This document shows positions 1-41,594 of a DNA stretch of 41,594 nucleotides, in pieces. The stretch is taken from NCBI RefSeq assembly GCF_028687955.1, contig NZ_JAQTZC010000012.1, positions 1 to 41,594 of the forward strand, written 5' to 3'. Within the stretch, counting starts at the first letter, position 1. Every line of letters starts with the position of its first letter. The stretch comes from Acidocella sp. (lineage in GTDB: Bacteria > Pseudomonadota > Alphaproteobacteria > Acetobacterales > Acetobacteraceae). Below the pieces are notes generated by a model. The model was not told where the DNA came from, did no database searches, and saw only the letters and a program-made list of their open reading frames with translations. Both the position numbers and the translations under genes were made by a program.

Positions 1-124
1 CCTGCGGGTCAATGTCCAGCGCCGCCACGCGCGCGCCTTCTGCCAGGGCCACTGCCAGCTGGGTGGCCAGCATGGTCTTGCCAGCACCGCCTTTCTGCTG
101 TGCAACCGCAATCACTTTACCCAT
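1..124 (-). CDS. ParA/MinD-type ATPase, 5' end only
   Basis: The reverse strand encodes MGKVIAVAQQKGGAGKT followed by MLATQLAVALAEGARVAALD, which is the deviant Walker A N-terminus (KGGxGKT) of the ParA/Soj family of chromosome or plasmid partitioning ATPases. These use ATP-dependent dimerisation on DNA to position cargo. The gene runs off the left edge, so only about 41 codons are visible and no ParB partner can be seen. An ATG at 130 is also in frame, but the ATG at 124 sits about 9 nt after AAGGAGG (complement of 134-140) and is the better start. The family call is firm; whether it segregates a chromosome, a plasmid or another cargo cannot be told. Confidence 0.85.
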   Translation of the reverse strand, partial: MGKVIAVAQQKGGAGKTMLATQLAVALAEGARVAALDIDPQ

Positions 125-188
125 ATACATAAGCCTCCTTGATGAAAGAGACTTAACCGCAGTTTTTTGCGAAAGGCCAAGGATATTT

Positions 189-1523
189 ATGGACGAGCTG
201 CTGACACCGGCGGAGATGGGGCGCGCCGACGCCCTAGCTGGCAACGCGCGGGCGCTGATGGATGCCGCCGGACGGGCGGTGGCGCGCGCGGTGCGGCTGC
301 GATATGCCCCCTGCCCCACGCTGGTGCTGGCCGGCCCCGGCAATAACGGCGGTGATGGCCATGTGGCGGCTGCATATCTACGCCAGGCAGGCTGGGCGGT
401 GCGGGTGCGCGCCTGGAACGAGGCGAGCGTGGCCGAGGTCGAGCGCGCGGCGCTGGTGATCGACGCGATTTTCGGCGCTGGGCTGGCGCGCGATATCGCC
501 CCGGAGGTGGCGGCGCTGCTGCGCGCGGCCAGACGCCTGGTGGCGGTGGATGTTCCCTCCGGCCTGGACGGCGCCACCGGCGCGGTGCGCGGCTATGCGC
601 CGCAGGCCGAACTCACGGTCACGTTTTTCCGCGCCAAGCCGGGACATTATCTCTACCCCGGCCGCGGGTTGTGCGGGGAGCTGGCGCTGCGCGACATTGG
701 CCTGCCCGCAACGGTGCTGGAAGAGATAAAGCCGCAAACCTGGTTGAACAGCCCAGCGCTGTGGTGTTTGCCCGCCCGCGCGCCAACCGCGCACAAATAC
801 GCCGCCGGGGATGTAACCGTGCTGTGCGGCACCATGCCGGGTGCGGCGCGGCTGGCCTGCGCGGGGGCGCGGCGCGCGGGGGCGGGCATGGTTACGTTGG
901 CGGCCGATGCGCCGTTTATTCCGCCCGAGGCCGGGTTGATTGTGCGCGCCGAACCGCTGGAGGCGTTGCTGCGCGACACACGGCGCAGGGTGTGGGTCTG
1001 TGGGCCGGGACTCGGGAAACAAGCCGGCGAGAAACTGGCGCAGCTGCTGGCCGCCGGGCGCACGGTTGTGGCTGATGCGGATGCGCTGACCGCCTGTGCC
1101 GGCGCGCCTGAAAAATTACGCGGGGCAGCGGTCATCACCCCGCATGAGGGCGAGTTCAACCGCGTGTTTGGGCCGCTGCGGCAGGACCGGCTGAGCGCCG
1201 CGCGCGCGGCCGCGCGGCATACGGGGGCGGTGACGGTGCTGAAAGGGGCGGATACGATCATCGCCGCGCCGGACGGCCGCGCCGCGATCAACGCCAACGC
1301 GCCATCGTATCTGGCCAGCGGCGGCACCGGCGATGTGCTGGCGGGACTCATCGCCGCCGTGCTGGCCCAGGAGATGCCCGCTTTCGAGGCAGCCTGCGCC
1401 GCGGTGTGGCTGCATGGCGCGGCGGCCAGCGAGGCCGGACCCGGCATGCTCGCCGAGGATCTGCCCGCAAGGCTGGGGCCGCTGATGGCTGCATTGCGGA
1501 AGGAAAGCTGGATCGAGCCGTAA
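189..1523 (+). CDS. nnr: Bifunctional NAD(P)H-hydrate epimerase / ADP-dependent dehydratase
   Basis: Repairs damaged NAD(P)H: the N-terminal domain interconverts R and S NAD(P)HX, and the C-terminal ribokinase-like domain dehydrates S-NAD(P)HX. The 444-residue protein shows the YjeF_N motif GPGNNGGDGH (49-58), DAIFGAGL (92-99) and VDVPSGLDG (120-128). The C-terminal domain shows GPGLGK (272-277), ADADALTA (295-302), ITPHEGEFNR (316-325) and SGGTGDVLAG (378-387). The ORF track starts it at 12, but that extension is antisense to the parA start and is not real; ATG 189 begins at the normal family N-terminus. It is slightly shorter than the common length of about 490-500 but has both domains. It is divergent from parA with about 64 bp between the starts. 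Confidence 0.93.
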   Translation: MDELLTPAEMGRADALAGNARALMDAAGRAVARAVRLRYAPCPTLVLAGPGNNGGDGHVAAAYLRQAGWAVRVRAWNEASVAEVERAALVIDAIFGAGLARDIAPEVAALLRAARRLVAVDVPSGLDGATGAVRGYAPQAELTVTFFRAKPGHYLYPGRGLCGELALRDIGLPATVLEEIKPQTWLNSPALWCLPARAPTAHKYAAGDVTVLCGTMPGAARLACAGARRAGAGMVTLAADAPFIPPEAGLIVRAEPLEALLRDTRRRVWVCGPGLGKQAGEKLAQLLAAGRTVVADADALTACAGAPEKLRGAAVITPHEGEFNRVFGPLRQDRLSAARAAARHTGAVTVLKGADTIIAAPDGRAAINANAPSYLASGGTGDVLAGLIAAVLAQEMPAFEAACAAVWLHGAAASEAGPGMLAEDLPARLGPLMAALRKESWIEP

Positions 1524-1651
1524 ATATTTTTTTACACAAAACTGCCGACGGCATGTGGCCGCCATCATCAACCGCTCTGATGCAATCGCAGCCATCACCG
1601 CGACAAGCCCGGACTGCTAAAGATCATATACAGCACAAGGATTAAAGTCTC

Positions 1652-1854
1652 ATGAAACGGCTTTATTTCAGCAGTTTTGGCGCCGGGGCGAGCTTTTCGA
1701 CAGGCGCGGCGTAGCGGTTTACGATTGGCGCTACTACCATCTGACCCCGCCGCCCCATGGTTATGAATGGGTCCAGGATAATGGCCAGTTCGTGCTGGTG
1801 GCTATCGCGACCGGCATTATCGTTGAAGTGATCCTGAACGCGCTGAGCCACTAA
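1652..1854 (+). pseudogene. RcnB-like periplasmic protein remnant
   Basis: Reading the frame that ends at TAA 1852-1854 gives FWRRGELFDRRGVAVYDWRY followed by a PPPHGYEWVQ segment and FVLVAIATGIIVEVIL. This matches the C-terminal domain of the RcnB family (periplasmic proteins linked to nickel/cobalt homeostasis). That frame has no start codon before its upstream stop. An ATG at 1652 opens MKRLYFSS, a plausible signal-peptide start, but in another frame that ends at a TAG around 1712. The likely history is loss of most of the signal and linker region plus a frame change, leaving about 65 codons of a gene that is normally longer. The conserved C-terminus makes the family call fair; the exact original start is unknown. 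Confidence 0.6.
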
Positions 1855-1860
1855 CCGCCC

Positions 1861-1917
1861 GGCAAAGCATATCCGGCGCCATGGGAGATACATGATTCCC
1901 ATGGCGGCGGCTTTGCT
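1861..1917. terminator. Nested hairpin after the rcnB remnant
   Basis: An outer stem GCAAAGC (1862-1868) / GCTTTGC (1910-1916) encloses a 10-bp inner stem CGCCATGGGA (1877-1886) / TCCCATGGCG (1897-1906). It lies between the rcnB remnant and the E1-like gene and most likely ends rightward transcription. There is no strong T tract, so it could also be a leader structure of the next gene. Confidence 0.45.
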
Positions 1918-1930
1918 CTAGACTCAGCCC

Positions 1931-4294
1931 ATGAATGAAATTCGGCCGGTGAAACCGGAACTCGCGGGGTTGGAAACATTGGCGGCCATTGAGCGGAAGC
2001 TGCTCTGGCTGTCCTCGTGGATGATCCATAACGCCAACCATTTGCGGCCGAATCGCGACGGCCTGAAGGTCGGCGGGCATCAGGCGTCCTGCGCCTCCGT
2101 CACCTCCATTATGGCGGCGCTGTATTTTGACAGCCTGCGCCCGCAGGACCGCGTGGCCGTGAAGCCGCATGCCGGGCCGGTGCTGCATGCCATCAACTAC
2201 CTTTTTGGCCGCCAGAGCGTGGAACAGATGGCGGGGCTGCGCCAGTTTGGCGGCGCGCAGGCGTATCCATCGCGCACCAAGGACGGCCCGGAGATCGATT
2301 TTTCCACCGGCTCGGTCGGCCTTGGCGTGGCGATGACCAGCTTCACCTCGCTGATGCAGGATTATGTGCGCGCGCATGCCATGGTGGACCCCGCCACCCC
2401 GCGCGGGCGGCAAATCGCCATCGCGGGCGATGCGGAGCTGGACGAGGGCAATATCTACGAGGCCCTGCTGGAGGGCTGGAAGCACGATGTCCGCGATGTG
2501 TGGTGGGTGGTGGACTACAACCGCCAGAGCCTCGATTCGGTGATGCCCGACCGGCTGTTCGGCCGGTTCGAGGGGTTGTTCCGCGACATGGGCTGGCGCG
2601 TGGTGATGCTGAAATATGGCAAGCGGCTGGAGGCGGCGTTCGCGCGGCCGAGCGGGGGCGCGCTGCGCAACTGGGTGGATGCCTGCCAGAACTCGACCTA
2701 TTCGGCGCTGACCTTCCAGGGCGGCGCGGCCTGGCGGCAGGCGATCCTCGCGGATCTGGCCAAAAACCGCGGCGTGCGCGCCATTATCGATCCGTTGAGC
2801 GACGCCGAACTCGGCGCGCTGATGACCAACCTCGCCGGGCACGACCTGGGCAGCCTGACCCAGGCGTTCCGCGCCGCTGCGCAGTCCAGCCAGCCGACGG
2901 TGTTCCTCGCCTATACCATCAAGGGCATGGGCCTGCCCTTTGCCGGGCATAAGGACAACCACGCCGGCATGATGACGGTGGAGCAGATGGACTCCTTCCG
3001 CGCCGCCATGCACATCCGCCCCGGGCATGAATGGGACCGTTTCGAGGGGCTGGCCGAGCCGCGGGCGGTGGAGAATTTCATCAACAGCGCGCCCTATGCC
3101 ACGCCGCTGACCCCAAATGGCCGCCGCCTGCCCGCCGCCACCGTGCCGGTTCCCCCCGTGCTGCCGCAGCCGCGCATCATTGGCCGGCGCATGAGCACAC
3201 AGGCCGGGTTTGGCGAAATCCTCTCCGAGATCGGCCGCGCGCAGGGCGAGACGGCCGAAATGTCGCGCCGCATCGTCACCATGAGTCCGGATGTCGCGGT
3301 TTCCACCAACCTCGGCCCCTGGATCAACCGGCGCGGCGTGTTTGACCGGCACACCCGCGAGGATGTGTTCCGCGACGGCAAGCTGGCCAGCGCGCAACGC
3401 TGGGGCACCAATCCACAGGGGCAGCATATCGAGCTTGGCATCGCCGAGCAGAACCTCTTCCTGCTGCTCGGCGCGGCCGGGTTGTCGCACGATCTCAACG
3501 GCACGCGGCTGCTCCCCGTCGGCACGGTGTATGATCCGTTCGTGAACCGCGGCCATGATGCGCTGTTCTATGCCTGCTATCAGGATGCGCGGTTTCTGCT
3601 CATCTCCACCCCCAGCGGCATAACCCTGGCGCCCGAGGGCGGGCAGCACCAGGCCACCAACACGCCGCTGCTGGCCATCGTGCAGGACCGGCTGGCGAGC
3701 TTCGAGCCCGCCTATTGCGACGAACTGGCGATTTTGCTGCGCCACGCCTTCGAGCATATGCAAAAGCCCGAAGGCTCGGCCGTGTGGCTGCGGCTCTCCA
3801 CCCAGGTGCTCACGCAGCCCGAGCGCAAGCTGAATGCCGCGCATGTGATCGCAGGCGGGCATTGGGTGGTGCCGCCCGCGCCCGGTGCCGGCATCGCTAT
3901 CGCCACCCAGGGCGCGGTGGCGGGCGAGGCGGAAAAAGCCTTCGCCATGTTGCGCGAGGATGTGCCTGAAGCCGGGTTGCTCGCCATCACCAGCCCTGAC
4001 CGGCTGTATGCCGGATGGCGCGCGGCCCAGCGCCAGCGCCGCCAGGGGGTCCATGCCAGTTCGCACATCGAAGATCTGCTGGCCCCGCTCGCGCCCGGCG
4101 CCGCGCTGGTGAGCGTGCTGGATGGCCATCCGGCGGCCCATGCCTGGCTCGGCGGCGTGCGCGGCAACCGGATCATGGCGCTGGGACCGGACCGTTTTGG
4201 CCAGTCGGGCGACATCACCGATCTCTACCGCGAATATGAGATCGACGCGGCGGCGATTCTGGACGCCTGCGCGGAAGGCCTGCTCGGAATTTGA
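1931..4294 (+). CDS. Homodimeric E1 / transketolase-like ThDP enzyme
   Basis: A 787-residue thiamine-diphosphate enzyme related to homodimeric pyruvate dehydrogenase E1 (AceE) and to transketolase. The diphosphate/Mg-binding motif is visible as GDAELDEGN followed by an NRQSLD segment, with KVGGHQAS near the N-terminus. The C-terminal pyrimidine-binding half contains IELGIAEQN with its conserved Glu and a LLPVGTVYDPF segment. AceE is about 880-890 residues, so this is a shorter paralogue of a type often annotated simply as transketolase in alphaproteobacteria. No E2 or E3 genes lie nearby, so its acceptor and substrate are uncertain. The stop overlaps the TTG start of the next gene (TTGA), which suggests translational coupling. 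The 839-aa minus-strand ORF across it is an antisense shadow. Confidence 0.85.
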   Translation: MNEIRPVKPELAGLETLAAIERKLLWLSSWMIHNANHLRPNRDGLKVGGHQASCASVTSIMAALYFDSLRPQDRVAVKPHAGPVLHAINYLFGRQSVEQMAGLRQFGGAQAYPSRTKDGPEIDFSTGSVGLGVAMTSFTSLMQDYVRAHAMVDPATPRGRQIAIAGDAELDEGNIYEALLEGWKHDVRDVWWVVDYNRQSLDSVMPDRLFGRFEGLFRDMGWRVVMLKYGKRLEAAFARPSGGALRNWVDACQNSTYSALTFQGGAAWRQAILADLAKNRGVRAIIDPLSDAELGALMTNLAGHDLGSLTQAFRAAAQSSQPTVFLAYTIKGMGLPFAGHKDNHAGMMTVEQMDSFRAAMHIRPGHEWDRFEGLAEPRAVENFINSAPYATPLTPNGRRLPAATVPVPPVLPQPRIIGRRMSTQAGFGEILSEIGRAQGETAEMSRRIVTMSPDVAVSTNLGPWINRRGVFDRHTREDVFRDGKLASAQRWGTNPQGQHIELGIAEQNLFLLLGAAGLSHDLNGTRLLPVGTVYDPFVNRGHDALFYACYQDARFLLISTPSGITLAPEGGQHQATNTPLLAIVQDRLASFEPAYCDELAILLRHAFEHMQKPEGSAVWLRLSTQVLTQPERKLNAAHVIAGGHWVVPPAPGAGIAIATQGAVAGEAEKAFAMLREDVPEAGLLAITSPDRLYAGWRAAQRQRRQGVHASSHIEDLLAPLAPGAALVSVLDGHPAAHAWLGGVRGNRIMALGPDRFGQSGDITDLYREYEIDAAAILDACAEGLLGI

Positions 4295-5325
4295 AAAAAT
4301 CCGTATCGAGCGCACCGGCGCACCGGCTGGGCTCACTGGAGCTTGGCCGGTTGATTGCCGCCAGCCTGGTCATGGTCTCGCATCTGGTCAGCCTGGATGC
4401 CGCCCCCGGCCCGCTCGGCGTGCAATATTTCTTCGTGCTCAGCGGCTTCGTGATGATCACCGCGCATCATGGCGATTTCGGCCGCTGGCGCGGGCCGCTC
4501 AAATTCTGGTGGCGGCGGATCTGCCGGATCTACCCGCTCTACTGGCTGATGCTGCTGCCGGTGATGTTCTACTATTACCACGGCCTGGCCCCGGCTGGCA
4601 CCAACTGGGCGCTGTTCGCGCTGACACCGCGCGTGGTGAACGACCTGATCCCCCCGGCGTGGACGCTGCGTTTCGAGGTCGCGTTCTACATCATGTTCGG
4701 CCTTTGCCTGATCCCCCATGTGGGCCGGGTTATCCTCGCCGGTTGGGTGCTCAGCGTGCTCTGGCTGCTGGTGCCGATCCACGTGTTCCGTTTTTTCCAC
4801 ATCCACCGCTACAACATCATGTTCCTGCGCGCGGTCGGGCTCAACAATCACTTTATATCGGTTTTTGAACTCTATTTCTTCGCCGGGCTGCTTGGCGGTT
4901 GGCTGCTGATAAAGTCACGCCCCAGCATCGTGTTGGCGCTGGCAGGGCTGCTCACCGGCGGCGCGCTGATGTTCATGAAGCTCCGGGTCACGCAATGGGG
5001 GTATGTGTATCCGGGGCCGATTAATCTCGCGGTGTTATCGCTGGGCTATGCCGGGGTGATGTTCGGCCTCGCCATGCTGGAGCGTTGCGGCGTCTTCCAT
5101 CTGGGCAAATGGGCGGCCTGGGCCGGCGCCATCTCGTATCCGCTGTATATTTCGCATTCGCCGCTGCTGTTGGCGGCCGATAAACTGCTGCCAGCGCATC
5201 TGCGCACGAATATTCTGGTGGAGGGCGTGTTGCTGCTGTTGATCTACGCCGTAGCGATCTGGCTGGCGTTCAACGTGGACCGACCGCTGCAACGCATGCT
5301 GCGCCGGGGTTATAAAAACGCCTGA
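4291..5325 (+). CDS. Acyltransferase-3 family membrane protein
   Basis: A 344-residue integral membrane O-acyltransferase of the OafA/YrhL (Acyl_transf_3) family. These transfer acyl groups, usually acetyl, to sugars of cell-surface polymers. The first region LELGRLIAASLVMVSHL carries the family histidine. It is followed by QYFFVLSGFVM and RRICRIYPLYWLMLL, the usual first motifs, and then about eight more hydrophobic segments up to the basic C-terminus. The start is a TTG overlapping the stop of the upstream gene; no closer ATG fits the N-terminal motif. The acceptor substrate cannot be read from sequence. Coupling to a central-carbon ThDP enzyme is unusual and may be only transcriptional. 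Confidence 0.85.
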   Translation: MKKSVSSAPAHRLGSLELGRLIAASLVMVSHLVSLDAAPGPLGVQYFFVLSGFVMITAHHGDFGRWRGPLKFWWRRICRIYPLYWLMLLPVMFYYYHGLAPAGTNWALFALTPRVVNDLIPPAWTLRFEVAFYIMFGLCLIPHVGRVILAGWVLSVLWLLVPIHVFRFFHIHRYNIMFLRAVGLNNHFISVFELYFFAGLLGGWLLIKSRPSIVLALAGLLTGGALMFMKLRVTQWGYVYPGPINLAVLSLGYAGVMFGLAMLERCGVFHLGKWAAWAGAISYPLYISHSPLLLAADKLLPAHLRTNILVEGVLLLLIYAVAIWLAFNVDRPLQRMLRRGYKNA

Positions 5326-5377
5326 CTCCTGCCGAAAAACTTCTGCTATAACTGCATAAAAAGGCGAAGTGTCCTGG

Positions 5378-5558
5378 TTGAAAAAAACCAAAATGCCGGG
5401 TGACTCACCCTTGGCCGCTGCGGCTGATGCGTTGGCTGAAAGGGATGGCCATTGTGATGATGATTGGCAGTGGCTGGCAGATTTATGATGCCTCGCCGCT
5501 GTTCGATCCGCACACGCTGGCGCCGACCTTCCGGGCCGGCCAGATCACTAGAGCCTGA
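5378..5558 (+). pseudogene. Cytochrome b561-type subunit, truncated and frameshifted
   Basis: One frame reads VTHPWPLRLMRWLKGMAIVM followed by MIGSGWQIYDASPLF, the first transmembrane helix and following loop of the b561-type cytochromes that accompany periplasmic molybdoenzymes. The likely start TTGAAAAAAACCAAAATG is in a different frame, so about one base was lost around 5400. After about 50 codons the homology ends and a stop follows inside an inverted repeat (5550-5582). The rest of the roughly 180-200-residue protein, including most haem ligands, is absent. The family call rests on the LMRW...GSGWQIY pattern. It cannot encode a working cytochrome. Confidence 0.6.
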
Positions 5559-5582
5559 TTGGCTTAAGTGTGATCAGGCTCT
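5550..5582. repeat. 10-bp inverted repeat at the end of the cytochrome remnant
   Basis: AGAGCCTGAT (5550-5559) and ATCAGGCTCT (5573-5582) are perfect inverted repeats separated by 13 nt. They sit exactly where cytochrome b561 similarity is lost. This could be a transposon-end or MITE-like remnant, or a terminator followed by a short T-rich stretch. I cannot tell without a genome-wide repeat search. Confidence 0.6.
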
Positions 5583-5616
5583 GGTTATTTTTCTGAGGGC
5601 GATTCACGCTTTCGGC

Positions 5617-5632
5617 TCGCTCAGCTGAGCGA
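5617..5632. repeat. 16-bp perfect palindrome
   Basis: TCGCTCAGCTGAGCGA is a perfect 16-bp palindrome 35 bp after the previous inverted repeat and about 95 bp before the glycosyltransferase start. With the 5550-5582 repeat it makes a short structured block with no coding content. It may be an operator or part of a dispersed element. Confidence 0.6.
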
Positions 5633-5726
5633 ACCTCAAACGATCGCGCTCTAACCTGCCGTGCGTCAACGCCTCTGGAATTTCCGTTCCCGGCCCCGCC
5701 GCTTGCCAAGCCCGCCCCGCCGCGCC

Positions 5727-7205
5727 ATGCAAACGGGCATGAAGAACACCATCATCGTCGTGCTGCTGGCCACCACACTGCGCCTTATCTTCGCCCGCTA
5801 TACCGGGCTTGGAATTGATGAAAGTTACATGGTGGCGGCCAGCCATCAGTTTGCCATCTCGTATTTTGACCATCCCCTGGCCTCCTGGTGGCTGGAACTG
5901 GGCAGCCGGTGGCTGTTTGGCAGCGCCAGCCCGATTGTGGTGCGGCTGCCGTTCATCATGCTGTCGGCCGTGTCCTCCTGGCTGCTCTACCTGCTCACAA
6001 CACGGCTTTACGGCGCGCGGGCGGGGTTCTGGGCGGTGGTGGCCTATAATATCTCACCCGTGTTCTCGCTTGCCTTCGGCAGCTGGGTGCTGCCCGATGG
6101 CCCGCTGGATGCCGCCCTGCTGGCCGCCGCCTATGCGTTGAGCCGCGCGCTGGGTGTGGCCGATGGCGAGGCCGAGCCGCAGACGCGCTGGTGGGCGGCG
6201 GCGGGGTTTTTCGCCGGGCTGGCGATGTTGAGCAAATACAGCGCCGCGCTGGTTCTGCTGGGGGCGGTGTTCGTGCTCCTGACAGACCCGAAAGCGCGCC
6301 CACAACTGCGCCACGCGGCTCCGTGGGGGGCGGGCATGCTGGCGGTGCTGATGTTCACACCCGTGCTGTACTGGAACGCGCGGCACGGCTGGCAGTCATT
6401 TGACTACCAGAGCGGGCGGGCGCTGGGACTGCGGCTGCATCCGCTCGCGCCATTGAGCATCTGGGGCGGCGAGGCGTTGTTCGTGCTGCCCTGGCTGTGG
6501 CTGCCGATGATGGGGCTGCTGCTGCGCGCGCTGCGGCGCGGGCCAGCAGAGCGGCGCGGCTGGATGCTGAGCTGCCTGGCGATTTTACCGGTGGTGCTGT
6601 TCTCGGTGGTCAGCATCTGGTCCTCCACCCGCATCCTCTACCATTGGGCGGCGCCCGGATATTTGCTGCTGTTGCCAATGCTCGGCCACTGGGCCGCCGG
6701 ATGGCGCCCGCGCTGGCGCAATGGAATCGCCCTATTTTCAGCCTTGCTGCTGGCAAGCACCGCCATGCTGATCGCCGCCGAGGTAAGCTTCGCCGTGATC
6801 CCCTACTCCGCGATCCCCGCCAAGCCAGGAAAATCGCCCTTGCTGCAGGCGGTGGACTGGGATTCAATCGCCCCTGAAATTCCACCCGGCATCAATGCGG
6901 TGGCTGCCTTGCGTTGGTATGACGCGGGAAAAATCGGCTACGCCCTACGCGGCCGTTCCACTATTGTTACGGTTTTTGGCGCCGATCCACATGAATTCGG
7001 TGATAGCGCGCCACCATTCTCATTGCTGGGGAAAAATGTTCTGCTTATCGCGATGCCAGGCAACGCCACAAAAATCAGCGCGTTCTACGCACCATATTTC
7101 AAGAGTTTGGTGCCAGGACCGACGCTGACCGTGATGCACCACGGCCAGCTCCTGCTCGCAATCCCGAGTTTTATCGGCACTGATCTGGTTGCGGTTCCAA
7201 AATAG
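5727..7205 (+). CDS. ArnT/PMT-like glycosyltransferase family 39 protein
   Basis: A 492-residue polytopic membrane protein of the dolichyl-phosphate-mannose / undecaprenyl-phosphate-sugar glycosyltransferase superfamily (PMT_2 type). Such enzymes transfer a sugar from a lipid carrier on the periplasmic face. The first helix is followed by a loop with GIDESYMVAASHQ, where Asp-Glu is the typical catalytic/metal pair, and then SYFDHPLASWWL, the family YFDHPP-like motif. About ten to eleven helices follow, then a soluble tail. The ORF track begins at GTG 5661; ATG 5727 or 5739 start closer to the first helix, but no clear ribosome-binding site decides between them. Acceptor unknown. It is not in an obvious polysaccharide cluster. 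Confidence 0.8.
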   Translation: MQTGMKNTIIVVLLATTLRLIFARYTGLGIDESYMVAASHQFAISYFDHPLASWWLELGSRWLFGSASPIVVRLPFIMLSAVSSWLLYLLTTRLYGARAGFWAVVAYNISPVFSLAFGSWVLPDGPLDAALLAAAYALSRALGVADGEAEPQTRWWAAAGFFAGLAMLSKYSAALVLLGAVFVLLTDPKARPQLRHAAPWGAGMLAVLMFTPVLYWNARHGWQSFDYQSGRALGLRLHPLAPLSIWGGEALFVLPWLWLPMMGLLLRALRRGPAERRGWMLSCLAILPVVLFSVVSIWSSTRILYHWAAPGYLLLLPMLGHWAAGWRPRWRNGIALFSALLLASTAMLIAAEVSFAVIPYSAIPAKPGKSPLLQAVDWDSIAPEIPPGINAVAALRWYDAGKIGYALRGRSTIVTVFGADPHEFGDSAPPFSLLGKNVLLIAMPGNATKISAFYAPYFKSLVPGPTLTVMHHGQLLLAIPSFIGTDLVAVPK

Positions 7206-7224
7206 AGGGGGCGCAAGCCCCCTC
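7205..7224. terminator. Terminator between glycosyltransferase gene and hsp20
   Basis: GAGGGGGC-gcaa-GCCCCCTC is a perfect 8-bp stem with a GCAA tetraloop between two convergent genes. On the minus strand it is followed by CTATTTT, so it is best read as the hsp20 terminator, and it may also stop rightward transcription. Confidence 0.75.
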
Positions 7225-7232
7225 CGCCGTTA

Positions 7233-7688
7233 TCAAGCCGCCTGCGGCAATTCCACCGCGGCGCCACCCGCCTTGGTCGAATCGACAACCGCGATGCGGC
7301 GCGGCTTCGCCGATTCCGGCACCACGCGCCGGATCGCCACATGCAAAAGTCCGTTGGCGATATCTGCGCCTTCCACAACCATATGGTCAGCCAGCACAAA
7401 CCGGCGGGTGAACGCGCGCGCCGCGATGCCGCGATGCAGGAACTCGCCCTTCGCCGCGGTTTCAGCCAGCCGGCCGGAAACGATCAGCGCGTTATCCTTC
7501 ACCGTCAACTCGATATCCTCCGCCGAGAATCCTGCGACCGCAAGGCTGAGGCGGTAGGATTCCTCGCCGGTTTTCTCAATATTGTAAGGTGGGTAAGCCC
7601 CCGCGTCCTGCGGGATGGTGTCGGCCAGCCGCGCCAGACGGTCAAAGCCGATCGCGGTACGGAATAAGGGTGCAAAATCGTAAGTCAT
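7233..7688 (-). CDS. Small heat shock protein, Hsp20/IbpA family
   Basis: A 151-residue alpha-crystallin-domain chaperone that binds unfolding proteins and prevents aggregation. The alpha-crystallin domain spans about residues 35-125 (YNIEKTGEESYRLSLAVAGF, then ALIVSG and a GLLHVAI strand), with a short tail carrying RRIAVV in the position of the IxI motif. The start is ATG 7688, about 7 nt after AGGAGG; the longer ORF beginning at 7712 lacks this signal. The leader contains a ROSE-like thermometer and an RpoH-like promoter, annotated separately. It is transcribed alone, towards the convergent glycosyltransferase gene. Confidence 0.93.
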   Translation of the reverse strand: MTYDFAPLFRTAIGFDRLARLADTIPQDAGAYPPYNIEKTGEESYRLSLAVAGFSAEDIELTVKDNALIVSGRLAETAAKGEFLHRGIAARAFTRRFVLADHMVVEGADIANGLLHVAIRRVVPESAKPRRIAVVDSTKAGGAAVELPQAA

Positions 7689-7695
7689 GAGGAAA

Positions 7696-7714
7696 CCTCC
7701 TGAAGCAAGCAAGG
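7696..7714 (-). promoter_or_regulatory. ROSE-type RNA thermometer, Shine-Dalgarno hairpin
   Basis: In the mRNA sense the leader ends CCUUGCU-UGCUUC-AGGAGG. The CCUU(G)CU arm can pair with AGGAGG if one G is bulged or forms a non-canonical pair. This is the UUGCU signature of ROSE thermometers (repression of heat shock gene expression) known upstream of rhizobial and enterobacterial small Hsp genes. The 6-nt loop and position directly before the start codon fit. A long leader upstream leaves room for further stems. Sequence-based; melting not tested. Confidence 0.75.
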
Positions 7715-7794
7715 TTAAAATGTTTTCCGGCTCCCATCTGGCAAACCGGTTAGGCGATTGCCCGGACCCTCGGTGAGGCGCCCAGGCAATGAGT

Positions 7795-7822
7795 ATTATA
7801 GGAAAATTTTTTGCGCTTCAAG
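7795..7822 (-). promoter_or_regulatory. RpoH (sigma-32)-like promoter of hsp20
   Basis: CTTGAAG (7816-7822, minus strand) is separated by 13 nt from CCTATAAT (7795-7802). This matches the alphaproteobacterial heat-shock sigma pattern CTTG-N-CYTAT. As a sigma-70 site the spacing would be only 15 nt, so RpoH fits better. It gives a leader of about 100 nt, as expected for a ROSE-controlled gene. Confidence 0.7.
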
Positions 7823-7843
7823 ATTTTTTTCCGCAGCGCGCGC

Positions 7844-9472
7844 TCAACCCGCCGCCGCCATCAATATACCGCCGGTCAGCCGCCAGATACGATCAAGCTG
7901 TTCCGCGCCAGTGAGGCGATGAGCAATCAGCACCACGGTGCGGCCCTGCGTGGCGGTGTTGAGCACCTTCATGAACTCGGTCTCGGTATCGGCATCTAGC
8001 CCGGCGCAGGGTTCGTCCAGCAAGAGGATCGGCGCCTCGGAGAGCAGCGTGCGCGCCAGCGCCAGCCGACGTCCCTGACCGCCGGAGAGATTCTGCCCGC
8101 CCTCACCCAGCCAGGTATCCAACCCCGCGGGCAGGCTCATGATGGTTTGCGCCAGCTGCGCTGCCTCCAGCGCCGCCCATAGCTTTTCCTCACTCGCCGC
8201 GGGGTCGCCCAGCAACAGATTGTTGCGGATGGTATCAGCGAACAAATGCGTGGTCTGGCCGAGATACGCGATGCGGTGGCGCACCGCCTCGGACGGCAGC
8301 GCGGCAAGATCCGCCGTGCCCAGACGTATCTGCCCGCGCAACGGAGCCACGAGCTTGAGCAAAAGCGCCGCGATGGTGGATTTTCCCGCACCCGAAGGGC
8401 CAAGGATGGCGGTGCGCGACCCGGCCGGCAGTTGCAACGAGAGATTCTCGAACACGAAGGGCAGGTCATCGGCGTAACGGAAGCTGACATGCTCGAAGGC
8501 GATCGCGTTGCCGACGGGCATCGGCACGGGTTTGGCCGGCTCGGGCACCTGCGGCGGCGCGGTCGCGGCTTGCACCACCCGGGCGGCGGCGGCGCGCGCC
8601 TGTCCGTAAAGCAAGCCAGCGCGCGGCAGGCCGAGCACGCTCTCAAACACCGTGATGAGCACGAAAACAACAATGACGGCAAACACCGGCGCCCCGGCCA
8701 AGCCGATGAGCATGGCCAGCAGCAGCCCCGCCTGCGCGACGAAATAGGCCAGGGCGTTGAGTGCGCTGGTCTGCCCCGCCAGTTCGCGCTGCGCCGCCAG
8801 ATACGCGGCCTCGCGCGCCTGCACGGCGGCGAGCATCCGCCCCTCGGCGGCATAGATCTTCACCTCACGCAGGCCCGAGAGCGCATCCAGCGCGGCGCTG
8901 CGCAGGCCAGACATCGCCAGCCCCGCGCGAACACCGTTTTGCCCCGCCGCACGCGCCGCCAGCACGGGCAGATAGAACGCGACAAAGCCAAACGGCAGAA
9001 GCACAACCAGCGCCCAGGGTTGCGCGCGCCAAAGCAGCACCGCCAGCACGGGGGTAAGCAGCACGGCGCCCAGCAGGGGTAGGAAAATCCGCAGGAACAA
9101 ACCGTCCAGCGCGTCGACATCATTGACCAGCCGGGCCAGCGCATCGCCCGCGCGCCGGTAGCCCAACCCCCCGGCGGCGCTGCGCGCGAGGCCGGTGAAC
9201 AACCAGATGCGCAAGCCCGCCAGGGCGCGGAACGTCGCCTCATGCGTGAAGACACGCTCCAGATAACGCAACACGACCCGCGCCGCGCCAATATATTGCA
9301 GCACCGCCGGCACCAGCACCCCGCCGCCCAGCAGGGAGAGCGCGATATAACGGCCTGATGCCCCCATGAGTGCCAGCCCCGCCGCGAGCGCCGCCACGAA
9401 CAACGCCGCGCCGAGGAGCATCCACCCCTTCTGGCGCCGCCACAGCAGAAAGATCCGCGACACCGGGCTCAT
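7844..9472 (-). CDS. cydC: Heterodimeric ABC exporter subunit CydC
   Basis: One half of the CydDC exporter, which sends thiols (glutathione, cysteine) to the periplasm and is needed to assemble cytochrome bd oxidase. The 542 residues comprise an N-terminal six-helix ABC exporter domain (about 1-300) and a nucleotide-binding domain with Walker A GPSGAGKST (358-366), signature LSGGQGRR and Walker B ILLLDEP. Its ATG overlaps the cydD stop (ATGA), so the two are translationally coupled with cydD first. No cydAB genes are present in the window. The large plus-strand ORFs here are antisense shadows. Confidence 0.88.
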   Translation of the reverse strand: MSPVSRIFLLWRRQKGWMLLGAALFVAALAAGLALMGASGRYIALSLLGGGVLVPAVLQYIGAARVVLRYLERVFTHEATFRALAGLRIWLFTGLARSAAGGLGYRRAGDALARLVNDVDALDGLFLRIFLPLLGAVLLTPVLAVLLWRAQPWALVVLLPFGFVAFYLPVLAARAAGQNGVRAGLAMSGLRSAALDALSGLREVKIYAAEGRMLAAVQAREAAYLAAQRELAGQTSALNALAYFVAQAGLLLAMLIGLAGAPVFAVIVVFVLITVFESVLGLPRAGLLYGQARAAAARVVQAATAPPQVPEPAKPVPMPVGNAIAFEHVSFRYADDLPFVFENLSLQLPAGSRTAILGPSGAGKSTIAALLLKLVAPLRGQIRLGTADLAALPSEAVRHRIAYLGQTTHLFADTIRNNLLLGDPAASEEKLWAALEAAQLAQTIMSLPAGLDTWLGEGGQNLSGGQGRRLALARTLLSEAPILLLDEPCAGLDADTETEFMKVLNTATQGRTVVLIAHRLTGAEQLDRIWRLTGGILMAAAG

Positions 9473-11157
9473 GCCAGCTCCTCGAGCTTGCGCGCATGGC
9501 GCAGCGAGTCCAGATCCAGCCGCTTGGCCCCGGAATTACGCGCGAACTCCACCGCAATGGCCGAATGCGTGGCCATGATCACGGTGCGCCCGGTAGCCAG
9601 CCGCTTGATGCTCTCCAGCACCTCGCGCTCCACCGCGGGGTCGAGATGCGCGGTCGGCTCATCAAGCAGCAGCAGGGGCGCATCCTTCAGAAACGCGCGG
9701 GCAATGGCAATGCGCTGCGCCTGCCCGCCCGAAAGGCCGAACCCGCCCTCGCCCAGCGGCGTTTTTATGCCCTCAGGCAGCGCATCTATCAGCTCGGAGA
9801 GCTGCGCATTGCGGATCGCCTCGGCGATGTCCTCGCCCGCCGCCTCGGGCCGGGCGAAGCGGATGTTCTCCTCGATGGTGCCCGCGAAAATCATCGGCTT
9901 CTGGCCGATCCAGGCCAGCATTTTGGTGCGCGCGGCGGGGACCAGCTCCGGCAGGTCGACGCTGTTGATGGTCACCCGGCCGGAATCCGGCGCGATGAAG
10001 CCGAGGATCAGATCCATGACGGTCGATTTCCCAGCGCCCGAGGCGCCGGTGAGCAGCAATATCTCCCCGCTGGCGGCGCGGAAGGAGAGATGTTCCAGCA
10101 CCGGACCGCGCGCGCGATCCCAGGTGAAGGAGACATCCTCGAACGCCAGGGTCAACCCGTTCGCGGCGACGCTGCGGATCTCCGCAGCGGGCACCGGGGC
10201 CGGCGGGGCCGGCAGCGCGCAAAACGCGTCGGCCACAGCCTCGGCGGCCATGCGGTCTGCATACACAGCGGAGAACGCCCGCAGCGGCGCGAAGAATTCC
10301 GGCACCAGCAGCAGAACGAACAGGGCCGTGGGCGCCAAGGCAGGGTCGTGGCGCAGCGGCCCGGCGAAACGCAATACAATGATAACCAGCGCCGCCGCCG
10401 CCGCCAGGTCCAGCGCCGTGGAAGAGAGAAACGCCACGCGCAGCACGCGCATGGTGCGCTGGCGCAACTCGCGCGCCGCCGCCGCCAGGGCGTTTGCCTC
10501 ATCGGCCGCGCGGCCGGCCAGAACAATGGTGGAAATGCCGCGAATCCGGTCCAGAAAGCGGGTTTGCAACCGCGTGAGGGCAATGAACTGCCGTTTGGCG
10601 GCCACACCCGCGCCAATGCCGGCCACCGCCATGGCAAAGGGCACCAGCAGCCCGGCGGTGAGCAGAACCGCGCCCGCGCGCCAATCCACCCAAAGCACCA
10701 CCAGCCCTACCAGCGCCGGGCCGATCACCGCCAGCGCGGTCGCCGGTATCCAGCGCGCGTGCAGGCCCTCCATCGCCTCCACTCGGTCAACCGCCGTGGC
10801 GGCGAGATCGCCTGAATGCTTGCCGCGCAAGCCCACAGGGCCCAGCGCCAGAATTGTGGACAGCACTGTGTTGCGCAGCCGCCGCCGCGCTGCCGCCCCA
10901 CGCTCGAAACCCAGCCGCTCCGCCTGCATGCCGGCGGCCGCGCGCAAGGCGGCAAAAACGATGAACCCCGTGGCATAAAGCGCAACCAGCACCCCGCGCG
11001 GCGCCAGATGCAGCACGGCTGCCAGCAAATAGGCGGCGCACCAGGCCTGGCCGATGCCAAGCGCCACTTGCCCCGCCCCCAATAGAACCGGCAGGCGCGC
11101 GGCCGTCTTTCCGCGTTTCTGCTCCGCCCGCACCCATGCTTTTGTATCTGCGCTCAT
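9469..11157 (-). CDS. cydD: Heterodimeric ABC exporter subunit CydD
   Basis: Partner of CydC. The 562-residue protein from ATG 11157 (MSADTKAWVRAEQKRG) has an exporter membrane domain and an ATPase domain with GASGAGKST, LSGGQAQR and LLLLDEPTAHLD. The ORF track extends it to 11331, but the first 58 residues lie outside the family N-terminus and overlap the start of divergent panC, so they are rejected. A GGGAG lies immediately before the chosen ATG, which is close but acceptable. It is divergent from panC with 101 bp between starts. No FNR box is obvious there although the function is oxygen-related. Confidence 0.88.
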   Translation of the reverse strand: MSADTKAWVRAEQKRGKTAARLPVLLGAGQVALGIGQAWCAAYLLAAVLHLAPRGVLVALYATGFIVFAALRAAAGMQAERLGFERGAAARRRLRNTVLSTILALGPVGLRGKHSGDLAATAVDRVEAMEGLHARWIPATALAVIGPALVGLVVLWVDWRAGAVLLTAGLLVPFAMAVAGIGAGVAAKRQFIALTRLQTRFLDRIRGISTIVLAGRAADEANALAAAARELRQRTMRVLRVAFLSSTALDLAAAAALVIIVLRFAGPLRHDPALAPTALFVLLLVPEFFAPLRAFSAVYADRMAAEAVADAFCALPAPPAPVPAAEIRSVAANGLTLAFEDVSFTWDRARGPVLEHLSFRAASGEILLLTGASGAGKSTVMDLILGFIAPDSGRVTINSVDLPELVPAARTKMLAWIGQKPMIFAGTIEENIRFARPEAAGEDIAEAIRNAQLSELIDALPEGIKTPLGEGGFGLSGGQAQRIAIARAFLKDAPLLLLDEPTAHLDPAVEREVLESIKRLATGRTVIMATHSAIAVEFARNSGAKRLDLDSLRHARKLEELA

Positions 11158-11258
11158 GCTCCCGAGATAGCCGCTGCGGACCCCACTGCAAAGGGCGTTC
11201 CCCAAACAGTCATGCGCGGCACTGGACGCGCGGCGCAAAATCGTCAAAACCGCCGGGC

Positions 11259-12083
11259 ATGAAAATCGCCCGGACCCTGACAGAGCTGCAAGCGGCCACC
11301 AAAACCCTGGGAGAAACCGCCTTCGTGCCAACCATGGGCGCGTTGCACCGCGGACATTTATCGTTGCTGGAGGCGGCCAAGACCGGCGGGCGGCCGGTTG
11401 TGGCCAGCATCTTCGTCAACCCGGCGCAGTTCGGCCCGAACGAGGACTATAACCGCTACCCGCGTGATGAGGCGGGCGATCTCGCCCAGTTGGAAGCCTC
11501 CGGCTGCGATCTGGTCTGGCTGCCAGATGTCCCCACCATGTACCCGGCGCACGCCGCCACCACCATCCACGTTGCAGGCCCGGCCACGCGCTGGGAGGGG
11601 GTGGCCCGCCCGGCGCATTTCGCCGGCGTCGCCACGGTGGTCGCCAAGCTGTTTGGCCAGATCCGCCCGGCCGCCGCCTATTTCGGCGAGAAGGACTGGC
11701 AGCAGGTGCAGGTGGTCTCACGCATGGTGGAAGACCTGCTGTTGCCCGTGAAGATCGTCCCGGTGCCGATCGCCCGCGATGCCGACGGCCTCGCCCTCTC
11801 CTCGCGCAACCGTTTCCTGCTGCCGCCCGAACGCGCCGCGGCTCCCGCGCTCTACGCGGCGCTGACCAAGGCGGCAACGCAAATCGTGGCCGGCAAGGAC
11901 GTGGCGGCGACACTCCATAATGCTCGGCACGGCATGGCGGCGGCCGGGATGGTGCCCGATTATGTGGCGCTGGTGCATGCGCATTCGCTGGAACCGCTGG
12001 CCGCCCTGGCCCCACCGGCCCGGCTGATCGCCGCCGCCAAGCTCGGCCATGTCCGCCTGCTGGATAACGTGCCGGTCGCCTAA
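11259..12083 (+). CDS. panC: Pantothenate synthetase
   Basis: Condenses pantoate and beta-alanine with ATP to make pantothenate, precursor of coenzyme A. The 274-residue cytoplasmic enzyme shows the nucleotidyltransferase motif PTMGALHRGH (24-33), VNPAQFGPNEDYNRYPR, YFGEKDWQQ and the KMSKS-like SSRNRFL, all diagnostic of PanC. The start is ATG 11259; the ORF-track extension to 11136 overlaps divergent cydD and lacks similarity. No panB is seen. Its stop overlaps the end of the convergent ABC permease gene by four bases. Confidence 0.95.
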   Translation: MKIARTLTELQAATKTLGETAFVPTMGALHRGHLSLLEAAKTGGRPVVASIFVNPAQFGPNEDYNRYPRDEAGDLAQLEASGCDLVWLPDVPTMYPAHAATTIHVAGPATRWEGVARPAHFAGVATVVAKLFGQIRPAAAYFGEKDWQQVQVVSRMVEDLLLPVKIVPVPIARDADGLALSSRNRFLLPPERAAAPALYAALTKAATQIVAGKDVAATLHNARHGMAAAGMVPDYVALVHAHSLEPLAALAPPARLIAAAKLGHVRLLDNVPVA

Positions 12084-13519
12084 CCCTGCCCCGGCGACAG
12101 CCAGCCAAGCGCGTGCGGCGCCACCAACAGCCACACCGCGAGCGACCACACACTGCTCACGCCCACGCCCAGGATCAGCCCCAGTACCGTGCCGGTCTGC
12201 GCCTTGCCAAAATCAGCCCGCATCAGCGGGATCGGCAGGCGCAGGCCAAGCGCCAGATTACTCACCAGCACCCCCGCCATGCTTGGCAGCAGATCCGCCA
12301 GCAAGGCGGCATCGCGCGCCAGCACGCCGATGACCGGCAGCGCCATCAGCACCAGCGTGGCACAACCCGCCGCCGCCACCGCACCGCGCCGCAGCAAGAC
12401 AGGCGCCACCGGCGCACTGGCCGCCAATTCCGGTGATTCATCAGACCCCACCATCACCGAGATGAAGAACAGCGCCAGCTGGCCCGCGAGAAACACCAGC
12501 AGCGGCGCCACCACCTCTACCCCGCCGCCCACCCGCAGCCCGCCGGCCAGGATCATCACCACCGGCACCAACGTCAGCGAGCGATACACCGTCTGCGTCA
12601 CCACACCGGGAAATCGCGTGAGCAGGCGCAGGTTTTTCATCAGCACGGCGGCAAACGGGCTGGCGCGGAACGCCCCGCCCTGGCGCACCGCGCTGCCGCC
12701 GGGGCGATAGGCGGCGGCGGTTATGGCGCCTGAGGCGAAACGTCCGTCCAGCGCGGCCCAGACCAGCCAGAATACCGCGCCGCTGAAACCAATGCTCAGA
12801 GCCAGCGCCCAGGGTTGCCCGCGCAGCCCATTGGCGAAAACGTAGCGGAGCCCCTGCCCATCCCCGGCCGGCAACAGCGCCTGCCAGAAACGCCCCAAGG
12901 CAGCGGGGGACATAAAGCGCGGCGCCTGCCCGAGCGCGAATATGAAAACACCGGCCACCAGGGCCAGCATATGCCCGGCCCGGCGGGCCCGTTTTGGCCC
13001 TGTCCATCCAACCAGCAGCACCACCAGCGCAAAGGCCAGCGCCGCCACCACCAGCGCCTCGGCCAGCAACATCGGGTAAATTGCCAGCGCCCAGGTCTGG
13101 CCATAAACCGCCAGCGCATTCGCCAGCACGCCGCCCAGCAGCACCCAGGGCGCGGCCACGCTGCCCGCCACGCCCAGCATGCGCACCGCCAGCACCCGCC
13201 CCGGCGGAATTGGCGAGGCCAGCAGAAAATCCACATCCCCGCGCCCGTATAGCACGTCGATCGCCGATGTCATGGCGCGCGAAAGCATCAGCCAGAAGAA
13301 GAAAAACAGATTAAGATTCGCCACCAGCACCATCTGCCCCGGCGGCAGCGGATGGCGCACGATCTGCGCCGCCAGGACCAGCGCTACGCTCTGGAACATG
13401 AGGCCAACAACGAGCACCGGCGCCAGCACATATTTATGCGTGCGCACCAGAATGGAGCCGCGCCAGAGTACACGCCCCTCACGGAGGAGCAGCCAGGCGA
13501 ATCCGGCCGGGCGGAACAT
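12080..13519 (-). CDS. ABC-2 type permease, multi-spanning
   Basis: A 479-residue membrane protein with roughly ten to twelve hydrophobic helices. It is translationally coupled to the ATP-binding gene immediately upstream (TGATG overlap at 13517-13521), so the pair forms an ABC exporter. An early segment SAIDVLYGRGDVDFLLASPI resembles large exporter permeases in which the chain carries a coupling element before later helices. No substrate-binding protein is present, as expected for an exporter. Substrate unknown. Confidence 0.8.
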   Translation of the reverse strand: MFRPAGFAWLLLREGRVLWRGSILVRTHKYVLAPVLVVGLMFQSVALVLAAQIVRHPLPPGQMVLVANLNLFFFFWLMLSRAMTSAIDVLYGRGDVDFLLASPIPPGRVLAVRMLGVAGSVAAPWVLLGGVLANALAVYGQTWALAIYPMLLAEALVVAALAFALVVLLVGWTGPKRARRAGHMLALVAGVFIFALGQAPRFMSPAALGRFWQALLPAGDGQGLRYVFANGLRGQPWALALSIGFSGAVFWLVWAALDGRFASGAITAAAYRPGGSAVRQGGAFRASPFAAVLMKNLRLLTRFPGVVTQTVYRSLTLVPVVMILAGGLRVGGGVEVVAPLLVFLAGQLALFFISVMVGSDESPELAASAPVAPVLLRRGAVAAAGCATLVLMALPVIGVLARDAALLADLLPSMAGVLVSNLALGLRLPIPLMRADFGKAQTGTVLGLILGVGVSSVWSLAVWLLVAPHALGWLSPGQG

Positions 13520-14247
13520 CAGGGCGCCGTCAGCTGCAAAAACACATCCTCCAGCGAGCCGTGCGCCACCCCGGCCTGGCGTTGCAGCGCCGCCAGATCG
13601 CCTTCCGCCAGCAACCGCCCGCCCGCGATAATCCCGATCCGCGCCGCCAGCCGCTCGGCGACATCGAGGATATGCGTGGTGAGTATAACCGCCGCGCCAG
13701 CCCGCACACGCGCCTGGAGTATCTCCTTCACCAGCCGGGCGGAGGCGGCGTCCAGCCCGGTGAACGGCTCATCCAGCAATAAAAACCGCGGCTCGTGGAT
13801 CAGCGCCGCCGCCAGCACGGTTTTCTGCTTCATCCCGCGCGAGAACCCCTCGCAACGCTCAAACCGGTGCGCCCACAGCCCCAGCGTCTCCAGCAGCGCC
13901 TCGGCGCGGCTTTTGGCCACCGCGGGGTCCACCCGCCACAGCCCGGTGACGAATTCGAGATATTCCATCGGGCTCAGCCGGTCGTAGAGCAGCGGCTCAT
14001 CGGGCAGCCAGGCCATGATCGCCTTGGCCCCCAGCGGGTCTGCCAGCACATCGCGCCCGAACACGCAAACACTGCCCGCATCAGGGCGCATCAGCCCGGC
14101 GATGATCCGCAACGTCGTGGTTTTGCCCGCCCCGTTGGGCCCCAGCAAAGCGTAAAATTCACCCGGTGCGATGCTGAGGTCGAGCCCGGCGATGACCGGC
14201 CGGGCGAAGGATTTTCTCAATCCACGCACGCGTAATGCCTCGCTCAT
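13519..14247 (-). CDS. ABC transporter ATP-binding protein
   Basis: A 242-residue ATPase that energises the adjacent permease. It shows Walker A LLGPNGAGKTT, a Q-loop near MAWLPDEPLLYDRL, a signature degenerate as FSRGMKQK, Walker B FLLLDEPFTGLD and a switch histidine in LTTHILD. The SRGMKQ signature and GLD ending are typical of ABC-2 drug/antibiotic-type exporters. It is the first gene of a two-gene operon; its start lies just downstream of the tRNA-Pro(GGG) gene on the same strand. Confidence 0.88.
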   Translation of the reverse strand: MSEALRVRGLRKSFARPVIAGLDLSIAPGEFYALLGPNGAGKTTTLRIIAGLMRPDAGSVCVFGRDVLADPLGAKAIMAWLPDEPLLYDRLSPMEYLEFVTGLWRVDPAVAKSRAEALLETLGLWAHRFERCEGFSRGMKQKTVLAAALIHEPRFLLLDEPFTGLDAASARLVKEILQARVRAGAAVILTTHILDVAERLAARIGIIAGGRLLAEGDLAALQRQAGVAHGSLEDVFLQLTAP

Positions 14248-14283
14248 GCAAACCCGCCCGCGCTGAAATGAATGAAGCTGAAT

Positions 14284-14360
14284 TGGTCGGAGCGGCGGGA
14301 TTCGAACCCACGACCCCCAGTCCCCCAGACTGATGCGCTACCAGGCTGCGCTACGCTCCG
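14284..14360 (-). tRNA. tRNA-Pro(GGG)
   Basis: 77 nt including an encoded CCA. The acceptor arms CGGAGCG / CGCTCCG pair perfectly with discriminator A; the T-loop GGTTCGAATCC is standard; the anticodon loop CTGGGGG gives anticodon GGG, reading CCC/CCU. The orientation is that of the ABC pair downstream. Confidence 0.95.
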
Positions 14361-14448
14361 ACCGTGCGGGAGGCTGTAGCAACTATGTCCGGCGCTCACA
14401 AGCAACGAGCGACGAATTTCTTGCAACCCCATCCGCCGGTAAAAAACT

Positions 14449-15150
14449 TTATGGCGCGGGAAACGCCATGCCCGAAGCCGGATCGACGAACAGCAGCTTG
14501 TCCTCGACCTCTTTCACCCCCGGCGCGTTCTCTGCGATCACCACCACCGCCTGGCGCTCCTCATCGCTGAAAATAGTGCCTTCCAGCGTCACCTTCTTGG
14601 CATCCACCTTGACGCGAATGCCCGATTTAGGCGCCCAGCGGGCATGCTCCAGCTCGGCGCGGATGTAATTGCTGATCGCCTCGTCACTGGTGTTCTCCGG
14701 TGTCTCGATCAGCTTGCGGGCCAGGATGCGCAGCAGGTCGGTACGGCTGATCATGCCTACCAGCTTGCCGTTATCGAGCACCGGCAGGCGCTTGATATGT
14801 TTGCGCAGCATCAGATCCGCGGCTTCGGATAACTCCGCATCCGAGGTCACGAACACCGGATTATGCGTCATCACTCCGCTGACATGGCGGGCATGCGTGG
14901 CGACATAATCAGCCGCGACGGTGGAGGGCAGCAGTAACGTCTTCAGCCAGCCGGCCTGCTTGCCATCGGTGCCGATCTCGGCGCGGCGCAAAAGATCCCC
15001 CTCGCTGACAATGCCAACCAGCTTGCCTGCGTCATCAAGCACGGGCAGGCCGGTGAGCCGATTCGCAAGCATGATCCGCGCGGCATCGGCCACGGCCGTA
15101 GAAGGCCGCACAGACACCACATTTTTATTCATCAGCTCGGCAACCTTCAT
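14449..15150 (-). CDS. Tandem CBS domain protein with C-terminal BON domain
   Basis: A 233-residue protein: CBS1 (VAELMNKNVVSVRPSTAVAD... GIVSEGDLLRR), CBS2 (VMTHNPVFVTSDAELSEAAD... GMISRTDLLRI) and a C-terminal BON-like domain (ISNYIRAELEHARW... VTLEGTIFSDEERQ). CBS pairs bind adenine nucleotides; BON domains bind lipid or membrane surfaces. Stand-alone CBS-BON proteins are found across proteobacteria without a firm function. The start is ATG 15150 preceded by TTGGAGGA; the ORF-track TTG at 15162 is rejected. It follows the fnr-type gene by about 60 bp on the same strand and may be co-transcribed. Confidence 0.85.
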   Translation of the reverse strand: MKVAELMNKNVVSVRPSTAVADAARIMLANRLTGLPVLDDAGKLVGIVSEGDLLRRAEIGTDGKQAGWLKTLLLPSTVAADYVATHARHVSGVMTHNPVFVTSDAELSEAADLMLRKHIKRLPVLDNGKLVGMISRTDLLRILARKLIETPENTSDEAISNYIRAELEHARWAPKSGIRVKVDAKKVTLEGTIFSDEERQAVVVIAENAPGVKEVEDKLLFVDPASGMAFPAP

Positions 15151-15211
15151 GATATCCTCCAATATATGAACGGATCATCCCAGGCCGGCCGGCGAGGCGC
15201 CATGACGCAGA

Positions 15212-15985
15212 TCAAACTGCGGCTTCGGCGATTTCCGAGAGCGTGCGCGGACGGAGCAGAATAATTTCGTGGATGTTGGGAATGTCGATCATTCCATCGC
15301 GCTTAAGCTGGCTGAGCGAGCGCGACACGGTCTCGATCGTCAGCCCCAGGTAATCCGCAAGGTCAGTCCGAGAAAGGGGTAATTTCAGCACGGAATTGGC
15401 CGCAGGCAACCCGCCGGCGGGGCACATTTCCAGCCGCACCGCCCAGGAGAGCAGAAAGCTGGCGATCCGTTCAATCGCGGTCTTGCGCCCGAGCAACAGC
15501 ATCTGCTGCTGCGCCAGCACCAGCTCATGCATGACCACGCCGAGGAGCTTGCGCTCGAGCACCGGCAACTCCTCGAACACCGCCATCAGACTGGCGCGGC
15601 TGAAACGGCAGAGCTTCACGCTATCCATCGCCTCGGCGGAGAATGCGTTGTCCTCACCCGCGGCAAGCCCCAGAAAATGCCCCGGCCCGGAAAAACCGGT
15701 GATCTGGCGGCGCCCATCTGGCAAGGATTTAAACAACCGCACGTTGCCCTGGTTTATATTGTAGAAATAGGCCGCCTTCTCGCCCTCTTCGACGAACACC
15801 GTGCCAGGAGCCAGGGTGATGCGCTGCGCCGAACGAGCCAAAAACGCGAGCTCGTCTTCGGTCAACGCCTCACACAACCCATTGTGGCGCGCCCCGCAAT
15901 CCTCGCAGTTCGAAGGCGTAGGCCGATTCGCGAGATTAATTGCTATCGGGCGGCGAAACTCCGAAAGCTCATTTAAGATTGCCAT
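15212..15985 (-). CDS. FNR-type oxygen-responsive transcription regulator (Crp/Fnr family)
   Basis: A 257-residue regulator. Cys27, Cys30 and Cys38 (CEDCGARHNGLC, C-x2-C-x7-C) plus Cys126 (KLCRF) form the set of [4Fe-4S] ligands seen in alphaproteobacterial FnrN/FnrL proteins, so oxygen should destroy the cluster and the active dimer. A cyclic-nucleotide-like beta-roll follows (about 45-150), then a dimer helix and a helix-turn-helix LADYLGLTIETVSRSLSQLK. The recognition helix ExxSR specifies the TTGAT half-site. The start is ATG 15985, 7 nt after AAGG. A perfect FNR box lies about 28 bp upstream, which suggests autoregulation. It is followed by the CBS-BON gene. Confidence 0.9.
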   Translation of the reverse strand: MAILNELSEFRRPIAINLANRPTPSNCEDCGARHNGLCEALTEDELAFLARSAQRITLAPGTVFVEEGEKAAYFYNINQGNVRLFKSLPDGRRQITGFSGPGHFLGLAAGEDNAFSAEAMDSVKLCRFSRASLMAVFEELPVLERKLLGVVMHELVLAQQQMLLLGRKTAIERIASFLLSWAVRLEMCPAGGLPAANSVLKLPLSRTDLADYLGLTIETVSRSLSQLKRDGMIDIPNIHEIILLRPRTLSEIAEAAV

Positions 15986-16012
15986 GACCAAACCTTAACA
16001 AGGAACGCGGCC

Positions 16013-16026
16013 TTGATCCATATCAA
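16013..16026. promoter_or_regulatory. FNR box, perfect palindrome
   Basis: TTGATccatATCAA is an exact match to the FNR/FixK consensus TTGAT-N4-ATCAA. Its centre is about 34 bp upstream of the start codon of the FNR-type gene. So close to the start it would more easily repress than activate that gene. The MFS gene ends 275 bp away and is not its obvious target. Confidence 0.85.
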
Positions 16027-16162
16027 AAAATACCCCTGGTTGTCATTTGTCCCTGTCCGTTGCAGCTGATCGGCCAAACGGTCGGCAACCGGGCCACGGC
16101 CGGAACCAATACGCCCAGGCTGAGCAAGCATTCTCCTGAACCTGCGGCAGCGCCGAGAAATG

Positions 16163-16179
16163 CCCCGCGCCGCGCGGGG
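16163..16179 (-). terminator. Hairpin downstream of the MFS gene
   Basis: CCCCGCG-ccg-CGCGGGG forms a perfect 7-bp GC stem about 120 bp after the MFS stop, followed on the minus strand by CATTTCT. It plausibly ends transcription of the MFS gene before the fnr-type gene. Confidence 0.45.
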
Positions 16180-16300
16180 TGAAATTTAGCAGCGTCCCCA
16201 GGGCAGCTTGCACCGCTGTCATGCATGCCGAACATAAGGTTGCGGGCATCAACCCGCCCGCTGGAAACGCGCCGGCCCGCCACCGCGAACCGGCTGCGCA

Positions 16301-17524
16301 TCAAGTCTCAGACGGCACGGCCATGGAGACATTGCGCGCCTCCGGGCCGAAGAGCATCATCAAGATGAGCACCACCGCGACGCTGCCCGCCACAAGCATC
16401 AGCGCGTAGCCGTAGTCGCCGCCGTTCCGCATCGCGATGCCAACCTGGAGCGGCGCATTCACCGAGGCGATGAAATTGCCCAGCTGATAGATAAAGCCGG
16501 GAAAAGTGCCGCGGATTTCCGCCGGGGACAGCTCGTTGAGATGCACCGGCACCACCCCCCAAGCTCCTTGCACGGCAAACTGCATGAGGAACGCGGCGAT
16601 GCCGACTTCCAACGCCGATGTGCCCTCCGCCCAGAAATACAGCACCAGCAGCGAAAGCACGCAGGCGCCGATGATCGCGTAGCGCCGGCCGATCTGCTGG
16701 CTGAGCCAGCCGAATGCAATACCGCCCAGAATCGCGCCCAGGTTATAGAGCAGCACAATATCAGTGAGCGTGGCATGGTTGAAATGCATCTGCTTGGCCA
16801 GGAACAGCTTGGGATAAATATCCTGCGTGCCGTGCGAGAAGAAATTGAACGCCGTCATCATCACCACGCCGTAAACCGCGAGCTTGGTGTTCTTGCGCAG
16901 CACATCCCAGATGGAGATTTTCGGCCCGGTCTTGATCTTGTTGAAGGCGGGACTTTCCTCAATCTGGCTGTTGATGAAGAAAATCAGCAATGCCGGCACG
17001 GCGCCGGCGAAAAACATCCCGCGCCAGCCAAGGGAATGATACGCAAAACCAAACAGCAGCGTGGCGAGGAAATAGCCGGAGGGATACCCCGCCTGCAACA
17101 GACCCGAAACCCAGCCGCGCCAGCGCTGGGGGATCGTCTCCATCGCCAACGAGCTGCCAACGCCCCACTCCCCGCCCATCGCCACGCCAAACAAAGTGCG
17201 AATTGCGAGGAAGGAGGCAAAGGACCAGGCAAAGCCGCTGGCCGCCTCAAACAGGGAGTAGAGGAAGATGACCAGCATCAGCACCGGCTTGCGTCCATAT
17301 TTATCGGCAAGACGGCCGAAGATGAAGGCGCCCACCGCGCGGGTCGCGAGGGTCAGCGTGATCGCCAGGGTGATGGACGTGACCGATACGCCAAAGGTCT
17401 TGGCCACATCGTCAAATGTGAAAATCAGAATGAAAAAGTCGAACGCATCGAGCGTCCATCCCAGATATGCCGCCATAACGACATTACGGGCTCGCCGGAA
17501 ATCTTTTTGTACGCTCGCCGGCAT
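16301..17524 (-). CDS. MFS transporter, sialate/lactate:H+ symporter-like
   Basis: A 407-residue twelve-helix major facilitator of the sugar-phosphate/metabolite type, closest in feel to the SHS family (NanT sialate and Jen1 lactate/pyruvate permeases). Seen directly: WTLDAFDFFIL in helix 1, GRLADKYGRKP in loop 2-3, a GVGSSLAMETIPQRWRG segment in loop 4-5, and WLSQQIGRRYA in the second half. The start is ATG 17524 preceded by GGGGAAAG; the ORF-track extension of 42 residues has no similarity. A monocarboxylate is a reasonable substrate guess, not shown. It is transcribed alone, downstream of a tRNA gene. Confidence 0.8.
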   Translation of the reverse strand: MPASVQKDFRRARNVVMAAYLGWTLDAFDFFILIFTFDDVAKTFGVSVTSITLAITLTLATRAVGAFIFGRLADKYGRKPVLMLVIFLYSLFEAASGFAWSFASFLAIRTLFGVAMGGEWGVGSSLAMETIPQRWRGWVSGLLQAGYPSGYFLATLLFGFAYHSLGWRGMFFAGAVPALLIFFINSQIEESPAFNKIKTGPKISIWDVLRKNTKLAVYGVVMMTAFNFFSHGTQDIYPKLFLAKQMHFNHATLTDIVLLYNLGAILGGIAFGWLSQQIGRRYAIIGACVLSLLVLYFWAEGTSALEVGIAAFLMQFAVQGAWGVVPVHLNELSPAEIRGTFPGFIYQLGNFIASVNAPLQVGIAMRNGGDYGYALMLVAGSVAVVLILMMLFGPEARNVSMAVPSET

Positions 17525-17695
17525 GCTTTCCCCATCGGATGTTTTCCATTCAGCGGAATGGAGGCGGATGAATAGTTGCATGGGATCTGGCACCGGCACA
17601 ACGCCCCGGCGCACAAACCCGCCCGGCAAAAAAAGAGCCCTGTGGGACACCGGCAGCGACCGCGATGTAATTGAATTTTACGGGACCATTCAAAA

Positions 17696-17773
17696 TGGTC
17701 GGAGTGAGAGGATTCGAACCTCCGGCCCCTGCGTTCCGAACACAGTACTCTAACCAGGCTGAGCTACACTCCG
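17696..17773 (-). tRNA. tRNA-Pro(CGG)
   Basis: 78 nt with encoded CCA. The acceptor arms CGGAGTG / CACTCCG pair fully with discriminator A; the anticodon stem CTGTG/CGCAG closes the loop TTCGGAA, anticodon CGG, reading CCG; the T-arm GGTTCGAATCC is standard. It is the second proline isoacceptor within 3.4 kb. Confidence 0.95.
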
Positions 17774-17941
17774 TCGCGAGACCCTATAGCTGAACCCGCC
17801 CCCCTACCGCAAGATGCCCGGCGAAGAAGAATCCAGATGGCAGAAACTGACGAAAAACTTCATGTTTTCAATCTGTCGTGGACAAAACCGGAGATTTCAC
17901 GCTAAGTGCGCGCGCAAACCTTGTGGTCAGCAACCTGTATC

Positions 17942-18748
17942 ATGTGCGTGAACTGCCTGAGCCGACGCCGCCTTGCCCAACTCGCTTTTGGCCTCACCGC
18001 CGGGGCGCTGGCCGGCGGCATGCCCGCGCGCGCTGCAATCCGCGCGCCGCATGTCCTGCCATTGGTGATGCTCGACCCCGGCCATGGCGGGCACGACCCT
18101 GGGGCCATCGCCCCTGACGGCGTGTTCGAGAAGACCATCACCCTGGCCACCGGACTGGCCCTGCATAAAAACCTGCTCGCCACCCGGCGGTATCGCGTGA
18201 GGATGACCCGCATGCGCGACGTGTTCATCCCGCTGGAGCAGCGTGTCGCGGACGCGGTGGCGGCCAAGGCCGATCTGTTCCTGTCCCTGCATTGCGACCA
18301 CTTGGCCAACCCCAGCCTGCGCGGCGCCTCGATCTTCACGCTTTCCAACACCGCCTCAGACAAGCTGGCGGCCAGCATCGCCCATGACGAAAACAGCGCC
18401 GACGCGGCGGGAACGCCCATGGCCGGGGTTTCTCCACAGGTAGCGGGAATCCTGGCCAGCCTGGAGTCGCGCGCGACCAAGCTCGGCTCGGCAACCTTCT
18501 CGCGGGATCTGGCCACCTCGTTCCGCGGCGTGATCCCGCTGTTGCCGGACCCGCAGCGCAGCGCCAATTTTGCGGTGCTGCGCGACCCCTCCACCCCGAG
18601 CACCCTGCTGGAAATGGGCTGCCTCACCAATCCGCTGGACGAGACCCGTTTGCGCAACCCCTTGCAGCGCGCGCTTCTGGTCCGGCGGATCACAGACGCC
18701 ATCGACACGTATTTTGTGCATTTCGCCGGCCGGCGGGTGGCCGGTTAA
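17942..18748 (+). CDS. N-acetylmuramoyl-L-alanine amidase (Amidase_3), Tat-exported
   Basis: Cleaves the bond between MurNAc and the stem peptide during cell separation, in the periplasm. A twin-arginine signal is visible (SRRRLAQLAFGLTAGALA, with an ARA cleavage site). The zinc-hydrolase domain follows with LDPGHGGHDPGA (first His), the Glu of VFEKTITL, SLHCDH (second His) and the catalytic Glu in LLEMGCLTNPLDE. The 268-residue length from ATG 17942 fits a catalytic domain without an AMIN domain. GTG/TTG starts upstream would only lengthen the n-region. It lies 92 bp ahead of mrcA; this pairing is common in alphaproteobacteria. Confidence 0.9.
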   Translation: MCVNCLSRRRLAQLAFGLTAGALAGGMPARAAIRAPHVLPLVMLDPGHGGHDPGAIAPDGVFEKTITLATGLALHKNLLATRRYRVRMTRMRDVFIPLEQRVADAVAAKADLFLSLHCDHLANPSLRGASIFTLSNTASDKLAASIAHDENSADAAGTPMAGVSPQVAGILASLESRATKLGSATFSRDLATSFRGVIPLLPDPQRSANFAVLRDPSTPSTLLEMGCLTNPLDETRLRNPLQRALLVRRITDAIDTYFVHFAGRRVAG

Positions 18749-18840
18749 CGGCTTGCCCGCGCAATGGCAGGTAAATTGTTGCGGCAATTTTATTCAAAGC
18801 ATCCTCGCAGGCGCGAAACTGGAGTGCTAAGGAGCCGCCT

Positions 18841-21417
18841 ATGCCCGACTCAAGAGATTCCTTCAGCGCCGGTGAACGCTTAAGCCCAGCCCGCCGAGAG
18901 CCGCCGCGCAAGCCGCCGCGCAAGCCCGCCCCCCCGCGCGGCGCAGGCAAAGGCCCGCAAAAACCAGGTCTTTTCCGCCGGGTCATCCGCTTCTTCGTCA
19001 CCAGCCTGTACCGCCTGGTATTTTTGGGCGCCGTTGCCGCCGTGATCGCCGGGGTAGGCGCCTTTCTCGTGTTCAGCGCCGGGCTGCCCAGCGTCGAGGC
19101 CCTGAAAACCTACACCCCGCCGCTGGAAAGCCGCGTCTATTCGGATGATTTCCATCTCATCTCGGAAATCGGCGGGCAGCATTGCATTTATGTGCCTTAC
19201 GACCAGATCCCGCCGTTGGTGGCGCAGGCGTTCATTTCCGCCGAGGACCGGATGTTCTGGGTGGAACCGGGGGTCAACCCGCTTGCGATCATGCGCGCGG
19301 CGCTCACTGACATCGCCCGCATGGGCAGCGGGCGCCGCCCGCAGGGGGCCTCCACCATCACCGAGCAGGTGGTGAAGAACATGCTCCTCGACAACCACAT
19401 CACCTTTGCCACCAAAATCAAGGAAGTGCTGCTGGCGATGCGCGTGAGCCAGGTGATGACCAAGCAGCAGGTCATCACGCTCTACCTCAACGAGGTTGAC
19501 CTCGGCCACAACACCTTTGGCATCGCCGCCGCGGCGCAAACCTATTTCAACAAGCCCCTGAGCCAGCTCGACATCGCGCAGGCGGCCTCACTGGCGGCCT
19601 TGCCCAAGGCGCCGACCAATTACGACCCCTTCTTCCACCCGCAGGACGCGCTGACCCGGCGCAATTTCATCATCGGACGCATGCTGGCGGATGGCGCCAT
19701 CACCCAGGCCCAAGCTGACGCCGCCACCGCCGAGCCGCTGCTGCCCCATGCCGGCGGCGCCGCTCCGGCCGCCAGCGGCGGCGACGGCTACTTCGCGGAC
19801 GCCGTGAAAGCCGACCTCACGCAGCGCTTTGGCGCCGATGCGGTGAACCAGGGCGGGTTGATCGTGCATACCAGCATGGACCAGACCCTGCAGACCGCCG
19901 CCACCACGGCGGTGCGCAACGGGCTGGAGCATTACGACCGCATTTACGGCGGATGGCACGGGCTTGTGGCCCATGTGGATGACCCCGCCCTGGCGACTAA
20001 CTGGCGGACGGATCTGGCCAAACAGGCAATACCGCCGGGCATGCGCCACAACTGGCGGCTTGGCATCGTGCTGGCGGCGGATGGCGGCGCGGCCCGCGTC
20101 GGCTTTGCCGATCCGCTCAGCAACACGGCCAGAACCGGCACATTGCCCCTGCAAAACATGCGCTGGACACATACCAGCAATGTCGCTAGCATTCTGCACC
20201 CTGGGGACATCATCATGGTCTCCGGCGGCAAGACTCTGGCGCTGGAACAAATCCCCAATGTCCAGGGCGCGTTGATCTCCATGGACCCGCGCACCGGGCG
20301 CGTGCTCGCCATGGTCGGCGGTTGGAGCCACGACATCAGCCCCTTCAACCGGGTAATCCAGGCGCAGCGCCAGCCCGGCTCCTCGGTGAAGCCGCTGGTC
20401 TACCTCACCGCCATGGAGCAGGGCTTGCAGCCCGATGCCCCGGTGCTGGATGCCCCCTTCGTGCAGCAAATGTCCAACGGCACCACCTACCGCCCCGGCA
20501 ACTACGAAGACAGTTTCCAGGGTCCGGTGCCCATTTTCCATGCGCTGGAGCAATCGCTCAACCTCGCCACCCTGCATCTGGCCCGCCAAATCGGCCTGGA
20601 TAACATCGCGCAAACCTTCCAGAGCTTCGGCATCATCGACCAGATGCCCCCCTATTACCCCTCCGCGATCGGCGCGATCGACACCACCCTGTGGAAAATG
20701 GCAGCCGCCTACGCCACGCTCGATGAATACGGCCGGCAGGTGCAGCCTTCGCTGATTGACAGTGTCACCGGCCCGGACGGCAAGGTGCTCTACCAGGCGC
20801 AAAACCAAAGCTGCGACAACTGCATGAACGGCGACCCCTCGCAGCCGCCCATCGTCGACTATTCCGGCGCGCAGCTGGCTGATCCTGATTCAGTGTTTCA
20901 GATGCTCACCATGATGAAAGGCGTGGTGCTGCGCGGCACCGGCGTCCCCGCCGTGGAGGGGATAAGCCAGCCGGTGGCCGGCAAAACCGGCACCACGAAT
21001 AATTTCAACGACGCATGGTTCATCGGCTTTACCCCCGGCGTGCTCACCGGCTGCTGGGTTGGCTACGACACCCCAGCCAGCCTGGGCAACAACCAGACCG
21101 GCGGCAATGTCTGCGGGCCTATCTGGAACGAATACATGAAGGTGGCCCTCGCCAACCAACCGGATATGGACTTCCCCGCCCCCGCCGGCATGACCCTGCA
21201 ACAAGTGCCCGAGCCTGACGGCACCATGGTGAGCGAAGCCTTCAAACCCGGGCAGACCCCCGGCGCCCAGGCGAACAATAGCCTGCTCGGCGGCACCGAT
21301 AACCTTACCCCCGCCACACCCGGAGCGCCGGGAACACCCGCAACGCCAGCCGCGCCGGGTGCGCCCGCCGCGCCCGTGCCCTCGGCCATCGATAAATCCC
21401 TCGGCGGATTATATTAA
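18841..21417 (+). CDS. mrcA: Penicillin-binding protein 1A (transglycosylase/transpeptidase)
   Basis: A bifunctional class A PBP that polymerises and crosslinks peptidoglycan. After a basic proline-rich cytoplasmic start (17-45) and one membrane anchor (about 50-80), the GT51 domain shows SAEDRMFW (Glu135 catalytic) and RRPQGASTITEQVVKNMLL. The transpeptidase domain has SSVK (Ser514, Lys517), SLN (572-574) and KTGTT (715-719). The first GT51 motif is normally EDxxFxxHxG; here the His position is Glu (FWVEPG). The C-terminus is a Pro/Ala/Gly/Thr-rich tail. AAGGAG precedes the ATG. 858 residues is normal for the alphaproteobacterial type. Confidence 0.95.
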   Translation: MPDSRDSFSAGERLSPARREPPRKPPRKPAPPRGAGKGPQKPGLFRRVIRFFVTSLYRLVFLGAVAAVIAGVGAFLVFSAGLPSVEALKTYTPPLESRVYSDDFHLISEIGGQHCIYVPYDQIPPLVAQAFISAEDRMFWVEPGVNPLAIMRAALTDIARMGSGRRPQGASTITEQVVKNMLLDNHITFATKIKEVLLAMRVSQVMTKQQVITLYLNEVDLGHNTFGIAAAAQTYFNKPLSQLDIAQAASLAALPKAPTNYDPFFHPQDALTRRNFIIGRMLADGAITQAQADAATAEPLLPHAGGAAPAASGGDGYFADAVKADLTQRFGADAVNQGGLIVHTSMDQTLQTAATTAVRNGLEHYDRIYGGWHGLVAHVDDPALATNWRTDLAKQAIPPGMRHNWRLGIVLAADGGAARVGFADPLSNTARTGTLPLQNMRWTHTSNVASILHPGDIIMVSGGKTLALEQIPNVQGALISMDPRTGRVLAMVGGWSHDISPFNRVIQAQRQPGSSVKPLVYLTAMEQGLQPDAPVLDAPFVQQMSNGTTYRPGNYEDSFQGPVPIFHALEQSLNLATLHLARQIGLDNIAQTFQSFGIIDQMPPYYPSAIGAIDTTLWKMAAAYATLDEYGRQVQPSLIDSVTGPDGKVLYQAQNQSCDNCMNGDPSQPPIVDYSGAQLADPDSVFQMLTMMKGVVLRGTGVPAVEGISQPVAGKTGTTNNFNDAWFIGFTPGVLTGCWVGYDTPASLGNNQTGGNVCGPIWNEYMKVALANQPDMDFPAPAGMTLQQVPEPDGTMVSEAFKPGQTPGAQANNSLLGGTDNLTPATPGAPGTPATPAAPGAPAAPVPSAIDKSLGGLY

Positions 21418-21473
21418 AAGCAGCTCAATATTTTCCGCCGATGCAGCCCCTGCGCCAACTGAGAGCCTCCGCC

Positions 21474-21896
21474 ATGTCCGTCACCATCTACCACAACCCC
21501 GCCTGCGGCACCTCGCGCAACACGCTGGCGATGATCCGCAACGCCGGTATCGAACCCGTCGTAATCGAATACCTGAAAACCCCGCCCAGCCGCGCGGAAC
21601 TGGCGGTTCTGGCCGAACAGGCGGGCGGCGCGCGCGCGCTGCTGCGCGAGAAGGAACCACGCGCCGCCGAGCTTGGCCTCAACGCCCATGTGGCCGATGA
21701 CACGATTCTTGACGCCATCGCCGCGCACCCGCGCCTGCTCAACCGCCCGGTGGTTGTGACCGCCAAGGGCACCAGAAGCTGCCGCCCGTCAGAGCTGGTT
21801 CTGGAACTGCTAACCGCCCCGCAGCAAGGCGCCTTCACGAAGGAGGACGGGCAAGCCGTGGTGGATGCCACCGGCCGGCGCATCGGAAAGGAATAA
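21474..21896 (+). CDS. arsC: ArsC-family reductase (glutaredoxin-coupled arsenate reductase type)
   Basis: A 140-residue thioredoxin-fold protein of the ArsC/Spx/YffB family. The N-terminus MSVTIYHNPACGTSRNTL carries the single catalytic Cys in the NPxCGTSRN loop. Arg residues in ALLREKEPR and LLNRPVVV, followed by TRSCRP, fit the arsenate-binding Arg set, so true arsenate reductase is likely. The ORF track begins at 21441; ATG 21474 matches the family start. No other ars genes lie nearby, so it may be a lone gene, perhaps with another redox role. Confidence 0.85.
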   Translation: MSVTIYHNPACGTSRNTLAMIRNAGIEPVVIEYLKTPPSRAELAVLAEQAGGARALLREKEPRAAELGLNAHVADDTILDAIAAHPRLLNRPVVVTAKGTRSCRPSELVLELLTAPQQGAFTKEDGQAVVDATGRRIGKE

Positions 21897-22172
21897 TTTT
21901 TCGAGCGTTACCCTGCGCGCCGGTGGCGCTGATCATCATGAAATTGTAACGGCTGATGCTTCCGGCCTACGGCGGCGCGGATGCCCTTGCCCGCACCCTG
22001 CACCGCCTCGGGCCGCCCTCGCGCACGGCATAGTTGCTCATTTTGGTGCGCCTGTCCGGTTTGCAAGAGCGGCGATCTGCCACCGGCCAAGAATCATCGC
22101 GCGGCTTGCGCCCCTCCCCTTCATCCAGGTCTGTTTCGGCGGGCCTGTTGGCGCAACCGGCGGCGCGGCACC
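21897..22172. other. Non-coding gap between arsC and the moaB remnant
   Basis: About 276 bp. I see no conserved gene, tRNA or strong hairpin. Short ORFs run through it in several frames without recognisable domains. It sits directly after the 3' end of the decayed moaB and may be degraded coding DNA. Confidence 0.5.
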
Positions 22173-22450
22173 TTAACCCGGCAGATGTTCCTTCAGCCAC
22201 GGCATCAGCTCCACCAAATTGCAGGGGCGATGGCGCGAATCCAGATGGTAGCGCAAAATATCGTCCCAGCCGTCCTTCACCGCGCCTGTGCTGCCGGGCC
22301 GTGCGAACAGATAAGTGCCGCTTGCCACCCCGCCCAGCGCGCGGCCAGCGTGCTGCCTGAGGTGTCGTTCGCCGCTGTGCGGGTGTCCGAAATGGTGGCC
22401 ACCGCAATGTGCATGGGGAGAAAAACACGGCTCTCGTCCATCCCGGCCAT
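22173..22450 (-). pseudogene. moaB: moaB remnant with large internal deletion
   Basis: MoaB/Mog-type proteins adenylylate molybdopterin during molybdenum cofactor synthesis. From ATG 22450 the minus strand reads MAGMDESRVFLPMHIAVATI then SDTRTAANDTSGSTLAAR, the MoaB N-terminus including SDTR and DTSG. It then jumps near 22325-22335 into another frame that reads GVASGTYLFARPGSTGAVKD then GWDDILRYHLDSRHRPCN up to the stop at 22173, the MoaB C-terminus. The total of 278 bp is not a multiple of three, and about 90 residues of the core, including the TTGGTG-type binding loop, are missing. The ATG lies 3 bp after the lytic transglycosylase stop, so it was the last gene of that operon. Confidence 0.8.
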
Positions 22451-22453
22451 GCC

Positions 22454-24097
22454 TCAGTTTGCCGATGCGGTATAAAAGTTCTGGTTCAACGTGGGAAAAT
22501 CCCCTTCCGCCAGCTGGTCCAGGCTCTCCGGCTTCAGCCCGATCTCTTCGGCATACAGCCAGCTGTCAGCCATCACCTGGCGCACGAAGCGGCGGGTCTC
22601 ATCGTTGGGAATGGTCTCGATGAAGAGCAGCGGGTCGCCTTCATCCTGCGAGGTCCACCCGGCGACGGCATTCGGCCCGGCATTGTAGCTGGCCAGAATC
22701 GCCAGCAGATTGCCCTTAATCCCCGGCTGCGCACCCAGATAGCGGATATACCCCTGCCCCAGGGCAAGATTAGCCGAAGGATCGTCCAGCGAGCCGCTCA
22801 CCCCCTCCTGCCGGCGGACATAAGAAGCCGTGACCGGCATAAGCTGCATCAGCCCGCGCGCGCCGCAGCGCGAAACAGCCGTCTCGTTGAAGCCCGATTC
22901 CGTGCGCGCCACCGCATAGACCAGCGCCGGGTCAACCGTGAAGCCGCCATCCGGGTGCAGGGCCGGCAGCGGCAGGCGCGCGCCCGCGATCTCATCAACC
23001 GGGTTTGGCAGCTGGCTGGCGATGGCGATGGTCACATCCACTAGCCCGGCGCGGGCGGCCACCGCCATCACGGCCCGGCCGAGGGCCGGGTTGGCCTGAA
23101 TCTGCGGCCAGAGCGCGCGCAACGCCACCGCCGCCTGGTCGTCCGCGCCAATCTGCAACAAGGCGAAGGCCAGATGCCCGTCAGGGGTGGCGTCCACAGC
23201 GGTGATATCGGCTTCCGTCAGCGTCGCGGCAATGCCGGTGGGGCCAAAGCCCTGGCCCAGCAGGCGCCCGGCCAGCATGCCGTAGAACGTATCGCCCGAC
23301 CAGGCCGCCTGATGCAGCCAGTTGAGATAGGCCTCCGGCTGCTGCATCCGCAGCGCGGCGCGGGCCGCCCAGAACTGGCTGGCGGCGCGCTCGTCACTGG
23401 AAATTCCGGCCATTGCGGCCGAGCTGTCAAAAGCCGAGGCGGCGGCGCTCAGGTCACCCTTTTCCCAAGCCTGGATACCGGACATGAACTGACGGTGCCA
23501 GCTGTAGCTGTCCGGCGCGGCGACGGGGCGTGCCGCGGCGCCCGCGGTAGTTGTGGCCTCTGGCAGCAGCGCGACCACGGGGGCCGGGGGCATCTGGTCC
23601 GCGCGCAGTTTGTGCCGCATCAGCGCGTAAATATCCGGCGCCTCCGGCTGGCTGCTGTATTGCGCGTACCAGGCCAGCAGCTCAGCCGGCTTGGTGATAT
23701 AATTATTGCTCAGATACCGCTGCGCCAGAACCGGCCCCACCAAAGTGGAATCATCCAACCGGCTGATCAACCGGTCCGCTTCGCTGAACGCTCCGGCCGA
23801 TTGGGCCGCGAGAATACGCTGATACATCGCCACGGCGCTCGGCGGCAGCGGCTCAGGCAGTACGATTTCAACGTCAGGAGAAGGGGCGTTACGCGGCACC
23901 GCATAAGCGACAGTCTCCCCGCCTGTTGCGCTGGCGGGCGCTGAGGGGGGCGGCATCGGTCCCGTACCTTGTCCCCAATCAGAGGACTTCGCCGCCGCAC
24001 TCGTGGGGACCACGAGCCCGAGGGCAAAAACTGACACCGTGACCAAAGCGAGCCGGGTGACGTTCAGGCGGGAGAGCATGTTGAGGGCTCCTCGCAT
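22454..24097 (-). CDS. Lytic murein transglycosylase (Slt70-like)
   Basis: A 547-residue periplasmic enzyme that cleaves peptidoglycan glycan strands to give 1,6-anhydro ends. A signal peptide is visible (VTRLALVTVSVFALGLVV..SAAA). A helical repeat region (about 80-380) resembles the Slt70 superhelix, and a C-terminal SLT domain carries YAVARTESGFNETAVS, with the catalytic Glu in ESGF, then GARGLMQLMPVTA and AILASYNAGPNAV. ATG 24097 (GGGAG 7 nt away) and ATG 24079 (GAGGAG 8 nt away) are both plausible starts. It follows the uracil-DNA glycosylase gene by about 138 bp and directly precedes the broken moaB. Confidence 0.9.
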   Translation of the reverse strand: MRGALNMLSRLNVTRLALVTVSVFALGLVVPTSAAAKSSDWGQGTGPMPPPSAPASATGGETVAYAVPRNAPSPDVEIVLPEPLPPSAVAMYQRILAAQSAGAFSEADRLISRLDDSTLVGPVLAQRYLSNNYITKPAELLAWYAQYSSQPEAPDIYALMRHKLRADQMPPAPVVALLPEATTTAGAAARPVAAPDSYSWHRQFMSGIQAWEKGDLSAAASAFDSSAAMAGISSDERAASQFWAARAALRMQQPEAYLNWLHQAAWSGDTFYGMLAGRLLGQGFGPTGIAATLTEADITAVDATPDGHLAFALLQIGADDQAAVALRALWPQIQANPALGRAVMAVAARAGLVDVTIAIASQLPNPVDEIAGARLPLPALHPDGGFTVDPALVYAVARTESGFNETAVSRCGARGLMQLMPVTASYVRRQEGVSGSLDDPSANLALGQGYIRYLGAQPGIKGNLLAILASYNAGPNAVAGWTSQDEGDPLLFIETIPNDETRRFVRQVMADSWLYAEEIGLKPESLDQLAEGDFPTLNQNFYTASAN

Positions 24098-24208
24098 GGG
24101 AAAACTCCCTACACAGTCACCCCCTGTGACGCAAGGCCTACCGGCGAGACAATTCTCATGGAACGAGACGTTTTTAGCAGTTTCCTGGCGTTACACCCCA
24201 ACTCTCAG

Positions 24209-24224
24209 ATCACGATTTCGTGAT
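24209..24224. repeat. Short inverted repeat upstream of the lytic transglycosylase gene
   Basis: ATCACGA-tt-TCGTGAT is a 7-bp inverted repeat about 12 bp after the uracil-DNA glycosylase stop and 110 bp before the transglycosylase start. It could be an operator or a weak terminator; no T tract follows. Confidence 0.4.
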
Positions 24225-24235
24225 ATTAGCGCAAA

Positions 24236-25045
24236 TTAACCCTGGGTGGACAGCAATTCCAGAAATTCGCGCAGCTGCAACAAGTCCCGCCACGCCTCTG
24301 ATTTGGCCGCAGGCATGCGCAGCAAATACGCCGGATGGTAGCTCGGCAGGCACGGAATCGGCGCCGCCAGACCCGGTATTTCCACCTGCAGCCATGCGCC
24401 GCGCAGCCGCCTTATCCCCAGTCCACGCTCCGGCTCCGGCAGCACCGCCCTGGCCGCCACCGCGCCCAGCAACAGCAGCGCGCGCGGCCGCACCAGGGCG
24501 ATATGGCGTAGCAGGAACGGGAGGCAAACACCCACCTCGGCCTCAGTTGGCGGCCGGTCGCCCGGCGGGCGCCACGGTACGGTGTTGAGAATGCGCACCG
24601 TGGCGCGGTCCAGCCCGATGCTGCCCAGCATTTTATCCAACAGTTGCCCCGATGGTCCCACAAACGGCCTGCCCGCGCGGTCTTCCTCCGCGCCAGGCGC
24701 CTCACCCACCACCATCAGCCGCGCATCCGCCGCGCCATCGGCGAAAACCAATTGCGTCGCGGTATCGCGCAGGGCGCAGCCAGTAAATCCCGCCAGGGCG
24801 GCCTGCAAGGCTTCCAGACTCTCGCAACTCTCCGCCACTTTCGCGGCCTGCGCTGGTCCGGCGGGCAACACCGTGGCATGGCGCGCAACATGGCGCGGGG
24901 CATGATGAGCCCGCCCCGCCTGCACGGGAGCACTGGCCGCGGCGGCGGGCGCGGCCACACGCCTGTCCTGCGGCGCATCCAGCAGCGCCTCGTCAGCCCC
25001 CCACTCCACTTGCAGGCGCAGCGCCTCGATCAAATCCATATCCAT
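24236..25045 (-). CDS. Uracil-DNA glycosylase, family 4-like
   Basis: A 269-residue DNA repair protein that removes uracil from DNA. Motif 1 GEAPGAEEDRAGRPFVG, the following SGQLLDKML and motif 2 SYHPAYLLR are clear. Family 4 enzymes usually hold a [4Fe-4S] cluster on four Cys. Here the first pair is reduced to FTGC and the third site is NTVPWRPPGDR (Trp where NxxxCRPP is usual), leaving one or two of the four, so a cluster is unlikely. The N-terminal ~90 residues are Ala-rich and poorly conserved. The start is ATG 25045 about 10 nt after GGGAGGT; a second ATG at 25039 is possible. Divergent from the ETF-QO gene. Confidence 0.85.
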   Translation of the reverse strand: MDMDLIEALRLQVEWGADEALLDAPQDRRVAAPAAAASAPVQAGRAHHAPRHVARHATVLPAGPAQAAKVAESCESLEALQAALAGFTGCALRDTATQLVFADGAADARLMVVGEAPGAEEDRAGRPFVGPSGQLLDKMLGSIGLDRATVRILNTVPWRPPGDRPPTEAEVGVCLPFLLRHIALVRPRALLLLGAVAARAVLPEPERGLGIRRLRGAWLQVEIPGLAAPIPCLPSYHPAYLLRMPAAKSEAWRDLLQLREFLELLSTQG

Positions 25046-25127
25046 ACTTAACCATACCTCCCGCGATTGAAATAACCGCCAATATGATTTTAACCCTTTA
25101 CCCAGCCAGCGGCCGCATGGCCGAGAC

Positions 25128-25157
25128 TTTACGCAAGCTAACAAGTTTCCTTATACG
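25128..25157 (+). promoter_or_regulatory. Putative sigma-70 promoter of the ETF-QO gene
   Basis: TTTACG (25128-25133) and TATACG (25152-25157) with an 18-nt spacer lie about 30 bp ahead of the start codon, which has AGGAGGTAACGAG just before it. Moderate match only. Confidence 0.35.
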
Positions 25158-25184
25158 ACTCCCAGCACAACAGGAGGTAACGAG

Positions 25185-26822
25185 ATGTCAGACCAGATGG
25201 AACCGCGCGAGGCGATGGAGTTCGATGTCCTGGTGGTCGGCGCCGGCCCTGCCGGCCTATCCGCTGCTGTCAAGCTCAAACAGCTCAACCCGGAGCTTTC
25301 CGTCTGCGTGGTGGAAAAAGGCGGCGAGATCGGTGCCCACACCCTCTCCGGCGCGGTGCTGGAGCCGCGCGCCCTGATGGAACTCTTCCCCGAATGCGAC
25401 CCTTCGTTGATCCCGCTCGCCACCCCGGTGTCCGAGGATCGCTTCATGTATCTCACCGCGGCCAAGGCCTACACCTCGCCCATCATCCCACCGACAATGG
25501 AGAACCACGGCAACTACATCGTTTCGCTCGGCAATGTGGTGCGCTGGCTCGGGCAGCAGGCGGAAGAACTCGGCGTGGAGATCTACCCCGGTTTTGCCGC
25601 GGCTGAGGTGCTCTTCGAGGGTGAGCGAGTTGCGGGCGTGGCCACCGGCGACATGGGCATCGGCAAGGACGGCAAGCCCACCGGCAACTTCCAGCGCGGC
25701 ATGGAACTGCGCGCCACCTATACAATCTTCGCCGAAGGCTGCCGCGGCTCGCTCTCCAAGCAATTGATGACCAAATTCAATCTCAACGCCAAAAACGACC
25801 CGCAGACCTACGGCATCGGCATCAAGGAACTCTGGGAGGTCAAACCCGAACACTTCAAAAAAGGCCTCACCATCCACAGTGTCGGCTGGCCCTTAAAGTC
25901 CGACACCTATGGCGGTTCGGCCATCTATTTCTTCGGCGAAAACCTCATGGCCTACTGCTTCGTCGTTGGGCTGGACTACAAAAACCCCTATCTCTCGCCC
26001 TTCCAGGAAATGCAGCGATCGAAAACCCACCCGGCCATCGCGCCGTTCTTCGAGGGCGCCAAGCGCATCTCCTACGGCGCGCGCGCGCTCAATGAGGGCG
26101 GCTTTCAGTCCCTGCCGAAACTCACCTTCCCCGGTGGCGTACTCATTGGCTGCGCCGCGGGCACCCTTAACGTGCCCAAGATCAAAGGCAGCCACACCGC
26201 GATGAAATCCGGCATGGTCGCCGCCGAAGCCATCGCCGAGGCCCTGGCCGGTGAGCGCCCGGACGAAGTCACCGCTTATGCCACCAAGCTGGAAGCCAGC
26301 TGGGTCTGGCCCGAGCTGCACAGCGTGCGCAATGTGCGCCCCGGTTTCGCCAAATGGGGTTTTTACGGCGGCATGATCAACGCCGCCATCGACACCTACA
26401 TCTTCCGCGGCAAGGCCCCCTGGACCCTGAAAAACCACGCCGACCATCTGCAGCTCAAAAAAGCCAAGGACTGCCAGCCGATCGACTACCCCAAACCCGA
26501 TGGCAAGATCACCTTTGACCGGCTGTCCTCCGTCTTCCTCTCCAACACTAACCACGAGGAAAACCAGCCGCCCCACCTCACCCTGCTCGATGCCAGCAAG
26601 GCCATCAGCGTCAACTATAAAGAGTACGCCAGCCCGGAGACCCGCTATTGCCCGGCTGGCGTGTACGAGATCGTCGGCGAGGAGGCAGGCAACCCGCAGC
26701 TGCAAATTAACGCGCAAAACTGCGTCCACTGCAAAACCTGCGACATCAAGGACCCCACCCAGAACATCAACTGGGTCGTCCCCGAAGGTGCTGGCGGCCC
26801 CAACTATCCGGGCGGGATGTGA
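25185..26822 (+). CDS. Electron transfer flavoprotein-ubiquinone oxidoreductase
   Basis: A membrane-associated flavoprotein that passes electrons from reduced ETF (fatty-acid and amino-acid oxidation) to ubiquinone. The 545 residues begin with the FAD-binding [17 protein letters not shown] (GAGPAG 19-24), continue with [17 protein letters not shown] and the typical GPLN-like ubiquinone domain. They end with a [4Fe-4S] domain carrying RYCPAGVYE, then [19 protein letters not shown] and [14 protein letters not shown], the standard ETF-QO ending. AGGAGGTAACGAG ATG is a strong start signal. The gene is intact; transposon debris begins within 30 bp of its stop. No etfAB in the window. Confidence 0.95.
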
Positions 26823-26848
26823 GCACCAGTCAGTAAGGCGAAGGGGCT

Positions 26849-27065
26849 TTGTTCCCTCGCACAGTGATATTAACCGCCCAGGACCGCACCAAGCTGGAAG
26901 CAGTTGTCGCCGATCGGAACAGCCCGAAAAAACACGTCTGGCGGGGGCAGATCATCCTGCTGACCGCCGACGGCTGCGGCACGGACGCGATCATGCGCAG
27001 CAGTGGTACCAGCAAAACGTCTGTCTGGCGCTGGCAGGAGCGCTTCATGACCGAGGGCGTGGCCA
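26849..27065 (+). mobile_element. IS630-family transposase, N-terminal fragment
   Basis: The frame reads VILTAQDRTKLEAVVADRNS, then KHVWRGQIILLTADGCGTDA and KTSVWRWQERFMTEGVA, the helix-turn-helix start of IS630-family transposases. Similarity stops abruptly after GVA near 27062, where IS66 sequence takes over. The DDE domain is lost. The original start is TTG 26849 or GTG 26864. Confidence 0.75.
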
Positions 27066-27600
27066 TATGGAACAAGGCTATTTTTGGGTGGCCGCACGGG
27101 ATGATCGCGCCTGCGGCGGCGCCGATCCGCCGACGGTGATTTATCAATATGCCACAGGCCGGGCCAAACGCCATGCCGATGCTTTGCTCGGCGGGTACCG
27201 AGGGATCGTGCAATGCGATGGCTACAATGCCTACAAGCAACTTGCCGGTCCGGCGCAGGATGATGCGCCGATGGCGCTGGCATTTTGCTGGAGCCACGTG
27301 AGGCGCGGTTTTTATGATCTGGCCACGCGCCTCGCTAAGCGCCAGGAACTCAGCCGGCTGATGGTGACGGATCTACGTCTTTGATTTGAGGCACAGCTTA
27401 AGACTTTGCGAGCCCGCAGTCCTATGGCCGAAGTAATCCGTTATTCACTGAACCACTGGAACGGCCTGGAGCAATTCCTTGCCGATGGAACCATCGAAAT
27501 CGACAACAACATTACTGAATTACTGAGCGCAGCATGCGCCCCAACGAATTGTAAAAAGAGAACTCGCTGTTCGTGGGCTCGGACGCATGGACACATAAAC
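27066..27600 (+). mobile_element. IS66-family transposase remnant with stops and deletion
   Basis: The frame reads QGYFWVAARDDRACGGADPP, then GGYRGIVQCDGYNAYKQLAG and LAFCWSHVRRGFYDLA, the IS66 (TnpC) catalytic region. A TGA at 27382 follows. The same frame resumes with FEAQLKTLRARSPMAEVIRY, LNHWNGLEQFLADGTIEIDN and NIT, then a frameshift leads to RSMRPNEL, a TAA, and ENSLFVGSDAW. About 50 residues between the two parts are missing compared with the family. It is a dead element, fused to the IS630 fragment. Confidence 0.8.
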
Positions 27601-27707
27601 GCACCGAGATGGAGTTAACGAACCGCCACCGCTTCCTAATTCCGCACCAAAGCCGACATCTTTTTTGCTGGGAACGTTTGCGTTCGGTCAAGAAATGCCG
27701 GCAAGGC

Positions 27708-27743
27708 GGCTTTGCAGGGCTCCGGCCGGAGCCCTGCAAAGCC
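27708..27743. terminator. 36-bp perfect palindrome after the desaturase gene
   Basis: GGCTTTGCAGGGCTCCGG and its exact reverse complement abut with no loop (27708-27725 / 27726-27743), 6 bp beyond the desaturase stop. It is a strong candidate for ending leftward transcription although no T tract follows. It could also come from the neighbouring insertion-sequence debris. Confidence 0.6.
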
Positions 27744-27749
27744 AATGGC

Positions 27750-28676
27750 CTATTCAGCCGGAACAATGCCTTCGGAATCTTTCGCATGACGGTAGGCGCG
27801 GTGCGATTCGATATTCTCCGGCTCAAGACCAAATGCAGTCTGGCGGGGGATGTTGTGACGGTTGATCTCGTCGAACTTCACGAAATAGGCCTTGTGCATC
27901 CGGTAGAACGGGATCTCCGGATAGAGGTGATGGACCAGGTGATAGTTCTGATAGACCAGCACCGGGGTCAGCAGCCACTCCCAGCCGAAACGCATGGTTG
28001 TCGCCATGTAGGGATCCTCATCCTGCGCAACCAGCGCGGGATAGTGCGGCAGGATCACGAAGACGATGGCAATAAGGAACAAAGTGATCCGCGACGGCAC
28101 AAACCAGAGCATGAACAGGTCAAGGCCATAGCCCAGGTACATAGCGGCGGCGAACAGGGCGGCCAGGAACGAATAGTACACGATCAGTTCAGTGCCATGC
28201 CGCTTGCGCACAGTCTGGCCATACTTGATGAAGTAGTAGATGTAGGCAGCATCAAAAAACGACCAGCGAAATGGCACCTGCCATAAGGGCGATTCATGCT
28301 CGAAGCGGTCAGGATCCATCGGCCCGTTGGCAAAGCTGTGATGCTTGTTGTGCACCCAGCGAAGCAGCACCATGGGTGCGTAGGGAAACAGGAAGAACAG
28401 CCCGATTGCCCCGATTGATTCGTTCACCCATTTGATGCGCGAGAGCGACATATGCGCCGCATCGTGAATCACGCTGAACAGGAGATAGGTGATGAGGCCA
28501 TTGGCAATGGCGCCAGTCCACAACGGAATCTTACCCGTCAGTGCCAGATACCAGACCCCGCCGATGCCGGCCATCGAGACGACGAACAGCAGGAATGTCG
28601 GCACGGCGAGAAGAGGCGGCTGGCGCAGCTGCTCGAAATAATCTTTTGTATTCTGCGGGAATGCGCTCACGTTCAT
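27750..28676 (-). CDS. Membrane fatty acid desaturase family protein
   Basis: A 308-residue di-iron membrane enzyme of the FA_desaturase family, inserting double bonds (or hydroxyls) into acyl chains or related lipids. All three histidine boxes are present: HDAAH, HNKHH and YHLVHHLYP, with four to five hydrophobic segments between them. The start ATG 28676 follows AGAGAGGTGA. By eye its GC content is lower than the flanking housekeeping genes. On one side lies transposon debris and on the other a hairpin-rich gene-free region, which together suggest acquisition by transfer. The exact substrate and position specificity cannot be inferred; carotenoid or hopanoid-like substrates are not excluded. 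Confidence 0.85.
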   Translation of the reverse strand: MNVSAFPQNTKDYFEQLRQPPLLAVPTFLLFVVSMAGIGGVWYLALTGKIPLWTGAIANGLITYLLFSVIHDAAHMSLSRIKWVNESIGAIGLFFLFPYAPMVLLRWVHNKHHSFANGPMDPDRFEHESPLWQVPFRWSFFDAAYIYYFIKYGQTVRKRHGTELIVYYSFLAALFAAAMYLGYGLDLFMLWFVPSRITLFLIAIVFVILPHYPALVAQDEDPYMATTMRFGWEWLLTPVLVYQNYHLVHHLYPEIPFYRMHKAYFVKFDEINRHNIPRQTAFGLEPENIESHRAYRHAKDSEGIVPAE

Positions 28677-28989
28677 TAGTCACCTCTCTTAAATTTCTTA
28701 AACCTTGTTTTTGTTTTCCGGAGCGAAGCATAGCCTCTGGCTTACCCCCCCCGCGCACAGGACTGTAGTTCAGAGTCAGCGAGAACCGCCGTAATCCCAC
28801 ATCCCGCACGCCAAAAATCTGAATGATATTACCAGCTCACTGGATAATATGCAATGGCGATCGGCCGCCTATCCAGGAAATGTCGACTTGTTTGGAACCA
28901 AACGCCGCCCGCCAAATTTTGTCAAACATTTCCGTTCCATGAACAACACGGCAATATTCATTGCTGGCGCCGCGGCACCGCAAATTATT
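28677..28989. other. Gene-free region upstream of the desaturase gene
   Basis: About 310 bp with the desaturase ribosome-binding site at its left end. A minus-strand reading RFSLTLNYSPVRG looks like a protein tail but has no recognisable family and no start. No tRNA or strong hairpin is seen. Composition is less GC-rich than the neighbouring genes. Confidence 0.5.
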
Positions 28990-29053
28990 TTATACCAGCC
29001 CGCCAAGAGCTTGACTCTCTGGATTTGGTGGCGGGCTGGTATAAGCTCTTGAT
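28990..29053. repeat. 16-bp inverted repeat with interleaved second repeat
   Basis: TTATACCAGCCCGCCA (28990-29005) pairs perfectly with TGGCGGGCTGGTATAA (29029-29044). AAGAGCTT (29005-29012), inside its loop, is complementary to AAGCTCTT (29043-29050) beyond its right arm. The A-B-A'-B' order allows a pseudoknot in RNA. No coding sequence covers it. Confidence 0.8.
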
Positions 29054-29056
29054 TTT

Positions 29057-29086
29057 GCGCGCGGCCGCCCCACCAGCCCCGCGCGC
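29057..29086. repeat. GC-rich hairpin, 8-bp stem
   Basis: GCGCGCGG (29057-29064) and CCGCGCGC (29079-29086) are exact inverted repeats with a 14-nt loop. It is the middle of three consecutive structures. Confidence 0.6.
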
Positions 29087-29116
29087 ATACCAGTCAGCCT
29101 TAAGGCTGACTGGTAT
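29087..29116. repeat. 30-bp perfect palindrome
   Basis: ATACCAGTCAGCCTT is followed directly by its exact reverse complement. It shares the outer ATACCAG and inner GCC with the stem at 28990-29044, so the two may be copies of one hairpin type. It may act as a bidirectional terminator, a repeat element or part of a structured RNA. Confidence 0.8.
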
Positions 29117-29326
29117 TAATTGCAAATTCAACCACTTTTGTCCAAAATGAGTGTCATCAACAAGCATACGCAACAACAACACGAACTGTTGCCGGGGGCC
29201 GGGGGCGGCGCCACCATTATCAACGATTAATCAATCTGGGTCTTTAACATTGTGCGCGAGCTGGTTATTTCCGCCGCCGGACGCGACGCCACCCTGCCCT
29301 GGCCCCAGAAATCTGAACGTACCACT
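29117..29326. other. Gene-free stretch between the hairpins and argB
   Basis: 210 bp downstream of argB. A 27-codon ORF (29147-29230) and an open frame after its stop have no ribosome-binding site and no recognised family. Nothing else is supported. Confidence 0.5.
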
Positions 29327-30223
29327 CTATTTGTGGATCATCGTCCCGATGCCGCCATCGGTGAAAAGCTCCAGCAGCAGCGCATGCGGCACCCTTCCAT
29401 CAAGGATCGTCGCCCCTTTGACCCCGAGCGTGACGGCCTCCATGCAGGTCTCCACCTTCGGGATCATCCCACCCGAGATGGTGCCATCGGCGATCAGCGC
29501 CTGGATCTGCGCCAGCGATAAATCCGGCATCAGTTTTTTGGTCTTGTCCAGCACACCGGGAACATCGGTGAGCATCAGCAGCCGGTTGGCGTTCAACGCG
29601 CCGGCGATGGCGCCCGCCGCCGTATCGGCATTGATATTATAAGTCTCGCCATTCTCGCCGGTGCCAACGGGCGCGATCACGGGGATCAGCCCGGCGCCGG
29701 TCAGCGCATGGATCACGCGCGTGTCGATGAAGGCGGGCTCGCCGACAAAGCCAAGATCCAGCACGCTCTCAATATGCGAATCCGGGTCCTTCTTGGTGCG
29801 GTGCATTTTGCGCGCGCGGATCAACCCGCCATCCTTGCCCGAAATCCCCACCGCCAGCGCGCCGGCGCGGTTGATCAACCCCGCCACCTGCTTGTTCACG
29901 CTGCCTGCCAGGACCATTTCCACCACCTCGACCATGGCGGCATCGGTCACGCGCAGCCCATCAATGAAGTTGGATTTAATCGCCAGCCGGTCCAGCATGG
30001 CGTTAATCTGCGGCCCGCCGCCATGCACGATCACCGGATTGATGCCGACCTGCTTGAGCAACGCGATGTCGCGGCCGAATTCGCCCGCCAGAATATCCTC
30101 ACCCATCGCATGCCCGCCGTATTTCACCACGATGGTGGCGCCCGCATAGCGGCGCAGAAACGGCAGCGCGCTGGCGACGATATGCGCCTGGGCGGCGGCG
30201 GATTTCAGCTCCTCGGTATTCAT
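29327..30223 (-). CDS. argB: Acetylglutamate kinase
   Basis: Phosphorylates N-acetylglutamate, the second step of arginine biosynthesis, in the cytoplasm. The 298 residues show the amino-acid kinase motifs VVKYGGHAM (lysine for phosphate), [10 protein letters not shown], an [14 protein letters not shown] region, the [15 protein letters not shown] nucleotide site and [12 protein letters not shown] 30223 is preceded by AGGAG at 5 nt; the adjacent ATG 30226 is also possible. It is the last gene of the rpmH-rnpA-yidD-yidC-engB-argB run, about 25 bp after engB. Confidence 0.95.
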
Positions 30224-30248
30224 CATGGCTCCTGGAAAAACTCTGCTG

Positions 30249-30947
30249 CTAAATAAAGCCCGCGATGCTGGCGCGCAAATCATCCATGCCAAGCCCCGTG
30301 GTGCTGGAAGTGGTGAGCACGAAGGGCAGCGCCGCCGGGTGCTCCTTCGCCAGCGCGGTGATCTCGTCCTGCTTGCGGCGCAGCGCCGCCGGCTTCACGT
30401 CATCAGCCTTGGTCAACACCAGCTGGTAGGCCACCGCCGACTGGTCGAGCAACTCCATCACCACCTCATCGGCGGGTTTAAGCTCGATGCGCGCGTCCAG
30501 CAGCAGAAACACCCGGCGCAGGTTCGGCCGCCCGCGCAAATAATCCAGCATCAGCCCCTGCCAGTCACGCTTGATGGCTTTGGGCGCCTCGGCATAGCCG
30601 TAGCCCGGCATGTCCACCAGCACGATGGGCGCGGATTCCATTTGGAAGAAATTCAACTGCCGGGTACGCCCCGGCTGGTGTGACACGCGCGCCAGCGCCT
30701 TGCGCCCCGTCAGCGCGTTCAGCAACGAGGATTTACCAACGTTTGAGCGTCCCGCGAAGGCGACCTCAATCCCGTTGGGCGCGGGCAGATGGTCGAGCGC
30801 CTGCGCCGCATAGAAAAATTCGCAATGCGAGGCGAAGAGTTTCCGCCCCGCCTCCAGTTGCTCCGAGCTGAAAGTCCCGGCCGCGAAAACTATGTTTTCG
30901 CCGTTACCGCCGCCCGTGGGTTGCCCGCCTGGCGCATGATCAGCCAT
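30249..30947 (-). CDS. engB: Ribosome biogenesis GTPase EngB/YihA
   Basis: A 232-residue GTPase needed for assembly of the large ribosomal subunit. G1 GRSNVGKSS (66-74), a G2 Thr in [11 protein letters not shown]3 DMPGYGYA and G4 TKADD are all clear. The N-terminal extension (about 1-45) is longer than in E. coli but usual in alphaproteobacteria. The start is ATG 30947, which overlaps the 3' end of yidC by 58 bp; the ORF-track start at 30977 only increases the overlap. Co-transcribed with yidC and argB. Confidence 0.93.
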
Positions 30948-32623
30948 TGTTGTCCTACCGAAAGAAGATTGTTCCAAGCCCAGTATAGCACAAGGCCGGA
31001 AGGAGAGCGCGCCAGCATGAAGGTGAATATCAGCGGCATGAACTGGAACATGCGCGCCTGCACAGGATCAGCCGGCGCCGGGTTGAGCCGTTGCTGAAGG
31101 TACATGGTGAAGCCCATGATGATCGGCAACGCACCGATATGCAGTAACGGGCTTATCGTGGTGGGGTCGAAAGGGATCAACCCGAACAGATTGAACAAAT
31201 TGGTGGGATCGGGCATCGAGAGGTCATGAATCCAGCCAAAGAAGGGTGCTTGGCGCATTTCGATGGTGATGAAGATGACCTTGTACAATGAGAAGAACAC
31301 CGGAATCTGCACCAGCATCGGTAAGCAGCCGGAGGCGGGGTTGATCTTCTCCGCCTTGTAGAGCGCCATGGTCTCCTGCTGGAGCTTGGCGTTATCATCC
31401 TTGTACTGCTCGCGCAGGGCTTTAATCTTGGGCTGCACCAGCTTCATCTTGCCCATCGAGCGATAGGAGTAGCTCGCCAGCGGGAAGAACAGCAGCTTGA
31501 TGCCGACCGTGAACACGATGATCGCCAGGCCGAAATTGCCGAGCAGCGAGTTCAGCCAGTCAAGCGCGAAGAAGATCGGCTTGGTGATGATGTAGAGATG
31601 CCCGAAATCCACCGCCTTATAGAAATCGGGGATGCCGAATTCGCTCTGATACGCATCGAGGATCTTCACCACTTTCGCACCGGTGAACAGATGGCTGGTC
31701 AGGCTCGCCGTGGCGCCTGCCGCCACGGTCTGCGGGTCCGCGGTGATGAACGAGGTCTGATACGCGCCACCGCCGCCATCGCTGACCGTGCCATAGCTCA
31801 TGCTGCCAGTGAACTTCACCGCCTGATCAGGCGCCAAGGCGGTCAGCCAGTATTTATCGGTGATGCCGATCCAGCCGCCGGGGCTGGTCTCGCTATAGGC
31901 GACGCCGCCGACCGCCTTCTCGCCATCAGACTTCAAGGATTTATAGGATTCCTGCTTCAGCGTCTTGTTGAACACACCGAGCGGGCCATCAAACAATATA
32001 TAGGTCGTGGGCTCGGCTGGCACATAATCGCGTACGACGCGCGACCACGGAAACAGTTTTACCGCCGCGCCGGTGTGGTTCAGCACCTGCTGGTTCACCG
32101 TGAACATGTAATTGTCATCAACCGAAAGGATCAGCTGAAAGGTCAGCCCCTGACCGTTATCCCAGGAGAGCGTCACCGGCGTCTGCGGCGTGAGCTTAGC
32201 GGCGCTCGCGGTCCACAGCGTGGAGTCACCGGGCACTTTCACACCACCAACCGGGGTCCAGCCAAACTGCACATAGCTCGGCTTCGGCCCGCCGCGCGGT
32301 CCGAGGATCTGCACCAGCGGCGAATTCTTGGCGATCGTCTCGTGATAGTTTTTCAGCACGACATCGTCGAACACCGCGCCGGTCAGCACCACGCTGCCGG
32401 AGAGCTTCGGCGCGTCAACCGGCAGGCTTGGCCCGGTGGCCACGGCCACCGCCGCCGGACTGGCCGCACTGGCGGGCGCGCCGCTCGCGCCCTGCACCTG
32501 CGTTGTGCTCTGCGTTGTTGGCACGGGCGCCGGATGCGGCAAATATTTCTGGAACGCGTACTGAAACACCAGCATGATGCCGAGTGACAGGGCGATGGCA
32601 AGCATCAGGCGCTTCTGGTCCAT
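30890..32623 (-). CDS. yidC: Membrane protein insertase YidC
   Basis: Inserts and folds inner-membrane proteins alone or with SecYEG. The 577 residues have the first membrane helix (IALSLGIMLVFQYAFQKY), a large periplasmic beta domain with a Pro/Ala linker, and the five-helix core. SYRSMGKMKLVQPK holds the conserved groove Arg, and a cytoplasmic helical loop reads KALREQYKDDNAKLQQETMA. The C-terminus ends in basic residues. Starts 7 bp after the yidD stop. Member of the rpmH operon. Confidence 0.96.
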   Translation of the reverse strand: MDQKRLMLAIALSLGIMLVFQYAFQKYLPHPAPVPTTQSTTQVQGASGAPASAASPAAVAVATGPSLPVDAPKLSGSVVLTGAVFDDVVLKNYHETIAKNSPLVQILGPRGGPKPSYVQFGWTPVGGVKVPGDSTLWTASAAKLTPQTPVTLSWDNGQGLTFQLILSVDDNYMFTVNQQVLNHTGAAVKLFPWSRVVRDYVPAEPTTYILFDGPLGVFNKTLKQESYKSLKSDGEKAVGGVAYSETSPGGWIGITDKYWLTALAPDQAVKFTGSMSYGTVSDGGGGAYQTSFITADPQTVAAGATASLTSHLFTGAKVVKILDAYQSEFGIPDFYKAVDFGHLYIITKPIFFALDWLNSLLGNFGLAIIVFTVGIKLLFFPLASYSYRSMGKMKLVQPKIKALREQYKDDNAKLQQETMALYKAEKINPASGCLPMLVQIPVFFSLYKVIFITIEMRQAPFFGWIHDLSMPDPTNLFNLFGLIPFDPTTISPLLHIGALPIIMGFTMYLQQRLNPAPADPVQARMFQFMPLIFTFMLARSPSGLVLYWAWNNLLSVGQQWLIMRQAGNPRAAVTAKT

Positions 32624-32629
32624 GGGGCT

Positions 32630-32863
32630 TTACGAGTCCTTGAGTGGTGGAACCGGGTCGAAGCCGCCCGGATGCCAGGGATGGCAGCGCAAAATCCGGC
32701 GCCCGGCCAGCAAACTGCCGCGCCCGGCGCCGTGCGTGCAAATCGCCTCCCGCGCATAGGCGCTGCAGGAGGGGTAAAAACGGCAATTCGCGCCGATCAC
32801 AGGGCGCAATGTTAGTTCATAGACGCGGATCGCACCCGAGAGCATATAGGCCGCCGGGCTCAC
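32630..32863 (-). CDS. yidD: Membrane insertion efficiency factor YidD
   Basis: A 77-residue peripheral membrane protein that helps YidC-dependent insertion. It has the family cysteines and motif CRFYPSCSAYAREAI, then RRILRCHPWHPGGFDPVP, which identify YidD without doubt. The start is GTG 32863, overlapping the rnpA stop (GTGA). Slightly longer at the N-terminus than the shortest homologues. Confidence 0.95.
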   Translation of the reverse strand: MSPAAYMLSGAIRVYELTLRPVIGANCRFYPSCSAYAREAICTHGAGRGSLLAGRRILRCHPWHPGGFDPVPPLKDS

Positions 32864-33204
32864 TTGCGGCCCTCCGCGAGCGCCAATTCAATACCGGCGC
32901 ATAATTTTTCAAACGGCAACTGCTCCGTTTCCTGCCGGCAGATCAACACCAGCTCAATGCCAGAGAGATCACGCCCGGCCAAAACCAGCCGCGCAGCCTC
33001 TTTCAGCCGCCGCCGCGCGCGGTTGCGCGCCACGGCGTTGCCGATTTTCTTGGTGGCGGTGTAGCCGGTCCGCAAAGGGGCCTGGCCTCCGGTGGCGCAA
33101 AATTGCATCACGAAACCAGGTTTTGCGATTTTCCGCCCGCGCGAGGCCATACGCAGAAACTCCGCGCGGCGCTTAAACGTTTCCGGTGGAGACAATGCGG
33201 GCAT
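32860..33204 (-). CDS. rnpA: Ribonuclease P protein component
   Basis: Protein subunit of RNase P, which with the rnpB RNA removes tRNA 5' leaders. The 114 residues contain the RNR-type motif KKIGNAVARNRARRRLKEA and a FVMQFCATGG strand. It is overlapped by yidD and lies 36 bp after rpmH. The rnpB RNA is not in the window. Confidence 0.95.
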   Translation of the reverse strand: MPALSPPETFKRRAEFLRMASRGRKIAKPGFVMQFCATGGQAPLRTGYTATKKIGNAVARNRARRRLKEAARLVLAGRDLSGIELVLICRQETEQLPFEKLCAGIELALAEGRK

Positions 33205-33240
33205 TGTCAGGCCCTTAAAGGCGCGCGGGAGGAGAGGAAA

Positions 33241-33375
33241 TCAGGCAGAAAGTTTAGCGCGGCCTTTGGCACGGCGGTTGGCGATAACCTTGCGGCCGCC
33301 AACGGTTGCCATGCGGGCGCGGAAACCATGCCGGCGCTTGCGGACAAGTTTGGAAGGTTGATAGGTCCGTTTCAC
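33241..33375 (-). CDS. rpmH: 50S ribosomal protein L34
   Basis: A 44-residue ribosomal protein too short for the ORF track. The minus strand from GTG 33375 reads [20 protein letters not shown] (with the GTG read as Met), then [18 protein letters not shown] and RAKLSA, a full L34. GGAG is 8 nt before the GTG. First gene of the operon. A strong sigma-70 promoter lies 84-112 bp upstream. Confidence 0.97.
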
Positions 33376-33458
33376 GTGATTCACTCCGGCGATAGCTAAT
33401 ATAAGCTGATAAAACAGGTTTCGGCCGAACCGTCCCCGGTCCGGCGCAACGAGGCCGG

Positions 33459-33487
33459 GGTATAGGCGGCGCGCGGCGCGCCGTCAA
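33459..33487 (-). promoter_or_regulatory. Sigma-70-type promoter of the rpmH operon
   Basis: On the minus strand TTGACG (33482-33487) and TATACC (33459-33464) are separated by exactly 17 nt. The transcript would have a leader of about 75 nt before rpmH. Best promoter match in the window. Confidence 0.7.
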
Positions 33488-33539
33488 TGCAAAGGCGCCG
33501 GCGCTTGCTCTGGCCCGCTACAAAGTGCAGCTTGCTCCC

Positions 33540-34466
33540 ATGCATATATCCTCAGCGACTCGGCCGCGCACCGTTCTGGCCCTGCAAGGGGGCGGGGCGC
33601 ATGGCGCCTTCACCTGGGGCGCGCTGGACCGCCTTTTGGAGGACGGGCTGACCTTCTCCGCCGTCACCGGCGTCTCCTCCGGCGCGATGATCGCCGCCAT
33701 GGCGGTACAGGGCTACGTCCATAACGGGCCGAAGGGCGCGCGCGCCGCGGTCAGCAAATTATGGCACCGGGTCTCCGAGGCGCATGTTTTCGGCCCCGTG
33801 AACGCTTCGATGGACTGGCTCTGGGGCTGGGACAAGGGAATGGAACTGGGCAACGAGATGGCCTGGGCCGGCATCACCAGCGCGTTGCGCCTCTTCAACC
33901 CCGGCCAACTCAACCCCTTCGGGCAGAATCCGCTCGGCCCCCTGCTCGCCGAACTGCTGGACCTGGACGCCATCTGCAGTGCCGATGCGCCGCGCCTCTA
34001 CGTCGCCGCAACCGATGTCGAATCCGGCGCCGCGAAAATATTCGACAACAGCGAAATGAGCGTTGACGTGCTGCTGGCCTCGGCCTGCATCCCGATGATG
34101 TTCCCTGCCGTGAGCATCGACGGGCGCCACTATTGGGACGGCGGCTACTCCTGCAACCCGGCCCTCGCCCCCGTGCTCTCTCCCCGCCCGGAGCGGCTGG
34201 TGTTGATCCGCGCGCAACCGCGTGTGCGCAAGGGCGTGCCCAACAGCACGGCTGACATTGTCCACCGCCTGCATGAAATCGCCTTCCAGGCCCCGCTGGA
34301 CGCAGAGGTTGCGCTGCTGCCCAAGCAGGTCCGGCTGCTCGATATTTCCGCCGACGCCGCGCTTGCCCGCCATCCGCTGACCTCCAAGATGAACACCGAG
34401 AGAACCTTCCTCGACAATTTGTTCATCGCCGGACGGGAGGCTGCCGGAATCGTCCTTTCCGCATGA
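33540..34466 (+). CDS. Patatin-like phospholipase, RssA type
   Basis: A 308-residue serine hydrolase with the patatin catalytic dyad. The oxyanion loop is LQGGGAHGAF, the nucleophile elbow GVSSGAM (GxSxG), and the Asp lies in YWDGGYSCNP (DGG). Such enzymes release fatty acids from phospholipids or neutral lipids; the cellular role here is unknown. The start is ATG 33540; GTG 33525 is also open. The stop overlaps the start of the histidine kinase gene (ATGA), so the two are coupled. Divergent from rpmH. Confidence 0.88.
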   Translation: MHISSATRPRTVLALQGGGAHGAFTWGALDRLLEDGLTFSAVTGVSSGAMIAAMAVQGYVHNGPKGARAAVSKLWHRVSEAHVFGPVNASMDWLWGWDKGMELGNEMAWAGITSALRLFNPGQLNPFGQNPLGPLLAELLDLDAICSADAPRLYVAATDVESGAAKIFDNSEMSVDVLLASACIPMMFPAVSIDGRHYWDGGYSCNPALAPVLSPRPERLVLIRAQPRVRKGVPNSTADIVHRLHEIAFQAPLDAEVALLPKQVRLLDISADAALARHPLTSKMNTERTFLDNLFIAGREAAGIVLSA

Positions 34467-35950
34467 GGCGCCCCGTGCGCAAAAGCTTCATGCGCCACCT
34501 CCAGCTTGAGCTGTTCGGCACCAGCCTCTCGGGCCGTGTGCTTTGGCTGACCGTGGCGATCATTCTCGCTGTCGAGCTGGTGGTACTCACGCCAAGCCTG
34601 GGCACTGAGCGCCAGAGCTGGATGTGGCAACGCATAAGCCTGGCGCATATCGCAGCACTCTCGGCCGGCGCTTCACAAAATGGCGGTCCCATGCCGGCGG
34701 CCTATCAGCAGCTGGCGCAGCAAACAGGCATCGAATCGATCAAGCTGACCGAGCCGGACGGCACAGTGCTGCAAATCCTCCCCCTCCACCCCACGCCACC
34801 GGCACGGGTGCTCTATCTGGCTGGTGAAACCGTCCTTCACAGCACCTGGTGCGCCATCAGGTGTATCGCGGGGCTGGAGAGCGCGCCGGTGGAGGTGATT
34901 GCGCCAAGCCCTCTGCAGAACAACATAATGGTCGAAATTCAGGTCAACGGCGCCGGTCTGAGCCAAGAGTTGCGCAATTATGCCTCGCACCTGGCGGCAA
35001 TCTCGGCCGTCGTCGCGCTGGTGACCGGGCTGTTGGTGTTCGCCGCTCTCAACCGGCTGCTGGTTCGCCCCTTGCGGATTATGACCGAGAGCATCTCCGG
35101 CTTCCACAACGACCCGGAGCACACCGGGCAAGGCGCGCTGACCGCGCTGGCCAGCCGGGGCGACGATGAAGTCGCCGAGGCCGCGCAGGAGCTGAAAACC
35201 ATGCTCGAGACAATGCGCGCCGCCCTATGGCGCAACGCCCGCCTCGCCGCCCTGGGCACCTCGGTCACAAAAATAAGCCATGACCTGCGCAACATCCTGA
35301 GTTCTGCGCTGCTCGTTTCCGGTCATTTACAGGACAGCACCGACCCCACGGTCCAACGCGCCGCGCGCACGCTGATCCCGGCGGTGGAACGCGCCGCCCA
35401 GCTGGTCAGCCAAACCGTGGATTTCGCGCGCGAAGGGCCGCCCGCGCTCACCCGCACGCCTGTCTGCCTGCGCGAGGTGGTGGACGAAGCCACCCAGGTG
35501 GTCCGCCCGGACGGCACCGGCATCACTATCGAGAATCTTGTACCCGCCAGTCTGGTCCTGCCGCTGGACCGCATGCATATTTACCGTGTGCTGCTCAACC
35601 TGCTGCGCAACGCGGCCGAGGCAGGCGCCAAGGCCGCAGTGGTGACCGCAGAGACCAAACCCGGCGCCAACAAAATCGTCGTAACCGATTACGGCCCCGG
35701 CCTGCCCCCGCGCGTGCTGCAAAATCTGTTCAAGCCTTTCTCCGGCTCGGGACGCCAGGGCAGCTCAGGACTCGGCCTTGTCATCGCCCGCGACCTCATG
35801 CGCGCCCAGGGCGGCGAGCTGAGTCTGGCGCAAACCGGCCCCTTGGGCACGGTATTTGTCCTCGAACTCTCGGGTAGCGATGCCACTGCCCTTGCCATCC
35901 CTCTCGCCCCGGCAGGCCATAACCACACCAATCCGATAGAGATTTTCTAA
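34463..35950 (+). CDS. Orphan membrane sensor histidine kinase
   Basis: A 495-residue two-component sensor. An N-terminal membrane helix (about 25-45), a periplasmic segment, a second helix (about 180-200), a HAMP-like linker, then the dimerisation box KISHDLRNILSS with the phosphorylated His273. The catalytic domain shows N LLNLLRNAAEAG, G1 VTDYGPGLP, and G2 GSSGLGLVIARDL. The NF/F region is LFKPFSGSG. No response regulator is adjacent, so its partner is elsewhere. It overlaps the patatin gene by 4 bp; this fixed coupling is the main clue to its role. Confidence 0.9.
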   Translation: MRRPVRKSFMRHLQLELFGTSLSGRVLWLTVAIILAVELVVLTPSLGTERQSWMWQRISLAHIAALSAGASQNGGPMPAAYQQLAQQTGIESIKLTEPDGTVLQILPLHPTPPARVLYLAGETVLHSTWCAIRCIAGLESAPVEVIAPSPLQNNIMVEIQVNGAGLSQELRNYASHLAAISAVVALVTGLLVFAALNRLLVRPLRIMTESISGFHNDPEHTGQGALTALASRGDDEVAEAAQELKTMLETMRAALWRNARLAALGTSVTKISHDLRNILSSALLVSGHLQDSTDPTVQRAARTLIPAVERAAQLVSQTVDFAREGPPALTRTPVCLREVVDEATQVVRPDGTGITIENLVPASLVLPLDRMHIYRVLLNLLRNAAEAGAKAAVVTAETKPGANKIVVTDYGPGLPPRVLQNLFKPFSGSGRQGSSGLGLVIARDLMRAQGGELSLAQTGPLGTVFVLELSGSDATALAIPLAPAGHNHTNPIEIF

Positions 35951-35988
35951 GTTTCACTTTGCGATAATCCAGCCTGAAGCGCTAAATG

Positions 35989-36012
35989 TTTTTGTCTTAC
36001 ATAAGACAAAAA
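35989..36012. promoter_or_regulatory. Operator-like palindrome upstream of the siroheme gene
   Basis: TTTTTGTCTTA-ca-TAAGACAAAAA is a perfect 11-bp inverted repeat with a 2-nt centre, 64 bp ahead of the next start codon. It is AT-rich in a GC-rich genome. Its short centre and lack of a flanking T tract favour a protein-binding site, perhaps of the GntR type, over a terminator. Confidence 0.55.
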
Positions 36013-36075
36013 GAAGAATATGCTTATTTCTCTCGCCTCATTGATCTTGGAGAAAAAATCATTTTCTAAGAGTTC

Positions 36076-36651
36076 ATGATTCCCTTGGCCATCGACCCGA
36101 AACACCTCCAGCTTGCCGTTGCCGGCAATGGCGCGCTCACCCTGCGCCGGCTGCTGGCGTTGCGCCGCGCGGGGGCCGAAGCCGTCCTCGTGTTCGCCGA
36201 TGCACCCACGCCGGCCCTAGCCGCAGCGGCGGGGGCGTTCCTCCGCCCTTGCCTGCCCGATGACGACGCCCTGGCCAAATTGCACCTGCTCTGGATCAGC
36301 GATCTGCCCGAACCGCTCGCCACCGGGCTGGCACAGGCCGCACGCACGGCGCGCGTGCTGGTGAATGTCGAGGATGTCCCCTCCGGCTGCGACTTCCATT
36401 CAGTCGCTGAAGTGCGGCGCGGAGACCTGCTCATCACCGTCTCCACCAACGGCGCCGCCCCTGGCTTGGCGCGGGGCGTCCGGCGCGGTCTGGAAGCCTG
36501 TTTCGGCCCTGAATGGGGCGCGCGGGTGGAGGAAATCGCCGCCCTGCGCCACCGCTGGCGCGCGGAGGGGCTGAGCATGCCCGAGATCAGCCAGCGCATC
36601 GAGACCCTGCTGACGGAACGCTGTTGGCTCTCCTGCCCCACCCCCCGTTAA
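36076..36651 (+). CDS. Siroheme synthase N-terminal domain protein (precorrin-2 dehydrogenase/ferrochelatase)
   Basis: Oxidises precorrin-2 to sirohydrochlorin and may insert iron, giving siroheme for sulfite and nitrite reductases. The 191 residues match the CysG N-terminal/Met8 fold: AVAGNGALTLRRLLAL in the NAD site (a diverged GGGxVAxRK), LVNVEDVPSGCDF and RRGDLLITVSTNGAAPGLAR. There is no methyltransferase (CobA) domain, so precorrin-2 must come from another gene. The start is ATG 36076 with a weak ribosome-binding site. It precedes an APS reductase gene, as expected for sulfate assimilation, but no sulfite reductase gene lies between them. Confidence 0.8.
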   Translation: MIPLAIDPKHLQLAVAGNGALTLRRLLALRRAGAEAVLVFADAPTPALAAAAGAFLRPCLPDDDALAKLHLLWISDLPEPLATGLAQAARTARVLVNVEDVPSGCDFHSVAEVRRGDLLITVSTNGAAPGLARGVRRGLEACFGPEWGARVEEIAALRHRWRAEGLSMPEISQRIETLLTERCWLSCPTPR

Positions 36652-36681
36652 GTTCACCTTCTTTGTTCTTAGGTATCCGCC

Positions 36682-36738
36682 ATGACCACCCTTCCCCTCC
36701 CGCCCCTGACCTGGCAAAACATCAAGGACGCCGCGTGA
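36682..36738 (+). CDS. Tiny ORF overlapping cysH start
   Basis: 18 codons (MTTLPLPPLTWQNIKDAA) whose TGA overlaps the cysH ATG (TGATG). I know no such family. It may be a coupling leader peptide, or the scar of a gene once present here. Confidence that it is translated is low. Confidence 0.3.
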   Translation: MTTLPLPPLTWQNIKDAA

Positions 36739-37427
36739 TGCTCGATACGGTAGACCCCGCCGCCGGGCAGACCGTGCTGGCTGATGCCATCACCTCCCGT
36801 TTCGCCGGCAAAATCGCCCTAGTATCCTCCTTCGGCACAGAATCGGCGATCCTGCTGCATATGGCCGCGCAGATCGACAAGGCCACCCCGGTGATCTTTC
36901 TCGAAACCGGCAAACTCTTCCCCGAAACCCTGGCCTACCGCGATGCGCTGATCGCCCAGCTCGGCCTCACCGGCGTGCGCAACATCCGTCCCAGCCCGGC
37001 GCAGCTCGCCACCTGGGACCCCGAGGGCACGCTCTGGGAGCGCGACACCGAACTGTGCTGCGCCATCCGCAAGACCAACCCGCTGGACGAAGCCCTGGAA
37101 GGCTTCACCGCCTGGATCACCGGGCGCAAGCGCGTTCAGGGCGGCGGGCGGGCCAATCTGCAACTGGTGGAGCCAGGGGCCGACGGCCGCACCACGGTCA
37201 ACCCGCTGGCCTTCTGGAGCGATGACGAAATGGACGCCTATTTCATCACCCACGGCCTGCCGCGCCACCCGCTCCAGGCCCAGGGCTACACCTCCATCGG
37301 CTGCGCCACCTGCACCCTGCGCCCGCTGCCCGGCCAGGACAAACGCTCCGGCCGCTGGGCCGGACAAAAAAAGACCGAATGCGGCATCCACACCGCCCGT
37401 CTGGCCGCCACCGCCTGGGAGATCTGA
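36738..37427 (+). CDS. cysH: Assimilatory APS reductase (CysH family)
   Basis: Reduces adenylyl sulfate to sulfite with thioredoxin or glutaredoxin. The 229 residues show SSFGTESAILLHM, a PAPS_reduct-type P-loop, and the four iron-sulfur cysteines ELCC and GCATC typical of APS-specific enzymes, followed by the catalytic KKTECGIH. This makes APS rather than PAPS the likely substrate. The start is ATG 36738; the ORF-track start at 36513 runs into the siroheme gene. The partner sulfite reductase (cysI) and the usual DUF934 gene are not in the window. Confidence 0.9.
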   Translation: MLDTVDPAAGQTVLADAITSRFAGKIALVSSFGTESAILLHMAAQIDKATPVIFLETGKLFPETLAYRDALIAQLGLTGVRNIRPSPAQLATWDPEGTLWERDTELCCAIRKTNPLDEALEGFTAWITGRKRVQGGGRANLQLVEPGADGRTTVNPLAFWSDDEMDAYFITHGLPRHPLQAQGYTSIGCATCTLRPLPGQDKRSGRWAGQKKTECGIHTARLAATAWEI

Positions 37428-37428
37428 G

Positions 37429-38850
37429 CTACCCGCGGTGGCCGCTCAATGCCTGCCCTGCATCCGGGCGCAACCGCGCGCAAAACGGCACCGCCATCAT
37501 TGAGAACAGCCCAACCACAATGAACCCCATCGCGTAGTCGGATTTCATCGCCACGGCGTGCTGGTGCCACCGGGCTGAAAGTTCCAGCGTGGTGGCCCCC
37601 ACCACGATCCCCAAGGTCAGCGTGAGCTGCTGAATGGTGGAATAGAGCGTGGTCGCGGCGGACATCCGCGCACGCGGAATATCGCCATAGGCAATGGTGT
37701 TGAAAGCGGTGAACTGCAACGAACGGAAAAACCCGCCCAGCAGCAAAATACCATCCAACACCAGCGGCGGCCAGCCGGGTTGAAAACTGGCGCAGGCCAT
37801 GATGAACAACGCCGCGACAAAGCCGTTGAGCATCAGCACGGTCCGGAAGCCGAACCGCCGCAGCAACGGCTGCGCGGCGGGCTTCATCGCCAGCGCCCCG
37901 GCCGCCGAGGCAAAGGTGATCAACCCGCTCTGCATCGGCGACTTGCCGAAGCCAAGCTGCAGCATCAGCGGCAGCAGAAACGGCAACGCCCCCACGGCAA
38001 TGCGGAACAAACTTCCCGCCACCACTGAATTGGCGAAGGTCGGTATCCGCAGCAGGGAGAAATCCAGCACCGGCTGCGGGTGACGGCGCATGTGCAACAG
38101 ATACAGCCAAACCGCCCCCACGCCGGCCGCCAGCGCCCCCAGCGTCCAGGAAAGCGGCACAAGGCTGCGCCCCGCGGTCTCGAACCCCGCCATCATCGCC
38201 GCCATGGCAAACCCTGTCAGGATCAGCCCCCAGGAGTCCAGCCTGCCGCCCCGCCCGGCCTCACGGCTGTCGGGAATGAACAGGCTCACCGCGATCACCC
38301 CGATAATGCCGATCAGCACGTTGATATCGAACACCCAGCGCCAGGAAAAATATGTGACGATGAACCCACCCAGCGGCGGCCCCAGAATCGGGCCGACAAG
38401 CGCCGGCATGGTGAGCCAGGACATTGCCACCACCATCTGCGCGCGGCTGACCGAGCGCAGCAGCACCAGCCGCCCGACCGGCAGCATCATCGCCCCGCCC
38501 AGCCCCTGCACCACCCGCGCGGCAACCAGAAACCCAAGGTTTGGCGCCATCCCGCAGGCCACCGAGGCCAGGGTGAAAATCATGATCGCGATGCGGAACA
38601 CCTGGCGCGCGCCGAAATGGTCCGCCACCCAGCCACTGGCCGGGATGAACACTGAAAGACTGATCAGGTACGAGGTCAACGCCACGCTCATATGCAGCGG
38701 CGGCGCATGGAAACTGCGCGCCATTGCCGGCAGCGCGGTGGCGATAACGGTGGAGTCCAAATTCTGCATGAACAGGGCGGTCGCGATGATCACCGCTATC
38801 AACCGCATCCGGCGCTCACTGATAACCGGCTCGGCCTCGTCCTGTTCCAT
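37429..38850 (-). CDS. DHA2-family (EmrB/QacA-type) MFS efflux transporter
   Basis: A 473-residue drug:H+ antiporter with about 14 helices. Helix 1 carries LFMQNLDSTVIATALPAM, the DHA2 motif LDxTVxxxALP. Motif A appears as GWVADHFGARQVF, and a GPPLGGFIV segment gives motif C. The stop lies immediately beside the convergent cysH stop. The start ATG 38850 overlaps the DUF971 stop (TGATG), so it is the last gene of the LonSB-type operon. Substrate unknown. Confidence 0.88.
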   Translation of the reverse strand: MEQDEAEPVISERRMRLIAVIIATALFMQNLDSTVIATALPAMARSFHAPPLHMSVALTSYLISLSVFIPASGWVADHFGARQVFRIAIMIFTLASVACGMAPNLGFLVAARVVQGLGGAMMLPVGRLVLLRSVSRAQMVVAMSWLTMPALVGPILGPPLGGFIVTYFSWRWVFDINVLIGIIGVIAVSLFIPDSREAGRGGRLDSWGLILTGFAMAAMMAGFETAGRSLVPLSWTLGALAAGVGAVWLYLLHMRRHPQPVLDFSLLRIPTFANSVVAGSLFRIAVGALPFLLPLMLQLGFGKSPMQSGLITFASAAGALAMKPAAQPLLRRFGFRTVLMLNGFVAALFIMACASFQPGWPPLVLDGILLLGGFFRSLQFTAFNTIAYGDIPRARMSAATTLYSTIQQLTLTLGIVVGATTLELSARWHQHAVAMKSDYAMGFIVVGLFSMMAVPFCARLRPDAGQALSGHRG

Positions 38851-39200
38851 CACGCGCGGCTGGCGCCCGCGGCTTCCAGCCGTTGTAGGTAACGCCGCCA
38901 GCGGATGGCGTGTTCGCGCCCCAGTTCCTCAAGATAGTCCCAGGAAAATATCCCGCTGTCATGCCCGTCGGAAAAACTCAGCCGCAGCGCGTAATTGCCA
39001 GCCGGCTCAATGCCGATGATGCCGACATGCATCTTGCCCGTCACCAACACCGCCTGCCCCGGCCCATGCCCCTGCACTTCGGCGCTGGGGCTCTCCACCC
39101 GTAGATACTCCGCCGGCAGGCTCAGCACGCGGCCATCCTCATAGCTCAGTTCGAGCAGGTTTTCCGCCCGCCTCAACTTGATCTGCGCCGGTGTGCTCAC
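38850..39200 (-). CDS. DUF971 domain protein
   Basis: A 116-residue protein of the DUF971 family, related to the N-terminal domain of gamma-butyrobetaine hydroxylases. The pattern [20 protein letters not shown] and [20 protein letters not shown] is typical. In other bacteria this domain may sit in Fe-S or NADH-linked proteins; function unproven. GTG start overlapping the upstream stop (GTGA). Confidence 0.85.
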
Positions 39201-39391
39201 GGCTCGAGCACGCGGGCTTCTTCCGCCAGCATGATCGGGATGCCGTCGCGAATCGGGTAAGCCAGACCGGCCTTGGGGCAGATCAGCTCGCCGTGCTCAC
39301 GGTCATAGGTCAGGGGTCCGCGGGTCAGCGGACAGACCAATATCTCAAGCAGCCGCGGGTCGACCGGCGGTTCTTTATCTTCTTTATCCAT
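39197..39391 (-). CDS. Trm112-like protein
   Basis: A 64-residue protein with [17 protein letters not shown] and [19 protein letters not shown], the YcaR/Trm112-like pattern. Only one Cys of each zinc-binding pair is kept, as in many bacterial homologues. In yeast Trm112 activates methyltransferases; the bacterial role is not settled. The start is ATG 39391; it overlaps the DUF971 gene. Confidence 0.85.
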
Positions 39392-39393
39392 GC

Positions 39394-40068
39394 TCAACTT
39401 GCTTTCGGTTTATCGTCATCTTCGCCATGCCCATCCTCGAAGGCATTGATCTCCAGCAGCGCCAGCAACGCGCGGGCGCGTTCGGCCTCATCGCGCGCCT
39501 CCAGCAAAGCCTGTTTCTCCTCAACGTCAAACGGGCAGGCCATGGCGAGCGAGACCACCAACGCCGTGTCGGGCATTTGCGCGATGGTGTCCCAGTTCGC
39601 CTCTACCCCGGCCTTGGCGAAATAACGCCGCAGCGCGGCCAGCAATACGCTCCGCTCGAAGGGCAACCCCACCTGCGGCTCCTGCAGATCAGCCGCAAAA
39701 CCGCTAAAGGCGCCGCGTACCCGGCGGTAGCCGCGCCGCTTCTCCACTTCCTCGACAATGGTAAACCGCGCCACCCCGGTCAGCGTAATGAGGTAACGCC
39801 CGTCGCCACTCTCCTCAAACGCCGAAATCCGCCCCAGGCAGCCAATGCGGTACAGGCCGGGGCCGTTTTCGCCGCGCGACAGACGTTTGTCGGGCTGCAC
39901 CATCCCCAGCATCCGCCCAGAGGCCAGCACATCCTCCACCAAAGCGAGGTAACGCGGCTCGAAGATGTTCAGCGGCAACCGCCCGCCGGGCAGCAGCAGC
40001 GCTCCCGCCAGGGGAAACACCGCGAACGTCTCCGGCAGATTTTCCAACGCGGAGGGCAAAACCGCCAT
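39394..40068 (-). CDS. Lon N-terminal-like (LonSB) substrate-binding domain protein
   Basis: A 224-residue protein with the Lon N-terminal fold ([31 protein letters not shown]), without the ATPase and protease domains. It occurs next to Trm112-like and thioredoxin genes in many alphaproteobacteria. Function not established. It follows the thioredoxin gene by 3 bp. Confidence 0.88.
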
Positions 40069-40071
40069 GCG

Positions 40072-41013
40072 CTAGCGAAACAACAAAGCTGAAAGCTTAC
40101 GCCGTGCCGCCATGGTGGCCTCATCGTCAAACCCCCAGGCCTCGAAGAACTTCAGCAGTTGCAGCCGCGCGGCGTCCTCGTTCCAGGCCCGGTTGCGGCG
40201 CACGATGTCCAGCAGCGCATCCGCCGCCGCGCCGCGTTCGCCTGAGGCGTTCAGCGCCGTCGCCAGCTCATAGCGCGCCTCAAAATCATCAGGGTTCGCC
40301 GCGAGACGCGCCTCCAGCCCGGCGCGCGCGCCCTGCGCCTTGCGCCCCTCGGCCGCCAGCGCCAGCGCCGAACGCGCGCCCGCGATTTCAGCATGTTCCG
40401 CCAGCTTCTCCGGCACCCCGGCCAGCACCTCGCCAGCCTGCTCCTCATCGCCCAGCGCGATCAGCGCCCGCGCCAGGCCGGACCACGCCTCTGGCTTCTC
40501 ACGGTCCGCCTGCACCGCGGCGGCGAAATGCTGCGCCGCCGATTCGGCATCGCCCTGTTCCAGCAACTCCTTGCCCTGCGCGATCAGCTCCGCACCAGGC
40601 GCCGCCGAGCCTGCCATTTTCAGCAACCCCTCGACGAATCGCTTCACCTCGCTCTCCGGCAGCGCACCGGAGAAGGTATCAGCCACCTGCCCCTGCCAGA
40701 ATGCCACCACCGTCGGCACCGATTGCAACGGCAGCCCCATGCGGGTGAGCTGCGCCACCAGCGCCTGGTTCTTGTCGATGTCGATTTTTACCAGCCGCAC
40801 CCGCCCGCCCTGCGCGCGCACGGTTTTTTCCAGCACCGGCGTCAGGGTTTTGCACGGGCCGCACCACGTCGCCCAGAAATCCACCAGCACGGGAATTTCA
40901 CGCGACGCATCAACCACATCAGCCATAAAACTGGTCTGGTCACTGTCAATAATCATATTGGCCGGCGGCGGCGCCGGGATCGCATCGGTCTCGGTACTGA
41001 AAAGGCTGCTCAT
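40072..41013 (-). CDS. Thioredoxin-TPR co-chaperone, YbbN/CnoX-like
   Basis: A 313-residue cytoplasmic protein: thioredoxin domain (about 20-125) with WCGPCK (Cys51, Cys54), then a TPR-rich Ala-rich helical region. CnoX in E. coli holds unfolding proteins under chlorine or heat stress; the alphaproteobacterial form keeps the redox CxxC, which E. coli lacks. ATG 41013 is used; the GTG before it is rejected. First gene of the LonSB operon. Confidence 0.88.
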   Translation of the reverse strand: MSSLFSTETDAIPAPPPANMIIDSDQTSFMADVVDASREIPVLVDFWATWCGPCKTLTPVLEKTVRAQGGRVRLVKIDIDKNQALVAQLTRMGLPLQSVPTVVAFWQGQVADTFSGALPESEVKRFVEGLLKMAGSAAPGAELIAQGKELLEQGDAESAAQHFAAAVQADREKPEAWSGLARALIALGDEEQAGEVLAGVPEKLAEHAEIAGARSALALAAEGRKAQGARAGLEARLAANPDDFEARYELATALNASGERGAAADALLDIVRRNRAWNEDAARLQLLKFFEAWGFDDEATMAARRKLSALLFR

Positions 41014-41102
41014 CACTCTTGATCCGTATAGGTTTCCTTGGGGCAGTATATAGTATCAATCCGCGCGCTCACACCCCACGCCAACGAACATGCGGGGGAG
41101 GC

Positions 41103-41130
41103 TTGCAATCCTCCTCAAGGGGCCTTAAAG
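41103..41130 (+). promoter_or_regulatory. Possible promoter of tRNA-Gly
   Basis: TTGCAA (41103-41108) and TTAAAG (41125-41130) are 16 nt apart, 18 bp before the tRNA. Weak -10 match. Confidence 0.3.
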
Positions 41131-41147
41131 AGCCGCTCACGCCATGA

Positions 41148-41222
41148 GCGGGCGTAGCTCAGGGGTAGAGCACAACCTTGCCAAGGTTGGGGTCGAGGGT
41201 TCGAATCCCTTCGCCCGCTCCA
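41148..41222 (+). tRNA. tRNA-Gly(GCC)
   Basis: 75 nt with encoded CCA. Acceptor GCGGGCG / CGCCCGC, anticodon loop TTGCCAA giving GCC (GGC/GGU codons), T-arm GGTTCGAATCC. Followed by a terminator hairpin and an IS5 fragment. Confidence 0.95.
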
Positions 41223-41252
41223 GATTTTCTCAGGAAAATCAGAATATTATGA

Positions 41253-41284
41253 GAAGGCCGCCGCAAAGCGGCCCTTCGCTTTTG
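41253..41284 (+). terminator. Terminator after tRNA-Gly
   Basis: GGCCGC-cgcaaa-GCGGCC with flanking GAA/TTC pairing and a downstream CTTTT makes a standard rho-independent terminator. Confidence 0.7.
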
Positions 41285-41336
41285 GTGCTTACATTTCTTG
41301 GCCCGAAAAAATGTAGGCACTGTGTAAGCAGTTGAG

Positions 41337-41594
41337 GGGCGTTGTTGCATGAGTCGTGTCAGGGTTGGTGGTCGTCATGGTGGCGGCGTTTATCTGACCC
41401 TCACGGACACCGGCATACCGAGGCCGGCCATCCGGCTCAGGACGTTGCAGGCAATTTTGGCTTCGGTCTGTTGATTGGATAGAGTCCGAGCGTGAAGTCG
41501 CCGACCGATGATGGTCTTGTACCGGAACATGGCGGTTTCAGCGAGACTTCGTCGCCCATAGCCGGATCGCCGCTGCCTGCCGCGCCGAATGGGC
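41337..41594 (-). mobile_element. IS5-family element, end plus transposase C-terminus
   Basis: The minus strand from the right edge reads RSGYGRRSLAETAMFRYKTI, then IGRRLHARTLSNQQTEAKIA and a short tail to TAA (41390-41392), the C-terminus of IS5-family DDE transposases. The region 41337-41389 ends the element. Only one end is in the window, so whether it is complete is unknown. Confidence 0.8.

Follow-up and report, generated by a model that had tools for sequence, protein, structure and literature searches.

Bacterial miniature inverted-repeat transposable elements (MITEs, as defined in PMC3733652), such as ERIC, RUP, NEMIS/Correia, Nezha and QMITE2, are non-coding elements of 70-300 bp that carry inverted terminal repeats, duplicate their target, reach a high copy number and lie mostly outside genes (PMC10969869). 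The insertion sequences of the IS1031 group, in the IS5 family, insert at the trinucleotide TNA, giving a 3-bp repeat, and have ends of the GAACCTG type (PMC12016507). REP sequences and BIMEs, with their RAYT transposases, are small palindromes arranged as mosaic modules, extragenic and downstream of genes; REPs of the CGTC type are reported to be absent from Acetobacteraceae (PMC3733652).

The element described here lies in a contig of Acidocella sp. (Acetobacteraceae; NZ_JAQTZC010000012.1), analysed over a stretch of 41,594 nucleotides that is called the window hereafter. It shares all the above features of MITEs, but both of its ends are complete palindromes that are also found solo, it harbors a third, sequence-conserved GC hairpin, and its end hairpins take on a new sequence in each species on an otherwise unchanged plan. 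With the IS1031 group it has in common the 3-bp TNA target duplication, whereas its ends read TACCAG, and with REP/BIME sequences the small palindromes, the mosaic organization and the extragenic location downstream of genes. The three hairpins very probably constitute an undescribed MITE family, likely moved in trans by a TNA-duplicating transposase that we infer to be of the IS5/IS1031 type; no description of the element, or of MITEs in Acetobacteraceae, was found in the open-access papers searched. It defines a miniature mobile family across Acetobacteraceae, with a recent burst in the lineage of the window, and offers a natural experiment in which transposon ends change their sequence while keeping their shape.

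Anatomy of the element

The three hairpins occupy positions 28990-29118 of the window, between a fatty-acid desaturase gene (27750-28676, minus strand) and argB (29327-30292, minus strand), in a stretch devoid of any credible gene, as the first-pass annotation had proposed. The repeats that it listed were all recovered: a 16-bp inverted repeat whose arms (28990-29005 and 29029-29044) are 100% complementary and separated by a loop of 23 nt; an interleaved repeat, 9 bp long by our reading, pairing CAAGAGCTT (29004-29012) with AAGCTCTTG (29043-29051); an 8-bp GC stem, GCGCGCGG/CCGCGCGC (29057-29064 and 29079-29086); and a perfect 30-bp palindrome (29087-29116). Folding analysis of this stretch gave a z-score of -9.2 as DNA and of -7.8 to -8.5 as RNA, compared to -0.8 and -0.5 for neighbouring 129-bp stretches, which is far beyond chance.

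Sequence similarity between 40 near-full-length copies stops at positions 28993 and 29115, which delimits a complete miniature element of 123 bp (TACCAG...CTGGTA, plus strand) without coding capacity, the open reading frames that overlap it being short and not conserved. Its terminal inverted repeats read TACCAGYCMGCC at both ends, and it is framed by a TTA target-site duplication of the TNA type, the left copy at 28992 and the two preceding positions (28990-28992), the right copy at 29116-29118, both assigned from the sequence and from the duplication statistics of the 40 copies. Four parts follow one another on the plus strand. Module A, the 5′ end hairpin ATACCAGCCCGCC...GGCGGGCTGGTAT (28992-29042), is also found solo and inverted, and is swapped for other self-complementary sequences in relatives. 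It is followed by the linker AAGCTCTTGATTTT (29043-29056), which has related counterparts in other species, T-rich at their end, and by module M (29057-29086), a GC-rich hairpin with a strongly conserved interior, GCGCGCGGCCGCCCCACCAGCCCCGCGCGC. Module B (29087-29116) forms the 3′ end and corresponds to the perfect palindrome ATACCAGTCAGCCTTAAGGCTGACTGGTAT; it is found solo too, and symmetrical variants of the form ATACCTG...CAGGTAT exist. The arrangements observed include A solo, B solo, A-M-A, A-B and inverted A-M-B.

The first-pass annotation had recognized the separate repeats but overlooked that they form a single transposable unit, present in dozens of copies with target duplications. 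Two of its suggestions, repeated palindromic elements and tandem transposon-end copies, come close to this picture when taken jointly, the element being a mosaic of palindromes, dispersed over the genome, with ends that act as transposon ends.

Dispersed copies, target duplications and empty sites

When a 341-bp query centred on the hairpins was compared with the rest of the genome, only its middle part matched elsewhere, and always over the same ~127 bp. The genome contains 57 occurrences of the pattern ATACCAGN{2,30}CTGGTAT and 0 of the reversed control. The near-full-length copies, defined by a match to at least 119 of 125 bp, are 94-100% identical. Within the 0.29 Mb retrieved around the copies, one or more modules are present at 74 sites, these copies included; all copy numbers are minima, and the genomes compared are drafts or MAGs. 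Many contigs of the draft terminate at or near a copy; the presence of dozens of nearly identical 125-bp sequences may be the reason why so many of them end at the element. A second dispersed repeat, (T)AGAGCCTGATTGGTTTAAGTGTGA, adjoins several copies (flanks in L084, L092, L083 and L052), and the genome holds more than one palindromic repeat family.

Alignment of the 40 copies revealed a left flank of the form TN followed by ATACCAG and a right flank in which CTGGTAT is followed by NA. A T is found at position -2 in all 40 copies and an A at position +2 in 39, and the two sides share the central base of TNA in 34 of them, compared to a shuffle mean of 15.1 and with none of 100000 shuffles as high. 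The element is flanked by a 3-bp TNA duplication; the flanks of the six other copies do not match, and solo B copies usually lack the duplication. Several solo B copies (L067:7723-7752, L078:4735-4764, L071:5767-5796, L073:2047-2076 and L077:131-160) are nested in longer perfect palindromes, five to seven additional flanking bases being complementary, unlike in the composite copies. At least one of these connects two sequences that are not adjacent in the sister genome G010; such palindromes may reflect genuine fold-back events or else joins made by the assembly at a palindrome. Regarding the genomic setting, among the 29 copies for which a rough gene caller assigned both neighbours, 16 lie between convergent genes and one between divergent genes. 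This convergent-rich placement is the usual one for extragenic repeats that are tolerated downstream of genes.

The sister genome G010, whose orthologous DNA is ~95% identical, contained one near-full copy in the 0.98 Mb scanned, compared to 40 in the window genome. Two composite sites are cleanly empty there: at L052:13504, the window genome reads CTCA-element-TCAG and G010 reads CTCAG, with exactly one TCA, and at L059:1997, G010 retains one TAA. At three other composite sites (L093:1989, L089:2033 and L107:2079), G010 also lacks the element but differs slightly in the local sequence; L094:1473 appears empty on the basis of short matches in its flanks. The site of a partial B-M copy (L074) is likewise empty, as is the position of an A-B pair located after the terminator of a bL33-type gene (rpmG, by reading of its translation). 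No occupied orthologous site was found in G010 among the sites compared in these 0.98 Mb. The burst in the window lineage is recent, with dozens of copies there and, so far, a single one detected in a sister that is 95% identical. At another locus (L057:2868-2918), the target of a solo A is occupied in G010 (L326) by a different sequence of ~85 bp, perhaps another type of end hairpin inserted at the same site.

None of the 30 other genomes searched in the genus contained a match to the fatty-acid desaturase, and argB was therefore used as the anchor for comparing the window site. In G010, an ETF-QO gene lies immediately beside argB, and the entire 2.5-kb segment comprising transposase remnants, the desaturase and the element (window 26822-29326) is missing. 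The remnants in this segment are a fragment of a helix-turn-helix (HTH) transposase, IS630-like by our reading, and an IS66-like fragment. Near-identical dispersed copies, defined ends, TNA duplications and the empty sites of G010 show that the element is mobile and non-autonomous.

A common plan in relatives

Module M, the most widespread part of the element, was detected in 32 of 299 genomes and in 12 of the 65 genera of the order, with no occurrence in the reversed control. Its interior reads GGCCGCCCC(A/G)CCANCCCC, and in the stem variant GCGCGTGG/CCACGCGC the changes compensate each other. When bacterial genomes were scanned for an M with ATACCA after it, 68 loci were returned. All of them belong to Acetobacteraceae or to MAGs labelled no more precisely than Rhodospirillales or Proteobacteria, and the genomes concerned include a Rhodopila MAG, Neoroseomonas alkaliterrae and an Acidocella MAG. 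Two other genomes, G020 and G021, are also full of the element. Relatives display the same succession of end hairpin, linker, M and end hairpin, with unrelated inner sequences in the end hairpins, and target duplications were also observed at copies from LL2.bin69, the Rhodopila MAG and Neoroseomonas alkaliterrae.

In 12 copies, the arms of the two end hairpins pair at 123 of 132 and 139 of 144 positions, the best of 10000 shuffles reaching 114 and 132, respectively, and compensatory changes are present in all three stems. The region is thus neither single-copy nor devoid of covariation: the genome search for the stem and the covariance comparison of relatives, both proposed in the first-pass annotation, yielded dozens of copies and arms that covary across species.

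Tandem M hairpins without end hairpins were observed at regular spacing at G023 loci (~44 bp), at G020:C5:9995-10104 (~40 bp) and at G215:C26:17068-17243 (~73 bp). In a plasmid collection, a partial, unannotated match to the element was found on a plasmid of Rhodovastum atsumiense (NZ_OW485602.1:49379-49459). Among 26 copies of the G021 elements (for example L189, L191 and L212), 18 have, immediately inside the 5′ hairpin, a base that complements the outer target base, compared to 8.7 expected by shuffling (p ~7e-5).

Alternative readings and mobilization

Strong folding predicted on both strands, compensatory changes in the three stems and a location mostly downstream of genes are what one would expect of a conserved structured RNA, or of a regulatory element acting at the RNA level (small RNA, mRNA stabiliser or part of a 3′ UTR), that has three hairpins and possibly a pseudoknot. 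We consider this reading, which the first-pass annotation had put forward as a small structured RNA with a pseudoknot layout, very improbable. No Rfam family was matched, the window yielding only three tRNAs; the copies lie at unrelated loci with clear target duplications and empty sites; and palindromic ends would covary equally if DNA were the recognized form. The interleaved pairing of CAAGAGCTT with AAGCTCTTG is not conserved either, being missing from the elements of G020, G021, Rhodopila and Neoroseomonas, and neither the RNA nor the pseudoknot received positive support. The GC-rich hairpins, often located between convergent genes and in one case present as a copy pair directly after the rpmG terminator, also recall a dispersed set of intrinsic transcription terminators, an interpretation that is scarcely credible: a T-run after the hairpins is absent on both strands, the T-rich stretch comes before M and would thus form an A-run on the opposite strand, and at the rpmG locus a separate terminator, which does have a T-run, precedes the insertion.

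Module M, short, hairpin-forming and dispersed, in tandem in places and solo in many genomes, might otherwise be taken for the REP unit of REP/BIME elements whose transposase is a RAYT (tyrosine HUH) enzyme, as the mostly extragenic location, often between convergent genes, and the presence of RAYT-like genes in four of the 31 genomes of the genus would suggest. This origin is nevertheless unlikely to a high degree. Reading of M and its flanks revealed neither the GTAG nor the CGTC tag (REP definition in PMC3733652), and the copies have no linked RAYT. The four RAYT-like genes of relatives have no adjacent repeats, and RAYT (PF01797) is absent from the window genome and from G021, both full of elements. 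HUH transposition produces no target duplication, unlike the insertions described here. The duplications and the lack of RAYT in these two genomes thus make an HUH/RAYT enzyme unlikely.

For the MITE family, we propose that a transposase acting in trans would cut the TACCA...TGGTA ends, and that the element would then be inserted at a TNA trinucleotide, which would be duplicated. This enzyme would probably be of the DDE type found in IS5/IS1031, since TNA is the target of the IS1031 group. Each end may be recognized as a short TACCA sequence combined with a hairpin, and insertions would survive chiefly downstream of genes, where they should do least harm.

None of the loci searched, the IS5-type loci of the genus included, held a transposase gene bounded by TACCA ends, and no autonomous element with these ends was detected in ~2.1 Mb of loci; a long-range paired-end search returned only two-MITE pairs or hits near chance level. 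Searches for PF01609, PF13586 and PF13359 in the window genome revealed one remnant and one unrelated ISAs1-like gene but no intact IS5-type transposase, and the two families searched in G020, PF13586 and PF13359, gave no hit, despite the abundance of the element there. Multi-copy insertion sequences are often missing from draft assemblies, so that the absence of a partner transposase is weak evidence against this proposal. A solo A beside an IS5-type transposase remnant (L060) was considered as an insertion sequence end and rejected, its flanks being unmatched.

A bolder and rather doubtful extension of the MITE reading is that mobilization itself, through cruciform recognition or fold-back correction, keeps the end hairpins self-complementary, a DDE-type transposase reading their shape together with TACCA and not a fixed terminal sequence. 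If true, this would explain the species-specific pairs of end hairpins on one common plan, the symmetrical substitutions such as those of the ATACCTG...CAGGTAT variants, and the complementarity between the inside base and the target base in the G021 copies.
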